Part shown: in pieces, positions 1-64,000 of the stretch
Layout of the letters: each line of letters begins with the position of its first letter
Numbering within the stretch: position 1 is the first letter of the stretch
Virus record (IMG/VR): IMGVR_UViG_3300008113_000215
Location: 1 to 64,000 of that record
DNA from: a virus
Length of the DNA: 64,000 bases
Reading direction: 5' to 3' (one strand)
The notes under the pieces: model-generated
Databases searched by the model: none
The model's input: the letters and a program-made list of their open reading frames with translations, nothing else
Told to the model about the DNA's origin: nothing
Program-made: the position numbers and the translations under genes

Positions 1-1062
1 AGCATCTATGATATTAAGATTTGGTCCAGCAGAATTGATGGTCTCAATCTTAGGAGATTCCCCACCTTGAACTGGGAAAAGATAGTTTTTATAAAACTGT
101 AAATTGGGTCTTCCGTTAACACTCAGTTCGCCTGATTCTGTGTTTAATTTGATATCCTCTTTATACATGGTCATCAATTCACCTAAAGTCTCTTTTGCTT
201 TTTGTGGAGATCTAGATCCAACTGGAATTGTCATCTTAATTCTGAAAGAGGCATTCATCACATTCCAGATAATTCTGGTATGCTCCATAATCTTTAAAAG
301 ATTATGTGAACGTATCAATCTTTCACAGTAACTAGTTCTACTAGCGCTATTTCCTTTGGCAAATGAAATATAAATGACTTGAGAATCGTAAAGCCTTCTT
401 TCTCTAGTACTATCTCCATAATATTGAATCCAGATAGGAATCGTCTCCCCCGACTGGTTTCTTTCTGTTGTCGGGGTCAATGATGTTGGATCCAATTCTT
501 TAAATCCTACAATTTGCCTTCCATCATCAGAATAAACAATTTCGAAAGATAAAAATCCGTCAATTAAAAACTGTCTAAAATATTGCCAAGCGGATATCCC
601 ATTATTAAATCCATGGGAGATATACATTTTTCTAAAGTTATCTCTTAATGAATCAACAACATCTTCTTTGAGATCCATATTAACAAGAGATAGACTACAA
701 CAAAAATTTCTATCATCGTAAACTATAGCTTCATCAGCAAGAATATCAAGGATCCATTCTATTTCTGCATTTAAAGCAAACCTGCGTAAAAACTCTCTCT
801 TAAAAGGATAGTCTTTATCAAAGTAAGCAATATACTTTCTGTTACTAGTGTCTTGAGAAGCCAAACTAAAAATGAAATCTTCATCTGAATCGGTAAGACC
901 CATTCTTTCCCTCATCATTGCTTCGGAAACACCAATGGCCTGTGAATTTTTCACAACAAGATCCTTATACTCCATTCCGAAGCTTCCTATCTTGCTCACA
1001 CTCTTAAGGATCTTTCCTATATTAGGATTCCTTTGTGAAAAATCATCTATAAATCCTGCCAT
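1..1062 (-). CDS. Portal protein paralog B (T4 gp20 family), 3' end outside window
   Basis: Portal-family protein; in T4 the gp20 dodecamer forms the packaging vertex that binds terminase and later the neck. The ATG is at 1062-1060 and the frame is open for 354 codons to the left edge, so the C-terminus is missing. Blocks such as MAGFIDDF, IGSFGM, VVKNSQA, YIAYFDKDY, DEAIVYDD and VNGRPN recur in the same order in the next gene upstream, so the two are tandem paralogs. The coding frame is uninterrupted with many synonymous and conservative differences, which argues for a maintained copy rather than decay. The 3-bp gap to the neighbour suggests co-transcription. Confidence 0.88.
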   Translation of the reverse strand, partial: MAGFIDDFSQRNPNIGKILKSVSKIGSFGMEYKDLVVKNSQAIGVSEAMMRERMGLTDSDEDFIFSLASQDTSNRKYIAYFDKDYPFKREFLRRFALNAEIEWILDILADEAIVYDDRNFCCSLSLVNMDLKEDVVDSLRDNFRKMYISHGFNNGISAWQYFRQFLIDGFLSFEIVYSDDGRQIVGFKELDPTSLTPTTERNQSGETIPIWIQYYGDSTRERRLYDSQVIYISFAKGNSASRTSYCERLIRSHNLLKIMEHTRIIWNVMNASFRIKMTIPVGSRSPQKAKETLGELMTMYKEDIKLNTESGELSVNGRPNLQFYKNYLFPVQGGESPKIETINSAGPNLNIIDA

Positions 1063-1065
1063 TTA

Positions 1066-2709
1066 TTAAAGTTTAAATTCGTCTCCTCCTTCTGTTCCTG
1101 CTCCTTCTGTTCCTGCTCCTTCTTCTGCCGCTGGAGCCGTCTCTGCTGCTTTTTTAGCTTCCTCTTCAGCGGCTTTCTTCTTTTTCTCAGCATCTCTTTC
1201 CTTGGCTTTCTCGTTAGCTACCCTGTCATCGTCAGTCATACCTAAGTACTTGTCGAGCACATATCTTAATGAAAAATAAGGTTTACCTTCAGAATCAGTC
1301 AATCCTGAAATTTTTGTTACCTGATCTTTTCTAGCATTTAGAATCTCCATGTATCTTATTTCAGCAAAAGAATTATCTTTCACATAATCCAAACCAAATT
1401 GACTCTTAACCATAAAATCCTTCTTATGCTCCGGATAATCCAAACAAAATTGGATCCAAAGGGGTTTTACAAGAATGTCCTGGAAGATAGATCTTAATCT
1501 GGTTATAAATTTAAAGAATCTTATTTCTTCTTGATCCAATCCTTCTGCGTTACCACTAAAAGTTCCTTGTGTTCCTCTATCTTCACGATCAAATCTCGAA
1601 TATGGAATTTTAGAATCAAGTTTTAATTTATCAGCAAAATAAGCTAAAGCTTTAAGATCGCTAAAAGGTGTTGCGTCCCCGGATCCTGCTAATGGAGCAA
1701 TGTCTGGTGTTCCGTTCGGGGTTGAAGGCATTAAATAATTCTTGAAGAACTGAATGTTAGGTCTACCGTTTACGAAAAGTTCACCAGAATCCGAATCTAA
1801 TCTGATATCTTCTTTATAGATACTCATTAATTCTGCAAGACTTTGCTTGGCCTTTTGTGGTGATTTAGTTCCGATCGGAACTGTCATGGTCATTCTATAG
1901 GAAGAATTCATTACATTCCAGATCACCCTGGTGTGTTCCATGATTCTCAAAAGATTAAACGATCTAATTAATCTTTCGATATAGCTTACCCTCGTCATTG
2001 TATTTCCCTTTGCATAGGAAATATAAATGATCTGAGAATCATATAATTTTCTGGTTAGAGCAGGGTTATCTGGATATTGTATCCAGCACTCAACAAAAGA
2101 TCCATCCATCTGTTTTTCGACAGACGGAAGAAGAGATGCTGGGTCTAATTCCTTAAACCCAATAATATTTTTTCCCTTTGTGTCAAAAATAATTTCAAAT
2201 GCCAGAATACCATCAATGAGGAAGTTTCTAAAAAAATGCCATCCTGAAATGTCCTGATTAAATCCAAATAAATTATAGATCTCTTTATACCTTTCTTGAA
2301 TTTTAGCTTCTTTTTTCTCCCCAATCCCATGAATGTCTGTACTAACAAAATAGGAGAAAAAGTTTTTATCATCATAAACTATCGCTTCGTCACAAACTGT
2401 ATCGAGGATAAATTCAATTTCGGGGTTAAGAGCAAAATTTCTTAAATAGGTCTTTTTGTTCTTGTAATCTTTATCGAAATAAGCAATATACTGTTTCGCA
2501 GTAGTGTCAGCTTTTCTGAGGGTATAAAGGAAATTTTCGTCCAGAATTCCACCCTTTTGCGTGAAAATCGCTTCAGTAGTACCAACGGCCTGGGAGTTTT
2601 TAACAACCATATCCCCATAGCTCATCCCAAATGACCCTATTTTTCTAAGAGCACTTAGAACGTTGCTAAAAAATGGATTATTTCTGTTGTTTTCTAAAAA
2701 TCCTGCCAT
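1066..2709 (-). CDS. 20: Portal protein (T4 gp20-like)
   Basis: Portal vertex protein of 547 residues, close to the usual T4 gp20 length (about 520). Visible family features are the conserved N-terminal block ending in DEAIVYDDKNFFSY, the central KELDPASLLP, ERLIRSFNLLRIMEHTRVIWNVMNSSYRM and FSGNAEGLDQEEIRFFKFI. The C-terminus is an Ala/Lys/Glu-rich tail ending in Gly/Glu repeats, which is unusual for this family. The start overlaps the stop of the upstream 190-residue gene by one base. A second portal gene follows immediately, so the ring could be made of one or both products; that is inference. Confidence 0.93.
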   Translation of the reverse strand: MAGFLENNRNNPFFSNVLSALRKIGSFGMSYGDMVVKNSQAVGTTEAIFTQKGGILDENFLYTLRKADTTAKQYIAYFDKDYKNKKTYLRNFALNPEIEFILDTVCDEAIVYDDKNFFSYFVSTDIHGIGEKKEAKIQERYKEIYNLFGFNQDISGWHFFRNFLIDGILAFEIIFDTKGKNIIGFKELDPASLLPSVEKQMDGSFVECWIQYPDNPALTRKLYDSQIIYISYAKGNTMTRVSYIERLIRSFNLLRIMEHTRVIWNVMNSSYRMTMTVPIGTKSPQKAKQSLAELMSIYKEDIRLDSDSGELFVNGRPNIQFFKNYLMPSTPNGTPDIAPLAGSGDATPFSDLKALAYFADKLKLDSKIPYSRFDREDRGTQGTFSGNAEGLDQEEIRFFKFITRLRSIFQDILVKPLWIQFCLDYPEHKKDFMVKSQFGLDYVKDNSFAEIRYMEILNARKDQVTKISGLTDSEGKPYFSLRYVLDKYLGMTDDDRVANEKAKERDAEKKKKAAEEEAKKAAETAPAAEEGAGTEGAGTEGGDEFKL

Positions 2710-3281
2710 TATCCGAATTTATTGTATATATCATTCAAAATAGCCCCCTCTAAAGACTTAGTATCTAGATACACTAAATACTTCCATTCATCGCTTGGTA
2801 TTTCGGAAAGACCCTTTATCTTTTCCAACTTGTAACCACGGTATGCATGATTATACTTGACTCCTCCCATTAAAGTTTCTAAAATCTCAGAATCGAATCT
2901 GAGAGGCATTTGGGATGAAATCTCTCTCTTTTCATTTTGCTCCATGATTTTACCAAATATAGTATAGAGCCTAATAAAAAAATTAGTTCGGTCTCTTGGT
3001 GTTAATAGGACCAAATCTACTCCTTTAATAATGGATCTTTCTGGGCTAATCTCAGATCCTTCATAAAATATGACGGGTCTTTTATTAACAAATTCCTGGT
3101 CCTTTCTCTTTGGGGAATCGTAGTAAAAAGTAAATATTTTCCCCTGAATTAAATTCTTTATAGATTCAGATTTTTTTAAAACTGAATAATTATTGGTATA
3201 ATGTAAAAAACTCTCCTCTGTCAATTTTCCAGGAGATCCAGCCTTTTCTATTGCCTCTCTAATTTCCCTTTTAAAATCCAT
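2709..3281 (-). CDS. T4-neighbourhood structural or assembly protein, unassigned
   Basis: A 190-residue soluble protein between gp4 and the portal. The most recognisable segment is around residues 48-75 (IFTFYYDSPKRKDQEF then PVIFYEG), which resembles a FxYDPK...P motif I associate with small structural proteins of T4-type phages. The T4 genes next to gene 4 are 2 (DNA end protector) and 53 (baseplate wedge), so either role is possible from position. No catalytic motif, membrane segment or signal is visible. It overlaps both neighbours by one base (ATGG/TAATGG type), indicating translational coupling. Confidence 0.6.
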   Translation of the reverse strand: MDFKREIREAIEKAGSPGKLTEESFLHYTNNYSVLKKSESIKNLIQGKIFTFYYDSPKRKDQEFVNKRPVIFYEGSEISPERSIIKGVDLVLLTPRDRTNFFIRLYTIFGKIMEQNEKREISSQMPLRFDSEILETLMGGVKYNHAYRGYKLEKIKGLSEIPSDEWKYLVYLDTKSLEGAILNDIYNKFG

Positions 3282-3775
3282 TATCTAAAGATAAAATTTT
3301 CATCAACGGCACCAAATCTATAGCCATTGTGCTTAGCAAAACGAGTCGCAGCATCAAATTTAGCTCTGTTAACAATCCATATTTCCATGGCTTGATTATA
3401 AGATCTAACCTTCTTCTCAGTTAAGTTTCCGGAGATTGTTGGTTTTTTTTCCAATTTGTACTGAGCAGATGGCTTAATTTCAAGAATCCAGTCCTCTGTT
3501 GATCCGTCAGCTTTTTTTACCTTTATATAATAATCGGGATGATATGTGTGTGTTTTTTTATCGATGGGATTCCAATATTCTATTTGAACAGCTTCTGATG
3601 CCCATTTTAAAATATTTGGATTTTGGTCACAGTATTGACAAAATCTTCCTTCCCAAGAGGATCTATAAATTATATCATGAATATCCCCAATATACTTTTC
3701 CGGATTAGTTGGTACAAACTTTCCTGATTTAAATTTACCATTGGGCTTAATATTTTTGATATTAATTTTAGACAT
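3281..3775 (-). CDS. 4: Head completion nuclease (T4 gp4-like)
   Basis: T4 gp4 family protein (about 164 residues here), which in T4 completes the packaged head before tail joining. It has a nuclease-like core: YRSSWEGRFCQYCD near residue 40, then the acidic/hydrophobic strand THTYHPDYYIKV and WILEIKPSAQY, a D...ExK arrangement of restriction-endonuclease folds. I chose the second ATG (MSKINIKN, 3775) because it overlaps the gp55 stop by only 8 bases; an ATG six codons upstream (3793) is also in frame. Neighbours gp55 and gp20 support the assignment. Confidence 0.85.
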   Translation of the reverse strand: MSKINIKNIKPNGKFKSGKFVPTNPEKYIGDIHDIIYRSSWEGRFCQYCDQNPNILKWASEAVQIEYWNPIDKKTHTYHPDYYIKVKKADGSTEDWILEIKPSAQYKLEKKPTISGNLTEKKVRSYNQAMEIWIVNRAKFDAATRFAKHNGYRFGAVDENFIFR

Positions 3776-4124
3776 TGAAGTTCTGATTATCATCTCTAGT
3801 TAACCTAGAAAAAGATATTGTTTTTATAGATCTTGTAGAATGTATTTTTTTCCATCCTTTTTGCATACCATTTTTAGCTATCTGTGAGATAAATGCGAAC
3901 GGGTTGTCTGATTTATTGGGATCGAATCTGTCCCAATATTTAATTAGATCCTCCATTCCGAAAGCAATACAATCCTCTTTATCTTCGATATCTCGATAAG
4001 ATTTAGTTTTAGAAAGACCATTAACAATAAGTGTAAACATCTTTACCGTTTCTGCTGTCAATCTTCCTTTTTCTTTGGATTCTAGCAATGCCCTTTTAAG
4101 CTCTTTGTTTTTAACATACTCCAT
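3768..4124 (-). CDS. 55: Late-transcription sigma factor (T4 gp55-like)
   Basis: A small 118-residue sigma-like protein. In T4, gp55 binds host RNA polymerase and recognises the TATAAATA late promoter together with gp33 and the gp45 clamp. The match covers the start (YVKNKELKRALLESKEKGRLT), the helix IVNGLSKTKSYRDI, EDCIAFGMEDLIKYWDRFDPNKSDNPFAFISQIAKNGMQKGWKK, which corresponds to the region-2-like core of T4 gp55 ([20 protein letters not shown]). It is shorter than T4 gp55 (185) and lacks most of its C-terminus. The ATG overlaps the stop of the preceding reading frame (TAATG). The abundant GATATATA elements in the window are candidate targets. Confidence 0.85.
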   Translation of the reverse strand: MEYVKNKELKRALLESKEKGRLTAETVKMFTLIVNGLSKTKSYRDIEDKEDCIAFGMEDLIKYWDRFDPNKSDNPFAFISQIAKNGMQKGWKKIHSTRSIKTISFSRLTRDDNQNFNV

Positions 4125-4369
4125 TAGTTTTGTGGGAAATTATTTTCTAGTTTGCCTATCTGGCCTTCAACATCTTTTTTTAGGGCTTCTAGGTTTTTTA
4201 TTGAGTCTTCAATAGTACTCAATCCTATCTTACTACTAGCATGACTAGTTGTTTCCAATTCTTTTAATTTACCTAAAATGTCTTGTAGGTCTTCCTGGAA
4301 AAGAAAAAGTTCGTTTCCGATACCCTCAGAAACGAACTTTTCGTAATTTTCAGAAATACTATTTACTTT
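4124..4369 (-). CDS. Reading frame without a normal start; possible -1 frameshift extension of the 758-residue protein
   Basis: Open frame of about 82 codons ending TAATG on the gp55 start. It reads KVNSISENYEKFVSEGIGNE..., then a predicted coiled coil (LQDILGKLKELETT, IEDSIKNLEALKKDVEGQIGKLENN). There is no ATG or GTG; the first TTG is mid-frame. The upstream gene ends ...S-K-K-K-stop on A AAA AAG TAA, a textbook -1 slippery heptamer immediately before its stop, and the -1 frame is exactly this one. Production as a C-terminal extension is therefore plausible; initiation at a non-standard codon is the alternative. Confidence 0.5.
   Translation of the reverse strand, partial: KVNSISENYEKFVSEGIGNELFLFQEDLQDILGKLKELETTSHASSKIGLSTIEDSIKNLEALKKDVEGQIGKLENNFPQN
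4305..4341 (-). terminator. Stem-loop 3' of the 758-residue gene; terminator or frameshift stimulator
   Basis: A perfect 13-bp inverted repeat (AAAAGTTCGTTTC / GAAACGAACTTTT) with an 11-nt loop. On the minus strand it is followed by TTTTTCTTTT, which suits an intrinsic terminator. It lies about 24 nt past the A AAA AAG slippery site and inside the downstream open frame, so it could instead stimulate recoding. Confidence 0.5.
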
Positions 4370-6639
4370 TTTTTTGAAGCAGGTGCTTTTGCAAGGGTTG
4401 CTCTGTTAAGAGGTTCATGATCTTTCTTGCCATTTTTCTTGTGATTACCTGGTGCTTCTGCTAATTCAGCATCATCTAAATCTTCTACGAATTTTTTAGG
4501 TTTTTCAGATTTTCCTTTAGGTGCTTTTTCAACATGCGAATTCTTTTGTGATTCAGAAAGTTTGTGATTTTTCAAATTGTCAATAAATTTAGGAGCTGCG
4601 CCTGCACTTGTGCCAGGAGCTTCTGCCAGGTTCATATTACCTTCTTTATCGATGAATTTTTTATCTTTTCCAGATTTTCCCTCTGGAGCGGAAGCTAATT
4701 CATGATTTCCAGTTACTCCTCTAGGATCTTTAGCAGATTTAGCTTGCTTATTAGGGGCTTCAGATAGGTTATGATTTCCTAAATTATCAATATCTTTAGC
4801 AGATCCCCCAGCAGATTTAGAAGGTGCCTCAGCTAAATTCATATCAGCATCTAGGCCTTCGTTTGCTTCTGATCCTTCTATTTCTATGTTTTCGATTGAT
4901 TCTTCGCCTAGATCATTTACTGGTTTAAGTTCAATGTTTTCAATTTCGTCTGAAATATCAACTACATCATTAAAGAAGTATTCTCCCGTTCTACCGTTTT
5001 CAAACATAACAGTGTATGTTTTAGAATTACCGTTAACCCCTACAACCTTACCTTTTTCTCCGTTTCTTCTGATCTTAACGTCTGTGTTTATTTGATATCC
5101 GTCACTTTCGTTAACTGAAGAAACCTTTTTAGCATACTTTTCAAATCTCTCGATTTCAACATTGATTTGGTTCCATTTATCTTTTAGAGATTCAGATTCT
5201 TTTTGAAGCATTGCTTGAGCTTCTTTAATCTCTTGAGATCCAGTAAGAGATGGATTATCCTGAATTGCTTTTGCAATTTTTGCCATTTCACTTTCAACAA
5301 TAGACATGTTGTTCTTAATAGCTTGCTTATCGTTTCTCATGATAGCTAAAGCTCTATCTTCGTTTTCTAGAATATCTGACATTGATTCAGAAATATCAAA
5401 TCCTAAAAATTCTTTAACTATATTAACTGCCTGTGTTCCGTTACCCTCGAATAAATCATTCTTCTTCATAGCTGGGTTAACTTTGTGAACATAAACTTTT
5501 TGTCCGAATCTAAATACGTTAGCTTCTACCCCTTCGTATATTTTAGAAACGATTTTTTTACCAAAATCAATTTCAGAAAGGAAATTAGCAGCTTTTACTA
5601 CTTCAGTAGCTTGTTCTACTATACTTGCAGAAGATTGGAACGAATTTCTCAATTCCATAGAAAGGATAAATCCTAATCTGTCTTCTGGAATTCTTTTTCC
5701 GTTAAGGAATACTGCCTTTGTTTCGGTGTCACTTTCAAAAACTACAGAAAGCTTATTTTTCCCGATGAACATATCTAAACCATTCTCGTTAATTCTTACA
5801 GCAGGATTGCTAAGTGATAAAGCTGCTTTTAAGAATTTTCCAGGGAGTTTAGAAGCTTCTGCTCTTTCCATAACAGATACGCCTCTTTGAGTTGCCTTGA
5901 AGAATCTATCTGAAGTAACAAAAACCGAATGGTTCTCAAAAACTAAACTTGGCGCTATGATAGATTTTACCTCGCAATTTTCAGAATTAACATTGATAGA
6001 GAATTTACCATTGCTTCCCTCAAGCTGTGTAAACTTCTCAACCAAGCTTCTAACTGTTGGATTGAAGGACCATTTTTTAAGGTCATTAACCAGTTTCTCA
6101 GAAACCCTGTTCTCTGTGTCTAACCAAGTTCTCATTGATTCAACAATAGAAGAGAAAAGGTCTCTGCCTCCTGATCTATTAATATCTTCGATTGCCTTAG
6201 CAACTTCGATTTCTTTTCTGTTTTTTTCGTAAATCTTCTTTAGATTAACTAAAGAGCTTTTAGCGTGTTTTTCCCAGCTAAAATTTTCCAATTCTGAAAT
6301 CATAGATTCAATTAAGAAAGCTTCAGAAACTCCTTTAATTGATGCATGATGAATGTATTTTTCAACCAAAATCTTAGCTTCATGTAATTCAACGAAAGAT
6401 GTATTATTCAAAGCCATTGCAGTTTCTAAAACACCAACAGAGAAAGTTGGTTTAGATATCTTAGTTCCTTGAGCAGATGCTTGAGCAATCTCTTTTTGTA
6501 GACCATCAACGTAGGATCCAGCTGTGCCTGGTCCAAATGCCTTGGTTCCTGCCCAACTTTCATTTAAACTGTTTGCAGCAGCCTTAGCCTTTTCCATTTT
6601 AATTTGGTCTAGATTATTGTCAAAGTTAATTCTATCCAT
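4363..6639 (-). CDS. 758-residue phage protein with C-terminal LAEAP repeats; candidate internal head protein
   Basis: Function not recognised. Residues 1-500 are mostly helical, with no catalytic motif. Around residues 525-575 there is a KOW/SH3-like stretch (INTDVKIRRNGEKGKVVGV... TYTVMFENGRTGEYFF). The last 150 residues contain seven copies of an L-[AS]-[EKS]-A-P-like box (NLAEAP, NLSEAP, HELASAP, NLAEAP, HKLSES, AELAEAP, ATLAKAP) spaced 20-30 residues in a Lys/Gly-rich linker. L-x-E|A resembles T4 prohead protease sites, so processing in the head is possible but unproven. A possible -1 frameshift site overlaps the stop. Two GATATATA elements lie upstream. Confidence 0.85.
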   Translation of the reverse strand: MDRINFDNNLDQIKMEKAKAAANSLNESWAGTKAFGPGTAGSYVDGLQKEIAQASAQGTKISKPTFSVGVLETAMALNNTSFVELHEAKILVEKYIHHASIKGVSEAFLIESMISELENFSWEKHAKSSLVNLKKIYEKNRKEIEVAKAIEDINRSGGRDLFSSIVESMRTWLDTENRVSEKLVNDLKKWSFNPTVRSLVEKFTQLEGSNGKFSINVNSENCEVKSIIAPSLVFENHSVFVTSDRFFKATQRGVSVMERAEASKLPGKFLKAALSLSNPAVRINENGLDMFIGKNKLSVVFESDTETKAVFLNGKRIPEDRLGFILSMELRNSFQSSASIVEQATEVVKAANFLSEIDFGKKIVSKIYEGVEANVFRFGQKVYVHKVNPAMKKNDLFEGNGTQAVNIVKEFLGFDISESMSDILENEDRALAIMRNDKQAIKNNMSIVESEMAKIAKAIQDNPSLTGSQEIKEAQAMLQKESESLKDKWNQINVEIERFEKYAKKVSSVNESDGYQINTDVKIRRNGEKGKVVGVNGNSKTYTVMFENGRTGEYFFNDVVDISDEIENIELKPVNDLGEESIENIEIEGSEANEGLDADMNLAEAPSKSAGGSAKDIDNLGNHNLSEAPNKQAKSAKDPRGVTGNHELASAPEGKSGKDKKFIDKEGNMNLAEAPGTSAGAAPKFIDNLKNHKLSESQKNSHVEKAPKGKSEKPKKFVEDLDDAELAEAPGNHKKNGKKDHEPLNRATLAKAPASKKK

Positions 6640-6660
6640 TTTGAGGGATTTATTTTTATT

Positions 6661-6670
6661 CTATATATCT
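6661..6670 (-). promoter_or_regulatory. GATATATA-type promoter element
   Basis: AGATATATAG on the minus strand, about 22 nt upstream of the ATG at 6639. A second copy (CGATATATAAT) lies at 6721-6731. Both belong to the recurrent element seen before many genes here. Confidence 0.5.
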
Positions 6671-6774
6671 ACGATTTAAAACCATTCTTTAAGCTTTTAG
6701 TCTTTAAAGTCAGCATATTCATTATATATCGAAAATTTTAGAAGGTATTCAATCAATTATTGATACTTCCTAAT

Positions 6775-6912
6775 TTACATTTTCTGGACAATAGTATAAT
6801 CGACGATATTACCAAAATTTATCATCCATGACATAGCTTCTTCCTGTGTTAAATTATCAAGTTCAGGAGAAACTGGTGATTTTAAATCAGTTACGTAAGC
6901 TATATAGTACAT
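6775..6912 (-). CDS. Small hypothetical protein (45 aa)
   Basis: Short ORF from ATG at 6912 to TAA at 6775, reading MYYIAYVTDLKSPVSPELD and ending in IVQKM. The ATG begins one base after the stop of the upstream glycine-rich fibre protein (TAATATG), as in a coupled operon. No domain is recognised; it is acidic-neutral and has no signal peptide. The tight spacing is the main support for its being real. Confidence 0.6.
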   Translation of the reverse strand: MYYIAYVTDLKSPVSPELDNLTQEEAMSWMINFGNIVDYTIVQKM

Positions 6913-6913
6913 A

Positions 6914-8044
6914 TTAAAAGAATATTAGTGTTATAGTTTGTGAAGCTTGATTGACAGTAGATCCTGTTCCTATACCACCCCAGTTTAAGTTATTGATCAT
7001 CGGTCTAAGTGCAACTGTACTAGAGCCTGAACAACTTCCTATATTAGAAAATTCAACAGCTGTACCGCCTATCTTAGGTGTGCCACATCCTACTCCGACT
7101 AACCATAAGGTAGATCCGATGGTAACGCTCCCCGCTGTTCCGGTTCTTAGATTATTTGCAAGTGTTTGTACTTTAGTAGGATCTGTAACTGTAATCGAAG
7201 TACCGTTCGTGCTAGACATAGTAAATGTTGTATATGATCCGGTTAAAGAAGCCCTAAAGGTATTCCATGCAGTTTCTACTGTTGTCGTGGGGGCTACTCC
7301 TTGTACGAATGCTTGAGAAAATGTTACAGATATAAGTTTAATAACAACTATTCCAGATCCTCCTTTACCACCACCTACTGAGTTACTAGATGCAGCGCCA
7401 CCAGCTTGCCCACCATTACCTGTGTTGGTCGATCCGGATGCACCACCATTTTGAGTGCCAGCATTTCCTCCTGCACCACCTACACCATAAATAACCTCTG
7501 AACCACTGAGAGAAGAACTGATTCCTGAACCACCCGCTCCACCTGTTGCTACTGAGTTGGCAGAACCAGCTCCCCCTGCTCCTCCACCTCCCTTTCCACC
7601 GTTACCTCCACCTGAACCACTACCACCTGTAGCGGAAGAAGTATTACTGATCTGCGCAACCCCGGCTACACCTCCAGTTCTTGATCCTAAGCCATTACCC
7701 CCGCCAAGGGCTGTTATTGAGCTAAATACGCTATTATCTCCCGGAAGGCCTGCATTATTGGCTCTAGCATTAGCTCCACCAAGACCGCCGTCGCCTACTG
7801 TTACCACATATGAAGCTCCAGGTACTACCGATAGGGTTCCTGTTAATACCATACCTCCTCCACCTCCTCCACCACCAGCATTATCATAGCCGTTACCGCC
7901 ACCTCCACCACCGCCGACTACTAAATATTCGACAGAATTAACGTTAGCCGGTGCAGTCCATGTGGTAGTGCCAACTGTAGTAAAAATCTCAAGAAAAGAT
8001 GCTGATGCTGGCATTTTCTTAAAAGAAAACGGAAATACTATCAT
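6914..8044 (-). CDS. Glycine-rich tail-fibre/adhesin protein
   Basis: 376 residues. After a short N-terminus comes TTVGTTTWTAPANVNSVEYLVVGGGGGGG and a run of Gly-rich blocks to about residue 235 (GGAGGSGISS, GGQAGGAASSNS, GGGKGGSGIVVIKL). The YLVVGGGGGGG...GSGIVVI arrangement is common in phage and bacterial fibre-tip proteins, where poly-Gly helices pack together. Residues 240-376 form a separate Ser/Thr-rich domain (TNGTSITVTDPTKVQTLANNL...). It shares an overlapping stop/start with the collagen-like fibre upstream, so it is probably the distal part of the same fibre or its adhesin. Confidence 0.8.
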   Translation of the reverse strand: MIVFPFSFKKMPASASFLEIFTTVGTTTWTAPANVNSVEYLVVGGGGGGGNGYDNAGGGGGGGGMVLTGTLSVVPGASYVVTVGDGGLGGANARANNAGLPGDNSVFSSITALGGGNGLGSRTGGVAGVAQISNTSSATGGSGSGGGNGGKGGGGAGGAGSANSVATGGAGGSGISSSLSGSEVIYGVGGAGGNAGTQNGGASGSTNTGNGGQAGGAASSNSVGGGKGGSGIVVIKLISVTFSQAFVQGVAPTTTVETAWNTFRASLTGSYTTFTMSSTNGTSITVTDPTKVQTLANNLRTGTAGSVTIGSTLWLVGVGCGTPKIGGTAVEFSNIGSCSGSSTVALRPMINNLNWGGIGTGSTVNQASQTITLIFF

Positions 8045-9816
8045 TATATGAAGTTTTGTATATAGGAACCAAAATACTTGCTACCATCAAAAATGAAAGT
8101 GAAAACATCATATCGGCTAGCAGTCGAGGTCATCGTTGGAGTAGCTGCGCCTGTCCATGCAACTGTTCCAGGCCATGTTATAACTTGAGAACCTGATGCA
8201 TTTTGTCTTATTATTAAAATATATGTAGCACCTGCTTGACCGTTACTAAATGTAAATGTAGTTGTTGCTGCATTTAGAGTAAAAGTTTGAACATTACTAT
8301 CGTTCCAGTTTACCGTGGTTGATGAAGTAGTATTACCATTAGCATCTGCGCTAACCCAAGCTTGTCCAGATGTTACATTTAAGTTACCTGAATATGGTGA
8401 GCTGAAAGAAGTACCAGATGTTCCGTTGCTTGAAGTCCCTGATGTCCCCGCAGCACCAGATTGCCCCGAAGATCCTGATGTTCCTGTAGATCCAGAGCTT
8501 CCTGAAGTACCGGTTGATCCAGATGTTCCAGTTTCACCTGATGTTCCTGATGTTCCATTTCCGGATGTACCTGAAGTACCAGATTGTCCTGATGTTCCAG
8601 CTAACCCAGAAGTTCCTGATGAGCCTTTGTCAGCAACTAAACCCCATCTTACTGGATCGTCTGGAGGAGCACTGCCAGAGTTACCGTCCCCGATTTTTAT
8701 GTATGAACCTCCGGTATATGAAACTACGTCTTGGCCACCTACATAAACTGTTGGAATTGGTTGCCACTCCCCTCTCCAAACAAATCCAGCTCCTGAAGTA
8801 CCGGATGTTCCATTTCCGGATGTACCGGAAGTACCAGAAGTACCAGTTGATCCAGAAGAACCGGATGTTCCATTTTCTCCAGATGTCCCAGAAGAACCAG
8901 ATTCTCCGGTTTCTCCAGATGTACCGGATGTTCCTGATGTCCCAGAAGAACCAGATGCTCCGGTTTCTCCAGATGTACCGGATGTTCCTGATGTTCCAGA
9001 ACTTCCTGAGGAACCTGGTGCTCCCGCTGGTCCCTGAGCACCTTCTGCACCCGAAGTTCTCCATTTAATTTTTCCCTGAAGACCCCCACTAGTTGAAGGA
9101 TCCCATACTAAAAATCTTGTTTGTGATGGGTCTAATTCTAGACTTTCTAAATAGACACCATTATCTGCTATTAAAGCTTGCTGGACGTGGAATCCTTGAG
9201 AATCTATATGAGCTATATTGTTACCCCCGATGACAAATTGTTGCTGATAATCGTGTGGTATCCTATTCTCAATTATCCCAGTATAAGGTTGTCCAAAAAT
9301 TGGACCTCGAACCACTATGCCCGCGGTTCCCGCAGTTCCGTCATTGTGATAAATTATCCGATAGATTGGATCTCCCCCAGAGCTATATTCTAATGGATCT
9401 ATCGAGAGTGTTGCTCCATCAAAAGTAAGATTGGCATCACCAGTAACTCCAGTACCCGACCCGTTATATCTGAGAACTGAATATGGATTACCTGAATCTA
9501 ATACCGAGGGGGTAGTACCCGAAGTTCCTGCAGTTCCCGATCCTCCTGAAGTTCCTGATGTTGCAGATCCTGCAGTTCCACTACTTCCGCTACTTCCATC
9601 ATCCCCGGGATCACCTGTTAATGTTACTTCCCAGGTGCTAAAACTCCCCGACCCCCTAACTACTAATGGGGTAAAAGTTAATTGGCCTGTTGAAGAATTA
9701 TAGCTAACAACTCTACCGATGATGTAATTATCGGAATCATGGGTTACTTGTATAAAGTCATACTGTCTGAATGAAAGCCCCGAATTTGTCGTTATAGTTA
9801 TATTTGAGTATGGCAT
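8044..9816 (-). CDS. Collagen-like (GTSG-repeat) tail-fibre protein
   Basis: 590 residues. It has a short N-terminal head (SNITITTNSGLSFRQYDFIQVTHDSDNYIIGRVVSYN), then four Gly-x-y tracts built from GTSGTSGSSG and ETGASGSSG units, separated by globular segments (residues about 105-255, 345-385). A C-terminal beta domain has NWNDSNVQTFTLNAATTTFTFSNGQAGATYILIIRQNASGSQVITWPGTVAW, which resembles the equivalent segment of the large fibre at 57.5-62.3 kb. Gly at every third position is collagen-like but Pro is rare. It lies in an operon with adjacent fibre genes, each overlapping the next by a base. Confidence 0.85.
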   Translation of the reverse strand: MPYSNITITTNSGLSFRQYDFIQVTHDSDNYIIGRVVSYNSSTGQLTFTPLVVRGSGSFSTWEVTLTGDPGDDGSSGSSGTAGSATSGTSGGSGTAGTSGTTPSVLDSGNPYSVLRYNGSGTGVTGDANLTFDGATLSIDPLEYSSGGDPIYRIIYHNDGTAGTAGIVVRGPIFGQPYTGIIENRIPHDYQQQFVIGGNNIAHIDSQGFHVQQALIADNGVYLESLELDPSQTRFLVWDPSTSGGLQGKIKWRTSGAEGAQGPAGAPGSSGSSGTSGTSGTSGETGASGSSGTSGTSGTSGETGESGSSGTSGENGTSGSSGSTGTSGTSGTSGNGTSGTSGAGFVWRGEWQPIPTVYVGGQDVVSYTGGSYIKIGDGNSGSAPPDDPVRWGLVADKGSSGTSGLAGTSGQSGTSGTSGNGTSGTSGETGTSGSTGTSGSSGSTGTSGSSGQSGAAGTSGTSSNGTSGTSFSSPYSGNLNVTSGQAWVSADANGNTTSSTTVNWNDSNVQTFTLNAATTTFTFSNGQAGATYILIIRQNASGSQVITWPGTVAWTGAATPTMTSTASRYDVFTFIFDGSKYFGSYIQNFI

Positions 9817-10460
9817 TATGGTAGGGTTATTGATGTTGTACTTATTCCAAAATAAGTTGATGTTGATCCGGAACTTCCAGAAGATCCACTAGTTCCACTG
9901 CTTCCGCTGGTAGTTGGGCTAGCACTCGTTCCGCTTGTTCCGCTGATGCCTGTTCCTAGAGCACCACCAGAAGCAACTATAATAGTGATCTCAACATCAT
10001 TAGAATGTGGATTGTGTATCACTATCCCTCCCTCATTATAAAGAGGACTAGATAGAAAATTGCTCGGATATATTGAAATCCCTCTTCCGGGATCAGCTCC
10101 TGGTTCTCCAGTCCAGATATGGAAACCTCCAATTGGATAGATTTTCTCTTCGTAAATAAGGTTAATATATTTACTCGAATCTGTTGTAAATGATGCTGGA
10201 TATTTTACGCTAACTATAAGTGCTTTTACCTCCCCGAATGTATTAGATAAACCGGAATCATCCAAAAGAAATGCACTGCCACCCTTTAACTTTAGTGTTT
10301 GTGCAAAAAAATCGTCTATATCGAGGGAGAAATCACATAAATCAAAAGAATTTAGAACAGACGAATCTTTGGTTACTTGAAAGGTGCAACGATTAAATTG
10401 ACCTCCTTCAATTAAGGTATTAGCTAAATCTGCTTTACATATAAGGGGTGCTGTTGCCAT
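9816..10460 (-). CDS. Tail-fibre-associated structural protein with short GTSG tail
   Basis: 214 residues; a paralog of the 194-residue protein encoded just upstream. Both share the plan x-V...hSFDLCDFSLDID / EVKALIVSVKYP...YINLIYEEKIYPI / GGIVIHNPHSNDVEITIIVA. Here the core is followed by a collagen-like tail (GTGISGTSGTSASPTTSGSSGTSG) and a short end. The core may be a capping or attachment domain and the tail a trimerising stalk; this is inference. TAATG overlaps connect it to both neighbours. Confidence 0.75.
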   Translation of the reverse strand: MATAPLICKADLANTLIEGGQFNRCTFQVTKDSSVLNSFDLCDFSLDIDDFFAQTLKLKGGSAFLLDDSGLSNTFGEVKALIVSVKYPASFTTDSSKYINLIYEEKIYPIGGFHIWTGEPGADPGRGISIYPSNFLSSPLYNEGGIVIHNPHSNDVEITIIVASGGALGTGISGTSGTSASPTTSGSSGTSGSSGSSGSTSTYFGISTTSITLP

Positions 10461-11044
10461 TAATTCATAACTAATATTTCTACCTCAACCTCTTTCCGGG
10501 TTGTATTCATAATTTTAATTCCACCCAAACTAAAATCTGGCGAGGTTGGTTGAGGACTTAAAACCGGACTAAATTCTGGATCTACCACAGGAGAAACATT
10601 AGTGGGATCACCATACACATTATATGGCTCTAAATCCCATCCGTGATGTTTAACATGATCTAAAGTTTTCCCTGTTAGGAATAAGACGTTTTTTAGAGGA
10701 AACGTCCTTCCTTTATATTCCCAGAAAATTAACTTCTCATCTTCTGTTAAAGATTTATCATATTTCACTTTAACTATGATTAAAGAAACCTCTCCCTGAT
10801 CTTGAGCTATGTTTCCTCCGTATAAATTCCAAGACGTTTCGGGATCTATAAAGATTCTCTTTTTGAAGCTTCCCCCGGTAATTGATGCAGGGTGAAAAAA
10901 TCCAGACATATCCACAGAATGCAAAACTTTAGATCCCTCTATGATTTTAAGAATGGATCCTTCAAAAACTATTTTTTTCTGTTTTTCTGGATTACAATCA
11001 ATGTACTTGACATATCTTGAATCTGTTTTTAATACGTTTGGCAT
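10460..11044 (-). CDS. Tail-associated structural protein, paralog of the next gene
   Basis: 194 residues, soluble. Segments VLHSVDMSGFF, EVSLIIVKVKYDKSL, IFWEYKGRTFPLKNVLFLTGKT and GGIKIMNTTRKEVEVEILVMN align with the 214-residue paralog downstream, showing an old tandem duplication. It lacks the GTSG tail. Function not recognised beyond its place at the head of a fibre operon. Confidence 0.7.
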   Translation of the reverse strand: MPNVLKTDSRYVKYIDCNPEKQKKIVFEGSILKIIEGSKVLHSVDMSGFFHPASITGGSFKKRIFIDPETSWNLYGGNIAQDQGEVSLIIVKVKYDKSLTEDEKLIFWEYKGRTFPLKNVLFLTGKTLDHVKHHGWDLEPYNVYGDPTNVSPVVDPEFSPVLSPQPTSPDFSLGGIKIMNTTRKEVEVEILVMN

Positions 11045-11045
11045 C

Positions 11046-12416
11046 TTATAATCTGGTAGGATCTTCCTTTCTGACTAATAAGTCGATCGGAATTTCCTTT
11101 TTATTCTTGTAATCTTTGATACTCCTTCTCTCTTTTCCGTAAACGTTACCTAGCCTGTATCCACCAAATTCACCGTCTTCCGTATTTTCTGGCAGATCCT
11201 CGTGTTCTTCTATTATTTCTGAATCCTCATCAGGGGTTAAATCTGGGTCGATACTGGAGAGATCTGGAGAATAAACTACATCATCATCTTCTTTGCTCTT
11301 CTCATTATCTCCCGCATCTTCTGGAAGAATGATTTCTCTTTCTTCTTTTTCAATTGTTTCTTCGATTTTCTCGGAAATGTCTTCCTGCTCATTTTCATTT
11401 ATTATATCATTATTGATCTCTGCTATCGGGGTATCTCCTACAATAAATCCTTTTAAGGTAAGTGGAATTCCCTCTATCTCTGTTTTGTATTCATCTACGA
11501 TTTTTAGATCCGGCAATTTGATTTCTTCTTCCTTTTCTGGCTCTATAGTCTCTATAATTTTTTCCTCAATTTTTTCCGGTTCTGGATTTTTTGGGGATTC
11601 TTCTGTTTTTTTCTTCTCGCTGACATAGGAGAATACGAAGTTAGCGGCAACAACTAGTGCAATCGCAAGTGGGTCAAATACCAGCATTAAAGCTATAATA
11701 AACCAGTTTACAACTTGATCTAAAGATTTACCAGTGATCTTAGCGATAAATTTTAAAGGTCCGATTTCGTTAGCTATATCATTATTGGAAGAGACGTTTA
11801 GAATCTCCAGATCTAAATCGTTGATTTGCTGAGTTTTTGAAGCTATCGTGTCCTGTAAAACTTTTATATCATCATCCAAAGATTTGCTCTCTTTACTCAA
11901 TTGGTTCATCTGTGATCTAACAGAGGAAGTTGATTTGTTTTGAGCTATGAGATTATCAGCATTGCTCTGCTGTCTATTTCTCATATCAGAGAGTGTGTTC
12001 TGTCTGGTACTTTTAAGCTCCAACTGTTTTTCTGCCTGATCCAGCTGCCTTTGAATCATTTGCTTTCTTTTCTCAATGACAGCAGTATTTTTATCTACGT
12101 TTTCTACCTTATTTGCGGTTTCCTGATAAGCTGAGGACAAGAACCCATAGATCCCCGCCGAGGTTATTACTATTAGTACAAAACATGCTATAGTGAGGTA
12201 AACCTTAAGTGCCTTGTTTATTTCGTCCCAGAATCTGTACAACAGAGAAGCTATGACTAGTTTAGCAAATTCTAAACTAGCTGCCATCACCATCACGTTG
12301 GTAGAAGCACCTGCAAACATTTTACCGATACCAAAGATCGAATAAAATGCAGCAGAAAACGAGATGCTGATTGCAGAAATAGCTACAATATATGGGAAAT
12401 ACTTGTTTTCTTTCAT
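11046..12416 (-). CDS. Membrane-anchored coiled-coil protein with acidic C-terminus
   Basis: 456 residues. Three hydrophobic helices lie in the first 95 residues (YIVAISAISISFSAAFYSIF; NVMVMAASLEFAKLVIASLL; VYLTIACFVLIVITSAGIYGFL). A coiled coil follows to about residue 210 (KRKQMIQRQLDQAEKQLELKS..., LSKESKSLDDDIKVLQDTI), then a fourth hydrophobic segment (WFIIALMLVFDPLAIALVVAANFVFSY) and a highly acidic Glu/Asp-rich tail of about 180 residues. The topology would span the host inner membrane. No enzymatic motif is seen. A GATATATA element precedes it. Confidence 0.8.
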   Translation of the reverse strand: MKENKYFPYIVAISAISISFSAAFYSIFGIGKMFAGASTNVMVMAASLEFAKLVIASLLYRFWDEINKALKVYLTIACFVLIVITSAGIYGFLSSAYQETANKVENVDKNTAVIEKRKQMIQRQLDQAEKQLELKSTRQNTLSDMRNRQQSNADNLIAQNKSTSSVRSQMNQLSKESKSLDDDIKVLQDTIASKTQQINDLDLEILNVSSNNDIANEIGPLKFIAKITGKSLDQVVNWFIIALMLVFDPLAIALVVAANFVFSYVSEKKKTEESPKNPEPEKIEEKIIETIEPEKEEEIKLPDLKIVDEYKTEIEGIPLTLKGFIVGDTPIAEINNDIINENEQEDISEKIEETIEKEEREIILPEDAGDNEKSKEDDDVVYSPDLSSIDPDLTPDEDSEIIEEHEDLPENTEDGEFGGYRLGNVYGKERRSIKDYKNKKEIPIDLLVRKEDPTRL

Positions 12417-12434
12417 CTAAGTTATTTCTTTAAG

Positions 12435-12446
12435 TATTATATATCC
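12435..12446 (-). promoter_or_regulatory. GATATATA-type promoter element
   Basis: GGATATATAATA on the minus strand, about 20 nt upstream of the membrane-protein start at 12416. Confidence 0.45.
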
Positions 12447-12450
12447 ACAG

Positions 12451-12480
12451 AAAAAAGGCCCACTTGATAAAGTGAGCCCT
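12451..12480 (-). terminator. Intrinsic terminator
   Basis: Minus-strand stem GGCTCACTT / AAGTGGGCC (one G-U pair, 4-nt loop) followed by six T. It lies just past the 150-residue gene and immediately upstream of the next promoter element. Confidence 0.75.
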
Positions 12481-12501
12481 AAAAGATTAAAAACCCGGAA
12501 T

Positions 12502-12954
12502 TTATTCAGATTCTAAGCCCTGTTGAGCTGCTGCTAGATCCTTTTTTAGATCGTCAAACTCTTTATTATCTAGGCTAATATTGGTCAAAGATTGTTCGAA
12601 TGCCTTAAAAATGCGGATAAAATCATTTGCTAGGCTTTTTCCCTTCCCTGAAAATTTATTTAGAAAATAATGTGATGCTTCGATTTCTAGAGCATTCATA
12701 TAGATCACTCCACTTTTTATGCCTTCTTCTTTGATTTGGTCGAGCTTTTTTGTGATCTCTAAAATTCCTAAAGCTTCCTTTCCCCTCCATTCTAGAGAGG
12801 AAACAATATCATTATACACCTCTAGATCTTTTGAATTCATAGATACTCCATAGACCTTATTACTCAGTTCTTTTTGTTTTTTGTCAAGAGCTGATTGTAG
12901 CTCTTCGACTCTTTTTTGATCTACTTCCACTTCGGTGATTAATTCTTCTGCCAT
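12502..12954 (-). CDS. Hypothetical coiled-coil protein (150 aa)
   Basis: Acidic, helical protein with likely coiled coils at both ends (ELQSALDKKQKELSNKV near residues 15-35; FDDLKKDLAAAQQGLES at the end). The middle has a helix-rich segment with ASHYFLNKFSGKGKSLANDFIRIFKAFEQS. No family recognised. It ends at a clear terminator, so it is the last gene of the transcript containing the nuclease and sigma factor upstream. Confidence 0.7.
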   Translation of the reverse strand: MAEELITEVEVDQKRVEELQSALDKKQKELSNKVYGVSMNSKDLEVYNDIVSSLEWRGKEALGILEITKKLDQIKEEGIKSGVIYMNALEIEASHYFLNKFSGKGKSLANDFIRIFKAFEQSLTNISLDNKEFDDLKKDLAAAQQGLESE

Positions 12955-13003
12955 TTTTTATTTTTTATATTCATTTTTAGATCCTCTTAAACCTAATGTT
13001 TCA

Positions 13004-13750
13004 TCAAATAGAGTGGATTTCCCTGAATTGTTTCAAGAGATCCAGAAATTTTCTTAGATGTTCTTTAAACTCGTCTCTTGTAACGATGAATCTTTGGATT
13101 GAAGAGTTTTTTTCGTTAGAAATCCAAATTTCCCCACGGTGAGGAATTACTCCATACCTCTCAGCATAAGCAAACATATATGCGGAAATTTGGCATTTAT
13201 AGGAATCAATATCGTCTTCATCTTTAGGTGAGCTAGCAGACTTGAAATCTATTACCACGTGCTCGTCATTAAAGTCTTGAAAAATAAAATCTGTTGCTCC
13301 TGCCCATCCGCCTCTAAAATCTGTCCACAGAAAAAGTTCGTTATGAAGAACACATTTAATATCTGACCAAAATTTTTCATGATAAAAATTCCAAAAAAGA
13401 TCTCTACCTCTCACAATCAAATCCAACTTGTCTGGTGAATTTTTTTCTTCTTCCTTAGCAATATTTTGAGCTGATAGAAGACTCTTATCCACTGATTTTG
13501 ATTCTGCATACTCCAATAGGAAATGTTCAAGCATCGAGTGCATAACTGTTCCTCTGAATGATGCTTTATCCAGTATCTGCTGCCATTTCTCGTTACCGAA
13601 CTTTTCTCTCAAGTGTTGGAATTTAGGCTCAGTAAGGAGCTTTAAAACTGTTGTAACGGAAGGAAGAACCAGCTTAGTCTGGTGATCCGTGATAACCTCA
13701 TAAGCTCTTCCCCAGGGATAGCTTTTTCTCTGAATATTAGGATTTGTCAA
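13004..13750 (-). CDS. PD-(D/E)XK nuclease, RecB/Cas4-like exonuclease family
   Basis: 248 residues. The nuclease core is at residues 45-195: RGTVMHSMLEHFLLEY (RecB-type His helix), then GATDFIFQDFNDEHVVIDFKSAS giving the D...D-x-K metal and catalytic residues, then YKCQISAYMFAY, the Q-x3-Y motif of RecB-type nucleases. Related proteins in T4-like phages are annotated as exonucleases and probably act in recombination or host-DNA breakdown. The start appears to be TTG at 13750 because no ATG precedes the conserved region. The four bases to the upstream stop indicate an operon. Confidence 0.8.
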   Translation of the reverse strand: MTNPNIQRKSYPWGRAYEVITDHQTKLVLPSVTTVLKLLTEPKFQHLREKFGNEKWQQILDKASFRGTVMHSMLEHFLLEYAESKSVDKSLLSAQNIAKEEEKNSPDKLDLIVRGRDLFWNFYHEKFWSDIKCVLHNELFLWTDFRGGWAGATDFIFQDFNDEHVVIDFKSASSPKDEDDIDSYKCQISAYMFAYAERYGVIPHRGEIWISNEKNSSIQRFIVTRDEFKEHLRKFLDLLKQFREIHSI

Positions 13751-13753
13751 TTT

Positions 13754-14224
13754 TTAAAATAATGATATTGTCCAAGTCCAAGCTTGGGATAGCCACTGTG
13801 TTTTGCTTTCAATGATGATAGCAGTGGTCCAAAAAATAGTTCTACTTGCAATCCACCAGGTTGTTAGATCTCTGAAATAAGGATAATAAACTAAAAGATA
13901 TGAATTGCTTTCTGGAATCTCCTTATATTCAGGAATGATTATCTCATGAAGATTAAGAGAAGTGAGATATTCATTTAATCCCTTCGATTGTTCTATTAAA
14001 TAAGCTGGCCAAAGCTCCCGTGGTAAATCTGGGGACATTGTCACTTCGGGTGGTAAATTCATAACTGTGTAAATTCTGCCAATCCAGTCTACCCTCAAAT
14101 TGTTTTTTGACCATATCGGAGAATTCATCAGCTCCTTTTTAATTACCCTACGGAGAAATAGATAATTTCTAATGTCTCTAATAACTCCAAAAATTCTGAT
14201 TAATCCCTTTAAAAAATCTATCAT
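13754..14224 (-). CDS. Hypothetical protein (156 aa) with hydrophobic C-terminus
   Basis: It starts with a hydrophobic/basic segment (LKGLIRIFGVIRDIRNYLFLRRVIKKEL) and contains a Pro-rich centre (NLPPEVTMSPDLPRELWPAYL). The last 45 residues are aromatic and hydrophobic (DLTTWWIASRTIFWTTAIIIES...LSQAWTWTISLF), possibly membrane-associated. No family recognised. It is one base from the sigma factor upstream. Confidence 0.65.
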   Translation of the reverse strand: MIDFLKGLIRIFGVIRDIRNYLFLRRVIKKELMNSPIWSKNNLRVDWIGRIYTVMNLPPEVTMSPDLPRELWPAYLIEQSKGLNEYLTSLNLHEIIIPEYKEIPESNSYLLVYYPYFRDLTTWWIASRTIFWTTAIIIESKTQWLSQAWTWTISLF

Positions 14225-14225
14225 A

Positions 14226-14849
14226 TCAATCGATAAAATTTAATTTTATTCCAGGAAACATCTCCCTGATCTTTATTCTAGCTCTTCTAATACGTGTTGC
14301 AACTGCTCTCTTTTTCATTCCGTATTTATCAGCAATATCTTGATACTTCATCTTATGTAGTTCCCGATCCATAAGAATATCCTTATAAATCGCAGGAAGC
14401 TGTTTCATCTTTTCTAAGACTGTATCATATAGATCATCAAAGCCTCCTTCCTGATTATTTATTTCCCATTCTGGTTCAGCAAAAATATCCTCTGGGGTTA
14501 TATCAGAGAGAGGAATGAATTCATCATGATCTCTACCATCTAATTCTATCGATTCATAAACTAATGGAGTAAATTTCTTCGAATTTTTTTTGATTAGCAG
14601 AGATTCGTTTCTTGCTATGTTATATGCCCATGTGGAAAAATTTCCCCTAGAAGGATCATATTGGGCAACTTTTACCCAGATCTTTTCAAAAGTTTTTGAC
14701 ACTGCATCTTGCGCAACCTCTTCATCAATTAGGATTGATTTACAGTGATTAAGTAAACCTGGTTTAATCCTATCATAGAGAGACTTAAAATCTTTCTCTT
14801 GGGATGTCATTAAAAATTTTTCAGCTAATTCTTGAATGCTCTTTGCCAT
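14226..14849 (-). CDS. ECF-like RNA polymerase sigma factor
   Basis: 207 residues with the two-domain plan of extracytoplasmic-function sigma factors. Region 2 is at about residues 22-90 (LYDRIKPGLLNHCKSILIDEEVAQDAVSKTFEKIWVKVAQYDPSRGNFSTWAYNIARNESL, the DAV.KTF.KIW and FSTWAYNIARN signatures). Region 4 is at 145-195 (MKQLPAIYKDILMDRELHKMKYQDIADKYGMKKRAVATRIRRARIKI, helix-turn-helix). It is distinct from the gp55-like sigma, so the phage carries two specificity factors. It overlaps the dCMP deaminase stop by 29 bases. Confidence 0.9.
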   Translation of the reverse strand: MAKSIQELAEKFLMTSQEKDFKSLYDRIKPGLLNHCKSILIDEEVAQDAVSKTFEKIWVKVAQYDPSRGNFSTWAYNIARNESLLIKKNSKKFTPLVYESIELDGRDHDEFIPLSDITPEDIFAEPEWEINNQEGGFDDLYDTVLEKMKQLPAIYKDILMDRELHKMKYQDIADKYGMKKRAVATRIRRARIKIREMFPGIKLNFID

Positions 14850-15333
14850 CTGGTTCTTGGTTTAAAGGGTTATGTAAGTTAATATAAACAATTTCAATCC
14901 CAGCTTGGTTTAGCAGTTGGAGAGAATCAGTCTTTCTGTAAATCTCACAGAAAACGATTCTTTTAATCCCGGATTGAATAATTAATTTTGAGCAATCATA
15001 ACACGGGGAAAGCGTTACATACATCGTGCTCCCGTGTGAACTCACCGTATTTTTTGCAAGCTTTGTTATAGCATTTGCTTCTGCGTGCAAAACATAAGGC
15101 AAGGTTTCATTTATTTCATTTTCGCAAATGTTTGGAAATCCTGTTGGAGTTCCGTTATATCCGTCTGAAATTATGGTTTTGTCTTTGACTACTAAACATC
15201 CAACCTGACTTCTTTTGCAATGAGAATTAGTTGACCATTCTTTTGCCATTCTGAGATAAACAAGATCTAACTTAAACTGCTTTTTATCTAAACAGTTATT
15301 TGAATCTTGCTCAGTAAAAAAATTATTCTCCAA
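14821..15333 (-). CDS. cd: dCMP deaminase
   Basis: 170 residues of the zinc-dependent deoxycytidylate deaminase family, which makes dUMP from dCMP for thymidylate synthesis. The substrate and zinc motifs are complete: RSQVGCLVV and DGYNGTPTGF near the start, HAEANAI (zinc His and catalytic Glu) at about residue 85, and PCYDCSKLII with the two zinc Cys at about residue 115. In T4 the enzyme (gene cd) is allosteric and part of the dNTP synthetase complex. A thymidylate-synthase-family gene lies at 40.4 kb. Confidence 0.92.
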   Translation of the reverse strand: MENNFFTEQDSNNCLDKKQFKLDLVYLRMAKEWSTNSHCKRSQVGCLVVKDKTIISDGYNGTPTGFPNICENEINETLPYVLHAEANAITKLAKNTVSSHGSTMYVTLSPCYDCSKLIIQSGIKRIVFCEIYRKTDSLQLLNQAGIEIVYINLHNPLNQEPDGKEHSRIS

Positions 15334-15565
15334 TATTTTCCTCTTTTAAGTTTCCTTTAAATAAATCTATTACTGGATAAACAGAATAAGCAGGAAACTT
15401 ACCGAGCAGAGAAACTATCTTGTTGATTTCAGATTCTGTGAAGGAGCTTTTGCTTTCAATCAAACCAATCAATTCCTGATAGTTATCGAAGGGATTTTTT
15501 AGAAAATCCGCTAGGGATTCTCTTAAATTTTCCTCCATAATATATTTTTTTTCAGTAACCGACAT
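15323..15565 (-). CDS. Hypothetical protein (80 aa)
   Basis: Small acidic helical protein (ENLRESLADFLKNPFDNYQELIGLIES...INKIVSLLGKFPAYSVYPVIDLF). No recognised domain. It is the first gene of the transcript running into dCMP deaminase, overlapping it by 11 bases. A Bacteroidetes-type TATATTTG box lies about 20 nt upstream, suggesting host-polymerase expression. Confidence 0.65.
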   Translation of the reverse strand: MSVTEKKYIMEENLRESLADFLKNPFDNYQELIGLIESKSSFTESEINKIVSLLGKFPAYSVYPVIDLFKGNLKEENIGE

Positions 15566-15584
15566 AGCTTTTTATTATCCTATA

Positions 15585-15592
15585 CAAATATA
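15585..15592 (-). promoter_or_regulatory. Host-type -7 box (TAnnTTTG)
   Basis: TATATTTG on the minus strand, followed by GTATAGG, 20 nt upstream of the ATG at 15565. It matches the Bacteroidetes primary-sigma -7 consensus. No clear TTTG box was seen at -33. Confidence 0.4.
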
Positions 15593-15622
15593 GAAAGAAA
15601 GTTTCACAAAAAAAACTGAACC

Positions 15623-17113
15623 TTATGAAAATTTGTGAGTGTTGTCTGTAACGATTAGTGGACCTTGAAGAACCTTTAAAATTTCTCTCATTGTCTTGAG
15701 TAATTCTCCATTGATTCTTTGGTCTTCATCTTTCCTAGATTCATCTGCAGCTTTTGTTTCAGCTTCAGCGGCAGATTTTTGTTTTTCCTCTTGAGCTTTA
15801 GTTTCTGAGGTTTTTTCAGGTTCTTCCTGTGGGGAGGGTGCAGGTGTTTGTGGAGATGGTGGGGGAGGGGTGGCAGGTTGTTGTTCAACTGGAGGAACAG
15901 GGGTTTGTTCCACCATTGGGGTTGCCTGGGACACTACATTTGCAACTTGCTCTTTTGCTTCTGTTGGAACGGATTCATTTTGTGTTAAATTTTGAACCAC
16001 GGTACTTGCTTTAGCTGCTAAATCGGGGTTTTGAAGGATTTCTCCTGTCGCTTGATTTATAGCATCGGATTCACCTCCAAAGCTCTGAGCAATTGCTTGA
16101 TCAAATGTTGCAATATCTGCTCCGGCAAACATGTTAGCAATCTCTCCTGCACTCATTCCTAATTGATCCCCTAACATACTAAGTAGAGGGGATTCTTCCT
16201 TAGTGAATTCTTTGGTAGTAGCAGCATCAAATGTTTTAGGACCTTCCACAGCAGCCTGATTTGTAACATTAGTAACATTCGTCTGTGTTTGTTGAACTAC
16301 CGTGGATGTTGGTTCCGCTGGGGGATTTGCAGCAGGAGGGGTCTGTGTTACCGGCGGATTTGCAGTAGCGGGGGTTATTTCCTGTGTGGGTTCAGCAGGT
16401 TTGGCTATCTCTTGTTGTGTGGTGATAACAGAGGCAGGGATTTCTGCTGCTGGGGATTGAGCTGGTTCTGTAGGAGCTGGGGGAGGAGGCGGGAGTATCG
16501 GTTCAGGTTTAGGAGCAGGAGGAATTAACGATTTAGCCAGAAAATCGAAAACCTCTTTAGCGCTATTCATGACATATTCATCGCTAGGAGCAGCCCCGGA
16601 TTGTCTTTGTATCCCAATCTCTTTTAGAAAATTAAGAACAGTAGAATCTAAAATGTGCTGTAAATTATTACTTGAAATTTTGTTCAGCTCTTTGTTATTG
16701 AAGTCCGGACTTTCCCCCATTTCCAGATCATCAATTCCGTTTTCTATGGTATTGAATTCAGTTTTAGTTATTGTTCTAAGTTCGTTATACGCGTTAGAAT
16801 CCTTAAATGAAGGTCTATTTTGGACCCACCCGCTTAAATATTTTGGATTTTGATATGAAAGACCCTTGAAGTTTTCAACTGCTGTACTAACGATATTATC
16901 CGTGATAGAATTAATATATTGACTCGGATCCTTCCCTTCCGGAATTTCAAACATAGCAGCTCCAAAACTCCCAGGAAGAACTTCACCCCTTGCCTGCCCT
17001 ATAGCAATATCAAGAGCTTCTTGTGAAGCATTACCCAATAAAGGATCTGCAGATTTTTTATCTGAGAGCTGTTTGTTAAAAACATCTACCTGTTCGGAAT
17101 TAATTATTGCCAA
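15623..17113 (-). CDS. Proline-rich phage protein (496 aa), probably virion or tail assembly
   Basis: The N-terminal 190 residues are a folded, mainly helical domain (QEALDIAIGQARGEVLPGSFGAAMFEI, LQHILDSTVLNFLKEIG). They are followed by a Pro-rich linker of about 100 residues (PAPKPEPILPPPPPAPTEPAQ), a second small domain (SPLLSMLGDQLGMSAGEIANMF...), another Pro/Gln linker and a Lys/Glu-rich helix ending NGELLKTMREILKVLQGPL. The start appears to be TTG at 17113. Position directly after the gp26/gp51-like genes suggests a tail or baseplate role. Function not recognised. Confidence 0.75.
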   Translation of the reverse strand: MAIINSEQVDVFNKQLSDKKSADPLLGNASQEALDIAIGQARGEVLPGSFGAAMFEIPEGKDPSQYINSITDNIVSTAVENFKGLSYQNPKYLSGWVQNRPSFKDSNAYNELRTITKTEFNTIENGIDDLEMGESPDFNNKELNKISSNNLQHILDSTVLNFLKEIGIQRQSGAAPSDEYVMNSAKEVFDFLAKSLIPPAPKPEPILPPPPPAPTEPAQSPAAEIPASVITTQQEIAKPAEPTQEITPATANPPVTQTPPAANPPAEPTSTVVQQTQTNVTNVTNQAAVEGPKTFDAATTKEFTKEESPLLSMLGDQLGMSAGEIANMFAGADIATFDQAIAQSFGGESDAINQATGEILQNPDLAAKASTVVQNLTQNESVPTEAKEQVANVVSQATPMVEQTPVPPVEQQPATPPPPSPQTPAPSPQEEPEKTSETKAQEEKQKSAAEAETKAADESRKDEDQRINGELLKTMREILKVLQGPLIVTDNTHKFS

Positions 17114-17128
17114 ATTCTACCTTTTCCT

Positions 17129-17138
17129 CTATATATTA
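17129..17138 (-). promoter_or_regulatory. GATATATA-type promoter element
   Basis: TAATATATAG on the minus strand, about 16 nt upstream of the TTG start at 17113. Confidence 0.4.
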
Positions 17139-17143
17139 AAGGT

Positions 17144-17407
17144 TTATTGCTTGGTTAAATTAAAAATGGGTACCAATCCGTCTTTCTCTTTGATAATTTT
17201 CTTGTTTCTCTCTTCTATTTCCCTGTTTATTTTTTCAAGGATGATTTGAAATTCAAAATATGGAAGTTTTTCCAGCTCTGAAAAAGAAATATTATGATCT
17301 TTTGCTAGCTTTCTTTTGATTTCAAAGTAGTTGTCCAAAGATATCTGAAACAATGAAAAGGGATCTGATTCCCCCGCGAAATCGGATAGGAGCAGTGACC
17401 TCGGCAC
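17144..17407 (-). CDS. Baseplate hub assembly protein-like (gp51 position); may be the C-terminal part of the upstream gene
   Basis: 87 residues if started at GTG 17407. The reliable part is DPFSLFQISLDNYFEIKRKLAKDHNISFSELEKLPYFEFQIILEKINREIEERNKKI, a helical pattern like small tail/baseplate chaperones (YxEFxxxLxxxNxxIEExN). It overlaps the end of the 327-residue gene by 86 bases in the +1 frame. Removing one G from the GGGGG run at 17371-17375 would fuse the two into one uninterrupted protein (…APIRFRGESDPFSLF…). A separate gene, a recoded product and a homopolymer error are all open. Confidence 0.65.
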   Translation of the reverse strand: MPRSLLLSDFAGESDPFSLFQISLDNYFEIKRKLAKDHNISFSELEKLPYFEFQIILEKINREIEERNKKIIKEKDGLVPIFNLTKQ

Positions 17408-18305
17408 CGCATTTATTACAAATTACAGACAAATTATTTTTTGTAGCAAATGTTATCTGTTTAGAAATATTATCAGATAAAACAAACTGGGTATATGTCC
17501 AGTTTTTGGAGTTCATTTCATAAGAGTCGTAAGATTTTTCGTCAAGATCTCTCCAGTTAGGTATTAGGAAAGGAGATACCGTGGCAAATGATGAGTCGTA
17601 TTTTTTACCTGCCCTAGTTTTATCTCTTAGAATTTTCCTGATTTTTTGAGATACCCCAATAGTAGGAATGAAAAGTTGAATTGCAGGATCACCATTTTTA
17701 GGTGTTAATTGAAAATAACCATTTTCATGGTCATAATATGTTTTAAGTTTTGGATCTAATGAAAAATTAGAAAGAACTCCTGACGTCAATTCAATCTCTG
17801 AAGGAATCGGGCAATCTTCTTTAGTGCATTTATTTTGAATAGGAATAAATATTCTGTTTTCCCCTTTAACAAAAGTCAAATCACGAATTGCCATAAAAAT
17901 ATAAAATCTATCTTCCTGATAAATATCTTGGAAATTCAAGACCCCTCCTTTCCATCTAAAAGAAGAGCATTTAGAAATTATATGATTTATTTTATCGTCT
18001 ATATCTATGGGATCATTTTCATCTATTGTTGAGAAATGACGAATTTCTGAAACCTCCGCTGATCTAATAGAAAGCTCTGTTTCTTCCGGATATCCAAAAC
18101 CCTGAGAGGGTAAATTTTCTAGAGGTAATTTTTTCCAGGGGGATTCCATGGCCAGTTCAGAAAGACTCTCTTCGACAAAGGACGCCTTTCCTAGTGATTT
18201 TGGAATTTCCTGTTGGGGAGGGGTTAATTCCTCATAGTTTAATCCGCTTTCTTTCTCTCTTTCAGAGAGCTTTGAAAGCATTTCGTTTTCAAAAGTATTT
18301 TCCAT
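17322..18305 (-). CDS. Baseplate hub protein (T4 gp26-like)
   Basis: 327 residues. The core at about residues 60-120 (KLPLENLPSQGFGYPEETELSIRSAEVSEIRHFSTIDENDPIDIDDKINHIISKCS) matches the T4 baseplate family signature: LPS-x-G-x-x-Y then a beta-helix segment and the KI...VI..C helix. A C-terminal zinc-binding CNKCG follows, typical of this family's end. T4 gp26 is a hub component with gp51 acting in hub assembly, and the gene downstream has the gp51 position. A G5 homopolymer near the end may be a frameshift site. Confidence 0.75.
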   Translation of the reverse strand: MENTFENEMLSKLSEREKESGLNYEELTPPQQEIPKSLGKASFVEESLSELAMESPWKKLPLENLPSQGFGYPEETELSIRSAEVSEIRHFSTIDENDPIDIDDKINHIISKCSSFRWKGGVLNFQDIYQEDRFYIFMAIRDLTFVKGENRIFIPIQNKCTKEDCPIPSEIELTSGVLSNFSLDPKLKTYYDHENGYFQLTPKNGDPAIQLFIPTIGVSQKIRKILRDKTRAGKKYDSSFATVSPFLIPNWRDLDEKSYDSYEMNSKNWTYTQFVLSDNISKQITFATKNNLSVICNKCGAEVTAPIRFRGGIRSLFIVSDIFGQLL

Positions 18306-18373
18306 AAAAACAATTCTATTTTATCTATCCTTACTTGTAGTAGGAGGTTTAAAATAAAATTCGGGGTGAGAGT

Positions 18374-18613
18374 CTAAGATTTTTTGGCTTTATTTAAATG
18401 TCTCGTAAGTAAGATATATGATAACCAAAAACATCCTGAAATTGAATAAAAAACGATATCTGCAACCCAATATGAACCAGTTAAATCCATGATTAACTTG
18501 AATAAAGCGTCGTAACCAAATGGGAGAAAGAACATCGCTAACATTAGAGACGTATCTCTGAAAAGGATCATCCTTTTCTCCTTCTTCTTGTATTTCTCTA
18601 GATTCTTTATCAC
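18374..18613 (-). CDS. Small membrane protein (79 aa)
   Basis: Two hydrophobic helices (SLMLAMFFLPFGYDALFKLIMDL and WVADIVFYSISGCFWLSYILL) between basic ends, predicting a hairpin in the membrane with both ends cytoplasmic. The start is GTG at 18613 or ATG fourteen codons in. It could be holin-like, but there is no other evidence. It lies between the tail tube and baseplate genes. Confidence 0.6.
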   Translation of the reverse strand: MIKNLEKYKKKEKRMILFRDTSLMLAMFFLPFGYDALFKLIMDLTGSYWVADIVFYSISGCFWLSYILLTRHLNKAKKS

Positions 18614-18660
18614 CTTCGTCCATGCTTGGATAATGTTCTCCTTCTTTACAAAAAATCAAT

Positions 18661-18694
18661 AAAAAAGGCTTATTGGTAGATAAGCCTTTTATAT
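18661..18694. terminator. Bidirectional-looking intrinsic terminator
   Basis: Inverted repeat AAAAGGCTTAT / ATAAGCCTTTT with a 6-nt loop, T-rich on both strands. It ends the tail-sheath/tube transcript. Confidence 0.8.
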
Positions 18695-18711
18695 ATTCGA
18701 ACGTAAAGTTT

Positions 18712-19293
18712 TTAATTGAATGTGTCTTCGAAGTAGTCAGCTCTGAATGATATGTTTATATCATAAAGTCTATTTCCACCTCCCTCATATTGTAGAGGAA
18801 TAGCTGTAATCGCTTCTATCGGGAAGCAATTTAAAAATTTAACTCTTCTAAAAACATCTCCTTGTTTATTGAACATACTTACTAAAACGTATGTGTTAGC
18901 TGCATAAGTACTTTTAATTCCCATAGCACCTGTTAGAGGATTATAAACTAAATCTGACCATTCTCTCAATGTCTTGTGAACATAGTTAGAATTATTGTCA
19001 TCTAGATTTGTGTGGAATTGTAATCTAATTCTAGCACCAGTATCCTCTACTGCTCCACCTGCATATCTTCTTCTTGCAAATTTGTAGTTTTGTTCTACAG
19101 GTCTTGGTGTTTTATCTACCTCCAATCCTGTGATAGAGATGATATTTTCAACCAAAAGTGATCTACCTGCATTTCCCACAGGGTTTGAAACTGCTGCAGG
19201 GGGTTGGATTATAACCTCAAACTGGTTTAAATAAACCGGTTCATATAGGCTTACTGCTGCTTTTGAACTCGTAAAATGTGGTAGTCCTGCCAT
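18712..19293 (-). CDS. 19: Tail tube protein, copy 2 (T4 gp19-like)
   Basis: 193 residues, the major tail-tube subunit family that stacks as hexamers inside the sheath. Family blocks: YLNQFEVIIQPP, FARRRYAGGAVEDTGARIRLQFHTNLDD, KTLREWSDLVYNPLTGAMGIK, YVLVSMFNKQGDVFRRVKFLNCFPIEAITAIPLQYEGG and ISFRADYFED. It is about half identical to the adjacent 190-residue copy and follows the sheath gene in T4 order. Which copy forms the bulk tube is unknown; one may be a specialised tube initiator or completion protein. Confidence 0.92.
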   Translation of the reverse strand: MAGLPHFTSSKAAVSLYEPVYLNQFEVIIQPPAAVSNPVGNAGRSLLVENIISITGLEVDKTPRPVEQNYKFARRRYAGGAVEDTGARIRLQFHTNLDDNNSNYVHKTLREWSDLVYNPLTGAMGIKSTYAANTYVLVSMFNKQGDVFRRVKFLNCFPIEAITAIPLQYEGGGNRLYDINISFRADYFEDTFN

Positions 19294-19307
19294 TTTTTAT
19301 TTAATTA

Positions 19308-19880
19308 TTATAAAAATACGTCATCAAAGTAATCTACTGCCCACTGAGCTCTCAAACTAAATATCTGAGTGTTAGTGTAGTTAAGATCCATAGGTGTTAA
19401 ACTTGCCATAAGAAAGCAGTCTTTACATGTGATTCTTCTAAAAACGTCACCTGCCTTATTAAATGCACTAATTACTATGGTACCAGTATAATCTCTTTTC
19501 AAACCCTGAGCTCCCGTAAGTGGATTGTAAATTAAATCCGCCCACTGTCTCATTGTTTTAAAAACGTACATTGAATTATTTTCGTCTAGGTTTACCTCAA
19601 AGTTGATCGTTAGATCAAATCCAGTTTGGCTAGGTTTTGCCCCGGAGTAATATCTCTTAGCATTTTTATATTGCTGAGCTATTTCTCCTGGATTCTGATC
19701 AACACCCAATCCTTCTACACTTTTTACGTGCTCTAAAAGAATGTTGCCATTATTAGGATTTCCCTGAGGGGGAACTACGGAAGCAGGTGGAGTAATAACA
19801 ACTTCAAACTGATTCGTATAGATCGGTTCAAATTTGTTTACTGCTGCTTTCGAAGACGTATAATGTGGTAATCCTGCCAT
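19308..19880 (-). CDS. 19: Tail tube protein, copy 1 (T4 gp19-like)
   Basis: 190 residues with the same architecture as its neighbour: MAGLPHYTSSKAAVNKFEP, YTNQFEVVITPPA, YYSGAKPSQTGFDLTINFEVNLDE, KTMRQWADLIYNPLTGAQGLK, FNKAGDVFRRITCKDCFLMASLTPMDL and WAVDYFDDVF. The two N-termini are nearly identical over 12 residues. It lies directly after the sheath gene, the position of gp19 in T4. A TTATATATTT element is 9-18 nt upstream of the ATG. Confidence 0.93.
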   Translation of the reverse strand: MAGLPHYTSSKAAVNKFEPIYTNQFEVVITPPASVVPPQGNPNNGNILLEHVKSVEGLGVDQNPGEIAQQYKNAKRYYSGAKPSQTGFDLTINFEVNLDENNSMYVFKTMRQWADLIYNPLTGAQGLKRDYTGTIVISAFNKAGDVFRRITCKDCFLMASLTPMDLNYTNTQIFSLRAQWAVDYFDDVFL

Positions 19881-19888
19881 TTTTTATT

Positions 19889-19898
19889 TTATATATTT
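19889..19898 (-). promoter_or_regulatory. ATATATA promoter-like element
   Basis: AAATATATAA on the minus strand, just upstream of the tail-tube ATG at 19880; a looser match to the recurrent element. Confidence 0.35.
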
Positions 19899-19920
19899 CC
19901 TCTTTTCTGTATTCATCAAA

Positions 19921-22900
19921 TTAACTGAATTGGATGAAACCTCCAGAAGCAATACCACCAGTTCTTGTAACAGTTACTCTGTTGATAAACTTATGAATAC
20001 CTCTAGCAGGTTCGAGAATGATATCGATAATTCCTAAGTTTTGATCTATGATAGCAGGAGTATTATTAGAAGAATCCATAATAGTTAAGTAGTTATAGAT
20101 ACCTCCAACGTTTTTAACGCCGCTTAAGTAATTGTCTACGATAGTTTTAATTTCAAGTCTGATTGAATCTTCGTTAAAATCAAATACGTAATTCGAAAGA
20201 ATATCCTCAACACTTTCTTCAAGAGTAATTAGAAGATCTCTAACGTGCAAGTTATTAAATGCTGAGTTAGTTCTTTGATATCCTGTTTGGTTACCAAATA
20301 TTACCAATCCAATATTTCTCTTTCTGATGATTGGGTTGAATCCAAAGGGTTCTAAGAAATCTCTATCATCCTGAGAGAAATCATATTCAAGTCCAACTAA
20401 GTTAGATCCTGAAAGTACCCCTCTTTTTTGACCAGCTACGATAGAATAAGGTTCTCCAGTAACAAATTTTCTAATGAAATTATTACTTACGTGTGCAGCT
20501 GGAGGAATATTAAAGTTTTTACCATTTTCTCTTATAGTTAAGAAAGGTCCAAACACACCGCAGAATTTAGCTCCACTATCTTCATCAGGTAAAGTGAATC
20601 TGAATGAAGGATTTAGTTCTAAGTTTCCGCCCTCTGCAATATACTTTGCTCTTAGTAAAGGAGCTGGTTCTGTTGCTGAAGGTGCGTCAGTAAATCTTGG
20701 ATCTATTGAATCCTTAAATTTCTCCATTGAAGGAGCATTAATAATTGCAAGACATTTCTGTCTATCTTTAGCTAATTTAGCTAGTTGATGTTTGGAGTTA
20801 GTTTGAATTTGTCCATCAAACGTATCAACAACATATCTGAAAGTGATAATATTTCTATCAGCAAGTGTTTTAGAAATATTGGTTGTGGTTAAAACGTCCA
20901 AGATTTCGTCTAATCTGTCATCAGATCCGTTAGGCTTGTGAGAGGTTTTAAGCTGGAAGCCGGGAAGATATGAAATCTTGTAGGTTTCCACGAATTGATG
21001 TATCGGTCTAAACTTATTCACTCTTGCGTTAGCTCCGGAGTAAAGAAGAATAGGTCTATCCGTTTTCACGTAAATTGTGTAGTTTCCAGGTGATCCAGGA
21101 ACTGCTACTTTCTTAGATTCTATAATTCTTGTTAATCTGTTAAGTTTATTACCAACTGCGTTTTCAAATTGATCAACGTCCTGTGATACTAGGAGATCAC
21201 CTACTTTAAGAGATGTTGCAGCTACTTCAGTAACTGATACTTCCACCTGGTTTGTTGAAATAACCGAGATTACATTAACAAATTGATTTAGGTTTCCTGC
21301 AATTGATACGATGTTTACTTCATCAGAGTCTACAGTATCTGATGATCCTGTTGAGGAAGTTTTATAACTTACACCCAATGAAACCGCTGCTTCTTCTGTT
21401 GTGAAATCAGCATCAACGTAGGATTTCATTTCAACTGTTTCAAATCCGTCTCTGTCTACAGAGTTTTCAAATTTAAGATATTGAACTGATGATCCGTCAT
21501 ATGCTTTGTAAATTACGTCTCCGTCGCTAATTAATCCATTTTTATGATCTAAGAAAAGTTTAGATTCAGCATAACCGAAGTATGTGTAGTTTCCTAATGT
21601 CTGTGGATTAATAGGAGTTGGACTTCCAAGAGGTCCAGGACTTGTTTCAATTGGATCAAATCTATCAAAGTAATCTGCTTTACAGAATTGATAGTGGCTT
21701 CCTCCTATGTTTGTTCTATAATAAGGAGAAACTAAAGGAGAAGCAGCTTTAAATAAAGGATGTGACCATTTAATTCTAAGTTGTACGTTTCCAGGAGAAA
21801 CTGTTACCTCTTTTACTTCCTCAACCTTTAATTTAACTATGTCATTGGCAGAGAAAGCTTTTTTAGCTTCAACATTCCCTGAAATATTTCCAGTAACTTT
21901 ACCAATAATGAATTTAGATGCTGGAGATGTTGCAGTAACTGCCAAGAAATTTTTTAGTGCGTTTTTTCTGCTAGTTGCATCTGCACCTAAGAAATTTGTT
22001 TGCAAATATGGTAATCCAGAATCAAGATTTGTAGAGCTATATGCTGCAAAATCTTCTTCAAATACTCCATCAACACTAGGTGAGCCGAAGGCATCAACAA
22101 ATGTTGTTCCGATTTCAATAAGATCTGAATAAGGGCTATCAAGATCTGTTATGGTGTTAGAATTTTGAGTGTATGTAAAATCTGCAGTTAGCGGAGAACT
22201 ATAACTTAAGAAATCTATTTCGTTGATTTCAGGATTAGCTGGATTTAAAGCACCCGTTAGGTGATGGCCAACTAAATCTATATAAGAGTAATCTCCTGAT
22301 GATAAATCATCTAAAGCCTCTTCATTTACTGCACAAAGTACTCCTGTTTGTCCTACTTGATTGTTAATTAATGTCTTAATGTATTGTGTGATTCCGTTTT
22401 GATCAACAAAATCTGGAATCAAGCATCCAGTTACAGTTAGAACCACGTTTACTTCTTTCAGAGCCAAGAAATTGTCAATCTGAGCTTTTACGAATCCCTT
22501 TGATGTGAAATATGAGGAGTAAATAGGATCTAAAGAAAGTTCTTGATATTTAGTCCAATTTCCGCTTACTACGATAACATCTACAAAGTAATCTGAAATG
22601 TAATCATAAGGATTCATGAAGTTTGGAACATTGCTAGCTCCAAAATATTCTTGAGCTGTGATATCAAATCCTTTAATAGGAAGTCTAGCATCCAAAGATT
22701 TCTTTACAATAACACTTACTGGGTTTTGGCTTAAGTTAACCAGACTGAACAATTTAGATTGCTCAGTTACATCTATTGTGGCAAGAAGCATGTTTGGATC
22801 TGGGAACCAAAACTTTTCTTTGTTATAATAAGAAGAAACCAATTTATCCTGCTTAGGAAGATTTGCATTTACCTTCGTGTACTCATCAGTTGAGTTAGTT

Positions 22901-23292
22901 CCGTTAGATTCTGCAGTGTCAACAGAAAAAGTTCTATATCTAGCTACATCAGCTCCGTTAGCAACATCTGGATCGTCACTTGTTGTGACTGAATTGTTCA
23001 ACTTTAAAAGATTAAGGGCAAAAACAGGTCCGCTGTTTAAGCATGTGAATATTGATCGATGGAAGAACGATCCCTTTTTTTCTAAAGCTCTATCGATATC
23101 ACCGAAAACTTTAATAGCTGTCTGAACGTCTGGCACATAAACTGGAGTGTTGAATGGGCCCTTGTTTGAAAATCCAACCACTAATCTTACTGTCTGTGGA
23201 TTTACTACAATATTTTCAGAAGCATCAAATTCTAAGGTATAGACACCAGAACTTTTAAAAACGGATAGATCCAGAGTTAACTTCTTTGCCAT
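19921..23292 (-). CDS. 18: Tail sheath protein (T4 gp18-like, enlarged)
   Basis: 1,123 residues, well above T4 gp18 (659). The contractile sheath core is split: an N-terminal part (NPQTVRLVVGFSNKGPFNTPVYVPDVQTAIKVFGDID, YDYISDYFVDVIVVSG) and the conserved C-terminal domain (LLITLEESVEDILSNYVFDFNEDSIRLEIKTIVDNYLSGVKNVGGIYNY, IIDIILEPARGIHKFINRVTVTRTGG). The middle 400 residues (about 420-790) are beta-rich insertions, probably surface domains on the sheath. Gene order sheath-tube follows T4. A GATATATA element precedes the ATG. Confidence 0.95.
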   Translation of the reverse strand: MAKKLTLDLSVFKSSGVYTLEFDASENIVVNPQTVRLVVGFSNKGPFNTPVYVPDVQTAIKVFGDIDRALEKKGSFFHRSIFTCLNSGPVFALNLLKLNNSVTTSDDPDVANGADVARYRTFSVDTAESNGTNSTDEYTKVNANLPKQDKLVSSYYNKEKFWFPDPNMLLATIDVTEQSKLFSLVNLSQNPVSVIVKKSLDARLPIKGFDITAQEYFGASNVPNFMNPYDYISDYFVDVIVVSGNWTKYQELSLDPIYSSYFTSKGFVKAQIDNFLALKEVNVVLTVTGCLIPDFVDQNGITQYIKTLINNQVGQTGVLCAVNEEALDDLSSGDYSYIDLVGHHLTGALNPANPEINEIDFLSYSSPLTADFTYTQNSNTITDLDSPYSDLIEIGTTFVDAFGSPSVDGVFEEDFAAYSSTNLDSGLPYLQTNFLGADATSRKNALKNFLAVTATSPASKFIIGKVTGNISGNVEAKKAFSANDIVKLKVEEVKEVTVSPGNVQLRIKWSHPLFKAASPLVSPYYRTNIGGSHYQFCKADYFDRFDPIETSPGPLGSPTPINPQTLGNYTYFGYAESKLFLDHKNGLISDGDVIYKAYDGSSVQYLKFENSVDRDGFETVEMKSYVDADFTTEEAAVSLGVSYKTSSTGSSDTVDSDEVNIVSIAGNLNQFVNVISVISTNQVEVSVTEVAATSLKVGDLLVSQDVDQFENAVGNKLNRLTRIIESKKVAVPGSPGNYTIYVKTDRPILLYSGANARVNKFRPIHQFVETYKISYLPGFQLKTSHKPNGSDDRLDEILDVLTTTNISKTLADRNIITFRYVVDTFDGQIQTNSKHQLAKLAKDRQKCLAIINAPSMEKFKDSIDPRFTDAPSATEPAPLLRAKYIAEGGNLELNPSFRFTLPDEDSGAKFCGVFGPFLTIRENGKNFNIPPAAHVSNNFIRKFVTGEPYSIVAGQKRGVLSGSNLVGLEYDFSQDDRDFLEPFGFNPIIRKRNIGLVIFGNQTGYQRTNSAFNNLHVRDLLITLEESVEDILSNYVFDFNEDSIRLEIKTIVDNYLSGVKNVGGIYNYLTIMDSSNNTPAIIDQNLGIIDIILEPARGIHKFINRVTVTRTGGIASGGFIQFS

Positions 23293-23308
23293 TTTGTATT
23301 TTTTACTT

Positions 23309-23319
23309 GTATATATCTT
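23309..23319 (-). promoter_or_regulatory. GATATATA-type promoter element
   Basis: AAGATATATAC on the minus strand, 17-27 nt upstream of the sheath ATG at 23292. Confidence 0.5.
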
Positions 23320-23373
23320 TTCGAGGTGAGAACTTCGGGAGTCCTGCTCTTAATCTATATATCAAAAAAATAC

Positions 23374-25185
23374 CTAAAAGAAGTCCTTGAAAACATTGTA
23401 TGTTTCCATTTCTCTACTAGCAGCGTCACCTTGAATTCCAGTTTCTCCGGTTTCTGCTAGTTTTTTATTTATCGCAATTTTGTATTTTTCCGAAATTGAA
23501 TCGAAAACATCCATTACTAAATACATAAAATCTTGATATTCAAATACAGAATTGGCATTTACCAATGTCATGGCTATATCATCATTTCCAATTTGACTCT
23601 GATAAATTCCCTTGCTAGTTTCCCCAAAATTGCTTAATTCTAGAATTGTAGTGATCTCTGTGGGGATAATTTTTGAGTTTCTTGTATTAATTTTTAAGTC
23701 CTCACAGTATTTTTCTTTGGTTTTAGGTGTTACTTTAACTCCGGTTTTAAGTTGCTTGGAGCTTTCTGTATGCTTGGTATAGACAAACATTTCAGAAAAA
23801 AGCTTCTCTCCCGTAAGCAATTTTTCAATTAAATATTCTCCCCTGTAGTCAACTTCAACAACCAATTTTATTTGTTCCGGATTAAAAACATCAGCGCATA
23901 ATATTTCTAAAAAAACCTTAAGTTCCTCTATTTGAATAGTATTTGATCTGAATATCCCGACCTGTAGCAACGAAAAAAAGTCAGATTCGTCTTCAAAAAA
24001 TTTCTTTTCCTCTATTAAGACAAGAGGTTTAGGAGAAACCTTAAGAATATTAACAACACTGTAATCCCCACCACCTCCCGCTGCGGTGTCTACAGAAATT
24101 ACAAATCTCTTATTTTCTCCCTCTTCCCAAAGATTTGTTGGGTCAAAATTTGGATGCCAAGTTAAATTTTGATAATCTATAATTGAATTTTGAAACGGCA
24201 ACAGCTCCTTGTGCACAAATTTAACCTCTGTTTTTTTGAGCTTTTTCAATGTGTATGAATCTAAAAGCAACTTAGAAGAGCTTAGAAATTGATTTCCATA
24301 CTCCTGGTTAAAATCTTCTTCCGATCCGAGGTTAGCAATTTCTTTCTTTCTCCACTCTTCGTCCCTTCCAGGAACCTGCCACCAATCAACTCTTATAGGA
24401 TTGAATTCATTCTCCCCGTCAATAGCAGACTTATAGATTTCATAAAATTTGTTCATTCCGTTAGGGGTGGAAGTGATAATAATTCTGGAAATCTTTGAAG
24501 AAGATATGGTAGGATATACAGATTTAAAGAACTGACCTATGAAATTAGGATTGATATGGGCAAACTCGTCCATATATAAAAAGTGAACCGTAAAACCGAT
24601 AGATGATTGCTTGGTTGTTGTTTTTGCCATAATCCTACAACCATTATCAAATTTCATGGTCATAACGTTATAAACTAAAATTCCAGGCTTTAAAAAGAAC
24701 GGGAGACCCTTCATAATGATCTTAATCTTATCCATCAATTCTGTTGCAGTGTCTCCAATGTTTGCCAAAATCATGGCGTTTTTGTCATAATTAAAAAGCA
24801 AATACCACAGCAAGAATATAGATGACGTAACAGTTTTACCGCTTTGTCTGGGGCTTAGGAAGATATTAAATCTGTGTTTTTGATATTGACTAAGAATTTG
24901 TTCTTGATAATCACGAAGTGTTATCTTTCGAATACCCTCGTCCGTCATCGCGTTACAATAAGTGTTAGCAAAATAAATAACATCAGAAGCACACCTCTTC
25001 ATTTCTGCTACCTCCCATTCAGTATATTCATAAAGAACCCCTCCTCTTCTGAGCTCCGGGTCATTTTCATGGAATGGATTATCAACGTCTTTAAAATCTA
25101 TGCCCTTTTCGTCTGCGTTTTTGATAATTTCTTCAACTCTTGCAGACGTCCAATAATTACTTTGTATTTTTTCTTCAGCTGCCAT
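23374..25185 (-). CDS. 17: Large terminase subunit (T4 gp17-like)
   Basis: 603 residues, the packaging motor and headful nuclease. The ATPase domain shows Walker A as SPRQSGKTVTSS at about residue 110, Walker B as FLYMDEFAHI near 205 and the coupling motif IITSTPNGMNKFYEIY. The RNase H-like nuclease domain carries ISVDTAAGGGGDYSVV near residue 365, LVVEVDYRGEYLIEKL and a late acidic region (IGNDDIAMTLVNA). Length and domain order match T4 gp17. It sits directly downstream of the gp16-like gene, with 2 bases between them. Confidence 0.96.
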   Translation of the reverse strand: MAAEEKIQSNYWTSARVEEIIKNADEKGIDFKDVDNPFHENDPELRRGGVLYEYTEWEVAEMKRCASDVIYFANTYCNAMTDEGIRKITLRDYQEQILSQYQKHRFNIFLSPRQSGKTVTSSIFLLWYLLFNYDKNAMILANIGDTATELMDKIKIIMKGLPFFLKPGILVYNVMTMKFDNGCRIMAKTTTKQSSIGFTVHFLYMDEFAHINPNFIGQFFKSVYPTISSSKISRIIITSTPNGMNKFYEIYKSAIDGENEFNPIRVDWWQVPGRDEEWRKKEIANLGSEEDFNQEYGNQFLSSSKLLLDSYTLKKLKKTEVKFVHKELLPFQNSIIDYQNLTWHPNFDPTNLWEEGENKRFVISVDTAAGGGGDYSVVNILKVSPKPLVLIEEKKFFEDESDFFSLLQVGIFRSNTIQIEELKVFLEILCADVFNPEQIKLVVEVDYRGEYLIEKLLTGEKLFSEMFVYTKHTESSKQLKTGVKVTPKTKEKYCEDLKINTRNSKIIPTEITTILELSNFGETSKGIYQSQIGNDDIAMTLVNANSVFEYQDFMYLVMDVFDSISEKYKIAINKKLAETGETGIQGDAASREMETYNVFKDFF

Positions 25186-25187
25186 AA

Positions 25188-25985
25188 TTAAAATAGATCT
25201 TCATCTAATTCTATTTTAGTTTCATCTTCGATCTGTTTCTTTAATTCGTTTTCTGGGGTAATTAAATCCTTCATCTTCGGGTCTATCAAATTGCTTTCAA
25301 CTTCTTCCACAACCTGAGCTTTTTTAACTATTACCTCGGTTTTAATCACGCTTTGAAGTCCTTCCATAAATCCTTTATTACCCCTAACCTTTACTGTTCC
25401 TCCTTCACCCCCCAATCCAGGAATGATTACTTCATTCCCATCACCATCAAACATGACAGGTTGTTTGGTGTTATCCTGAAGCTTAGCTTCATTGTTCAAA
25501 TTCTTATATGTTTTTTCCATGTCTGCCAGATAAGCCTGAAATTTTGCAGGCATTTGCATCAATTGGTTTTGCATTTGAGCTAACACCTCAAAGTTTCTTG
25601 CTTGATATTGACCCCCTGCGTCTATCTCGTCTAACATTTTAGTCACTGCATGTTGAGCGGTTCTGATCTGAAAAGCCATAGTGGAAATACTCAGTGCATC
25701 AACTTTTGCTCTGAATGAAATATAATCTTTCTCATCGATTATATCGCTATCCATATAAAATTTAATTAACGAGTTTAGAATACTTTTTGCTTCAGTTTCA
25801 ACCTCAGTTTTCAAAGAGTCAAAATTCATAACTCTTGATGGCTTCATTGGTGGAATATCAGGAGCAGTTAAACCATCAAGGGTTTCGTTGTTAAAGATTA
25901 GATCCTCTAATTCCTGCTTTTTCTTGAGAGCTTGTTCCTTGGTAATAGGTGATCCTTCCTTGTTTTTAGGCGGTCTTCTTGGCAT
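25188..25985 (-). CDS. 16: Small terminase subunit-like protein (T4 gp16 position)
   Basis: 265 residues. The central helical part (residues 60-170), ending RNFEVLAQMQNQLMQMPAKFQAYLADMEKTYK, resembles the T4 gp16 segment [27 protein letters not shown], including the pattern of helices that oligomerise the small terminase ring. Flanking regions are charged and variable: a basic Pro-rich N-terminus, a Gly-rich KVRGNKGFMEGLQSV loop and an acidic tail. Location between the neck protein and gp17 is the conserved T4 order. Confidence 0.82.
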   Translation of the reverse strand: MPRRPPKNKEGSPITKEQALKKKQELEDLIFNNETLDGLTAPDIPPMKPSRVMNFDSLKTEVETEAKSILNSLIKFYMDSDIIDEKDYISFRAKVDALSISTMAFQIRTAQHAVTKMLDEIDAGGQYQARNFEVLAQMQNQLMQMPAKFQAYLADMEKTYKNLNNEAKLQDNTKQPVMFDGDGNEVIIPGLGGEGGTVKVRGNKGFMEGLQSVIKTEVIVKKAQVVEEVESNLIDPKMKDLITPENELKKQIEDETKIELDEDLF

Positions 25986-25987
25986 AG

Positions 25988-28159
25988 TTATCTGTTTTTA
26001 GCAATTTTAGGTAGCTTCAATACCGGTTTAGCATTATCTATAATAACTGCTAACTGAGAATCCCCTACAACATTCTGATTCAAGATTGCAGATTGCTTTT
26101 CTTTTTCGATCATGTTTTGGAAAATTCTCAAATTGGTTAATAAAAGCGGACTCCCTAATACTTTGTATGCATTATTATCAGTTTTCCAAGTTTCTTTCTG
26201 GTTATCTAATTCAATATCTGAAGGTATATTATAAGTGTATTTTTCAGTGATTACACCCTCTTTATTATGAATTAATCCAAGATCAGAAGTTTGAGCTTCT
26301 GGATTTTCTGGGTCATAAAGCATTTTCCAAACGTTTATGGAGTATTGTTTAAATATATTCGAAAAGTTAAATACAAATCCATACCAATCTTCGAGCGATG
26401 GTATTAATTGTCCTAATGAAGATGTTGTTCCAGCACCAAAAGGTGAAAGTATCTCTAAATCATTAATCAGAATTCTAAAAGAACCTGTTTGTATGTAACT
26501 AGTGCTTGTTTCTGTTTCATTGGATCCAGACCAGATCATTTGTATCCAAATTCCTTGATTGTTCTTCCTTCCATGAATCAATGTTCTGGCTTGTGCTTTT
26601 TGCATTTTCCATGTGGAAATTGACGAAGTTATAGCAGCTCCATTATCTTTTACTGTAAATCTGTATACATCTGGAATACCTACTATTTTGAACCCTCCGC
26701 TTCTAGATCCATCCGCAATCACAGAAACATATCCTTCTGGATTACTCCCCATACTCAATTTGTGTGCTATAGGATATGTTGAATATGTGATTAATCCATC
26801 TTCCTGTGTGTATGAAGTTATAGATATTTTGGAAGCGGGTTTATTAACAAGTTTTGTTTTATCTATATAGTTTTTCATTTTAAACCAGCAGGTGAATGAT
26901 ATTTCTTCATTCTCTTCCAAAACAGGTAATGATTTATATCTAATAGCTTGTCTTTGCTCATCAGTTTTAGCTGTAGATGTTGGATCTTCGTATAAAAATC
27001 TTTCTAGATCGTAATAACTATTGAATACTATTGTCCAGTTATTATTTAGATCATATTCTATAATTGGAAGATACTGATCTATGTATGCTCTAGTTGGGTC
27101 TTCGTTTCTTCTTTGTGACGAAACAAAATATTGTTGGGGTTTTACTGTTTTTTCTATTTCCTCCTGAGTTTCCTCCCCAAAAAGATCCTGTGTGTTTACG
27201 GTGTAATCTAGGAGCTCTTTTTCTGCTTCCTTGTTAATAAATTGGGTATTTTTCTTTACCTCATATTTCATCAATTGGCATTTGAAGAAAACTGGATATA
27301 AATTAAAATCCCTGTGCAAATAAGTTGACTCAATTTGATAGATTCTGTTTGTTAATGGGAAAAATATAATATCCCTTTTTCTTGGCTGTGCACCCTTTCC
27401 AAAAATCCCCTCAAAATATTTTCTGTCAATATGAACTTCTAAAGGCTGTACAAATTGAATTCCAAAAGTGTCATAAATTGGTTTATTGTCCGGAAAATTG
27501 TTACCCGGAACCATTACTTTAACACACTTTTCATCAACAACATCGAAGAGACTGTATTCTCGGAGAACTACATCCTTTCCCCTTCCGTTTGGTTGTACTG
27601 AGTAATAATTTACCTCGTGCCCAAAAAGAACATTTACTGTTTTACTTAAATCCTGATAAACATTTATTCCACGATTTACATCATAAGGCTTAAATACTTT
27701 ATCTGGATCGCAATCATCATTAAAAATGATAGATCTTGTGTACATTTCCTTGGAACAGAGAACTGCAGGTTTTACTATTAGATCTCTATAATCAGGTACA
27801 AAATACTCTAAATCCAGATCAAAATTTTCTATTTCAATTACAGGATTTAATTGGGATCCTTCCGAAAGGTGTGGGCTTGCATCTTCGTCAGAAAATGCGG
27901 TAAACTTGAATTCTAAATATAATTTATTATCTGGGTTTAAATCCAAAGCATTGGTATTTTCTTCGGTTAATTCTATCCATAGAGACCAATTGCTATTATT
28001 TAAGCTCCATCTAAATTCTTTTTTAAGATACCTAGAAGCGCCCGATTCCCCGGTGGCCTCTATAATCCATCCCTTAAACTTTTTAACGTCGCTAAATGCT
28101 TCGCTGTAGTTAATAATTCTGTAGTTTCCAATGCTGGAAAAAATAATCGGGTCTGTCAT
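25988..28159 (-). CDS. Neck protein (T4 gp14-like) with an added C-terminal domain
   Basis: 723 residues, much longer than T4 gp14 (256). Residues 150-325 carry the gp14-like core: LFGHEVNYY, DTFGIQFVQPLEVHIDRKYFEGIFGKGAQPRKRDIIFFPLTNRIYQIESTYLHRDFNLYPVFFKCQLMKYEVKKNTQF, i.e. the RGD-L-IY / LFEI-like and tail-joining strands. Residues 365-690 look like a jelly-roll/LamG-type domain (ISFTCWFKMKNY, SVIADGSRSGGFKIVG, GSFRILINDLEIL, YGFVFNFSNIFKQYSINVW). The extra domain may decorate the neck as whisker-like material. Gene order gp15-gp14-gp16 supports this. Confidence 0.75.
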   Translation of the reverse strand: MTDPIIFSSIGNYRIINYSEAFSDVKKFKGWIIEATGESGASRYLKKEFRWSLNNSNWSLWIELTEENTNALDLNPDNKLYLEFKFTAFSDEDASPHLSEGSQLNPVIEIENFDLDLEYFVPDYRDLIVKPAVLCSKEMYTRSIIFNDDCDPDKVFKPYDVNRGINVYQDLSKTVNVLFGHEVNYYSVQPNGRGKDVVLREYSLFDVVDEKCVKVMVPGNNFPDNKPIYDTFGIQFVQPLEVHIDRKYFEGIFGKGAQPRKRDIIFFPLTNRIYQIESTYLHRDFNLYPVFFKCQLMKYEVKKNTQFINKEAEKELLDYTVNTQDLFGEETQEEIEKTVKPQQYFVSSQRRNEDPTRAYIDQYLPIIEYDLNNNWTIVFNSYYDLERFLYEDPTSTAKTDEQRQAIRYKSLPVLEENEEISFTCWFKMKNYIDKTKLVNKPASKISITSYTQEDGLITYSTYPIAHKLSMGSNPEGYVSVIADGSRSGGFKIVGIPDVYRFTVKDNGAAITSSISTWKMQKAQARTLIHGRKNNQGIWIQMIWSGSNETETSTSYIQTGSFRILINDLEILSPFGAGTTSSLGQLIPSLEDWYGFVFNFSNIFKQYSINVWKMLYDPENPEAQTSDLGLIHNKEGVITEKYTYNIPSDIELDNQKETWKTDNNAYKVLGSPLLLTNLRIFQNMIEKEKQSAILNQNVVGDSQLAVIIDNAKPVLKLPKIAKNR

Positions 28160-28163
28160 TTCT

Positions 28164-28175
28164 CATATATATCGG
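28164..28175. promoter_or_regulatory. GATATATATG element in a divergent intergenic region
   Basis: CCGATATATATG (minus strand) lies between the neck gene (ATG 28159, minus) and the plus-strand membrane protein (ATG 28192), and could serve either direction. Confidence 0.45.
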
Positions 28176-28191
28176 TGAATAAAATCTAGGT

Positions 28192-28479
28192 ATGGGATTA
28201 AAAGATCTTAAAGAAATGATTAATAAATTCAGTTTTGCTCAGATGACCTCTAATTCGAACGGGAAAACTTCTGCTAGCGGGACTATGGGTGTGCTAATAT
28301 GTACCATCGGTAGCATATCTTTCCTTTATGGTTCATTAATAAAGGACACTGACATTTTACTTCAGTCTGTTGTTTTTACTGGAATTGGTGCAGGACTTCT
28401 TGGATATAGAAAGTCTCAGGATCCATCCAAAGGAACAGAGATCACAGATATTGTACAGGATCAGCCTCTAAATTCCTAA
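28192..28479 (+). CDS. Small two-helix membrane protein; possible holin
   Basis: 95 residues encoded on the opposite strand from the surrounding tail operon. A polar N-terminus is followed by TMGVLICTIGSISFLYGSLI and ILLQSVVFTGIGAGLLGYRK, two membrane helices, and a polar tail. This is the layout of class II holins, but small inner-membrane phage proteins of other roles look the same. It ends exactly where the convergent gp15-like gene ends. Confidence 0.6.
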   Translation: MGLKDLKEMINKFSFAQMTSNSNGKTSASGTMGVLICTIGSISFLYGSLIKDTDILLQSVVFTGIGAGLLGYRKSQDPSKGTEITDIVQDQPLNS

Positions 28480-29277
28480 TTATTTAATTGTGGTTTGGGA
28501 AAGAGTTGTAAACCCTTTTAGAATGGCTGAATTATCAGGTGGGACTACTCCTAATTCGGTTTTTAATTTGATCCCTCCCTGCATTAGATTTCCTCTAAAC
28601 CTTTCTGTCGAGAGATCTAGTTGTGGTAAATATGTCTCAGCATTAACGTTGATCGATAAGGTAATTCCTTCTCCTCCAGTACTTCCATAGCTAAAATTAA
28701 AAACGTTTGGAGCTTTATCTGGCAATTGATCAGCCAATGATGCTTGAACTGGAACTCTAAATCCGTTATATTCAAAATAATAAATAAAGTTTTTGAATAG
28801 AACCTCTATAGTTCTAGCCTGAATTTTTAGAGCATCCGTCGTAGTATCAACCTTAATTTTAAGTGAAAATGTTGCATCAATTGGTATTGGTGACAGATAA
28901 GCAGAATAAGCTTTTATCTCAGATCCTCCAGATTCCTGAACGATTTCTTTCTCATATGTACCCCTCACATACTTATTTGTTGATGATGATGTTGTGATCC
29001 TAGAACTTTGATATTCTAAAATTCCCCTTGGAATAACATCATAGTTACCCTCTGCAAATAGAGGATTTCCGTCACAGTCACCATAATTCAAATAAAAATC
29101 TTGTAAAAATGATTCATCTCCTGCTAAAGAATAAAAGAAGGGGATATAGATCTCTTGGATTTTTCCGGAACTAGTTGTCTGATAAAACGTAATTTTTTCA
29201 TTTAGGGATTTTAGCATCCCAATAATTAATCCTCTGAAAAAAACGTCATCGCTATTAAATTTATCTAAAAAATTCAT
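28480..29277 (-). CDS. 15: Tail sheath stabiliser/completion protein (T4 gp15-like)
   Basis: 265 residues, matching T4 gp15 length (272). Family traits: the early helix FFRGLIIGMLKSLNEKITFYQTTSSGKIQEIYIPFFYSLAGDESFLQDFY (the IQRI-VPL-YGPKEK region of gp15), VIPRGILEYQSSRITT, then SAYLSPIPIDATFSLKIKVDTTTDALKIQARTIEVLF. gp15 caps the tail tube and joins head and tail. It is adjacent to the neck and terminase genes, as in T4. Confidence 0.8.
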   Translation of the reverse strand: MNFLDKFNSDDVFFRGLIIGMLKSLNEKITFYQTTSSGKIQEIYIPFFYSLAGDESFLQDFYLNYGDCDGNPLFAEGNYDVIPRGILEYQSSRITTSSSTNKYVRGTYEKEIVQESGGSEIKAYSAYLSPIPIDATFSLKIKVDTTTDALKIQARTIEVLFKNFIYYFEYNGFRVPVQASLADQLPDKAPNVFNFSYGSTGGEGITLSINVNAETYLPQLDLSTERFRGNLMQGGIKLKTELGVVPPDNSAILKGFTTLSQTTIK

Positions 29278-29600
29278 GCTAATTCTATATTTCTACTGGT
29301 CTCCACAGGAACAGTTTTAAGTGGTATATCTATGTATTTGAACTTTATATACTGGTTTTTCTGGTTTCTATACTTGGGATGTTCAAAAGACTCTGTTTTG
29401 TATACTTCATCCGTTATTTGATAAACGTCTAAAGTAAATTCGTCTCTTAAATATTTTTTACCTCTCTCAGCAGAAACTGGATTTTCGAATTTATAGACAT
29501 GAAACTCTATAATCGGTAGTGGAGATAGGTATTTCTTGACACTTTTAGAAACGAAGAAATACGTGAACCTCTCAAGGTCATTTCTTGATGTGATAGCCAT
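29274..29600 (-). CDS. Hypothetical protein next to gp15 (108 aa)
   Basis: A compact mixed alpha/beta protein (ERFTYFFVSKSVKKYLSPLPIIEFHVYKFENP, KYLRDEFTLDVYQITDEVYK). It overlaps gp15 by four bases. From location it may be a neck or tail-completion component (gp13 or gp3 role), but no family is recognised. A promoter-like ATATATAGG is just upstream. Confidence 0.65.
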   Translation of the reverse strand: MAITSRNDLERFTYFFVSKSVKKYLSPLPIIEFHVYKFENPVSAERGKKYLRDEFTLDVYQITDEVYKTESFEHPKYRNQKNQYIKFKYIDIPLKTVPVETSRNIELA

Positions 29601-29603
29601 GTT

Positions 29604-29615
29604 CCTATATATTTG
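29604..29615 (-). promoter_or_regulatory. ATATATA promoter-like element
   Basis: CAAATATATAGG on the minus strand, 4-15 nt upstream of the ATG at 29600; close to the recurrent element. Confidence 0.4.
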
Positions 29616-29621
29616 AAAGGA

Positions 29622-31286
29622 CTATACCTTCTCTATTAAAAGATCAGAGAAGTTGTTTCTTTTCTGAATTTCTATCTTGTAATCGAAAATTTCGGTAGGC
29701 ATTGGAGCGTGATTGATCACAAAAACATTAAGTCCGTGGTCATCACAAACTTTTCTGAGGGTGTTTAGAATCGTGTAAACCCCGTCCGGATCTACAGAAC
29801 TAAAAATTTCATCCAAAAATAGAAGATTTATGCTACTGAATCTTATTTTCATCAGCTTTATAACGGAAAGAAGTACAGCAAAATCAACTTTCTTCATTTC
29901 TCCGGTGCTTAAAGTTGAAATTGATATATCCTCACCCATATGGATGATAGAAGCATTAAAATCCTCGTCAAAGGTAACTGTATATGAAAGATGCAGGGAT
30001 TGCATTAATTCCGCTATATGGTTATTTAAAGAAGGAAGAATGGTTTTAAGCGCTAGTTGCTTGATTCCTTTTTCCCCTAGGATTTCCTCTATCTTCTTAA
30101 GCCACTCACTTTTTTTATCCTCCTTAGATTTTTCTTCGGTAAATCCCTGGATATTGTTTCTTGTCTCCTCTGCTATTTTTTTAAGAGAATCTATTCCATC
30201 CGAGGAAGCACCGGATTTTAGTTTTTTTAGTTCTTCTTTTGCAGAGTTTATGTTGACTATAATCTTGTTACCTTTGGTGTTTATTTCCTCTCTTTCCTTT
30301 CTTAGATTTGCTTCTTTGGAAGAGCAATCATCATAATTTTTTTGAGCATCTAGAATTTCTTTTTTAAAATCATCGATCTGTTTAAGTAGTCCATCTTTTA
30401 TTCCCTGATGAAAAATACTAGAAAGATCTGAAGCGCATGTCGGGCATTTATCGTTATTATAAAGTCTCATCTTTTCTTCCACTCCTCTTAACGATCCCTT
30501 AGACTCTGTTAATATCTTGTATGCTTTTCTGGTTTCCCCCTGGAGATCTGATTCTAATCTCGAAAATTCAGAGGTTTTTGTTTTGTGTATTTCTAATAGC
30601 TGGTTGTATTTGGAAATTTTATCCTCCAAATCACTTATCTTATCCTTAGAAACCTCTAGAATCTTTTTAGAAAGAACATCCATTTCTTCCTGTGTTCTGC
30701 TAAGTGTTTTAGAAAGAGAATCAACTTCCCCCGAAATCCTGATCAAATTTTCTCGAATGGATTTAGTTTCTTCCTTCAGAAGATCCCTCATTTCGTTGAT
30801 CACATAAAATCCGAATATTTTATCAATGATGGATTTTTTATCCGACGGAGACATTTTAAGGAAGCTCTTAAAATCATTAATTGATAAAGAAATTGTATTG
30901 TTAAAAACGTAGTTAGGAATTTGGATTATATCATCGGTTAAATAGTCCTGTACTGACCTAGAACCAGCCTTATCATATAATGATCCATTAACATATAGGT
31001 TAAAAATTGAGGGATCTAAACCTCTCTCAACTGAATATTCCTCCCCATTTACTAAGAAAGTTATTTTCACCCAAGCATTTCCGTTAATTCTATTAGGAAT
31101 ATCCTTTAGTTTTTTCCCGTCGAGTTTACCATAAAGACCGAAAGTTATAACGTCGGATATTGTGGATTTACCTGCTCCGTTTTCTCCTACTACTAAATAT
31201 AATCCAGGGTTATCCCCGAAAGTTAGAGATTGTATTTTATTTCCATAGGAAGCAAAATTTCTCCATTCTATTTTTGATAATCTCAT
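29622..31286 (-). CDS. 46: Recombination endonuclease subunit gp46 (SbcC/Rad50-like)
   Basis: 554 residues (T4 gp46 is 560). An SMC-type ATPase: Walker A GENGAGKSTISD near residue 36, coiled coils between about 170 and 390 around the zinc hook CPTC (residues about 282-285), the signature region SISTLSTGEMKKVDFA, and Walker B LLFLDEIFSSVD with the D-loop. It forms a complex with the gp47 nuclease that resects DNA ends for recombination-dependent replication. Its start overlaps the gp47 C-terminal ORF stop (ATGA). Confidence 0.95.
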   Translation of the reverse strand: MRLSKIEWRNFASYGNKIQSLTFGDNPGLYLVVGENGAGKSTISDVITFGLYGKLDGKKLKDIPNRINGNAWVKITFLVNGEEYSVERGLDPSIFNLYVNGSLYDKAGSRSVQDYLTDDIIQIPNYVFNNTISLSINDFKSFLKMSPSDKKSIIDKIFGFYVINEMRDLLKEETKSIRENLIRISGEVDSLSKTLSRTQEEMDVLSKKILEVSKDKISDLEDKISKYNQLLEIHKTKTSEFSRLESDLQGETRKAYKILTESKGSLRGVEEKMRLYNNDKCPTCASDLSSIFHQGIKDGLLKQIDDFKKEILDAQKNYDDCSSKEANLRKEREEINTKGNKIIVNINSAKEELKKLKSGASSDGIDSLKKIAEETRNNIQGFTEEKSKEDKKSEWLKKIEEILGEKGIKQLALKTILPSLNNHIAELMQSLHLSYTVTFDEDFNASIIHMGEDISISTLSTGEMKKVDFAVLLSVIKLMKIRFSSINLLFLDEIFSSVDPDGVYTILNTLRKVCDDHGLNVFVINHAPMPTEIFDYKIEIQKRNNFSDLLIEKV

Positions 31287-32002
31287 TCTTTTTCCTCTTT
31301 GTGAGCTATTCTATTATAGAGAACTTTTATTGTTTTTTTCATTCTCTCCTTAACTTCGTCTGGTTCATCCAAAGCACCGATATATTGATCAGCAAAATCT
31401 ATAATGGAAAAATTCTTACCATCTAGGTTGAACAATGTTTCCTCTACATTTTGTTCTGCCTGATTTTCTGTTATTGGTGTGAAGTTTGTTTTTAACTGTG
31501 TTGACACCATTTCAGTTAAAATCCCAAGAGAAGCCTTTACTGCTAGTTTTGGGTCTATTAAAATATCAACGAAATTGTTTCTAAAAATCTCACTAAGTTC
31601 TGAAGGAGTTTTTTCCAGAACCCGATCAAACCCCATTCGGATAAATTTAGGAGAAAAATCGTTTTCGAATAGCTTTTCTTCCTCTGTTGACAGATCAAGT
31701 AAAAGTATTGCCTTTTTGTTATCCATATCGGATCTAGTTAGTTGATAGGGTGATCCTAGCATTCTAACCTTACCAAAATTTTGAGAGTAATGGATGTGCC
31801 CAGAATAAACTCGATTGAAATTTTCCAGCTTATTATAGCCAATTCCTTCCTCTATTTTTGTGTATTTATTAAAGCTAAGTCCTTTAATATCGCTGTGGCA
31901 GAAAAGATAATCGTGTTCTTCCGCTTCAGAAAGTAGCTCAACCGCGGATTCTTCGCTAGTTCTCCACGGCATCATGAGAACTTTTCTAGGAGTAGCAGTC
32001 AT
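31283..32002 (-). CDS. 47: gp47 (Mre11/SbcD-like) nuclease, C-terminal part as a separate ORF
   Basis: 239 residues starting MTATPRKVLMMPW. It carries the later phosphoesterase motifs: the His of LFCHSDIKG and the SGHIH metal motif, then GSPYQLTRSD and the C-terminal gp46-binding region. The N-terminal motifs are in the next ORF upstream, whose TAG stop overlaps this ATG by 17 bases. About 30-35 residues normally between GNHD and the PW strand are absent. Whether the two pieces reassemble is unknown. Confidence 0.85.
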   Translation of the reverse strand: MTATPRKVLMMPWRTSEESAVELLSEAEEHDYLFCHSDIKGLSFNKYTKIEEGIGYNKLENFNRVYSGHIHYSQNFGKVRMLGSPYQLTRSDMDNKKAILLLDLSTEEEKLFENDFSPKFIRMGFDRVLEKTPSELSEIFRNNFVDILIDPKLAVKASLGILTEMVSTQLKTNFTPITENQAEQNVEETLFNLDGKNFSIIDFADQYIGALDEPDEVKERMKKTIKVLYNRIAHKEEKE

Positions 32003-32285
32003 GATTTCCTAAAATTACATATACTCCATCGGGAAAAATCTTAGAGAGTTCACTAAAGATCTCAACACACAAGTTTAATACCTTGAGATTAATACTTTGT
32101 CTGGAGTCGTAAACATCACCCAAGTGAACTAAAGCATCACCAGGCTTATATTCTTTTTTAACCAAAGGTATAAACCATTCAAAAAAATATTTTCTCATGA
32201 TTTGGATCCACTCTTCCGAGCTATTTCTGACACCCAGATGGGTATCTGTTATCATCCAAACCCTTTTAATCTTTGATGAATCCAT
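31986..32285 (-). CDS. 47: gp47 (Mre11/SbcD-like) nuclease, N-terminal part as a separate ORF
   Basis: 99 residues with the first three metallophosphoesterase motifs: ITDTHLG (residues 13-19), HLGDVYDSR (about 55-63) and LGNHD near the end, then CYS and a TAG stop. Intact gp47 is about 340 residues and the two pieces add up to 338, but the join lacks the segment expected after GNHD. Either this is a real two-chain nuclease or a small deletion with frameshift has damaged it. Confidence 0.85.
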   Translation of the reverse strand: MDSSKIKRVWMITDTHLGVRNSSEEWIQIMRKYFFEWFIPLVKKEYKPGDALVHLGDVYDSRQSINLKVLNLCVEIFSELSKIFPDGVYVILGNHDCYS

Positions 32286-32744
32286 TTAGAATATTTTCTT
32301 GATCTTCTTTTTGGAAACAATTCCAAATTTTTGATCCATTTCGTTAACAATAATTTCTTTGTATTTCATGTGTATTAGCTCGTAAGCTTTCTGATATCCC
32401 ACGTTCATGAAATCACATATAGTAACAAATTTTTCTACCATACTAAATTCGGTACCTTCCATTTCTTCTAATAGATCTTGAAATAAAAATGGGATCAAGT
32501 CCTTAGGTATTTTTTTATTCGGTCCCAAAGCACACCATCTAGATCTGTGAAAAATTTCATAAACTAAAGTGTTTAATGCTGATAGATGCCTGTAATTTTC
32601 ATCGTCATTATCCTTGCTAGTTTTAAATGAATGATAATCTCTACTTCCATCATCTATATGTAGGTATTCTTCAAACGTTGAATCCTGAGCGGGTAATTCT
32701 ATTTCTTTCTTCTCTTCCTCTTCAATTAGTTTTTTCTGTTTCAT
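32286..32744 (-). CDS. Hypothetical protein between gp47 and the helicase (152 aa)
   Basis: Charged N-terminal third (KKLIEEEEKKEIELPAQD), then a helical region (LNTLVYEIFHRSRWCALGPNKKIPKDLIPFLFQDLLEEMEGTEFSMVEKFVTICDFMN). Ends basic (KKKIKKIF). No motif identified. It overlaps the helicase stop by a base and abuts gp47, so it is probably part of the replication-recombination transcript; a helicase-loading or regulatory role would be a guess. Confidence 0.65.
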   Translation of the reverse strand: MKQKKLIEEEEKKEIELPAQDSTFEEYLHIDDGSRDYHSFKTSKDNDDENYRHLSALNTLVYEIFHRSRWCALGPNKKIPKDLIPFLFQDLLEEMEGTEFSMVEKFVTICDFMNVGYQKAYELIHMKYKEIIVNEMDQKFGIVSKKKIKKIF

Positions 32745-34048
32745 TAAGACTCATTCATTATTTGGGAGTTGGGATCTTCGGAGATCCTCATAAAGCTATA
32801 ATCAACGAGGAATTTTTTATAAGAATTTTTATATCCTTCATCTCTATTAGCTAGTACCTTTAATTTATATTCATTATTGGAGTACATCAGTGGATCTTGA
32901 ATAATACCAAACATACCATCGACTGTTGCAACAAGTCCAGATGATTCTGAAGCCGAATTCATGGAAAGATCTGTAGCATCGAATTCAGATTGCTTGGTTT
33001 GTGTTGCTGTAATAACGGACCAATTATTTCTCTGTGCCATCGCTCTTAGATCCTCCGCTATTTGCTTAATCTTCATGTAGGTGTTCTCTGTGTTTGGATT
33101 TCTCCAGTTCTTCATGATATTAATGTAGTCTATGACTACTATCTTAAACTTAATACCTTTGACTTCTTCAACCTTTCTGAGCCATTTTTCAACATCTAGA
33201 ACTGATGCCTGGCTAGTACCAAATTCCTTTACGTAAAGCTGGCCTGGAACTGACAGGTTATCAAAAGTTAGATTTCTAATTTTCTTCTTGATCAGTTCCC
33301 CGTCCTCTGTCGCATTATTATATTCTGACATTTTGATGCCAAGAAGATTAGCTCCTACCCTTTTCATATACTTGCGATCGTTAAGTTCCAATGTTATAAT
33401 CGCAACATTATTTGAAGCCCTGATTGCTTGTGCTGCTATATTTCCTAGCCATAGAGTTTTTCCTACCTTAGGTTGACCTAGAAAAACATAAAGGTTTTTG
33501 GCAGAAAATCCACCGCCAAGACAAATATCAATAAAATCATACCCGGAAGAGAATGTATTAGATTTGGGTTGTTTGTGATTTTCGGGATCAGTGAAATCCA
33601 ATCCAAGATCAAAAGAAAAGTCAAGGCTGTTTCTTTCGTTAATAATGGTTTTAAAAGTGTTAACTACATCCTTGATATTTTCGGGGGAAACCTCAGTTGA
33701 TTTAATGTATGAAATAGAATCCATCGCACTTTGCTCTAGATTCTTCCATTCTATCCAGGCTTCTGTGTTTTCTTTTAGCCATTCGGAATCATAGTCATTA
33801 AGCTTAATGTCGAAGATAACATCAATCTGTGATTCTGGAAGTTTGTCGTTCAGCTTTAACATCTTAACAATTTCCTTAACCTGCTGGGTAGAAGGAAGTT
33901 GTGAATATTTTTTCCAAAATGACTTGACTATTTTAAAACATTCCTGATATCTGACATCCTTAAAGAAAGAAGGTTTAGCAGCTTCCACGTAAATTGGATC
34001 AGAAATTATGCTACAAAACCATACGTTCTCTAAATGTGAATTAACCAT
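32744..34048 (-). CDS. 41: Replicative DNA helicase (T4 gp41/DnaB-like)
   Basis: 434 residues, a RecA-fold hexameric helicase. Residues 170-420 carry the core: GGGFSAKNLYVFLGQPKVGKTLWLGNIA (Walker A GQPKVGKT), IITLELND, FKIVVIDYINIM (Walker B), then WSVITATQTKQSE and a late ASESSGLVATVDGMFGI. The N-terminal 150 residues are the primase/loader-interacting domain. No gp61 primase is visible in this window. It sits with UvsX and gp46/47 in one minus-strand block. Confidence 0.92.
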   Translation of the reverse strand: MVNSHLENVWFCSIISDPIYVEAAKPSFFKDVRYQECFKIVKSFWKKYSQLPSTQQVKEIVKMLKLNDKLPESQIDVIFDIKLNDYDSEWLKENTEAWIEWKNLEQSAMDSISYIKSTEVSPENIKDVVNTFKTIINERNSLDFSFDLGLDFTDPENHKQPKSNTFSSGYDFIDICLGGGFSAKNLYVFLGQPKVGKTLWLGNIAAQAIRASNNVAIITLELNDRKYMKRVGANLLGIKMSEYNNATEDGELIKKKIRNLTFDNLSVPGQLYVKEFGTSQASVLDVEKWLRKVEEVKGIKFKIVVIDYINIMKNWRNPNTENTYMKIKQIAEDLRAMAQRNNWSVITATQTKQSEFDATDLSMNSASESSGLVATVDGMFGIIQDPLMYSNNEYKLKVLANRDEGYKNSYKKFLVDYSFMRISEDPNSQIMNES

Positions 34049-34053
34049 AATTA

Positions 34054-34344
34054 TTAATAGTGAGGGTTATCTTTAATCTTATAAACGGTCTTATTTCCTT
34101 TAGACTTCTGTCGCTCAAAAATTCCCTTTTCGATCAAAGATTTTATTATTTCTCCGTGTTTTTTAGATTCCCAATCATTGGGTAAAAAAGAATTGAAGGT
34201 CTGTTCTGAAAATTCTCCCTGTGGTCGACCATCTCTAACTAGATAAGAATTTAATTCAAAAATCACATCTTCCTCACGTGGATAATCTGGAAGTTCTTTC
34301 CAGATACCCATGTGATATTTCATCTTTAATTTATTCTTGTCCAT
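34054..34344 (-). CDS. Small hypothetical protein, possible winged helix (96 aa)
   Basis: MDKNKLKMKYHMGIWKELPDY... then ELNSYLVRDGRPQGEFSEQTFNSFLPNDWESKKHGEIIKSLIEKGIFERQKSKGNKTVYKI. The last segment (helix, EKGIFERQ turn, KTVYKI strand) looks like a winged-helix wing, so DNA binding is possible. I chose ATG 34344, which overlaps the UvsX stop by 14 bases; a GTG seven codons upstream is the alternative. Confidence 0.65.
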   Translation of the reverse strand: MDKNKLKMKYHMGIWKELPDYPREEDVIFELNSYLVRDGRPQGEFSEQTFNSFLPNDWESKKHGEIIKSLIEKGIFERQKSKGNKTVYKIKDNPHY

Positions 34345-35512
34345 CTTCTTCGTCTGATTCTTCACCGTTAACTATAGCATCCAGTTCATTCATGTCGAAT
34401 AAATCAGGCAACAAGAAATGAGGTTTAATTGCTTTTTCGTCTATTTTTCTTAAAACCTCTTCTGTAAAGACTTCAGGCGTGAATAATTGTGAAGAGAATA
34501 TAGATTTACCCAAATGAGCAATTGCCCATTTTGTGGAAGATGCACTAGCGGTGAATTCTAATTCGCCTGTTTTTTTATCTACCTCCAATTTTCCTCTTTC
34601 GATTCCACAAATGTCCCAAGAAACAAACTCTTCCAAACCAACATACGGATTCATACCATTGATAAAAGAAATGTGGAATTTTGTTGGATATGGTCTTGTA
34701 AATCTTGTTTTCTTGGGAGTCGATGTAACGATGATACCGGTTTTCTTATCGTTGCTATCCTTAAGCTGTGCTTTCGATAGCATGATAACATTACTCATAG
34801 AGAAAATCGGTCCGTCACCTCCGGAAGCTTCTTTGGTCGTCATAAAACTTCCAATACCAGCAGTTGTTGTGTGGTTGGTACAAATTAAAGGAATTCTAAC
34901 TCCGGTTAGATCTAATGTGATCTCTCTGAATAGCCCTCTCATTTCTTTGGATCTGATACCCATATCCATTGCAGTTTTACCTTTTAAAGCATCTGCTGAT
35001 TCTTTCATTGTTGTAAGCATCCCCAGAGAATCCAAAACCAATAAAATTTTAGGATCTGCTCCATCTTTTCTAAGTTTTTTAATCTGATCTACCAGATTGG
35101 CAACAAATACTTTAAAATCTGAAATTGATTTAATTGGCTGATATCTTACAGTGTTGGTGTCAATTCCAAATTTCTTTGCCATTGATCTATCGATGGCTCC
35201 CTCTGTATCACAATAGATTACATTATATCCTTGCTTTTGTGATTCTCTTACTATATTCATACAAAGAAAGCTTTTTCCAGTTTGTGGATCGCCTGCTATT
35301 CCCATCGATCTGTTATTAGCTACTCCGCCAAAAAGACTTCCGGAAAGCTGTGCATTTAAAACGTAATTTCCCGTTCCTATCCACTCAGTAACTTCGGAAA
35401 ATTCATTTTCTTCTAAAATTGAACCAGCTTCAAACCCTTCTATTTTTGAAAGTTGTTTATCGAGTTCTAGGAATGAAAATTCTTTCTTGGATGTTGATTT
35501 TTCTTTAGCCAT
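34331..35512 (-). CDS. uvsX: Recombinase UvsX (RecA-like)
   Basis: 393 residues, matching T4 UvsX (391). Strand-exchange ATPase: Walker A GDPQTGKSFL at about residue 75, VIYCDTEGAIDRS, Walker B ILLVLDSLGML near 158, loop region SADALKGKTAMDMGIRSKEMRGLFREI, ICTNHTT and the KASGGDGPI-type loop 2 (KEASGGDGPIFSMSNVI). The C-terminus is acidic (GEESDEEDGQE), as in RecA/UvsX. It drives recombination-dependent replication with gp46/47 and gp41. Confidence 0.96.
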   Translation of the reverse strand: MAKEKSTSKKEFSFLELDKQLSKIEGFEAGSILEENEFSEVTEWIGTGNYVLNAQLSGSLFGGVANNRSMGIAGDPQTGKSFLCMNIVRESQKQGYNVIYCDTEGAIDRSMAKKFGIDTNTVRYQPIKSISDFKVFVANLVDQIKKLRKDGADPKILLVLDSLGMLTTMKESADALKGKTAMDMGIRSKEMRGLFREITLDLTGVRIPLICTNHTTTAGIGSFMTTKEASGGDGPIFSMSNVIMLSKAQLKDSNDKKTGIIVTSTPKKTRFTRPYPTKFHISFINGMNPYVGLEEFVSWDICGIERGKLEVDKKTGELEFTASASSTKWAIAHLGKSIFSSQLFTPEVFTEEVLRKIDEKAIKPHFLLPDLFDMNELDAIVNGEESDEEDGQE

Positions 35513-35551
35513 ATTTTCTAATTAATTTAATATTATAGACCTGAAACCATA

Positions 35552-35857
35552 TTAGATTTCCACCTTATGGACTGCAAATTTTATGATATCGGAATCTGTT
35601 CTGTTCTCATTTTCGAATCTCCCGTCCATTTCACTAAGAATAAAAAGATTTTTCCCGATTTCCCTAGCTATTTCCCTAAGAGAATCCTTATCCCTTGTTA
35701 AGTCTAAATCCCCGTGCCAAATCTTCCCCTCTCCTAAAACAAACACGTTCGCATTAAAATAAACCTCGTTGTCAGGATACAAGTCTCTGTATCTGGATTT
35801 TGATCCGCTGATCATCCTCCCCGGAATAAAACCTTTTGAATAAAAAACGTCTTTCAT
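35552..35857 (-). CDS. Hypothetical protein (101 aa)
   Basis: An alpha/beta protein (DVFYSKGFIPGRMISGSKSRYRDLYPDNEVYFNANVFVLGEGKIWHGDLDLTRDKDSLREIAREIGKNLFILSEMDGRF). The GKIWHGDLDLTRD segment is distinctive, but I do not recognise the family. It follows the lipoprotein terminator and precedes uvsX. Confidence 0.6.
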   Translation of the reverse strand: MKDVFYSKGFIPGRMISGSKSRYRDLYPDNEVYFNANVFVLGEGKIWHGDLDLTRDKDSLREIAREIGKNLFILSEMDGRFENENRTDSDIIKFAVHKVEI

Positions 35858-35880
35858 TTTGATATTTTTTGATGGACAAT

Positions 35881-35906
35881 AAAAAAAGCAGACTCTCGTC
35901 TGCTTC
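35881..35906 (-). terminator. Intrinsic terminator
   Basis: Minus-strand stem AAGCAGAC / GTCTGCTT with a 4-nt loop followed by seven T; it ends the lipoprotein gene. Confidence 0.85.
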
Positions 35907-35927
35907 TTCTATTCAAATTCTTTCAAG

Positions 35928-36122
35928 TTATTTCACTTGTTCTACTGGTTCAGCTGGTGCTTCTTCAGTTGGGATTTGAGCCGTTGTTGAGTCATTTGCA
36001 GTTACTGCTAAAGAATCAACTTGCACTGCGGTAGAATCTACTGTAGATTCTGAATTAGAAGATCCAGAACCACAAGAAACTAAAGCAAAAGATAATGCGA
36101 AAATTCCTAAGATTTTTTTCAT
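35928..36122 (-). CDS. Small lipoprotein (64 aa)
   Basis: The start is ATG 36122: MKKILGIFALSFALVSCGSGSS is a basic n-region, hydrophobic h-region and lipobox LVSC. The mature part is a Ser/Thr/Glu-rich disordered chain (STVDSTAVQVDSLAVTANDS, ending EEAPAEPVEQVK). The Cys-Gly-Ser-Gly-Ser-Ser start is Bacteroidetes-like. A GATATATA element lies about 25 nt upstream and a strong terminator follows, so it is a monocistronic unit. Superinfection exclusion or surface alteration would be a guess. Confidence 0.8.
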   Translation of the reverse strand: MKKILGIFALSFALVSCGSGSSNSESTVDSTAVQVDSLAVTANDSTTAQIPTEEAPAEPVEQVK

Positions 36123-36141
36123 GTTTTTGATTAATTTAAGT

Positions 36142-36152
36142 CTTATATATCT
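36142..36152 (-). promoter_or_regulatory. GATATATA-type promoter element
   Basis: AGATATATAAG on the minus strand, 20-30 nt upstream of the lipoprotein ATG; with the terminator it frames a single-gene unit. Confidence 0.5.
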
Positions 36153-36168
36153 AAAATGTTCTTTGGTT

Positions 36169-36627
36169 TCAGCGGCAAAGCTCGTTTGCTGCACTGATTG
36201 CGATAAGGGTTTCGGGTTTTACAGCGTAATTATATCCCATGCTTTCAACATATCCGACTGCAGCTTTTAAAACGATGTTAGACTTATATTTCGGGCTTGT
36301 GTTATAATCCAGATCTATCTGGTGAATATCAATTTTTCCCTCGAATTTCAAATATCCCGCAACATCAATAGCTCTGTTAAGTTCGCCCCAGAGTTTAGAC
36401 CAAAGATCCTTTACCCTTGGGATTACCTCTCTTTGATAAATTACATGAGCTCCTCTGTTTTCGTACCTAAAGACAACTGTTGTAACATAAACTGTTTTTG
36501 TTGCATATGACTGGCTATCACAACCCACATGTATTTTAGAATCTGGGTTTTTTGCCAGAATTTCCTTTGCATATAATAATAGATCAGCTACATTTTCCCC
36601 ACCGATCTTTTTAAATTCTCTTGTCAT
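36169..36627 (-). CDS. YkuK/DUF458-like RNase H-fold protein
   Basis: 152 residues of the YkuK (DUF458) family, which has an RNase H-like fold. Family blocks: IHVGCDSQSYATKTVYVTTVVFRYENRGAHVIYQREVIPR (with the D-S-Q of strand 1), LWSKLWGELNRAIDVAGYL, IHQIDLDYNTSPKYKSNIVLKAAVGYVESMGYNYAVKPETLIAISAANELC. The acidic residues (D in GCDS, D in IDLDYN) could bind metal. The biochemical activity of the family is not well known to me; an RNA or DNA-RNA hybrid role is inferred from the fold. Confidence 0.8.
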   Translation of the reverse strand: MTREFKKIGGENVADLLLYAKEILAKNPDSKIHVGCDSQSYATKTVYVTTVVFRYENRGAHVIYQREVIPRVKDLWSKLWGELNRAIDVAGYLKFEGKIDIHQIDLDYNTSPKYKSNIVLKAAVGYVESMGYNYAVKPETLIAISAANELCR

Positions 36628-36635
36628 ATTCCCCT

Positions 36636-36905
36636 TTATTTTTTAGAGAAATCCCTTACGAACTTTTCTCCTGAAACGAACCATCTAGAATTTTCATCTA
36701 GTCTTTTTAATATGAATGTGTGCTCGCTGACCTGTCCGATTATTGAGTATTCAATATCCTCGCTAATCCAGGTATCTTCGAGATCAGCCATCTTAAGATT
36801 CCATTTCCAGATAAACTTGGTAGCGTTTCTTTCAAAATACTTTCTGTAGTAAATTTCTAGATCTGGGCTAATGTCCTTAACTCTCCTAAAATTCTTGTCA
36901 GCCAT
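36636..36905 (-). CDS. Hypothetical protein (89 aa)
   Basis: A basic/aromatic small protein (LEIYYRKYFERNATKFIWKWNLKMADLEDTWISEDIEYSIIGQVSEHTFILKRLDENSRWFVSGEKFVRDF), probably a small beta-barrel. No family recognised. It lies 8 bases upstream of the YkuK-like gene and is probably co-transcribed with it. Confidence 0.6.
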   Translation of the reverse strand: MADKNFRRVKDISPDLEIYYRKYFERNATKFIWKWNLKMADLEDTWISEDIEYSIIGQVSEHTFILKRLDENSRWFVSGEKFVRDFSKK

Positions 36906-36931
36906 GGTTTATTTTTAATTTATTATACAAT

Positions 36932-36958
36932 AAAAAAGCCCCGGGGTTTCCGAGGCTT
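36932..36958 (-). terminator. Intrinsic terminator
   Basis: Minus-strand stem AAGCCTCGG / CCGGGGCTT (one G-U) followed by T6; it ends the 121-residue gene. Confidence 0.85.
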
Positions 36959-36980
36959 CTAATTATTAGGTAAGATATTT

Positions 36981-37346
36981 TTAATCTCTGTATTTGTAAT
37001 AGTTATAAACCTCCTCAATATCGTCTGCCGAAGTAGTAATGTGGTCAACTGCCCATTGCTCAACTTTACCAGAACTTTGAACCATAGAAACTAGTTGATT
37101 AGCCTGGTCGCATATTTTCTTCAAATTTGCTAATACCATATAGGGCTTAGCTTCACTCGGCTCTATTTCTATTTGTCCAGGAACCTCTTGTGAGAAAGTT
37201 GGCTCTTCCGCAAAGTCCATATCCATATCTTCTCCGTCCTCAGTGTCTTCCATGCCTAGATTATCATCAGCAACAGGAGCTTCATCAACAGGGGATTTAG
37301 ACATTCTTTCCTTTTTATAATCTTCCATTTGTTTTAGGTTCTGCAT
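36981..37346 (-). CDS. Hypothetical acidic protein (121 aa)
   Basis: The N-terminal half is acidic and Met-rich (DDNLGMEDTEDGEDMDMDFAEE). The C-terminal half is a helical hairpin (YMVLANLKKICDQANQLVSMVQSSGKVEQWAVDHITTSADDIEEVYNYYKY) of a type common among small T4-like phage proteins of unknown role. A GATATATA element precedes the gene and a terminator follows it. Confidence 0.65.
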   Translation of the reverse strand: MQNLKQMEDYKKERMSKSPVDEAPVADDNLGMEDTEDGEDMDMDFAEEPTFSQEVPGQIEIEPSEAKPYMVLANLKKICDQANQLVSMVQSSGKVEQWAVDHITTSADDIEEVYNYYKYRD

Positions 37347-37367
37347 AGTAATATGTTATATTTCTGT

Positions 37368-37380
37368 CTTTATATATTCT
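37368..37380 (-). promoter_or_regulatory. GATATATA-type promoter element
   Basis: AGAATATATAAAG on the minus strand, about 22 nt upstream of the ATG at 37346. Confidence 0.45.
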
Positions 37381-37416
37381 TCCCATGGTAAATTTCCTCT
37401 AAAAAAGAGGCTATTT

Positions 37417-37647
37417 TTAAATTTTTTCCAGGATCTTAGAAAGAAAATGGCACTTTTCATATTCTTCACGAGAAGAAAAATAGTCTAGCATTTCTCCTAT
37501 CTCGCTTTTAGTACCTATCTTTCTAGCAATTCTAACTGGATCCCCCAGCATAAAACAGCTATACATATTGTTATATGCAACATTTATTTGAGAATCGATC
37601 TCGACCTCAAATTGTTCTTCACCCAGGATTTTTTCAAAATTTTCCAT
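37417..37647 (-). CDS. Hypothetical protein (76 aa)
   Basis: A small helical acidic protein (FEVEIDSQINVAYNNMYSCFMLGDPVRIARKIGTKSEIGEMLDYFSSREEYEKCHFLSKILEKI). No domain recognised. Its stop is followed by a weak CCTCT/AGAGG hairpin. Confidence 0.55.
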   Translation of the reverse strand: MENFEKILGEEQFEVEIDSQINVAYNNMYSCFMLGDPVRIARKIGTKSEIGEMLDYFSSREEYEKCHFLSKILEKI

Positions 37648-37703
37648 CTTTTAAATTTGTTGTAAAAATAAGAGTTTTTCCCCGAAGATAAAAATGTAAC
37701 TTT

Positions 37704-37715
37704 TGATATATAAAG
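37704..37715 (+). promoter_or_regulatory. GATATATA-type promoter element (plus strand)
   Basis: TGATATATAAAG ending 2 nt before the ATG at 37718. If it is a -10 box the transcript would be leaderless, or the true start lies further inside. Confidence 0.45.
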
Positions 37716-37717
37716 GT

Positions 37718-38392
37718 ATGGAATTTTTGGCCAGATATAGTGATTATCGCAGTTCTCTAGTAAAAGAGTTTGTTTTTACTGAGGATCAAATAACAGAAAG
37801 CCTTATTATGCTAGAATCTAGTGATGAGCTTTTTGAATATTGGTATAATACAGTGTTTGACTTTGCGGCACTGATACCAGGAATTGGATCTTTTTTCGAG
37901 GGGATAAATTTAGTATCTTATGCTAAGCAGGGGGAATATCTTTTAGCTGGACTTTGCGCGATAGGATTAATTCCAATTTTTGGACAATATATCGGGGCAG
38001 GGGGTTCACTCCTAATAAAAACCTTAAGGGGAACAGGAAAAATAGGATCAAAAATGCTTGCTCCTGTAGCCTCGTTAGTTTCCAAATTTTTCCCTAAGAT
38101 TACTAGGTTTCTTAAGAGCGCAGAATTTACATCTAAGTTTAAGGGAATAGGAAAGTACACTGATAACATGATACTAGCTTTGAAGGATCTTTCTGCAGGT
38201 AAAAAGGTCGGTATGATGGGGAAGATATTTACCGCAAGAACTGAGGGTAAAGCTTTAACCAAATGGGGTCAGTGGCTAGTACCCGGAGGAAAGGGATCTG
38301 AAGCAGTTTCCGGTACAGATCCGAGAATAGCTTCTACCGCAGAAGAAAACTGGGAGCAGTTTATAAAGGCGGTTCCAATCCAGACATCATAA
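37718..38392 (+). CDS. Hypothetical protein with central hydrophobic domain (224 aa)
   Basis: The start is ATG 37718 (MEFLARYSDYRSSLVKEF). Residues 50-110 are hydrophobic and Gly-rich (FDFAALIPGIGSFFEGINLVSYAKQGEYLLAGLCAIGLIPIFGQYIGAGG), resembling the membrane-inserting segments that precede toxin domains in polymorphic toxins and some phage internal proteins. The rest is basic and helical. The N-terminus loosely fits the shared motif (aromatic at positions 7 and 10, then LVKE) proposed here as a head-targeting signal. No catalytic motif is seen. Confidence 0.7.
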   Translation: MEFLARYSDYRSSLVKEFVFTEDQITESLIMLESSDELFEYWYNTVFDFAALIPGIGSFFEGINLVSYAKQGEYLLAGLCAIGLIPIFGQYIGAGGSLLIKTLRGTGKIGSKMLAPVASLVSKFFPKITRFLKSAEFTSKFKGIGKYTDNMILALKDLSAGKKVGMMGKIFTARTEGKALTKWGQWLVPGGKGSEAVSGTDPRIASTAEENWEQFIKAVPIQTS

Positions 38393-38416
38393 AAAATCCG
38401 CCTTTCAGCGGATCTT
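38391..38416. terminator. Intrinsic terminator between convergent genes
   Basis: Stem ATCCGC / GCGGAT with a 6-nt loop. On the minus strand it is followed by T6, ending the zinc-ribbon gene; it may also slow plus-strand transcription. Confidence 0.7.
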
Positions 38417-38438
38417 CTATCACGAGTTAAATCATTAA

Positions 38439-39230
38439 TTAAAATTTATTACCACAGGTTGGACAAAATTTCCAGTCCTGTCTGTTTCTTGTTCCACATT
38501 CTGTGCAGTAGGTTCGAATCTCTTTAGCCTCTATATTCTTTTGTGCAGTTGGAAGAATTTGATATTCTACAACGTTGCACGTCCAAGAATTAAAACTACC
38601 GTTGGCATCTTTAAAGTCCTGATCCGATTTAGATCCAGCTTCCACCCTCCCTGTTTCTATGGAATCTGCCCTTTTATTAACATTTCTAAAAACCTCATTG
38701 GTTGGTATATTTAAGCTTCCAGCAACACTTGAGGTGTAGGAAACGTTTGCATTATAAAAAGTGCTGGTTGTGGTATTTACCCACCCTCCTGTAGTTGTTC
38801 CGGTTCCATTAAAACGTGGATTTGTTATCCATGTATTTCCACCAGAGGTAGAGAACGTGGTGTATTCATCATAAAACTCAATTTTAATTAAGCCATTATT
38901 GGCAATGGCTTCTTTAACCTCTTGAGAATTATTTACCTTGTAAGTTGAGAATTTGAATTTCTCTGGGGAATCTAAGAATCTCTCTAGGAAGACCCTTTGT
39001 CCTGGATTAAGAATAATACCTCTTTCCGAGATTCTTTTTCCGTTGATACTAATCTTAGCTAAAACTGGATTTGTTTTCGGATTGAAAAGTTCAATCTCGA
39101 ATTCTTCGCCATCATTCAGATAAACTTGATCTTTTGAAGATGGATAAACCTTTAGTCGGTTTTTCTTTTTTGTAATTTGGGCAACACACGGCTTAATAGC
39201 GCAGTACCCACTTGTTGAAGTGATATACAT
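38439..39230 (-). CDS. Zinc-ribbon protein (263 aa)
   Basis: The start taken is ATG 39230 (MYITSTSGYCAIKPC); a GTG upstream lies inside a structured leader. The N-terminal part is beta-rich (LKVYPSSKDQVYLNDGEEFEIELFNPKTNPVLAKISINGKRI, GIILNPGQRVFLERFL), like a small jelly roll. The middle is Thr/Asn/Gly-rich. The end is a classic zinc ribbon, CTECGTRNRQDWKFCPTCGNKF. The leader and host-type promoter upstream suggest early, possibly RNA-controlled expression. Function unknown. Confidence 0.75.
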   Translation of the reverse strand: MYITSTSGYCAIKPCVAQITKKKNRLKVYPSSKDQVYLNDGEEFEIELFNPKTNPVLAKISINGKRISERGIILNPGQRVFLERFLDSPEKFKFSTYKVNNSQEVKEAIANNGLIKIEFYDEYTTFSTSGGNTWITNPRFNGTGTTTGGWVNTTTSTFYNANVSYTSSVAGSLNIPTNEVFRNVNKRADSIETGRVEAGSKSDQDFKDANGSFNSWTCNVVEYQILPTAQKNIEAKEIRTYCTECGTRNRQDWKFCPTCGNKF

Positions 39231-39322
39231 GATTTGTTCACTTATATTTAGCAACTTCCTTTGTGTCCCTCGTGAAGACACTCCAAGGCTGGTAGACCCG
39301 GAAGCAACTTAGAGTTAAGTCT
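39231..39322 (-). ncRNA. Structured 5' leader (candidate cis-regulatory RNA)
   Basis: Between a host-type promoter box and the zinc-ribbon ATG the minus strand can fold into a 5' hairpin (TTAGAG/CTCTAA). A three-way junction follows: P1 GCTTCC/GGAAGT, P2 CTaCCA/TGGAG and P3 GTGTC/GACAC. It matches no riboswitch I know, so the class is unassigned. Confidence 0.4.
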
Positions 39323-39328
39323 CTAAAT

Positions 39329-39336
39329 CAAATGTA
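39329..39336 (-). promoter_or_regulatory. Host-type -7 box (TAnnTTTG)
   Basis: TACATTTG on the minus strand, placed so that transcription would begin at about 39322, at the first leader hairpin. Confidence 0.4.
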
Positions 39337-39362
39337 TATATGAAAGTAAATTAAGGAAGTTT

Positions 39363-39785
39363 CTAGAGCTTATCCTTTTGTATCAATTGCTCGTGAACCT
39401 TTCCGAGAGAAGATGTTAGCTTATCTACCATTTTTTTGTCAGCAGATCTTTTTCTAGACTCAAGATGGTTTAAATATTTTTTAGAAAAGTCAAAAAGTAT
39501 GACTTCGTTAACACTGATGTTATAAGAATAAAGCCCATTTGTTATCACGATGCTTTCTTTTTCTATTTTACATGTAACATCTCGCAATTCCATGTACATG
39601 GAATGTGAAAGAGCAGAATAAATAAATTTTGTGTCTGGGTGTGACATTATATAATTTGCAATCTCAATTATTTTAGATTGATTGCTATAAAGAGTTTTAA
39701 AAGCAGATTTGAGGTCCTTACTTCTTCTTTTAGAAATATATCTTTTGATCTTGAACCAGATCCTGCCTTTCAATTTGGTAAACAT
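39363..39785 (-). CDS. Hypothetical protein (140 aa)
   Basis: Basic N- and C-termini (KLKGRIWFKIKRYISKRRSKDLKSAF; KKYLNHLESRKRSADKKMVDKL) around a mixed core (TKFIYSALSHSMYMELRDVTCKIEKESIVITNGLYSYNISVNEVILF). No family recognised. It is transcribed with the HAD phosphatase, 3 bases upstream. Confidence 0.6.
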   Translation of the reverse strand: MFTKLKGRIWFKIKRYISKRRSKDLKSAFKTLYSNQSKIIEIANYIMSHPDTKFIYSALSHSMYMELRDVTCKIEKESIVITNGLYSYNISVNEVILFDFSKKYLNHLESRKRSADKKMVDKLTSSLGKVHEQLIQKDKL

Positions 39786-39788
39786 GTT

Positions 39789-40286
39789 TTATTTGGTTAG
39801 CAAGTATTGTAAAACTTCATTCCACGTTGGGAATTTTTCGGTTCTAAAGTGGATATGCTCTCCTTCAAAATCTGCAACACCATTAGCTACACGGTCATCT
39901 ATCAAATATTCACCTCTTAGCAATCCCTTATTATGAGAAAGTATTAATTTTTTATTGGCACTTTTTCCTAGATATTTCTGAACCCAAACCCTTTTATCTG
40001 TCCAGGCTTCCACATTTGACCACATAGCAGTAGAAAGAATGTATGCATCATATTTTTCTTGCAAAGCGTGCCATGCTTCTATTGCCCCAGGGATTGGATC
40101 CAAATCTTTAAAAGCAAGGGTATGGTTGAAAGCTTGATATTGCTTGATTCCTCTGGCTGATAGCTCTTCCTGTCTTTTATCGAAATCACAGAGAACCCCG
40201 TCCATATCAATATAAAGAACAGGCTTTCCTGTTTTTAAAGAAGCCCTTAGATAGCTAGGGGGTTTTTTATTATTTTCCTCTGTCAT
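39789..40286 (-). CDS. 5'(3')-deoxyribonucleotidase-like HAD phosphatase
   Basis: 165 residues of the HAD superfamily, close to 5'(3')-deoxyribonucleotidases that dephosphorylate dNMPs. Motif I is VLYIDMDGVLCDFDKR (nucleophile and acid Asp pair) at about residue 25. The cap segment is DLDPIPGAIEAWHALQEKYDAYILSTAMW (motif II Ser/Thr). NKKLILSHNKGLL has the motif III Lys and YLIDDRVANG is the motif IV acidic pair. With dCMP deaminase and the TS-family gene it suggests phage control of pyrimidine nucleotides. Confidence 0.85.
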   Translation of the reverse strand: MTEENNKKPPSYLRASLKTGKPVLYIDMDGVLCDFDKRQEELSARGIKQYQAFNHTLAFKDLDPIPGAIEAWHALQEKYDAYILSTAMWSNVEAWTDKRVWVQKYLGKSANKKLILSHNKGLLRGEYLIDDRVANGVADFEGEHIHFRTEKFPTWNEVLQYLLTK

Positions 40287-40364
40287 TTCCTGATTTTTTA
40301 GTAAAAAATAAAAGTTGTCTAATTATTAGTGTAAATCTAACAGGAAATTTCAGGAAATAAAAAT

Positions 40365-40392
40365 GCAATTCCTACTTGGAAAGTAGGTATTT
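40365..40392. terminator. Stem-loop at the end of the TS-family gene
   Basis: CCTACTT / AAGTAGG with a 3-nt loop, overlapping the TS-family stop codon and flanked by A- and T-rich runs. The T-run on the minus strand is several bases away, so efficiency is uncertain. Confidence 0.45.
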
Positions 40393-41148
40393 TTCACTTT
40401 TGAATGCGTGCAAGGAGGTGATATGCATGGTAAACATACCAGGTTTAACATCTTTCCAGAAAGAATCCCTTTCCCTTAGTCTTTCAAGAAGCCAAAGTAC
40501 TTTTCTGCAACACAGATAAATGTCATCTCTAAAGTGTCTGAAGAAATCACAGGATCTTATATAGTAAACAACATGCATGTATCCATGCCTCATGATAAAG
40601 TGATATCCAATAGTACAAGGAACTCTTTCTCCGTTTGCACCCCCAGTATCCTCTGGGAACCAAATTGGAAGAAAGGCCTGTCTAGTTGATGGCTCCTTTT
40701 CTAAAAGATCCACTACCATATTAAAATCACCATACTCGAATCTAATTCCCTCCATTAAATGATTGGGATCATCCTTAGCGTATCTAGGCCATATTCTTTC
40801 AGGATATGTATGGGAAAATTTAGTGGTTCCCCCGAATTCTTGATTGTTCTTCTGTGCGAAAGGCCACCAGTTATGAGAAGGAGGAGGATTTAAGGGTTTA
40901 CCCCCGACTCTTTCTAGAAAATGATCATCAGCCCAAGGGAGATTTGGCTTTATTTGGCTAACCAATTCATCTAAATCCTCCACCATTGTGCAGGAGAAAG
41001 AATGATTGAGAATTTCAATCATAGTGAATCTTAGGTCCTCCTTAATTCTCTTGCCTTGCCACTTTTCTGTGTGAACCTCATAGCAATAATCAGACATTTT
41101 AGATTTTGTCCAATCAATTGCAGCGCTAAATTTCCCGAAAGTCTTCAT
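40372..41148 (-). CDS. Thymidylate synthase-family protein, possible dCMP hydroxymethylase
   Basis: 258 residues. The C-terminal half follows the thymidylate synthase core: DFNMVVDLLEKEPSTRQAFLPIWFPED (the SRR region), the nucleophile region RVPCTIGYHF, and VVYYIRSCDFFRHFRDDIYL, which aligns with the YQRSxDxFLGLPFNI motif. At the position of the Asn that reads dUMP (PFN), this protein has Asp (RDD). An Asn-to-Asp change there is known in dCMP-specific enzymes such as T4 dCMP hydroxymethylase. The N-terminal half is divergent (LPWADDHFLERVGGKP). The substrate is therefore probably dCMP, but this is inference. Confidence 0.75.
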   Translation of the reverse strand: MKTFGKFSAAIDWTKSKMSDYCYEVHTEKWQGKRIKEDLRFTMIEILNHSFSCTMVEDLDELVSQIKPNLPWADDHFLERVGGKPLNPPPSHNWWPFAQKNNQEFGGTTKFSHTYPERIWPRYAKDDPNHLMEGIRFEYGDFNMVVDLLEKEPSTRQAFLPIWFPEDTGGANGERVPCTIGYHFIMRHGYMHVVYYIRSCDFFRHFRDDIYLCCRKVLWLLERLRERDSFWKDVKPGMFTMHITSLHAFKSEKYLLSK

Positions 41149-41214
41149 TATCGTGTTTATATGATCATTTTATGAGAAATTTCCAAAAATATTTCAGATG
41201 TGGGCTTTATTTTT

Positions 41215-41226
41215 TTGATATATAAA
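41215..41226 (+). promoter_or_regulatory. GATATATA-type promoter element (plus strand)
   Basis: TTGATATATAAA a few bases before the ATG at 41230, at the head of the MoxR/VWA operon. The very short distance to the ATG implies a leaderless or nearly leaderless mRNA if it is the -10 box. Confidence 0.5.
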
Positions 41227-41229
41227 AAA

Positions 41230-42051
41230 ATGAAAAGAATCTTAGACTTTACTGGGTTTATCAACGAAGGATTTATAGGAACGCATTCCGCTTTTATATT
41301 TGTTCCTGTTGATAAAAACTTCAAATCAGTGGATAAAAATCTATCAACCTCCGATACCAAATTTCCTTCGGAACTTTTAGGAACTGGCGGGGTAGCTGGA
41401 TATGTATTGGTTCCATGTACTGTGGAAACCTCCCAATTTATTAATAGCCCGCATTTTAAATCAGAAACTCCAGAAGTTAAGGGAGGTATTTCATATAGTA
41501 GAAGCGCAAATCAGGATGGATATACGGTAATGAATTCTCCAGCTGATATGGTGTCGGGATCACTAACAGGAAAGGCTTCAATTTTTTCTGAGATCCCTGG
41601 ATTTGGTCAAAATGTTGCTTTTTATTTTAAATCTGGTAACGCATTGATACTTGAAATTCTAATGAAAAAACAAGGATGGGACGAAGAAGTAGTAAAGAAC
41701 ATCAGAAAAAAAATTGCAAACGGATTCGAAACTAACAAGGCTTTACAATTCTCATTTTATGGAGGAATGGATTTCCAGATAGAAACAATTAAAAAACTTT
41801 TTGCGGCATCTTCCGAGGACATCGGTTTAAAATTTGCAAATCCCAAAGAGATGCAGGAACCGGAATTTGATGTAACTCAGGAATTATTAGATCTCTTTAA
41901 TCAAAAGCCCGGAGACTTTGTTGCATTAAATTTCTCAGAAGGTGTTTTTGATATGATTTCAAATCTTGCAAAAGAAAAAGGAACAGAAAACGTAGCACAA
42001 ACTATAGACAATCTTGGCGATCTCAAATCAGCAGGATTTTTCGAGGATTAA
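41230..42051 (+). CDS. Hypothetical protein, first gene of the MoxR/VWA operon (273 aa)
   Basis: The start is ATG 41230: MKRILDFTGFINEGFIGTHSA, the clearest example of the shared N-terminal motif with an I-N-E|G protease-like site at residue 13. The rest is an alpha/beta protein with repeats of Gly/Ser-rich strands (GGVAGYVLVPCTVETSQF, GQNVAFYFKSGNALILEILMKK) and an acidic C-terminus. No family recognised. It is 14 bases from the AAA+ gene and probably co-transcribed. It may be a partner or substrate of the ATPase. Confidence 0.75.
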   Translation: MKRILDFTGFINEGFIGTHSAFIFVPVDKNFKSVDKNLSTSDTKFPSELLGTGGVAGYVLVPCTVETSQFINSPHFKSETPEVKGGISYSRSANQDGYTVMNSPADMVSGSLTGKASIFSEIPGFGQNVAFYFKSGNALILEILMKKQGWDEEVVKNIRKKIANGFETNKALQFSFYGGMDFQIETIKKLFAASSEDIGLKFANPKEMQEPEFDVTQELLDLFNQKPGDFVALNFSEGVFDMISNLAKEKGTENVAQTIDNLGDLKSAGFFED

Positions 42052-42065
42052 AAAAAAATAAAAAA

Positions 42066-43634
42066 ATGAAAAGAATCAAAGGATTTCAAGAGTTTAATAG
42101 ACTTAATGAAGCTGGGATATTTTCCAGGGGAGCAGAATTACTAAAAAAAGCAGGAAACTGGCTAATGAATTTAATCCGTGCAGAAAAGGAAGGGGAAATT
42201 CCAGTTAGAGACAAAAAATACAATCCGGAGACTGGAAGGTTCGAACAATTCAAAGACGCAAATGGTAATATAGCAAAAGCACGGAGTGTTGTAAAGGTTT
42301 ACCTTCCAGAGGGTGATGCTGGCAGTTCGTATAACTTTAGATCCGGATCGATTTCTTCAATTAAAGAATCTGATGATCCATCTTGGAAAACTGCTCAAAA
42401 GACCCAAGACTCTCAAATAACTGACGTTGATGCTGATCAGTTAACGGGGGAACTATCATATCACTTCCAGAAACCAGAAACTGGTAGACCATTATTAATT
42501 TGGGGAGCACCAGGAATTGGTAAAACCTCCGTGGTAAAATCTTTTGGGACTAAGGGAATGGGTGTTCCTGTTATCGAGGTAATTCTAAGTTTAATGGAAC
42601 CGACGGATGTTGCCGGATTACCTGGTGCTGAAAAGGATGTAGATTACGACGTAAAAAGATCAGTAAATTATTTACCAATGATTTGGCCTTTAGATAACGG
42701 AGACCGAGAAATCAAGAGGGAAGATGGCACTATAGAAAAAATCGAGGGGAAGGGTGGAATTATATTCTTAGACGAGATTAACAGAGCACACCCATCGGTT
42801 CAAGCGGCAATGCTCAAAGTTGTTTTGGACAGAGAAATCACAAGTGCTAATTATAAAATTCCTAGCAAATGGCTAATTCTAGCTGCAGCAAATAGACCGG
42901 AGGATGAACCAGGATCTATGATTAAACCAATGAGCTTCGCACTAGCCAATAGATTTGCTCAAGTCAATTTTATTTCCGATCCTGTATCTTGGACAAAATG
43001 GGCAAGGGGAAGAAAAGAAGCAGATCTAAGCGACGAGGTTATAGCATTTGTAGAACTTATGCAGGATTATTTCTATGTTTTACCTAGCGGATTAGTTGGA
43101 GGAGATATTGAAACTACAATGGGTGTTACACCAAGAGCATGGGAATATGCTGCTAGAGAATATAAAGAAAGGAGAGACGCACAAAAAGAAAAAGGAGGGG
43201 ATATCTCAGCAGAAACTACCAGACTTATCTTCGATAAACACATTGGTAAAAAAGTATCATCAATTATTACAGATTTCCTTGAAACGATGAAGGTTTGGCC
43301 AGTTAATAGAATAGAAAAGATATTTACGGATCCTAGCGATGAAACAGTAAAACTTCCAATGAGTTCTAATACTGGAAGAGTTGATCTGAGAAAAGGCTAT
43401 AGCATCATGTACTTAGCATCCAAATACAAAAACGGACAACAGTTAACAAAAGATGAATTCACTAATTTTATAACATATCTAACAGATTTAAACACAGGAG
43501 AATTAGCTATGAGTGCATTAAACATGGCAAAAAGAACTCATCCGGAAATCAAAAACTATTTGGGTGATACCTCTCTAGAACAATATGTAACACCATTTGT
43601 GAACAGATATAGATCTTTAATGAAAGAAATCTAG
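42066..43634 (+). CDS. MoxR-type AAA+ ATPase
   Basis: 522 residues. After the shared N-terminus (MKRIKGFQEFNRLNEAGIF) and a linker, the AAA+ module spans about residues 130-330. It has Walker A LIWGAPGIGKTSVVKSF, the MoxR-type VIEVILSLMEPTDVAGLPG strand and loop, Walker B GGIIFLDEINRAHPSVQAAMLKVVLDR, sensor 1 LILAAANRPED and arginine-finger region ALANRF. MoxR ATPases work with VWA-domain partners to remodel proteins or insert metals; the two genes downstream encode such a partner. The start matches the MKRI pattern of its neighbours. Confidence 0.9.
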   Translation: MKRIKGFQEFNRLNEAGIFSRGAELLKKAGNWLMNLIRAEKEGEIPVRDKKYNPETGRFEQFKDANGNIAKARSVVKVYLPEGDAGSSYNFRSGSISSIKESDDPSWKTAQKTQDSQITDVDADQLTGELSYHFQKPETGRPLLIWGAPGIGKTSVVKSFGTKGMGVPVIEVILSLMEPTDVAGLPGAEKDVDYDVKRSVNYLPMIWPLDNGDREIKREDGTIEKIEGKGGIIFLDEINRAHPSVQAAMLKVVLDREITSANYKIPSKWLILAAANRPEDEPGSMIKPMSFALANRFAQVNFISDPVSWTKWARGRKEADLSDEVIAFVELMQDYFYVLPSGLVGGDIETTMGVTPRAWEYAAREYKERRDAQKEKGGDISAETTRLIFDKHIGKKVSSIITDFLETMKVWPVNRIEKIFTDPSDETVKLPMSSNTGRVDLRKGYSIMYLASKYKNGQQLTKDEFTNFITYLTDLNTGELAMSALNMAKRTHPEIKNYLGDTSLEQYVTPFVNRYRSLMKEI

Positions 43635-43635
43635 A

Positions 43636-44703
43636 ATGAGAAAAATTAGAAACTTTGCAGAATATGGTATTCTGTTAGAAAATTCATCAAGTTACGGAAT
43701 TAGTGAGCAGGACTATGAAAGAGCAGTCATGCGAGTTAGAAGATCGGTTTCAAAAATCTTAATGAAAGAGGGATTATTCGGGAGGGTTCTTGCTGAAATC
43801 CCAGTAGGAGTTTCTGATGAATGCGAATATTTTTCAACTGATGGCACCATATTCATATTTAATCCTAAAAATGTTATAGATCTTTCTGAAGACGAAATAA
43901 TCTGGGCTATTAGCCAAGGAATTTCTCATCTTGCTTTAGATCACTATGATAGGATCGGAAGTAAAGATACTAATATCTGGAACGCAGCATGTGACATGGC
44001 AGCTGAAGCTTTTTTAGATGGTATTGGAAAATCAAAGCTTCCTACTACCATGCAATCTTCAAAATTCCAGGATCTCTCTGCTGAAGAAATCTATGACCAG
44101 ATAAAATCTGGTAGATTAAAAATAGACCCTTTCTTTAAATCATATTGTGACGTTTTTGAGCCGGGAGCTATAGATCATGATCAAGTTACTGAAACTGTTC
44201 TTGGGGAGAAAGATTCAATCACTAAGGATGCGGAAGAACCCCAAGAGGAAACCCCCGAAATTGATGATAACCAACCGGGAGAAGGTGAAGGAGAAGGCGA
44301 GGGAGAAGGCGAGGGAGAAGGCGAGGGAGAAGGTGAAGGAGAAGGCGAGGGAGAAGGTGAAGGAGAAGGTGAAGGAGAAGGCGAAGGAGAAGGTGAAGGC
44401 GAGGGTGAAGGTGAAGGTGAAGGCGAGGGAGAAGGTGAAGGAGAAGGCGAGGGAGAAGGAGAAGGTGAAGGAGAAGGTGAAGGCGAGGGTGAAGGTGAAG
44501 GAGAAGGCGAGGGAGAAGGTGAAGGAGAAGGCGAGGGAGAAGGTGAAGGTGAAGGAGAAGGTGAAGGTGAAGGAGGATCAGGAAATGCCGAGGGAGGATC
44601 CGGAGAATTGGAGTTACCTAAAACCGGACAAAAAGTAAGATTAGATAGCGGAGCTATTAAAACTATAAAGAAGGTTTATAAAAACGGAGATATAGAAGTT
44701 TAA
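43636..44703 (+). CDS. DUF2201 N-terminal (degenerate metallopeptidase) protein with Gly-Glu tract
   Basis: 355 residues starting MRKIRNFAEYGILLENSSS (shared motif, LLE|N). Residues 15-160 match the metallopeptidase-like N-domain of DUF2201/VWA proteins: MKEGLFGRVLAEIP, ISQGISHLALDHYDRIGSKDTNIWNAACDMAAEAFL, LSAEEIYDQIK. The usual HExxH reads Q-G-I-S-H, so the catalytic Glu is missing and activity is unlikely. Residues about 215-313 are a nearly pure Gly-Glu repeat. The end (GQKVRLDSGAIKTIKKVYKNGDIEV) is a small SH3-like piece. Normally the VWA domain is in the same chain; here it is the next gene, one base away. Confidence 0.82.
   Translation: MRKIRNFAEYGILLENSSSYGISEQDYERAVMRVRRSVSKILMKEGLFGRVLAEIPVGVSDECEYFSTDGTIFIFNPKNVIDLSEDEIIWAISQGISHLALDHYDRIGSKDTNIWNAACDMAAEAFLDGIGKSKLPTTMQSSKFQDLSAEEIYDQIKSGRLKIDPFFKSYCDVFEPGAIDHDQVTETVLGEKDSITKDAEEPQEETPEIDDNQPGEGEGEGEGEGEGEGEGEGEGEGEGEGEGEGEGEGEGEGEGEGEGEGEGEGEGEGEGEGEGEGEGEGEGEGEGEGEGEGEGEGEGEGEGEGEGEGEGEGGSGNAEGGSGELELPKTGQKVRLDSGAIKTIKKVYKNGDIEV
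44278..44572 (+). repeat. GGAGAAGGTGAA-type tandem repeat encoding (Gly-Glu)n
   Basis: About 295 bp of GGN-GAR codon pairs giving about 98 alternating Gly and Glu residues. Codon wobble positions vary (GGA/GGC/GGT, GAA/GAG), which shows selection at the protein level rather than a young microsatellite. Confidence 0.9.
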
Positions 44704-44704
44704 T

Positions 44705-45523
44705 ATGTACGTACAAAAAGGAAAATACAAAATCATTTCTGACGAAAAAGAAAGCGAATGGAAAGATGGGGATCCAGATAAGCCAGATCAAGAGAAGGGG
44801 GATTGGAATCCACAGAAAGAAAAACCAATACAGAAGGAAAGAAAATCTGTAAAAGACAAGGTAAAAGAAATAGTAAACAATGCTGCAAACAGAGGAATGG
44901 GCAGTGGAGGAGGATCAGGGGCTCTTAGAAAATTCGTTGAAAGATTAGCTAATCCACAGATTAATTGGAGAAAAATATTACAAAGATACGTTTCGACTGC
45001 CAACGAGGAACCTACAATGTATAAAATACCAAACAGAAGATATGCTAGTCAAGGCATTTACCTTCCTGGTCTAAGAGGAAAGGAAGAGGGATTTGGATCA
45101 GTTGTAATTGCAGTTGATACCTCCGGAAGTATAGGATCCGAAGAATATAATACTTTCTTGACAGAAGCTAGAAGTATACTTAAAGCTTTTTCTCCTGAAG
45201 AAATTTGGATAATCTATTGCAGTGATGACATAGATGGTATAGATTATTTAAAATACCCAACTCAAAAATTAGATCCTTCTAAACAGGGATCTACGGGTGG
45301 TAACGAACTTGGATTTGACCCGCCTATAAAATGGGCAGAAGATAACATTCTAAAAAAAGGAAAAGATCTTGCCTGCCTCATATACTTTACTGACGGTGGT
45401 GCTCACGACCCTGAAAAACCAAAATGGCACAAAAAAATTATTTGGGCAATGATAAGCAGTAAACAAATGCCGTTCGGTAAACATGTAAATGTTCCGATGA
45501 AAGAGTTAAAAAGAAAAAAATAA
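44705..45523 (+). CDS. VWA-domain protein (DUF2201 C-terminal part)
   Basis: 272 residues. After a charged linker (Glu/Lys/Asp-rich) and a helix NWRKILQRYVSTANEEPTMYKIPNRRY comes a von Willebrand A fold: VVIAVDTSGSIGSEEYNTFLTEARSILKAF (D-x-S-x-S metal site), EEIWIIYCSDDIDG, ST-GGNELGF (MIDAS Thr/Gly region) and CLIYFTDGGAHDPEKP. MIDAS residues are intact, so metal-dependent ligand binding is likely. In bacteria this domain is fused to the metallopeptidase-like domain encoded just upstream; the split, tight spacing and MoxR neighbour point to a three-part complex. Confidence 0.88.
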   Translation: MYVQKGKYKIISDEKESEWKDGDPDKPDQEKGDWNPQKEKPIQKERKSVKDKVKEIVNNAANRGMGSGGGSGALRKFVERLANPQINWRKILQRYVSTANEEPTMYKIPNRRYASQGIYLPGLRGKEEGFGSVVIAVDTSGSIGSEEYNTFLTEARSILKAFSPEEIWIIYCSDDIDGIDYLKYPTQKLDPSKQGSTGGNELGFDPPIKWAEDNILKKGKDLACLIYFTDGGAHDPEKPKWHKKIIWAMISSKQMPFGKHVNVPMKELKRKK

Positions 45524-45525
45524 AC

Positions 45526-46131
45526 ATGAAAAGAATTTTATCAGTACTTCTATTTTTATCACTATCAGTAGTATTAAAAGCCCAAGACACAGTAAGAATT
45601 AAAAATCAAGTGTTTGAAGTTTTATATTCGCAGAAATTAGAGCAGCCTTTATGGATCAAATATAGATCAACCAACAGACCTACTAATGTTAATAGGGGAT
45701 CAATGGATTTTTACACAGAAAAATCAGTCAAAACTTCGGATGCTGATGATTATGTAAAAAATGTGTATGATAAAGGACATGGAGCACCTGCTGCTACATT
45801 TTCTGACAACATGGAAAACCTAAAGCAAACATTTTCTTACCTTAATTGCATTATGCAAAATCAGTATCTGAATAGGGGTGAATGGAGATTATTGGAGGAG
45901 CAGATCAGAAAATGGGACGATAAAGAAAATATCACTGTATTAATTAAAATATTTTTTGACAATCCCGTTAAAAGAGTTGAGACAAATGCTGCCATTCCCT
46001 CCCACCTACAAAAGCATATCTACTTTGAGTCTCAAAAAAAGTGGAGATGCTTTGTTTTTTTAAATGAAAAGCCAAAATTTAGCTGGGAACAATTAGAAAT
46101 GCTTTGCGAAGACAAGGATCACAAAAATTAA
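45526..46131 (+). CDS. Exported hypothetical protein (201 aa)
   Basis: It begins MKRILSVLLFLSLSVVLKAQDTV, a signal peptide with a likely signal peptidase I site after KAQ. The mature part has a beta-rich N-terminus (VRIKNQVFEVLYSQKLEQPLWIKYRST, VNRGSMDFYTEKSVKTSDADDYVKNVYDKGHGAP) and a helical rest. It is reminiscent of DNA/RNA non-specific nuclease-like or ligand-binding periplasmic folds, but no motif is decisive. Last gene of the plus-strand operon; its stop overlaps the convergent glf gene. Confidence 0.7.
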   Translation: MKRILSVLLFLSLSVVLKAQDTVRIKNQVFEVLYSQKLEQPLWIKYRSTNRPTNVNRGSMDFYTEKSVKTSDADDYVKNVYDKGHGAPAATFSDNMENLKQTFSYLNCIMQNQYLNRGEWRLLEEQIRKWDDKENITVLIKIFFDNPVKRVETNAAIPSHLQKHIYFESQKKWRCFVFLNEKPKFSWEQLEMLCEDKDHKN

Positions 46132-47216
46132 TTTTTGATTCTAATTTTCGAAGAGAAATCAAGGGCTTGCGAGATTATTTGATGCATGTCATAATACTTA
46201 TACTCTGCTAATCTTCCGCCAAAATTAAACTTCGGATTTTCCACGGACTTGGATCTATACACTTCATAAATCTTTTGATTTCTTCCGTCATTTATTGGAT
46301 AGTAGGGATCACCTAACGATTTTGAATATTCTTTTGTGATGATCGTGTGGTTTTGTTTTCCAAATTCAAAATGTTTGTGTTCTACTATTCTTGTATATGG
46401 TACATCTAAATCTGTATAATTAACCCCAGCTACCCCCTGAAAATCCGGAATATCTAAAAGTTCTGTTTTAAAATCTAAGGATCTATATTCTAATTTTCCA
46501 AATTCATAATTATAGAATCTGTCTATCGGACCGGTGTAAATTACATTCTTTGCTAGAGAGTCAAAAAATTCTTTATTATCAAAATAATTGTGATTTAATC
46601 TGACGTCTATACCATTAAGAAGTTTTTCAAAAATCTGTGTGTACCCGCCAACTGGGATTCCTTGGTATGGATGATTATAGTAATTATCATCAAAAGTTAG
46701 ACGTATTGGAATTCTTTTTACTATGGAAGCAGGAAGTTCCTTCGGAGATCTTCCCCACTGTTTTGTAGTATACCCTTCTATAAAAATTTTATAAAGATCT
46801 GGTCCAATTTGATCTAGCATCCATTCTTCCATGTTTTTTGGATCCTCGTGAAAAATCCTTATCTCTTCCAGTAATTTCTGGACTTCAGCAGGAGAACTGA
46901 TACCATATACTTGTTGAAAAGTTAGTAAGTTGATCGGAAAGGAATATATTTTTCCTTTATAGTTAACCCTTGGTCTGTAGCTAAAATGATTAAAATCGCA
47001 GAATTTTTGAATGTAATTCCAAACACTTAGATTATCTGTGTGAAATATATGGGGCCCATATTTATGAACATTAATACCATCTATGCTTTGTGTGAAACAG
47101 TTTCCTCCAATATGATCTCTCTGATCTATTACAATAACTGACTTACCTGATTTTTTTAATTCGTTTGCAACAATAGATCCGTAAAGTCCAGCTCCAACTA
47201 TTAGATAATCAGTCAT
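46128..47216 (-). CDS. glf: UDP-galactopyranose mutase
   Basis: 362 residues, the flavoenzyme that converts UDP-galactopyranose to UDP-galactofuranose. The FAD-binding motif is YLIVGAGLYGSIVANEL, then VIDQRDHIGGNCF, HKYGPHIFHT, FSYRPRVNYKGKIYSFPINL, GYTTKQWG, RIPIRLTFDDNYYNHPYQGIPVGGY and the C-terminal YTRIVEHKHF. Length and motifs are complete, so it should be active with reduced FAD. With two glycosyltransferases at 52.8-54.4 kb it suggests phage-directed galactofuranose incorporation into virion or host glycans. Confidence 0.95.
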   Translation of the reverse strand: MTDYLIVGAGLYGSIVANELKKSGKSVIVIDQRDHIGGNCFTQSIDGINVHKYGPHIFHTDNLSVWNYIQKFCDFNHFSYRPRVNYKGKIYSFPINLLTFQQVYGISSPAEVQKLLEEIRIFHEDPKNMEEWMLDQIGPDLYKIFIEGYTTKQWGRSPKELPASIVKRIPIRLTFDDNYYNHPYQGIPVGGYTQIFEKLLNGIDVRLNHNYFDNKEFFDSLAKNVIYTGPIDRFYNYEFGKLEYRSLDFKTELLDIPDFQGVAGVNYTDLDVPYTRIVEHKHFEFGKQNHTIITKEYSKSLGDPYYPINDGRNQKIYEVYRSKSVENPKFNFGGRLAEYKYYDMHQIISQALDFSSKIRIKN

Positions 47217-47251
47217 GTTCTATTTATAAAAATACTTGTTTTTATATTTTG

Positions 47252-47324
<73 letters not shown>

Positions 47325-47391
47325 TTACTAAACCTGTTTTTACTAAATAAACCAGATGTGATTATTAGACAGAATCTGGTTTATTATATTG

Positions 47392-47464
47392 AGCAGCGAA
47401 AGGGATTCGAACCCTCTCGTCCAGCTTGGAAGGCTGGCGTGCTACCATTGAACACCACCGCTGC
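47392..47464 (-). tRNA. tRNA-Gly(TCC)
   Basis: Acceptor GCAGCGG/TTCGCTGC region, anticodon arm CCAGC-CTTCCAA-GCTGG, T arm GAGGGTTCGAATCCCTT. Second glycine isoacceptor, adjacent to the GCC one. Confidence 0.94.
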
Positions 47465-47517
47465 TAGTATCCGAAATTATATGCTAAAAAATTTTAAAAG
47501 TTCCTAGTAATTATTTG

Positions 47518-47557
47518 CTACTCAAATTTTGACCGTTTTACTACTCAAATTTTGACC
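47518..47557. repeat. 17-bp direct repeat
   Basis: CTACTCAAATTTTGACC occurs at 47518-47534 and again at 47541-47557 in the gap between tRNA-Asp and tRNA-Gly(TCC). Confidence 0.85.
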
Positions 47558-47562
47558 ATTTG

Positions 47563-47636
47563 CGGACCGGACGGGACTCGAACCCGCGACCTCCGCCGTG
47601 ACAGGGCGGCATTCTAACCAGCTGAACTACCGGTCC
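47563..47636 (-). tRNA. tRNA-Asp(GTC)
   Basis: Acceptor GGACCGG/CCGGTCC, D arm TAGTTCAGCTGGTTAGAATGC, anticodon arm CCGCC-CTGTCAC-GGCGG, T arm CGGGTTCGAGTCCCG. Confidence 0.95.
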
Positions 47637-47637
47637 A

Positions 47638-48132
47638 TTAATCAAAAATGTGTTTGTATTGCTTTATATTCTTTCTAATAACAGTAACATAAGATTTATC
47701 TTCAGCATACACATCATCTAAAAGATCTAGATACTCTTCTTTGGTGTTGATGTCTCTCCTTCTCATAAAAAAGGATTGCCAATGAAAATAATCCTTTACG
47801 CTATCGTCCCAATCTTCGTATCTTGCATATCCCCTTTTGTTTCTACCTATAGAAGTTGTTTCTCTCCTTCCTGGAAATCTCATTCCAAAAAGATTGTTAT
47901 GCTTTTTAAAAAGCCCGGATGTAAAATTCCCGGATTCTATAATTGCCTGTACGAAAGCTATTTCGGGGAATTTTATTCCGCTTTCAATAATTTCATTATA
48001 AAGATTTTGATGAGAAATTTTTTCTACCTCCTCCGGAATTATTTTGAAGAATTTAAAATCTGGTTCTTTTTGAAATTCCCAAGCTGGAATTAAAAAAAGA
48101 AAAATTAGCACTAATATTTTTTTCGTTTTCAT
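47638..48132 (-). CDS. Exported glucosaminidase/endolysin (Bax/FlgJ-like)
   Basis: 164 residues. The N-terminal MKTKKILVLIFLFLIPAWEF is a signal peptide or signal-anchor with no clear cleavage site. The domain from about residue 55 matches the glucosaminidase family: IKFPEIAFVQAIIESGNFTSGLFKKHNNLFGMRFPGRRETT (catalytic Glu in IIESGNF and the N-LFGMR strand), GYARYEDWDDSVKDYFHWQ and YVTVIRKNIKQY. Such enzymes cleave peptidoglycan glycan strands. A Sec-exported endolysin would release cells without a large holin. The stop is one base from tRNA-Asp. Confidence 0.88.
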   Translation of the reverse strand: MKTKKILVLIFLFLIPAWEFQKEPDFKFFKIIPEEVEKISHQNLYNEIIESGIKFPEIAFVQAIIESGNFTSGLFKKHNNLFGMRFPGRRETTSIGRNKRGYARYEDWDDSVKDYFHWQSFFMRRRDINTKEEYLDLLDDVYAEDKSYVTVIRKNIKQYKHIFD

Positions 48133-48191
48133 ATAAAAGTGTTTCCTATCTATCCCAAATTTAATAAAGAGGATTATTAATAAAAAATGCG

Positions 48192-48203
48192 GAATATATA
48201 GAT
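48192..48203 (+). promoter_or_regulatory. ATATATAG promoter-like element (plus strand)
   Basis: GAATATATAGAT directly upstream of the GTG start at 48206. Confidence 0.4.
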
Positions 48204-48205
48204 TT

Positions 48206-48862
48206 GTGAGACATCTAACAATTTACGAGAGTTTTTATGGTATCTCTCAGAAAGGAAGAGATCTATTCGGGATGGAATTTAAAAAAATCCTCCATAATAG
48301 AACAGTAATAACTGGGCCAATTTATAACGAGGAAAAGATAGAGGAACTTTTCAGCGAGAGAAATCAGTCCAAATTAATTGATGCATGTTATCTTGGGTGG
48401 AGGGGGGGATTCACCTTAAATAATGACGAGATCAAAAGAGCAGAACATGCGGAAAAAAATATAAAGGGGTTCATAGGAAATAAGCTGGAAGAACTTGAGT
48501 GTCTTATCTCCTATTATCATCCTATGTATATAGATACTGTTTATCAATTCTCCCCTATAAAGGTTTACGCCCCCGGAGCATCATGGGATTCAGAAAATTA
48601 TCTTAAAATTGAAAGAACATGGGGATCAAGATACAGTGAAAAATACTATGAGATATTACCTGAAATAATAAACAGGGTGAAAGAATTTGCATCCCGATAT
48701 AAAGTTACTCACGTTTTACCTCATGGACCCAGAATTGTAGATTATGCACTCCAAATTCTTCAAAATCCTAAAGATGATGTGGAGAAGCGTGCATCATACG
48801 GAACAAAAGAACCAGTATTTACTCCGATTGAAAAATTTAAATGGGAATCCTATTATTGGTAA
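48206..48862 (+). CDS. Hypothetical protein with shared N-terminal motif (218 aa)
   Basis: Starts GTG: MRHLTIYESFYGISQKGRDLF fits the M-[KR]-x-[IL]-x-x-[FY] pattern. No clear [ILV]-x-E site follows in the first 20 residues. The rest is alpha/beta with WRGGFTLNNDEIKRAEHAEKNIKGFIGNKLEELECLISYYHPMYIDTVYQFSP and VKEFASRYKVTHVLPHGPRIVDYAL. No family recognised. It runs opposite to the surrounding tRNAs and is the only plus-strand gene between 46.2 and 50.8 kb. Confidence 0.7.
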   Translation: MRHLTIYESFYGISQKGRDLFGMEFKKILHNRTVITGPIYNEEKIEELFSERNQSKLIDACYLGWRGGFTLNNDEIKRAEHAEKNIKGFIGNKLEELECLISYYHPMYIDTVYQFSPIKVYAPGASWDSENYLKIERTWGSRYSEKYYEILPEIINRVKEFASRYKVTHVLPHGPRIVDYALQILQNPKDDVEKRASYGTKEPVFTPIEKFKWESYYW

Positions 48863-48867
48863 TAATG

Positions 48868-48938
48868 ATGCCCGACTAGGATTCGAACCTAGACTAAGTG
48901 GACCAAAACCACTTGTGCTGCCATTACACCATCGGGCA
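48868..48938 (-). tRNA. tRNA-Gln(TTG)
   Basis: Acceptor TGCCCGA/TCGGGCA, D arm GGTGTAATGGCAGC, anticodon arm AGTGG-TTTTGGT-CCACT, T arm CTAGGTTCGAATCCTAG. The U-A first pair is typical of tRNA-Gln. Confidence 0.95.
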
Positions 48939-49022
48939 ATAAAATCAGAGAATATTTAATCAGCGTGTGTTGTTGTCAAATCCAATTTTGATGAAGTAAC
49001 GCTTCTTACCGCTTCTGATTTG

Positions 49023-49104
49023 TGGGAGCAGGTGGACTCGAACCACCGAACTCGTAAGAGGAGGGATTTACAGTCCCTTGCAATTGCCGCTATGCGATGC
49101 TCCC
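49023..49104 (-). tRNA. tRNA-Tyr(GTA)
   Basis: Class II tRNA with long variable arm; acceptor GGGAGCA/TGCTCCC, anticodon arm AGGGA-CTGTAAA-TCCCT, T arm GGTGGTTCGAGTCCACC. Confidence 0.94.
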
Positions 49105-49193
49105 GCTTTGTTTAAAGAGATTATTTTAGCTTATAGTATCTAAATCTGATTAAAAATTAGAGTTCAGCTATGAGCTTATAATAAGGTATTATG

Positions 49194-49266
49194 TGATCCC
49201 TTTGGGACTCGAACCCAAAACCCCTACATTAAAAGTGTAGTGCTCTACCGATTGAGCTAAGAGATC
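49194..49266 (-). tRNA. tRNA-Lys(TTT)
   Basis: Acceptor GATCTCT/AGGGATC (one G-U pair), anticodon arm CTACA-CTTTTAA-TGTAG, T arm TTGGGTTCGAGTCCCAA. Confidence 0.94.
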
Positions 49267-49275
49267 CTCGAATGT

Positions 49276-49345
49276 AGCCCCGCACGGAGTCGAACCGAAA
49301 TTTCCTCCGTGAAAGGGAGGCGTCCTAACCATTAGACGACGGGGC
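49276..49345 (-). tRNA. tRNA-Glu(TTC)
   Basis: Acceptor GCCCCGT/GCGGGGC, anticodon arm CCTCC-CTTTCAC-GGAGG, T loop GGTTCGACTCC. The T stem is CGGTTCGACTCCG-like with one weak pair. Confidence 0.92.
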
Positions 49346-49376
49346 CAAGTTTTCCAATATGTCAAAGAACCATCTG

Positions 49377-49448
49377 CGGGGATAAAAGGATTCGAACCTA
49401 TGACCTAGCGATTAACAGTCGCTTGCTCTACCGCTGAGCTATATCCCC
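49377..49448 (-). tRNA. tRNA-Asn(GTT)
   Basis: Acceptor GGGGATA/TATCCCC, D arm TAGCTCAGCGGTAGAGCA, anticodon arm AGCGA-CTGTTAA-TCGCT, T arm TAGGTTCGAATCCTT. Confidence 0.94.
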
Positions 49449-49456
49449 AATTTCTG

Positions 49457-49528
49457 AGGCGATTTCCAGAGTCGAACTGGAGTAAGAGGTTTTGCAGACC
49501 CCTGCCTGAACCACTCGGCCAAATCGCC
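49457..49528 (-). tRNA. tRNA-Cys(GCA)
   Basis: Acceptor GGCGATT/AATCGCC, D arm TGGCCGAGTGGTTCAGGCA, anticodon arm GGGGT-CTGCAAA-ACCTC, T arm CCAGTTCGACTCTGG. Confidence 0.94.
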
Positions 49529-49537
49529 ATCAAAAGA

Positions 49538-49568
49538 AAAACCCAGACCTTTTGGATCTGGGTTTTTC
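49538..49568. terminator. Intrinsic terminator, tRNA cluster 1 side
   Basis: AAAAACCCAGA / TCTGGGTTTTT with an 8-9 nt loop, usable on both strands. It lies between the 27-codon ORF and the tRNA block. A near copy lies at 56262-56298 before the second tRNA block. Confidence 0.85.
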
Positions 49569-49587
49569 AATTTATATTTTAGACATG

Positions 49588-49671
49588 TTAACCCAGATCC
49601 GTATCCATATAATCCCCCTTATTACCTTGTTCAGGCATTTGGTTGCAATTATATGTGAACTGAGTCTTCAT
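49588..49671 (-). CDS. Micro-ORF (27 aa) upstream of tRNA cluster 1
   Basis: ATG 49671 to TAA 49588, a Gln/Asn/Asp-rich peptide (MKTQFTYNCNQM..., ending DTDLG). A TGATATATAA promoter-like element is 11 nt upstream and an intrinsic terminator 20 nt downstream, making a self-contained unit. A unit of the same plan lies at 56323-56415. Coding status is unproven. Confidence 0.4.
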   Translation of the reverse strand: MKTQFTYNCNQMPEQGNKGDYMDTDLG

Positions 49672-49681
49672 GAGATGTTTG

Positions 49682-49691
49682 TTATATATCA
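49682..49691 (-). promoter_or_regulatory. GATATATA-type promoter element
   Basis: TGATATATAA on the minus strand, upstream of the 27-codon ORF. Confidence 0.45.
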
Positions 49692-49729
49692 AACGTTATT
49701 TTTTGTTTCGTGTAAATTTAAGAAAAAAA

Positions 49730-50026
49730 TTACATTTCCCAAACAGGATTTGCAATAATTAATTTATCTCCTTCAATTCTTGGAATTTCTCCAAGATCGT
49801 TATAACCAGCATATTCTATTTGATCCTGCGTGAATTCCCTTCCTTGAAAAATTACTACCTCTTTCTTAGGATCTGGAGCTTCTCCGTAATTTTGATCTCC
49901 CCTTGAATATCCAGAAACCCCAGTTCCTCTTAGACTGTCTTTAGCTGCCTTTGTAGCGGTAGGCCTTCCAAAATTAAAATCGAAAAAACTTTCGCTTATT
50001 TCGTTATATCCTTTAAGATGTTTCAT
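49730..50026 (-). CDS. Small protein with shared N-terminal motif (98 aa)
   Basis: MKHLKGYNEISESFFDFNFGR carries the shared pattern with an I-S-E|S site at residue 12. The rest is Gly/Lys-rich then FQGREFTQDQIEYAGYNDLGEIPRIEGDKLIIANPVWEM. No domain recognised. It lies 35 bases downstream of the CHAP gene and is probably in the same transcript. Confidence 0.65.
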   Translation of the reverse strand: MKHLKGYNEISESFFDFNFGRPTATKAAKDSLRGTGVSGYSRGDQNYGEAPDPKKEVVIFQGREFTQDQIEYAGYNDLGEIPRIEGDKLIIANPVWEM

Positions 50027-50061
50027 ATCTACTTATTATATTTTTGTATTTAATAATCTAT

Positions 50062-50856
50062 TTATCTAAGTTCCACCGGAACTTCTTCTGGTGTTCTAGG
50101 AGCTTCCATATTTGCAGTTGCCGCTGCAACATTACCAAGAGCTTGAGCCATTAATTGTCCTCCAGCATCGGTTTTAACCGGACCTACTACATCGTCTCCT
50201 GGAACATCGTCAGCTGAAAGAGGAGGTAATGCTGTGGCTTGACCTGTTATTGCTTTAGAAAGATCTGCTTCAAATTCTGGTGTTCTACTTGTTTTAAAAT
50301 AATCCAAGAATCCTACTAGGGTTCCTTGATCCAATTTTCTCACATTAGTTCCGACTCTGTTACCTTCACCAGAAAGCTGATCGTTGGTGTTACCCTCCAT
50401 AGTTGTCATGGTTTTCTTTTGTGGATCTACTGATACTATTATACCAGTATGTCCCAATCCTTTACCTGGTCTGGTCATTATAAATACTTGTCCTGGCCTA
50501 ACTAAATTTGGATTGATCCTAGCTTGATCTATGGTAATCTTTGCATCCTGGTCTGATTTATTCCAGTGATTCATTACCCCTCCAGTCTTAGGAAGTGGGT
50601 TTGAAGTTCCAAGTTGCTTGGAAAGCTGGTCAAAAATATAATAAACAAAGGCTGCACACCAGGGTAAACCTGGGCCTAATCCTACTGATTGTAGATATTT
50701 GTCTACTTCCGGTCCTTTATTACTTCCCTTTGGTTCTTCTTTTGCGTCTTTATTAGCTACTAGGACACCTGCTAATTTCTCTCCTGCTGTTGAGGGATCA
50801 CTTATAGCAAATTGAGCTTCGCTGACAAATTGTGAAAATGACTGTATTTTTCTCAT
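50062..50856 (-). CDS. CHAP-domain peptidoglycan hydrolase with head-targeting-like N-terminus
   Basis: 264 residues. MRKIQSFSQFVSEAQFAISDP carries the shared motif with V-S-E|A at residue 13. The CHAP/NlpC-P60-like domain covers residues 40-195: KYLQSVGLGPGLPWCAAFVYYIFDQL (catalytic Cys), LVRPGQVFIMTRPGKGLGHTGIIVSVDPQ (catalytic His) and TMEGNTNDQ (Glu/Asn). No signal peptide. The tail is Ala/Pro/Asp-rich. An internal-virion hydrolase that locally opens peptidoglycan at entry fits these data better than a lysis enzyme; the exported glucosaminidase at 47.6 kb fits lysis. Confidence 0.85.
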   Translation of the reverse strand: MRKIQSFSQFVSEAQFAISDPSTAGEKLAGVLVANKDAKEEPKGSNKGPEVDKYLQSVGLGPGLPWCAAFVYYIFDQLSKQLGTSNPLPKTGGVMNHWNKSDQDAKITIDQARINPNLVRPGQVFIMTRPGKGLGHTGIIVSVDPQKKTMTTMEGNTNDQLSGEGNRVGTNVRKLDQGTLVGFLDYFKTSRTPEFEADLSKAITGQATALPPLSADDVPGDDVVGPVKTDAGGQLMAQALGNVAAATANMEAPRTPEEVPVELR

Positions 50857-50873
50857 ATAAACGAATATTTACA

Positions 50874-50885
50874 AGATATATATCT
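50874..50885. promoter_or_regulatory. Palindromic AGATATATATCT element between divergent genes
   Basis: A perfect palindrome containing the GATATATA element on both strands, placed 3 nt before the plus-strand ATG (50888) and 18 nt before the minus-strand ATG (50856). One site could fire in both directions. Confidence 0.5.
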
Positions 50886-50887
50886 TT

Positions 50888-51514
50888 ATGAAAATACTAG
50901 AAACGTTCGATCAATTCTTAAAAAGAAACAGCTATGCAATCTTAGAGCAGGAAGGAACAGATAAAGGTTTTATAGCCGTTATAGGATCCACAGACACTGA
51001 CAATCTTTTTGCGGGAGCTGCAAATCCTATAGGTATTCAACAGGATACCACAACCTCGCTTAAAATAAGCGGAGTAGAAGAGATGATAAAGATAGGGGCT
51101 GCAAAAAAATTCGAGAGTGTAACGAGCGGGAAAAAAGTCAAAGCAGGAATGGATTATTTAACAATAACTGCTGATGGCAAAAAATACACAATGACAGAAA
51201 CCGGTTCCGTCAAGATTCCGTTCAATAATTCCACAGTTTTGGAAGTCGAGGGTTCGGGAAATGGATTATTAGCTTTATTAAGAGCTTTGCATTATTTGAA
51301 TGTTGCAGTTACTAAAAATTCGTTTGATTATAAGTTTCCATTTGAGGGAATCATGATGATCAAAATTGGAGAGGTCACTAGAAAAGGAATGGGTCTAAGT
51401 GTTAATGGAAAATATGATCAAGCAAATGGAGTTAGGATCTCAACTGGATATGCCGATCTTGTGAAAAGATTCGAGAATCAACTCAAATTCAAACTAGCTC
51501 TAATGATCAAATAG
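50888..51514 (+). CDS. Hypothetical protein with shared N-terminus; N-terminal part of a frameshifted gene
   Basis: 208 residues as read. MKILETFDQFLKRNSYAILEQEG shows the shared pattern with I-L-E|Q at residue 20. It continues as an alpha/beta protein (FIAVIGSTDTDNLFAGAANPIG, SGNGLLALLRALHYLNVAVTKNSF, YADLVK). From the AAAA run at 51465-51468 the -1 frame is open and reads naturally (KIREST..., DQIVVSGDSIADGIKAAHFL) into the next ORF. An extra A would restore one gene of about 390 codons. Function unknown. Confidence 0.65.
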   Translation: MKILETFDQFLKRNSYAILEQEGTDKGFIAVIGSTDTDNLFAGAANPIGIQQDTTTSLKISGVEEMIKIGAAKKFESVTSGKKVKAGMDYLTITADGKKYTMTETGSVKIPFNNSTVLEVEGSGNGLLALLRALHYLNVAVTKNSFDYKFPFEGIMMIKIGEVTRKGMGLSVNGKYDQANGVRISTGYADLVKRFENQLKFKLALMIK

Positions 51515-52059
51515 TAGTTTCAGGAGATAGTATCGCTGATGGAATTAAAGCAGCTCATTTCTTAAGAAATAATGCTAAATGGAATTCTAAATTTAGCTCG
51601 TTTTTCGGATTTAGCGAGATGAAGAAGGTTTTCGCAAAAGAACCGCCGGCGTACTATTTAGCTGTTGTTTTTCAATATTGTCTTGCTGGTTTATCGGATT
51701 TTTATCCGATGGATTTAAGTAAAATTTATAAGGTGGATCTCCAACCATATGCTGAAAAAATTGTAAGTGCACAGCCAAATGACATCAAAAGTTTCGATCC
51801 CACCTCTATAAAAACCCAAATCATGGAGATGCTAAAGATCTACCAGCCAAAAACACTTAAGGACTACCCAGAATTTGATGAATTTTTACCCAAATACTGG
51901 AACGTGCTTTCTAACGCAATAGTAAATAGAATCTTAAGAGAAATGCCAAAAACATACAATAGTGCGATTGCAAATGTTGAGGTAGGTTCCGCTGTACAGT
52001 CCACAGGAGGAATAGGAACGGGGGGAATCACCCATGGATCTGGTAAGGTTGATAATTAA
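51515..52059 (+). CDS. C-terminal part of the frameshifted gene
   Basis: Continuation in the -1 frame; open from before 51515 to TAA 52059. It reads SGDSIADGIKAAHFLRNN, MKKVFAKEPPAYYLAVVFQYCLAGLSDFYPMDL, then LKIYQPKTLKDYPEFDEFLPKYWNVLSNAIVNRILREM and a Gly/Thr-rich tail. An internal ATG at 51619 would give 146 residues, but the sequence before it looks coding, so that ATG is probably not the true start. No family recognised. Confidence 0.6.
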
Positions 52060-52316
52060 GGTCTACTTCCAGTAGTTAAAACCTGTTTCAGTCCGTTTTC
52101 ATCCTTGGAAACATAAATCAAGATCTCTTTAGGTTCTTTACCGAAGTTTTCTGTGTGGATAATGCCAGCATCTATATAGTAGGCAATTTTCCTCTTTTCC
52201 AAATCTTTTTTAATTTCCCTAAATTTTTGAATTGTAACTTCAACAGTTTTAGGTTCCTGAGCAAATACGGAATAGCTAAATCCTAGAACTAATAAGAATA
52301 GAAGAATCTTTTTCAT
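52056..52316 (-). CDS. Small periplasmic protein (86 aa)
   Basis: MKKILLFLLVLGFSYSVFAQEP is a clear signal peptide with cleavage after FAQ. The mature part (KTVEVTIQKFREIKKDLEKRKIAYYIDAGIIHTENFGKEPKEILIYVSKDENGLKQVL) is a small alpha/beta domain. One of three exported small proteins in this region. The ends overlap with the convergent gene by 4 bases. No family recognised. Confidence 0.7.
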   Translation of the reverse strand: MKKILLFLLVLGFSYSVFAQEPKTVEVTIQKFREIKKDLEKRKIAYYIDAGIIHTENFGKEPKEILIYVSKDENGLKQVLTTGSRP

Positions 52317-52368
52317 TGCTTTTTAATTTAGGATCAAATTTACGAGGATTTTTTAAAAATAAAAAATG

Positions 52369-52441
52369 TACACCCGGTAGGGGTCGAACCCACATTTCTT
52401 GATCCGTAGTCAAGTGTTCTAATCCATTGAACTACGGGTGT
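52369..52441 (-). tRNA. tRNA-Arg(ACG)
   Basis: Acceptor ACACCCG/CGGGTGT, D arm TAGTTCAATGGATTAGAAC, anticodon arm CTTGA-CTACGGA-TCAAG, T arm TGGGTTCGACCCCTA. An A34 anticodon needs host TadA editing to inosine. Confidence 0.93.
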
Positions 52442-52443
52442 AG

Positions 52444-52755
52444 TTATTGAATTATCAGATGTAGATAATAAGCTAACTTGTATCCTGCAAAAGCCCCAAG
52501 TGCAGAGGGAATGGGGAAAACTATTAATTTTCCTAAGGAGGTCACGTATTTAGGACGATTTACAATTCTTCCCATAAAATAGTAATATGTAATATAACCC
52601 AATAAAACTCCTATATCTAACCGGGTCGAAATGAAAACTACCAAAGTTGCTCCAATAAATCCAAAGAGAAAATTATCTCTAACTCCCTCAAAAATCTCAA
52701 AGGCGGTTGCATCCTTATACTCTTTAACTATCTCTTTTATTTTTTTAGTCGGCAT
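52444..52755 (-). CDS. Small membrane protein (103 aa)
   Basis: Three hydrophobic segments: FLFGFIGATLVVFIST, IGVLLGYITYYYFMG and LIVFPIPSALGAFAGYKLAYYLHL, with a charged N-terminus (PTKKIKEIVKEYKD). It could be a holin or another inner-membrane protein; no decisive feature. Located between tRNA-Arg and a glycosyltransferase, 2 bases from it. Confidence 0.6.
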   Translation of the reverse strand: MPTKKIKEIVKEYKDATAFEIFEGVRDNFLFGFIGATLVVFISTRLDIGVLLGYITYYYFMGRIVNRPKYVTSLGKLIVFPIPSALGAFAGYKLAYYLHLIIQ

Positions 52756-52757
52756 TC

Positions 52758-53375
52758 TTATTTTCCCTCCCAGGTTTTTTTGTTATCATGATATGCTAGC
52801 TTACATTCCCCGCTGTCATATATCTCAGTATGATCGAAACAATCAAAATCGAATTGTGAATCGTGAACCCATTCAGTCAAAGAATACACGCTGAAAGGTT
52901 CAGTTTGGCATTCTTTGATTCTAGATTTATCTAGGAACCTGTTCAGGCTATAATCTATAAACCCGTTTGTAATTCCAGGCTTAGCAAAAATTACATAATC
53001 GTCTAATAGATCAATCTTTAAGATTGATTCTTCTTTCTTGTAGAAATATAGGGATCTTCTTTTAATTAAACACAGATCCCTTTCTGTTCTTAATCCTAGT
53101 CCTTCTTTGACTGAGACTTTCCAATTCAGATCATAGTCTATGTAAATTCCTCCATAGTAATCTAAAACAGTGTATCTAGCAATTTGTAACTTGTGGAAAA
53201 TACCAGAAGAAAAATAAAGTTCTTCCCTGCCGTAAGATTTAATTAATGGGATTAAATGCTCATCGTCCCACTCCAGAATTTCTTCAGAGGGATTTAAGGA
53301 TTTAAACTTTTCCAGATTAGACAAAAAATGCTGAGGAATTTTTCGATCCCCAACCCAAATAAAGTGAACTATCAT
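52758..53375 (-). CDS. Glycosyltransferase (GT32/OCH1-like, DXD)
   Basis: 205 residues from ATG 53375; the longer open frame upstream runs through tRNA-Leu. Signature of the sugar-binding-region family: IVHFIWVGDRKIPQHFLSNLEKFKSLNPSEEILEWDDEHL, then HKLQIARYTVLDYYGGIYIDYDLNW, where the R-Y-x-x-L-x-x-x-G-G-x-Y-x-D-x-D block binds the sugar nucleotide and metal. It ends with short coiled segments. It would transfer a hexose to a surface or DNA-linked acceptor. Confidence 0.85.
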   Translation of the reverse strand: MIVHFIWVGDRKIPQHFLSNLEKFKSLNPSEEILEWDDEHLIPLIKSYGREELYFSSGIFHKLQIARYTVLDYYGGIYIDYDLNWKVSVKEGLGLRTERDLCLIKRRSLYFYKKEESILKIDLLDDYVIFAKPGITNGFIDYSLNRFLDKSRIKECQTEPFSVYSLTEWVHDSQFDFDCFDHTEIYDSGECKLAYHDNKKTWEGK

Positions 53376-53383
53376 TTTCTGTG

Positions 53384-53465
53384 TGACCCAGGAGGGACTC
53401 GAACCCCCACGTCTTTCGACACTAGATCCTAAGTCTAGTGCGGCTACCAATTACGCCACTGGGCC
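53384..53465 (-). tRNA. tRNA-Leu(TAG)
   Basis: Class II tRNA: acceptor GGCCCAG/CTGGGTC, anticodon arm CTAGA-CTTAGGA-TCTAG, variable arm TGTCGAAAGACG, T arm GGGGGTTCGAGTCCCTC. Its 5' 15 nt overlap the stop of the glycosyltransferase upstream. Confidence 0.93.
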
Positions 53466-54380
53466 AATTATTTCTTTATTTTTAAGTAATATCTGATGCA
53501 AAAGTTTCATAGTAAAACTATTTAGATTTACCATGGATTCTATAATATCGCTTCTTATATCTAAAAAAAGACTCCTGTCCTTGAGAACAAATCTTTTATT
53601 CGCATGGAGATGAGAATAATCTAGACTGTCATTCATTGAAAAAGTTCCATATTCATCAGGGATATTCAGAATTGTATTTTCTTCTCCGAAAAAGAATTGT
53701 GGAGAAAGAGCTGCTATCTTTTGAACTCTTAAATCCCCAAGCTCTTTTAAAATCTTCTGTTCACAAAAAACCATATATTTTCCGTTCAAATCAGGATCGT
53801 CCCAAAATCTTTGCGAAAGGATTTCCATCCATTCCAATGAGATGTTAGCATATTCCATTCTAAAATCTTCATTATTTATATAAAGGAATGAAACGTTGGT
53901 TGAATGTGTGTTTTTCCATCCGAATTTAATCGGATATTCATTTACTATCTGATTTAGTATTTTGTCTTTGATGCTGGGATAAACCTTTACTCCTTCTTCG
54001 ATCTGATTAACTATTATATCGTATTTGGATAAGTCCTTGATTTCAAATGTTTTTCTTTTGAAATATAAATCACAATCCATCATTATGAAAGGAGCTTCTA
54101 TGTTTTTCATACACTTCAGCTTGGAAGCAGTCCAGAAAGCTCTTCTATTAATATTATCACTTTTTGATAAAGGATTAGTTTCTACACTGTCCCATAAATT
54201 TAAAATTCCAATTTTTTCTAGATAATTGTAAACTGAGGGACACACATAAATTACAGTTTCACATTCCGGATATAACACCTTCCAATTCGAAACTGATGCA
54301 ATCAGACAAACGAGCTCAACCTCATGAAGGAAAAATTCTCCATCTTTTTTTATGTCCTCTAAAACCCAAATAGTTTTCAT
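53451..54380 (-). CDS. Glycosyltransferase-like protein (309 aa)
   Basis: The start is taken at ATG 54380 (MKTIWVLEDIKKDGEFFLHE); three codons upstream there is another ATG. A nucleotide-sugar glycosyltransferase plan: VELVCLIASVSNWKVLYPECETVIYVC, AFWTASKLKCMKNIEAPFIMMDCDLYFKRKTF with a D-x-D (MDCDLY), then FGWKNTHSTNVSFLYINNEDF and CEQKILKELGDLRV. I cannot name the family with confidence. The reading frame ends inside the tRNA-Leu gene. Confidence 0.75.
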   Translation of the reverse strand: MKTIWVLEDIKKDGEFFLHEVELVCLIASVSNWKVLYPECETVIYVCPSVYNYLEKIGILNLWDSVETNPLSKSDNINRRAFWTASKLKCMKNIEAPFIMMDCDLYFKRKTFEIKDLSKYDIIVNQIEEGVKVYPSIKDKILNQIVNEYPIKFGWKNTHSTNVSFLYINNEDFRMEYANISLEWMEILSQRFWDDPDLNGKYMVFCEQKILKELGDLRVQKIAALSPQFFFGEENTILNIPDEYGTFSMNDSLDYSHLHANKRFVLKDRSLFLDIRSDIIESMVNLNSFTMKLLHQILLKNKEIIGPVA

Positions 54381-54397
54381 ACATAACAAAAATATCG

Positions 54398-54471
54398 TGG
54401 ACCAGCCTGGGCTCGAACCAGGGACCTACTGATTATGAGTCAGGTGCTCTAACCAACTGAGCTACAGGTCC
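54398..54471 (-). tRNA. tRNA-Met(CAT), elongator-like
   Basis: Acceptor GGACCTG/CTGGTCC, D arm TAGCTCAGTTGGTTAGAGC, anticodon arm CCTGA-CTCATAA-TCAGT, T arm CCTGGTTCGAGCCCAGG. No initiator features. A tRNA-Ile2 with lysidine-modified C34 cannot be excluded. Confidence 0.92.
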
Positions 54472-54511
54472 AATATTATTAAATTTTAAGAAGTTGCGTG
54501 ATTTAAGGGAC

Positions 54512-55207
54512 TTATCTCGAGTATTTACCCAATCCAAAGTACTGCTTGATATAATCCGCTGTCATTTCCTCTGTGGGTATTAATTCTTTATAGGGATAGT
54601 CAGTTTCGCCAGAAAATTCTGTGGGTTTTTCCAATGAAATTAGTTTAATATAATTCTTGTTTTTCGATTTAACATACTTTTTCCTGTTTATTGGATTATA
54701 TGCTGTCTTTCCTAGATCAACTCTTAATTTTAATTCCGGATCGTTCATAGCATAATCCATTTCTATGAAAATTTGATCATCGGAAGAAAGATATGTTTTA
54801 TCAATCGGAACTGAAATGGTTTTATTCTTGACACCGAGTCTTCTTTTTAACCCTATCATATTCAGGGTATTTATGCTGTCAGGATCATTCTTAACTAGAT
54901 CTTTCATTTTTTCAACAACCTCACCCTCGTCTTTTGAAAAAAAGACTAGTTCTGTGTCTGGATTTGGCTCTTCGAAAAGAATTCTTTCTTGCAACCTCGT
55001 TTTTGATGCTGCGTTTTTAGCTCCGGATCTTAGTGTATTAAGATAAACATCGGGGTCGATAATACCCCTTAGTTGTCCATAATGTGTTTCTCCATTGGAG
55101 AATGTGATTTTAAAAATAGAGTAAGCCCCGGTTTGTTCTGACTTGGGGCGATACTCTAAAATCATGGACTCGTTAACGAAGTCTAAAAATCTAGTGATAA
55201 TTTCCAT
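54512..55207 (-). CDS. Hypothetical protein with shared N-terminal motif; weak GIY-YIG resemblance (231 aa)
   Basis: MEIITRFLDFVNESMILEYRP carries the shared pattern with V-N-E|S (residue 13) and I-L-E|Y (residue 18). The following AYSIFKITFSNGETHYGQLRGIIDPDVYLNTLRSGAKNAASKTRLQERILF has the layout of a GIY-YIG start (Y-x-I...NG..YYG), but the catalytic Arg/Glu order is not convincing. The rest is acidic alpha/beta. Its promoter-like element is at 55225-55236. Confidence 0.7.
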   Translation of the reverse strand: MEIITRFLDFVNESMILEYRPKSEQTGAYSIFKITFSNGETHYGQLRGIIDPDVYLNTLRSGAKNAASKTRLQERILFEEPNPDTELVFFSKDEGEVVEKMKDLVKNDPDSINTLNMIGLKRRLGVKNKTISVPIDKTYLSSDDQIFIEMDYAMNDPELKLRVDLGKTAYNPINRKKYVKSKNKNYIKLISLEKPTEFSGETDYPYKELIPTEEMTADYIKQYFGLGKYSR

Positions 55208-55224
55208 TTCCTATTTTTATGTCC

Positions 55225-55236
55225 ATTTATATATCC
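55225..55236 (-). promoter_or_regulatory. GATATATA-type promoter element
   Basis: GGATATATAAAT on the minus strand, 18-29 nt upstream of the ATG at 55207. Confidence 0.5.
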
Positions 55237-55267
55237 TACTGGAAAGAAAATTAGCTTAGAATCTACG

Positions 55268-55358
55268 CGGAGAGGGAGGGATTCGAACCCTCGGTACAGA
55301 TTTAAGTCCGTACAACGGTTTAGCAAACCGGCCCTTTCGGCCACTCAGGCACCTCTCC
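55268..55358 (-). tRNA. tRNA-Ser(GCT)
   Basis: Class II tRNA: acceptor GGAGAGG/CCTCTCC, D arm TGCCTGAGTGGCCGAAAGGG, anticodon loop TTGCTAA, long variable arm, T arm GAGGGTTCGAATCCCTC. Confidence 0.94.
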
Positions 55359-55364
55359 TTTTTG

Positions 55365-55441
55365 TCGAGTAGGCAAGATTCGAACTTGCGAGTTGTCTTG
55401 GTCCCAAACCAAGCCGGGTAACCTGACTCCCGAACTACTCG
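55365..55441 (-). tRNA. tRNA-Pro(TGG)
   Basis: Acceptor CGAGTAG/CTACTCG, long D loop (TTCGGGAGTCAGGTTACCC), anticodon arm CTTGG-TTTGGGA-CCAAG, T arm GCAAGTTCGAATCTTGC. Confidence 0.93.
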
Positions 55442-55446
55442 ATAAT

Positions 55447-55521
55447 GGTTGAACGACCGGGATCGAACCGGCGACATCTAGCGCCACAAGCTAGTGCTCT
55501 GCCAACTGAGCTACATCCAAC
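55447..55521 (-). tRNA. tRNA-His(GTG)
   Basis: Acceptor GTTGGAT/GTTCAAC with C at the discriminator position, anticodon arm CTAGC-TTGTGGC-GCTAG, T arm GCCGGTTCGATCCCGGT. Confidence 0.94.
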
Positions 55522-55530
55522 ATTTTAATG

Positions 55531-55604
<74 letters not shown>

Positions 55605-55607
55605 AAT

Positions 55608-55662
55608 TTGGTGATCTCCTCGGGGTCGCGGCCACCTCTCCCGTTGAGAAGATCTAGACCAA
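55608..55662 (-). ncRNA. Long GC-rich hairpin between tRNA genes
   Basis: TTGGT + CTA bulge + GATCTTCTC pairs with GAGGAGATC + ACCAA, a 14-bp stem with a 24-nt GC-rich loop. It sits in a stretch between tRNA-Arg and tRNA-Leu that is clearly more GC-rich than the phage average. It is not a tRNA by its arms. Candidate small RNA or processing signal. Confidence 0.4.
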
Positions 55663-55701
55663 GAACGACGCAAAATGTGGCTCGACGCTGTTTTTGGTTT
55701 G

Positions 55702-55787
55702 TACCTGGGGCGGGAATCGAACCCGCACGGACTTTGCAGTCCAACAGATTTTAAGTCTGTCTTGTCTACCTATTCCAACACCCAGGC
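55702..55787 (-). tRNA. tRNA-Leu(TAA)
   Basis: Class II tRNA: acceptor GCCTGGG/CCCAGGT, D arm TGTTGGAATAGGTAGACA, anticodon arm ACAGA-CTTAAAA-TCTGT, variable arm GGACTGCAAAGTCC, T arm GCGGGTTCGATTCCCGC. Confidence 0.94.
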
Positions 55788-55793
55788 AAAAGG

Positions 55794-55899
55794 TGCCGGT
55801 GGAAGGGTTGTTTACCTTCACGGTGTCCTTTTCGGTTACACCCCCACTCTAGATCAGGGACGTCTATGACTGGCCAAGTCATCATTCCGCCACACCGGC
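55794..55899 (-). tRNA. Aberrant class II tRNA-like element
   Basis: Perfect 7-bp acceptor (GCCGGTG/CACCGGC) and a Leu-like D-arm start (TGGCGGAAT...TAGACG), but with an inserted hairpin (ATGAC-TTGGCCA-GTCAT) in the D loop. The anticodon arm is irregular (CCCTG-ATCTAGAG-TGGGG). There is a long variable arm (GGTGT/ACACC), and the T-like arm (GAAGG/CCTTC) has an 8-nt loop lacking TTCRA. Anticodon uncertain: CTA or TAG within TCTAGA, or GGC if the inserted hairpin acts as the anticodon arm. It may be a non-functional relic. Confidence 0.4.
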
Positions 55900-55904
55900 A
55901 TGTG

Positions 55905-55991
55905 CAGAGAGAAAGGGATTCGAACCCTTGTTACGATCGCTCGTAAACACGCTTTCCAAGCGTGCTCCATCAGCCTCTCGGACACCTCTCT
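55905..55991 (-). tRNA. tRNA-Ser(GGA)
   Basis: Class II tRNA: acceptor AGAGAGG/TCTCTCT, anticodon arm CACGC-TTGGAAA-GCGTG, long variable arm TTTACGAGCGATCGTAA, T arm AAGGGTTCGAATCCCTT. Confidence 0.93.
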
Positions 55992-55996
55992 ATTTG

Positions 55997-56060
55997 ACTG
56001 CTAACGAACTTTTTGTACGCTAACAAGGATTATGTTAGTGTACAAGTTTTACGTTAGTAT
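55997..56060. repeat. Long imperfect inverted repeat between tRNA genes
   Basis: Nested complementary blocks CTAACG/CGTTAG, AACTTttTGTAC/GTACAAGTT and CTAAC/GTTAG around a 9-nt loop form a hairpin of about 27 bp per arm. There is no T-run, so it is not a standard terminator. Confidence 0.7.
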
Positions 56061-56062
56061 CG

Positions 56063-56135
56063 AGCCTCCTATCGGGATCGAACCAATGACCTACGCATTA
56101 CAAGTGCGTCGCTCTACCAGCTGAGCTAAGGAGGC
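56063..56135 (-). tRNA. tRNA-Thr(TGT)
   Basis: Acceptor GCCTCCT/AGGAGGC, D arm TAGCTCAGCTGGTAGAGC, anticodon arm ACGCA-CTTGTAA-TGCGT, T arm ATTGGTTCGATCCCGAT. Confidence 0.94.
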
Positions 56136-56140
56136 AATTG

Positions 56141-56227
56141 CGGAGGCTCAGGGATTCGAACCCCGGTTACAGTTACCCGTAAAGCAGTTTTCAAGACTGC
56201 CGCATTCGACCGCTCTGCCAAGCCTCC
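56141..56227 (-). tRNA. tRNA-Ser(TGA)
   Basis: Class II tRNA: acceptor GGAGGCT/AGCCTCC, anticodon arm GCAGT-CTTGAAA-ACTGC, long variable arm, T arm CGGGGTTCGAATCCCTG. Third serine isoacceptor in this cluster. Confidence 0.94.
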
Positions 56228-56261
56228 GTTATTTTCCACAATGTCAAAGAACCCTAAATAA

Positions 56262-56298
56262 AAACCCAGACCTCTTTTGAAGGAGATCTGGGTTTTTT
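56262..56298. terminator. Intrinsic terminator, tRNA cluster 2 side
   Basis: AAAAACCCAGACCTC... / ...GAGATCTGGGTTTTTT, nearly the same stem as the terminator at 49538-49568. It sits between the 30-codon ORF and tRNA-Ser(TGA). Confidence 0.85.
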
Positions 56299-56322
56299 AG
56301 AACTAAAATGAATTTAAGTTTC

Positions 56323-56415
56323 TTAATTGCCCAGATTCTCCACAGGGGTTATCGGTCTTCTTGTTGAAGATGATAACGAACTATGAAGGGGCAATATGTT
56401 GAAACCTTTTTTCAT
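56323..56415 (-). CDS. Micro-ORF (30 aa) upstream of tRNA cluster 2
   Basis: ATG 56415 to TAA 56323, a Ser/Arg-rich peptide (MKKGFNILPLHSSLSSS..., ending VENLGN). It has a CGATATATAG element 11 nt upstream, a host-type TATATTTG box further up, and a terminator 25 nt downstream. It is organised like the 27-codon ORF before the other tRNA block. Coding status is unproven. Confidence 0.4.
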   Translation of the reverse strand: MKKGFNILPLHSSLSSSTRRPITPVENLGN

Positions 56416-56425
56416 GTTAATTGAT

Positions 56426-56435
56426 CTATATATCG
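56426..56435 (-). promoter_or_regulatory. GATATATA-type promoter element
   Basis: CGATATATAG on the minus strand, 11-20 nt upstream of the 30-codon ORF. Confidence 0.45.
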
Positions 56436-56454
56436 TTTGAATATCTATTTTATA

Positions 56455-56462
56455 CAAATATA
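56455..56462 (-). promoter_or_regulatory. Host-type -7 box (TAnnTTTG)
   Basis: TATATTTG on the minus strand, within TATATTTGTATAAAA. The same 10-base core TATATTTGTA occurs at 15583-15592. Confidence 0.4.
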
Positions 56463-56481
56463 CAAAAAAGTTACAAAAAAA

Positions 56482-57186
56482 TTAAGCCATATCATTCTCA
56501 GTACTGCAGCTCCCGATAGAGGTTAGATTATATCTAAAAAACCCATCTCCACTGGAAAAAAATTCAAAAATACCGATTTGAGCATATCCATTGATACCAT
56601 TCGATGGGTATCCAGTCCCAGAGGGATTATTTTGGTTGTTTGTATTAGCATTAAACAGGTAAGTTCTTAAAAGCGTTCCCCCTGATGCACTGATGTCTGT
56701 ACCGGTATCCGAGAAAGTTGAACCACTGTAGCACCTGATTATAAAGTCCATACACCCAACCCCTACTGTATCATACCAATTGAGATATATTCCGATTTTC
56801 CATCTTGTTATAGAGGTGTCTAATGCAGCTATTGATTTGGGTCTAACTAAAACAACTTCCTGTCCAGCAGTTGAGGTATTATCACCAGCCCAATAAATGA
56901 GTGTTGTTGAGGTATTTATGCCTGTCGTCGAGCCCACAGTAGATGTCATTCCTCCCCCTGGAGCATATCCAACATAACGGGTTGGTGCCCCGCTAGCATT
57001 TTTTATACCATCATAGGATGTACCAGTTCCTGGTTCAATGCCAGTGAATGTATCAGCATCACCTCCATTCAAAGTTCCTGGCCAAACATATCTGAACATC
57101 AGAACATCGGCATCACTACCGATGATAGCAGTAGATGGTCCAGTAGGCCTTCTTCCTAAGCTGGTCATGTAATATCTCTGGCTCAT
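56482..57186 (-). CDS. Tail-fibre tip or adhesin-like protein (234 aa)
   Basis: A beta-rich, Gly/Ser/Thr-rich protein with aromatic turns: MFRYVWPGTLNGGDADTFTGIEPGTG, STTLIYWAGDNTSTAGQEVVLVRP, ITRWKIGIYLNWYDTVGVGCMDFIIRCYSGSTFSDTGTDI, GIFEFFSSGDGFFRY. No transmembrane segment or signal. It is the last gene of the fibre operon and overlaps the 117-residue gene by 4 bases. A receptor-binding or fibre-capping role is inferred from position and composition. Confidence 0.7.
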   Translation of the reverse strand: MSQRYYMTSLGRRPTGPSTAIIGSDADVLMFRYVWPGTLNGGDADTFTGIEPGTGTSYDGIKNASGAPTRYVGYAPGGGMTSTVGSTTGINTSTTLIYWAGDNTSTAGQEVVLVRPKSIAALDTSITRWKIGIYLNWYDTVGVGCMDFIIRCYSGSTFSDTGTDISASGGTLLRTYLFNANTNNQNNPSGTGYPSNGINGYAQIGIFEFFSSGDGFFRYNLTSIGSCSTENDMA

Positions 57187-57536
57187 GATTTATCTTTCAA
57201 TGCTATTCTTCTACCTCTTAATTTTAATGTTTTTAGAGTTCCGGGTTTCATCACATGGATTCTATTAAATTCTAAATGTATTATTTGGTTCAAATGATGG
57301 AAAGGGGTTAAATATGTTTCTTGACCCCATCCTATTTCAATCTGTACCCAGCCATCAGGTTTAACCTCCCAATCAGTTGATCCTTCAGCGAATTCTATCT
57401 CCCAAGTATCGTATCCCGGTTGGGGTCCAAAAGAAAAAGAAAATTCATCCTCACCTTCTGGAAGGGTGTTTTCAAAGTAAATATCAAAGTATGGAGGTAT
57501 TTCATTTTGAACTATTACTGGCTCTAAATGTGTCAT
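57183..57536 (-). CDS. Hypothetical fibre-operon protein (117 aa)
   Basis: A small acidic beta-rich protein: EIPPYFDIYFENTLPEGEDEFSFSFGPQPGYDTWEIEFAEGSTDWEVKPDGWVQIEIGWGQETYLTPFHHLNQIIHLEFNRIHVMKPGTLKTLKLRGRRIALK. Probably an attachment or chaperone domain for the fibre. It is coupled to the large fibre gene through overlapping stop/start codons. No family recognised. Confidence 0.65.
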   Translation of the reverse strand: MTHLEPVIVQNEIPPYFDIYFENTLPEGEDEFSFSFGPQPGYDTWEIEFAEGSTDWEVKPDGWVQIEIGWGQETYLTPFHHLNQIIHLEFNRIHVMKPGTLKTLKLRGRRIALKDKS

Positions 57537-58857
57537 TATTTTTCTCTTTTAAGTTCTTCTATTTCTTTTCTTAAGTCTTTTATAGCCTCTATGAGAAGAG
57601 GTATAATTCTGTCATATCTTACCCCATAATATCCATCTTCTCTTTCTTTAACTGCATCAGGAAGAACTTTAATCAGCTCTTGAGCAATTACTCCAAGATC
57701 GTGACCTCTATTAACTTCATGAGCCTTGTCGTTCCAATCAAATTCCACTCCTCTTATGCTAGAGACCTTTTCCAAAGCATCCTGAATAACCGAAATATTA
57801 TCCTTTAATCTTTCATCCGAAGATGAATAAGCAGTGATATCTCCTGTTGCTGTGATTGCTCCAGTTACTGCTAATGTACTGCTGTTATAAGTCAATCCTG
57901 TTTCTCCGTCTATCGAAGTAGCACTACCAGTTGCAGTCAATATTCTGTGATCTGCATTATTGTTTATTGTAAGTAAGTTACCTGTAACACTAGCGAGCCC
58001 AATGGTCCAGAAATATGTTGTTCCGTCGTAGTAAACTCCAAGAACGTCTTGTGAGTTTGCAGCGGATGTTGGGGTATAAGATCCTCCTCCAACTACTTGT
58101 GAACTAGAGGGAAGTACCATTGTTCTACCTCCAGTAGCATCTTGTTTTACTATTAATACCCCAGTATCTCCAGCTTCAAATTCGCTAAGTGTAAACGTAG
58201 TTACATTTTGATTTAAAGTAACTGTTGCATTTGCTCCAGATCTTAAAGGCCAAGAAAGACTTCCTGAACTTATGCTTAATGGATTTTGATAAACCCTTAC
58301 TTTCCCAGTTACAAAAAGTCTCGTATTATCGAATGTTAAGTTAGGCTCCCCTTGGAAAGGCGTGGAATTGTTTCCAGTCATGGTAACAACATAGTTGTCG
58401 ATGTTATTACTAGATATTGCTGAACTAGAAGCTCCCGAAGTTCCGGATGTTCCGCTTCCCCCGGAAGCTCCTGAAGTTCCGGATGTTCCGTTTCCACCGG
58501 AAGCTCCTGAAGTTCCTGAGGAACCTCGGGTTCCAGAAGATCCTGAGGTTCCAGAAGATCCATTAGCTCCTGATGCTCCAGAGGTTCCAGAAGAACCAGA
58601 GTTTCCTGAGGTTCCAGAAGATCCATTAGCTCCTGATGCTCCAGAGGTTCCAGAAGATCCATTAGCTCCTGATGCTCCAGAGGTTCCAGAAGATCCTGAT
58701 GCTCCAGAGGTTCCAGAAGATCCATTAGCTCCCGATGCTCCAGAGGTTCCAGAAGATCCTGATGCTCCAGAGGTTCCAGAAGATCCAGAGTTTCCTGAGG
58801 TTCCAGAAGATCCTGATGCTCCAGAGGTTCCAGAAGATCCAGAGTTTCCTGAGGTTT
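57536..58857 (-). CDS. C-terminal part of the large collagen-like fibre, with S74 intramolecular chaperone
   Basis: Continuation of the gene starting at 62294 after a one-base shift. It begins in GTSGNSGSSGTSGAS repeats, then a beta domain (NIDNYVVTMTGNNSTPFQGEPNLTFDNTRLFVTGKVRVY, NATVTLNQNVTTFTLSEFEAGDTGVLIVKQ). A peptidase S74-type chaperone ends it: AYSSSDERLKDNISVIQDALEKVSSIRGVEFDWND, LGVIAQELIKVLPDAVKE, YYGVRYDRIIPLLIEAIKDL, with the Ser-Asp cleavage dyad at SDERLKDN. This domain trimerises fibres and cuts itself off. The piece has no start of its own, so it is made only if the frameshift is bypassed or is an error. Confidence 0.8.
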
Positions 58858-61800
58858 CCAGAAGATCCTGATGCTCCAGAGGTTCCAGAAGATCCAGAGT
58901 TTCCTGAGGTTCCAGAAGATCCAGAGTTTCCTGAGGTTCCAGAAGATCCTGATGCTCCAGAGGTTCCAGAAGAACCAGAACTACCTGATGCTCCAGAGGT
59001 TCCAGAAGAACCAGAGTTTCCTGAGGTTCCAGAAGATCCTGATGCTCCAGAGGTTCCAGAAGATCCAGAGTTTCCTGAGGTTCCAGAAGAACCAGAACTA
59101 CCTGAAGTACCAGTTGAACCAGAACTACCGGAAGTACCTGAAGTACCAGTTGAACCAGAAGAACCAGAGGTTCCAGAAGAACCAGAACTACCTGAAGTAC
59201 CAGTTGAACCAGAACTACCTGAAGTACCTGAAGTACCAGTTGAACCAGAACTACCTGAAGTACCTGAAGTACCTGAAGAACCAGAGTTTCCTGAGGTTCC
59301 AGAAGAACCTGTCGATCCGTTGGTTCCATCAATTCCTGACGTTCCCGAAGATCCAGGGGGACCCTCATTTCCTGATGTACCTGCTGATCCTGAGGTTCCA
59401 GAAGAACCAGAGTTACCTGATGTACCTGAAGATCCATCAGTTCCGGAAGTTCCAGATGACCCTGAGGATCCAGAAGTACCTGTACTACCGGAGGAACCAT
59501 CAGTTCCTGATGTCCCAGAAGATCCAGAACTGCCGGAAGAACCAGAAGTACCTGTACTACCGGAGGAACCATCAGTTCCTGATGTCCCAGAAGATCCAGA
59601 ACTGCCGGAAGTACCAGAGCTACCTGACGTACCATTCGAACCAGAACTGCCGGAAGTACCAGAGCTACCTGACGTACCATTCGAACCAGAACTGCCGGAA
59701 GTACCTGAACTTCCTACACAATGCCCATTGTCTACTATTGTATGGGACCAAACTACAGATCCTGGGATCGCACAGAAAGTTAGAGATTCTCCGTCATATA
59801 TGATTCCACTTATGATAGTATCTGTTTCGTCGGTATAAGAATAAGCATATCCATCGCAACATCCGTCGCAAGATCCAGGATCATCAGGTACTGATATTAC
59901 AGTGAGCCCCGAATCAGTTGTAACAGATCCGGTCTGAGCACAGAAATAAGTAGCTGGTGTGAGAAAAATTTTATTGTAAATGACCGCAGGATTCCCGTTA
60001 CAATCGAGATAGTTTGTACTATTTACGTTGTCGGGATCTCCGTCATTTGTTAAAGAGTAACACGTGATATCCGTTGGAGCCGTGATAGTGTAGCTGTGTG
60101 GACACTCGCACACCCCCGAGGTTCCTGATGTACCTGAAGATCCACTAGTTCCATCTTCTCCAGAGGTTCCCGAAGTACCAGAGCTACCTGAAGTTCCATC
60201 TTCTCCAGAGGTTCCCGAAGTACCAGAGCTACCTGAAGTTCCCTCCGATCCACTAGATCCGCTAGTTCCTGATGAACCCCCAGATCCCGAAGTTCCATCT
60301 TCTCCAGAGGTTCCAGAACTGCCGGAAGTACCAGAGCTACCTGAAGTTCCATCTTCTCCAGAGGTTCCAGAACTGCCGGAAGTACCAGAGCTACCTGAAG
60401 TTCCCTCCGATCCACTAGATCCGCTAGTTCCTGATGAACCCCCGGATCCCGAAGTTCCGCTTGATCCACTAGTTCCAGAACTCCCTGACGTTCCAGAGCT
60501 TGCTACAATTGCTCCAACCGATGTGATTACATATGAATAGTTTTGAGCCCCCTCTGTGTACCAAGTTAAATTTCTGACGGTTGCTTCATTATTGTCAACG
60601 TAAACCTTGACAATCATTCTGTCTGTGGTGTTTATGTATACTGAAGGTAAAACAATATCAACCAACAGCTCATAAGATTGAGAAACACTCACCCATCCAA
60701 TTAAAGCTTTGTTTGATTGAATAATAGTGCCATATCCTACACCTGACGAATTTGCAAGTTCTATGGTAACATAGCCATCTATGTCATCATTAAACTGTTG
60801 TTTTAAAAAATGCAGATGAAATCTCTGAGTGCCTGGTGGAATTACAGCAAATCCCAATTCGGGGGTCAGGAATTGACTTACCAGAACATTCAATTGCCCG
60901 CCCGTTAATACCATAGGAACTGTTTGTTCAGCAGCTCCTGATGGGTAAACACTAAGGACTTTATATGGAGAAATGTCAGAAGACTGAGATTGGTTAAAAT
61001 AATAAATCTGTCCTGCAGATATTCCGCTTAAACCAGAAGTTCCAGCGGATCCGGAGGTCCCCGATGATCCAGAGTTTCCTGATGTTCCAGAGGTCCCTGA
61101 TGATCCAGGGTTTCCCGAGGTTCCGGAAGAACCGGATGTACCATCAGCACCAGATGTACCAGAGGACCCTGATGTACCGGATGACCCTGATGTACCGGAT
61201 GACCCGGAGTTTCCTGATGTACCAGATGTACCTGAGGATCCCGATGTTCCGGCAGAACCGGGTTCTCCAGAGGATCCTGATGTACCGGATGACCCGGAGT
61301 TTCCTGATGTTCCGGAGGACCCAGAGAATCCTGATGTTCCAGAAGAGCCAGATTCCCCAGAAGTACCAGAGGTTCCCGAATTTCCTGATGTACCGGAGGA
61401 CCCGGAGTTTCCTGATGTACCGGATGACCCGGAGTTTCCTGATGTTCCAGATGATCCGGATGTACCAGCAGAACCAGATTCTCCCGAAGTACCAGAGGTT
61501 CCCGAATTTCCTGATGTACCAGAGGATCCCGAATTTCCTGATGTTCCGGAAGAACCAGATGCCCCGGAAATCCCAGATGTTCCAGAAGAACCTGAATTTC
61601 CCGATGTTCCGGAAGAACCGGATGCTCCGGAAACCCCAGAGGTTCCAGAAGAACCAGATGCTCCGGAAACCCCAGATGTTCCAGAAGATCCCGCTGCTCC
61701 AGGAGCACCAGCTGCCCCTGACGTTCCACTAGTTCCGAAGGTTTCACCTGAGGTTCCACTCGTACCATTAGTTCCGATAGATCCGTTCATTCCAGAGGTA

Positions 61801-62294
61801 CCACTAGTACCACCAGTTCCTGTAGATCCATTAGTTCCCGAAGTCCCGCTAGTACCATTACTTCCTGAAGTACTTGAGCCCCCACTGTTTCCTGAAGTTC
61901 CGGATGTTCCTGCATTGCCGGATCCACCGCTAGAAGCCCCGTCTTCACCGAATAAGGTTACCGCTACTGTTGTAGGGGCAGGAGAATAATTACCAACTAA
62001 AAGTATTACGTCGCCGGCAGTTAAACCAACAGGAGAAAATTGAGGAGAAATTTGTATTGAAGCACCGGGTGCTAAGGGAGTATTTATAACAATTTGATCT
62101 GGAGAATAGTCCTCGTCCCCGTTCCTTTTTACTGCAACGGTAAGATATCCACTATTAAATCCCTCATTATATCCGGTTATTGCATTGATTAGAATGGAAG
62201 CATTTTGAGGAACCGTATAAAGTGTTACAAGGGTAGGTCCCGGACTTACCGAATTGTTAACAGTTTCTTGTCCTAAAATTCTATAATTTGCCAT
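58725..62294 (-). CDS. Large collagen-like tail-fibre protein, N-terminal part (frameshifted)
   Basis: 1,189 residues as read; about 1,145 before the shift. A small N-terminal head (ANYRILGQETVNNSVSPGPTLVTLYTVPQNASILINAI) leads into Gly-x-y tracts of GSSGTSGNSGSSGTSG units, interrupted by globular domains at about residues 430-600 (QSQSSDISPYKVLSVYPSG, FHLHFLKQQFNDDIDGYVTIEL) and 735-840 (Cys-rich: CECPHSYTITAPTDITCYSL, SCDGCCDGYAYSY). At 58855-58857 the repeat reads GAGGTTTCC where all other copies have GAGGTTCC, shifting frame into a short out-of-frame tail. A GATATATA-like element lies 66-76 nt upstream. Confidence 0.85.
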   Translation of the reverse strand: MANYRILGQETVNNSVSPGPTLVTLYTVPQNASILINAITGYNEGFNSGYLTVAVKRNGDEDYSPDQIVINTPLAPGASIQISPQFSPVGLTAGDVILLVGNYSPAPTTVAVTLFGEDGASSGGSGNAGTSGTSGNSGGSSTSGSNGTSGTSGTNGSTGTGGTSGTSGMNGSIGTNGTSGTSGETFGTSGTSGAAGAPGAAGSSGTSGVSGASGSSGTSGVSGASGSSGTSGNSGSSGTSGISGASGSSGTSGNSGSSGTSGNSGTSGTSGESGSAGTSGSSGTSGNSGSSGTSGNSGSSGTSGNSGTSGTSGESGSSGTSGFSGSSGTSGNSGSSGTSGSSGEPGSAGTSGSSGTSGTSGNSGSSGTSGSSGTSGSSGTSGADGTSGSSGTSGNPGSSGTSGTSGNSGSSGTSGSAGTSGLSGISAGQIYYFNQSQSSDISPYKVLSVYPSGAAEQTVPMVLTGGQLNVLVSQFLTPELGFAVIPPGTQRFHLHFLKQQFNDDIDGYVTIELANSSGVGYGTIIQSNKALIGWVSVSQSYELLVDIVLPSVYINTTDRMIVKVYVDNNEATVRNLTWYTEGAQNYSYVITSVGAIVASSGTSGSSGTSGSSGTSGSGGSSGTSGSSGSEGTSGSSGTSGSSGTSGEDGTSGSSGTSGSSGTSGEDGTSGSGGSSGTSGSSGSEGTSGSSGTSGTSGEDGTSGSSGTSGTSGEDGTSGSSGTSGTSGVCECPHSYTITAPTDITCYSLTNDGDPDNVNSTNYLDCNGNPAVIYNKIFLTPATYFCAQTGSVTTDSGLTVISVPDDPGSCDGCCDGYAYSYTDETDTIISGIIYDGESLTFCAIPGSVVWSHTIVDNGHCVGSSGTSGSSGSNGTSGSSGTSGSSGSNGTSGSSGTSGSSGSSGTSGTDGSSGSTGTSGSSGSSGSSGTSGTDGSSGSTGTSGSSGSSGTSGTDGSSGTSGNSGSSGTSGSAGTSGNEGPPGSSGTSGIDGTNGSTGSSGTSGNSGSSGTSGTSGSSGSTGTSGTSGSSGSTGTSGSSGSSGTSGSSGSTGTSGTSGSSGSTGTSGSSGSSGTSGNSGSSGTSGASGSSGTSGNSGSSGTSGASGSSGSSGTSGASGSSGTSGNSGSSGTSGNSGSSGTSGASGSSGNLRKLWIFWNLWSIRIFWNLRKLWIFWNLWSIRIFWNLWSIGS

Positions 62295-62359
62295 AATAAT
62301 TCATACAATTTCTCCAGCATGATTAGTGTATCAATGAGATATCCTTTTATCAAGCCCAA

Positions 62360-62370
62360 TTTATATATTC
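62360..62370 (-). promoter_or_regulatory. ATATATA promoter-like element
   Basis: GAATATATAAA on the minus strand upstream of the large fibre gene, further from the ATG (about 66 nt) than other copies. Confidence 0.4.
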
Positions 62371-62411
62371 AATAAAACAAACGGGAAAGTTTAATCGGTT
62401 AAACTATTTTT

Positions 62412-63104
62412 CTAAAGGGATAAAAGATCCAAAGAAAGTATATCTTCTGCTATTTCTTTACCAAAGGATGAATCAAACGTGAAATGTATTCCTCCCAGGT
62501 TTCTAGTCATAGAAACTCTTTCAGAAAGCTTAGAAACATCATCGGCAAGTTGAGGGTATTTTTTAGCAATCAATCCAGCAATCACAAAAGCATCTATTGA
62601 GTGTCCGGAAGGATAAGCGGGACTGCAAGCGTTAGTTGGCTGCTCTGGATAAAGGGGTATGTCGTGGACAAGAGCCAGTTGAAGTGGTCTAGGATAGTTA
62701 AACTGATATTTTAAAATAAAAGTGATCGGATCCAATTCATCTGTTACCGATTCCAAATCTTCTTTCTTAATAGAATCAACCCCATTTAACTTTAAAAATT
62801 TCTCAAAGATTCCTAGCATATCATTTTCTGAATCCTTTACAAACTCTTTTTCCTCCTCGGTTAAAGAATTTCCCATGAGAATTAAATTTTGTAAATCGGA
62901 TTTTACCTCCTCTGAATCTTGATTGGGAGGTAAACTAGAAGTCCATTTTTCCCAAAGATTTGATTCTTTGACAGATTTTAAAAGGTTAGATCCTCTGTCC
63001 ATGGCTTCTTTTTGCCACTTTTGTGGATTTCCGTATTTTAAATCCGTATAATTTTTAGGATTGCTATAAGCTTCGTTAATGTATTCAGAAAACCCCTTTA
63101 TCAT
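62412..63104 (-). CDS. PAP2-type phosphatase with shared N-terminal motif
   Basis: 230 residues from ATG 63104 (the longer frame upstream is out of context). MIKGFSEYINEAYSNPKNYTD has the shared pattern with I-N-E|A at residue 11. The PAP2/acid-phosphatase site is complete: K-x6-R-P in KYQFNYPRP, PSGH in AYPSGHSIDAF, and R-x5-H-x3-D in TRNLGGIHFTFD (nucleophile His). No membrane helices, so a soluble phosphatase acting on a small phosphoester is likely. It has a GATATATA element at its ATG. Confidence 0.88.
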   Translation of the reverse strand: MIKGFSEYINEAYSNPKNYTDLKYGNPQKWQKEAMDRGSNLLKSVKESNLWEKWTSSLPPNQDSEEVKSDLQNLILMGNSLTEEEKEFVKDSENDMLGIFEKFLKLNGVDSIKKEDLESVTDELDPITFILKYQFNYPRPLQLALVHDIPLYPEQPTNACSPAYPSGHSIDAFVIAGLIAKKYPQLADDVSKLSERVSMTRNLGGIHFTFDSSFGKEIAEDILSLDLLSL

Positions 63105-63108
63105 GTAG

Positions 63109-63119
63109 CTATATATCAA
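63109..63119 (-). promoter_or_regulatory. GATATATA-type promoter element
   Basis: TTGATATATAG on the minus strand, 5-15 nt upstream of the PAP2 ATG at 63104. Confidence 0.5.
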
Positions 63120-63120
63120 G

Positions 63121-63444
63121 CTACACAGCAAAGCTTTCTCCACATCCACATGTGCGGGAGGCATTAGGATTTACGAACTGAAATCCCTTACCGTTAAGTC
63201 CGTCAGAGAAGTCTAGTTCAGTTCCAAACAGATAAAGAATGGATTTATTATCCACTAATATTTTAACTGCTTTATCTTCATAAAGAGTGTCTTTTTCGTT
63301 CATCTCGTCATCAAATGATAAATCATATGAAAGTCCGCTACATCCTCCCCCTTTAACAGATACTCTTAGATAAAACTTAGAATCTTCTGCTTCTTCTATT
63401 AGGTATTTAATTCTTTGTGCTGCTTTTTCAGTTACTGTAATCAT
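63121..63444 (-). CDS. A-type iron-sulfur carrier (IscA/ErpA/HesB family)
   Basis: 107 residues, the normal length. MITVTEKAAQRIKYLIEEAEDSKFYLRVSVKGGGCSGLSYDLSFDDE contains the first cluster Cys (GGGCSGLSY). GFQFVNPNASRTCGCGESF at the end carries the C-G-C pair. All three conserved Cys are present, so it should bind a [2Fe-2S] or [4Fe-4S] cluster and pass it to client proteins. It may support Fe-S enzymes for nucleotide synthesis during infection; that is inference. Confidence 0.93.
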   Translation of the reverse strand: MITVTEKAAQRIKYLIEEAEDSKFYLRVSVKGGGCSGLSYDLSFDDEMNEKDTLYEDKAVKILVDNKSILYLFGTELDFSDGLNGKGFQFVNPNASRTCGCGESFAV

Positions 63445-63460
63445 TTCTATAAAAATATCT

Positions 63461-63470
63461 CTATATACTC
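63461..63470 (-). promoter_or_regulatory. ATATATA promoter-like element
   Basis: GAGTATATAG on the minus strand, 17-26 nt upstream of the Fe-S carrier ATG at 63444; it overlaps the 3' end of the upstream gene. Confidence 0.35.
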
Positions 63471-64000
63471 TTATAATAATATAGTTCTCTCCTCAAAGCT
63501 AGGCCGTATTTATTCTCAAGATCCTTCTGATCGTTACATTTAATGAAGACCAGACCAAATCTACTGAATGGTGATTTTTTCATTTCATCCCCAGTAACAG
63601 AAAGAGAAATGTATAAATCTATATCCAATTCGTTTTTAAATTCAATTCCAATCGAAAAAAGGTCTGCATCGCTAGATATAGTGTGTCTAAAAATGTATTT
63701 TTTAATTTCTTCTGATGTGGATTGTATTATTTTTTTCCCAATAAAAGGTCTAACATAATTTTGTGAATATTTAAAATTTGTAGATTTTTCAATCAGCAAG
63801 CTATACAAATCCCCCGGACATCTTCTGGTAACCTCTATTATATAAAAAGAATCTCCAGACCTTATAAATTGCGTATGAATAAGACCATCCTCTAATTTTA
63901 AAATTTTTGCTATTATCTCTATATCTTTCCTTATTGATTCTAGCAAATTAACAGGAAAGTCATCATGTACAACATAACTAGAATCCACAGTAAAAGGATT
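63461..64000 (-). CDS. ATP-grasp family protein, C-terminal part (5' end outside window)
   Basis: The frame is open to the right edge (NPFTVDSSYVVHDDFPVNLL...), so the start and N-terminus are missing. The visible part is an ATP-grasp C-lobe: KILKLEDGLIHTQFIRSGDSFYIIEVTRRCPGDLYSLLIEKSTN matches the catalytic E-x-x-x-R-x-x-G strand of carbamoyl-phosphate/biotin carboxylase-like and peptide ligases. A divergent alpha/beta segment follows. Such enzymes join a carboxylate to an amine or thiol using ATP; the substrate cannot be inferred here. Confidence 0.75.
   Translation of the reverse strand, partial: NPFTVDSSYVVHDDFPVNLLESIRKDIEIIAKILKLEDGLIHTQFIRSGDSFYIIEVTRRCPGDLYSLLIEKSTNFKYSQNYVRPFIGKKIIQSTSEEIKKYIFRHTISSDADLFSIGIEFKNELDIDLYISLSVTGDEMKKSPFSRFGLVFIKCNDQKDLENKYGLALRRELYYYKSI

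Follow-up and report, generated by a model that had tools for sequence, protein, structure and literature searches.

What is the role of a tRNA-like gene that escapes tRNA finders and sits inside the tRNA array of a large phage? The question is raised by the window, that is, the whole stretch of 64,000 nucleotides that we analyzed, which is part of a 69.5-kb virus record (IMGVR_UViG_3300008113_000215). A preliminary description made from the sequence alone had noted here an aberrant tRNA-like gene of Leu type whose D loop carries an extra hairpin, and a direct read of the sequence bore this out: the 7-bp acceptor stem is perfect; the insert ATGAC-TTGGCCA-GTCAT has the loop as quoted, on a stem of 5 perfect base pairs, or 6 if T-A closes; TCTAGA occupies the expected anticodon loop; a long variable arm is present; and the T loop, of 8 nt, lacks TTCRA. 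The 20 normal tRNAs said to surround it correspond to exactly 20 ARAGORN calls in the window, and the element itself was missed by ARAGORN. The place first given, 55794-55899, was right, and its 3' end was 2 nt short, as an ACC tail that extends to 55792 is invariant in relatives (Table 1). On the minus strand the element reads, from 55899 downward, GCCGGTG TG GCG GAATG [ATGAC TTGGCCA GTCAT] AGA CGT, continues with CCCTGA TCTAGA GTGGG, then GGTGTAACCGAAAAGGACACC, then GT, and ends at 55792 with GAAGG TAAACAAC CCTTC CACCGGC ACC. It is packed between tRNA-Ser(GGA) and tRNA-Leu(UAA), with 4-nt spacers.

Table 1. Features of the tRNA-like element in window coordinates, listed from 5' to 3' after the whole gene.
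Feature	Position	Strand	Evidence and remarks
Whole tRNA-like RNA gene, 108 nt	55792..55899	(-)	Direct read; covariance-model match to 27 distinct relatives
Acceptor stem, 5' strand GCCGGTG	55893..55899	(-)	Pairs with 55795-55801; G-C/A-U and U-A/A-U covariation, 100% paired
D-loop insert hairpin ATGAC-TTGGCCA-GTCAT	55866..55882	(-)	Stem covaries at three pairs; absent only in L177
Hexamer TGGCCA in insert loop, first proposed kissing loop	55871..55876	(-)	Relatives have TGTACA, GTAC, ATTCGAAT, ACGCGT or a GACG tetraloop
Anticodon-arm equivalent, CCC/GGG stem, irregular apical loop	55843..55859	(-)	
Self-complementary hexamer TCTAGA, second proposed kissing loop	55848..55853	(-)	Relatives, covariation, tree simulation, 0/254 normal tRNAs
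Long variable arm GGTGTAACCGAAAAGGACACC	55822..55842	(-)	Covarying stem; CCGAAA loop nearly invariant
T arm GAAGG-TAAACAAC-CCTTC, 8-nt non-canonical loop	55802..55819	(-)	Stem covaries at three pairs; TANNCARN loop in all copies
Acceptor stem, 3' strand CACCGGC	55795..55801	(-)	Covariation in alignment A3
3' tail ACC	55792..55794	(-)	Invariant, 28/28 copies; ordinary tRNAs of the same arrays mostly N-C-A

An identical element occurs on a 219-kb contig (L003; records and copies are cited by L numbers) and on two further contigs, and shuffled versions of the element fold more weakly than the real one (z -2.39). In the covariance search that had been proposed, the Rfam tRNA model (RF00005) matched the neighbors in the stretch but not, at E<=1, the element, and no other Rfam family matches it at that threshold either. 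The element's sequence alone was then used to build a covariance model (R1), which was run over 50 records of relatives, picked by their tail sheath and gp46-like proteins. It returned the identical contig and, with E values of 1e-18 to 1e-21, four diverged phages, finding the element even where identity in the gp46-like protein is about 77%. Further copies were obtained with DNA patterns over IMG/VR, each confirmed by R1 or R2. The search of other phages for the same insert, also proposed at the outset, thus recovered the element in 27 distinct sequences, 93 to 134 nt long, with the insert hairpin absent only in L177. There are tRNA genes near by on every contig carrying a copy, in arrays that are ordered differently. 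Since shuffles fold worse and diverged relatives retain the structure, the element goes beyond chance, and the aberrant tRNA-like feature at 55792-55899 is real.

A second pass, with R2 over 50 records, yielded one known copy and otherwise only weak matches, so the element is confined to part of the window's phage group and to other large phages, although absence is weak evidence because many records are fragments. The weak R2 matches L191-L194 are ordinary tRNA-Leu. Chance matches of the last pattern (L179, L184, L186 and L189) have neither a covariance-model score nor tRNAs, and the same holds for the sole pattern match in bacterial genomes, L173 (a Lentisphaerae MAG), likewise taken as chance. 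A manA match (RF01745) over the L176 copy, at 23.5 bits against a cut-off of 55.2, is subthreshold and was also put down to chance. Searching INPHARED by blastn with three diverse copies as queries gave short chance matches only. No convincing copy was found in Flavobacterium phage MaF61, Lak-C1 and two huge uncultured phages, where the single match, of 27.8 bits, falls within the ordinary tRNA-Leu score range. Among named isolates, the closest tail sheath is that of a Flavobacterium phage (38% identity), which suggests that the host of the window phage belongs to the Bacteroidota.

The structure of the family is supported by covariation. In A3, an alignment of 15 sequences, 96.7% of the cells of the proposed helices are paired, with double changes at 9 pairs; this percentage was reached by 0 of 500 shuffles, and sliding the partner strand out of register destroyed the signal. 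The acceptor stem, for instance, occurs as GCCGGTG/CACCGGC, GCCAGAG/CTCTGGC and GCCGGAG/CTCCGGC. As in an elongator tRNA, the 7-bp acceptor stem and the T stem are kept, with 100% and 92% of cells paired, respectively, and with covariation. The most conserved parts are the acceptor stem, TGGCGGAA, AGACG and the variable-arm loop. Among the copies computed (L185-L190 were left out, and the first base of L178, absent at the contig end, was filled in by hand), the cloverleaf-constrained fold lies at most about 3.5 kcal/mol from the free minimum, except in L178.

Other hallmarks of an elongator tRNA are missing. The D-loop GG (18-19) and the T-loop TTCRA are absent from all copies, and the anticodon arm, which should have 5 bp below a 7-nt loop containing U33, has a stem of 2-3 bp. 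With an 8-nt UANNCARN T loop and no GG in the D loop, the family has lost the normal tRNA elbow. These same loops, together with the short anticodon stem and the constant 3' ACC, argue that the family, conserved in tRNA arrays of large uncultured phages, is probably non-decoding. As for its origin, R1 scores the neighboring tRNA-Leu(UAA) at 31.6 bits, which makes tRNA-Leu the likely ancestor. With the tRNA-Leu of the same phages the element has in common the acceptor, the D-arm edges TG GCG GAA ... AGACG, the long variable arm and the GT linker, and it differs from them in the missing GG and TTCRA, in its irregular anticodon arm and in ending with ACC, not NCA.

A point absent from the preliminary description is that both loops of the element, the one at the anticodon position and the one in the insert, are self-complementary. 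At the anticodon position most copies carry UCUAGA, with CCUAGG in L170, ACUAGU in L172 and L177, UUCGAA in L174, L175, L178, L180 and L183, and UCCGGA in L176; all five hexamers are self-complementary. The exceptions are, first, L168, where ACUAGG retains the core CUAG only, and second, L185/L187, where the hexamer is lost to an ACUUU-GUAA-AAAGU hairpin and the insert has no obvious palindrome. The hexamer palindrome is paired in 44 of 45 cells (97.8%) over 15 distinct arms, with 6 double changes, 0 single changes and 1 mismatch; this pairing was reached by 0/500 shuffles and shifted registers were much lower, statistics that are somewhat inflated because the register was chosen with the palindrome known. 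When independent evolution was simulated on a family tree built without the hexamer, four palindromic derived types plus at most one other arose in 0 of 20000 runs at each of six rates. A palindrome at positions 33-38 is found in 0 of 254 unique normal tRNAs of these loci. The loop has therefore been kept self-complementary by compensatory change, as is looked for in a palindromic kissing loop.

The insert varies from 3 nt in L177, which has no hairpin, to 44 nt in L176. Its loop is UGGCCA in the window, UGUACA in L162, L166 and L169-L171, aaGUACaa in L168, L174, L175, L178, L180 and L183, AUUCGAAU in the long-insert group, UUCGAA in L181, and ACGCGU in L176, there inside a loop larger than the predicted minimum. 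In L182/L188 it is GACG, and GACG tetraloops of MoMuSV SL2 self-kiss via two base pairs (PMC7357161). Under a strict criterion, a 6-nt palindrome has to lie within the predicted loop and its closing pair; 12 of 20 hairpin inserts have one against 1.8 expected, related copies not being independent.

The explanation that we favor, and consider reasonably likely, is that the element encodes a non-coding RNA derived from tRNA-Leu that homodimerizes or oligomerizes by kissing loops. First, a phage tRNA-Leu gene would have turned into an RNA that no longer decodes, and that may still be excised from the array like its neighbors by tRNA processing enzymes, as suggested by the tight packing and the intact acceptor and T stem. 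Second, the anticodon loop would have become a self-complementary hexamer, and the D loop would have gained a hairpin, usually also capped by a self-complementary loop. Third, two copies would kiss loop to loop, and two such loops per molecule would allow two-point closed dimers, rings or chains displaying many tRNA-Leu-like acceptor/T-arm ends. Self-complementary loops kept by compensatory change point to homotypic kissing, since pairing with a different RNA could do without self-complementarity, and the sequence changes would not be tolerated at a fixed protein site. No cis partner for the hexamer was found by eye. Copies of this RNA thus probably stick together into dimers or larger assemblies. 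The hexamer duplexes are weak (-5.2 kcal/mol for UCUAGA and -4.1 kcal/mol for UUCGAA), which is why the pairing may need two contacts or a protein. Whether the family amounts to a phage RNA class in which one homotypic docking loop replaces the anticodon and a second one sits in the D arm, yielding a self-assembling RNA-only particle or filament that presents tRNA-like ends during infection, we regard as evenly balanced. It is tempting to speculate that such a multivalent, tRNA-like assembly acts as a scaffold or sponge for a host factor that binds tRNA, a guess that we put forward as doubtful.

Among other explanations, the one that survives best, although unlikely, is a monomeric tRNA mimic, acting as decoy or inhibitor of a host tRNA-binding enzyme or of an anticodon-cutting defense nuclease, with the palindromes contributing loop shape only. 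The conserved acceptor stem, TGGCGGAA, AGACG and variable-arm loop are what a protein-binding tRNA-like surface would be expected to show. However, a loop cut by a nuclease would have no need to stay self-complementary while switching among five hexamers. Of the four options in the preliminary description, the nuclease decoy alone keeps some likelihood, but nothing indicates a fixed target for it since the loop sequence is not constant. Somewhat less probable still is that a dimeric protein recognizes the palindromes as DNA or RNA sites, or that their outer pair merely closes a tetraloop, and that no RNA-RNA kissing takes place. The first and last bases of the hexamer can indeed close a 4-nt loop in some arms. 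Its middle pair, however, joins adjacent bases and is impossible within one molecule, and these central two bases also covary, from UA to CG; the varied hexamers, in turn, do not fit one fixed protein site.

An unusual working tRNA, such as a suppressor reading UAG with leucine or serine, is very improbable. The loop can be read as U33-CUA-G37-A38 in most copies, and the acceptor and variable arm are Leu-like; three of the five hexamers, those with CUA, UCG or CCG, could pass as anticodon loops. The other hexamers, however, break U33 and position 38 together. U33, present in 253 of the 254 normal tRNAs, is replaced by C or A in L168, L170, L172 and L177. Elsewhere the triplet has become UCG or CCG, and the arm of L185/L187 ends in the GUAA tetraloop. 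To this are added the 2-3 bp stem, the D-loop GG and T-loop TTC missing in all copies, and the failure of the Rfam tRNA model to match. The check for UAG codons that accompanied the suppressor idea also went against it, as TAG is an ordinary stop in the window phage (10 of 74 ORFs). On these substitutions, the 'anticodon' loop is not an anticodon, and the suggested tRNA with two anticodon arms fails similarly, neither loop behaving as an anticodon. A decaying tRNA-Leu pseudogene would account for the lack of canonical loops and the escape from tRNA finders, but is hardly credible given the compensatory changes in the acceptor, insert, variable and T stems, the single-stranded motifs invariant over 27 sequences and the presence in differently ordered arrays, which, barring an artefact of the alignment behind the covariation, refute the decay first considered.

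The analysis also provided some separate observations. A second uncharacterized structured RNA lies at window positions 55605-55700 (-), between tRNA-Leu(UAA) and tRNA-Arg(UCU); it is conserved in L155-L158, has two long hairpins with compensatory changes at 10 pairs and a possible pseudoknot GCCAC/GTGGC (GCCGG/CCGGC in relatives), and gives no Rfam match at E<=1. At 1501-1644 of L195, a 175-kb gp46 relative, lies another aberrant tRNA-like gene, also Leu-like and uncalled by ARAGORN, with a normal TTCGAAT T loop, GGTAGAC and a long D-loop insert containing TCTAGA. Phage-encoded tmRNA genes, with tag peptides ending in YAVAA, lie near the arrays of L162, L170, L171, L174, L176 and L180. The genes of the ordinary tRNAs in these arrays end for the most part in N73-C-A rather than CCA (about 203/256). 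In the window, the gp46/SbcC-like ORF stops at TAG and its frame stays open for 115 more codons to the next gene (29277-29622 (-)), this extension probably being a separate small gene.

RNA homo-oligomers are rare in nature. In a tRNA-sized, easily synthesized member, with contact loops that covariation reveals, self-assembly and what it is for could be tested directly. More generally, the tRNA arrays of large phages probably hold non-decoding RNAs that standard tRNA finders overlook. A search of Rfam 15 and of open-access papers turned up no account of this family, subscription literature lying outside the search.

Two groups of phage RNAs invite comparison. First, GOLLD and ROOL are structured phage or prophage non-coding RNAs, often near tRNA islands, that form homo-oligomers (PMC12286853), a precedent for the assembly proposed here. 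The likeness lies in the location and in self-assembly, the latter only inferred from the loops for the tRNA-like RNA; GOLLD and ROOL are hundreds of nt long and of unrelated sequence, whereas the tRNA-like RNA has about 93-134 nt, a tRNA cloverleaf and no Rfam match. The GOLLD model (RF02032) matches neither the element nor anything else in the 69.5-kb record. GOLLD was found in 14 of 31 records searched, many of them fragments, at 267-317 bits (L171 3713-4125, L185 117-531 and 12 other records also carrying the tRNA-like RNA), and is absent from the window's, the 219-kb and the 245-kb records; with co-occurrence only partial, a role as GOLLD partner is unsupported. Second, the T4 stable RNAs C (species 1, 139 nt) and D (species 2, 119 nt) lie inside a phage tRNA cluster (PMC9697503) and are similar as small RNAs of unknown function encoded there. 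T4 RNA C keeps a canonical GGTTCGAATCC T arm, which our family lacks, and an R2 cmsearch of the T4 tRNA region with filters off left rnaC and rnaD unscored, its best match being 25.4 bits on tRNA-Leu. By these tests, the tRNA-like RNA is detectably related to none of these, and resembles GOLLD/ROOL in its predicted behavior and T4 RNA C/D in kind. Self-complementary loops of 2-6 nt are likewise used by HIV-1 DIS, by the GACG of MoMuSV SL2 and by a mutant human mitochondrial tRNA-Leu(UUR), which dimerizes through a palindrome in its D stem-loop (PMC7357161). Those precedents are retroviral genome elements or a disease mutation, whereas here a free tRNA-like RNA appears to have kept its palindrome by compensatory evolution.
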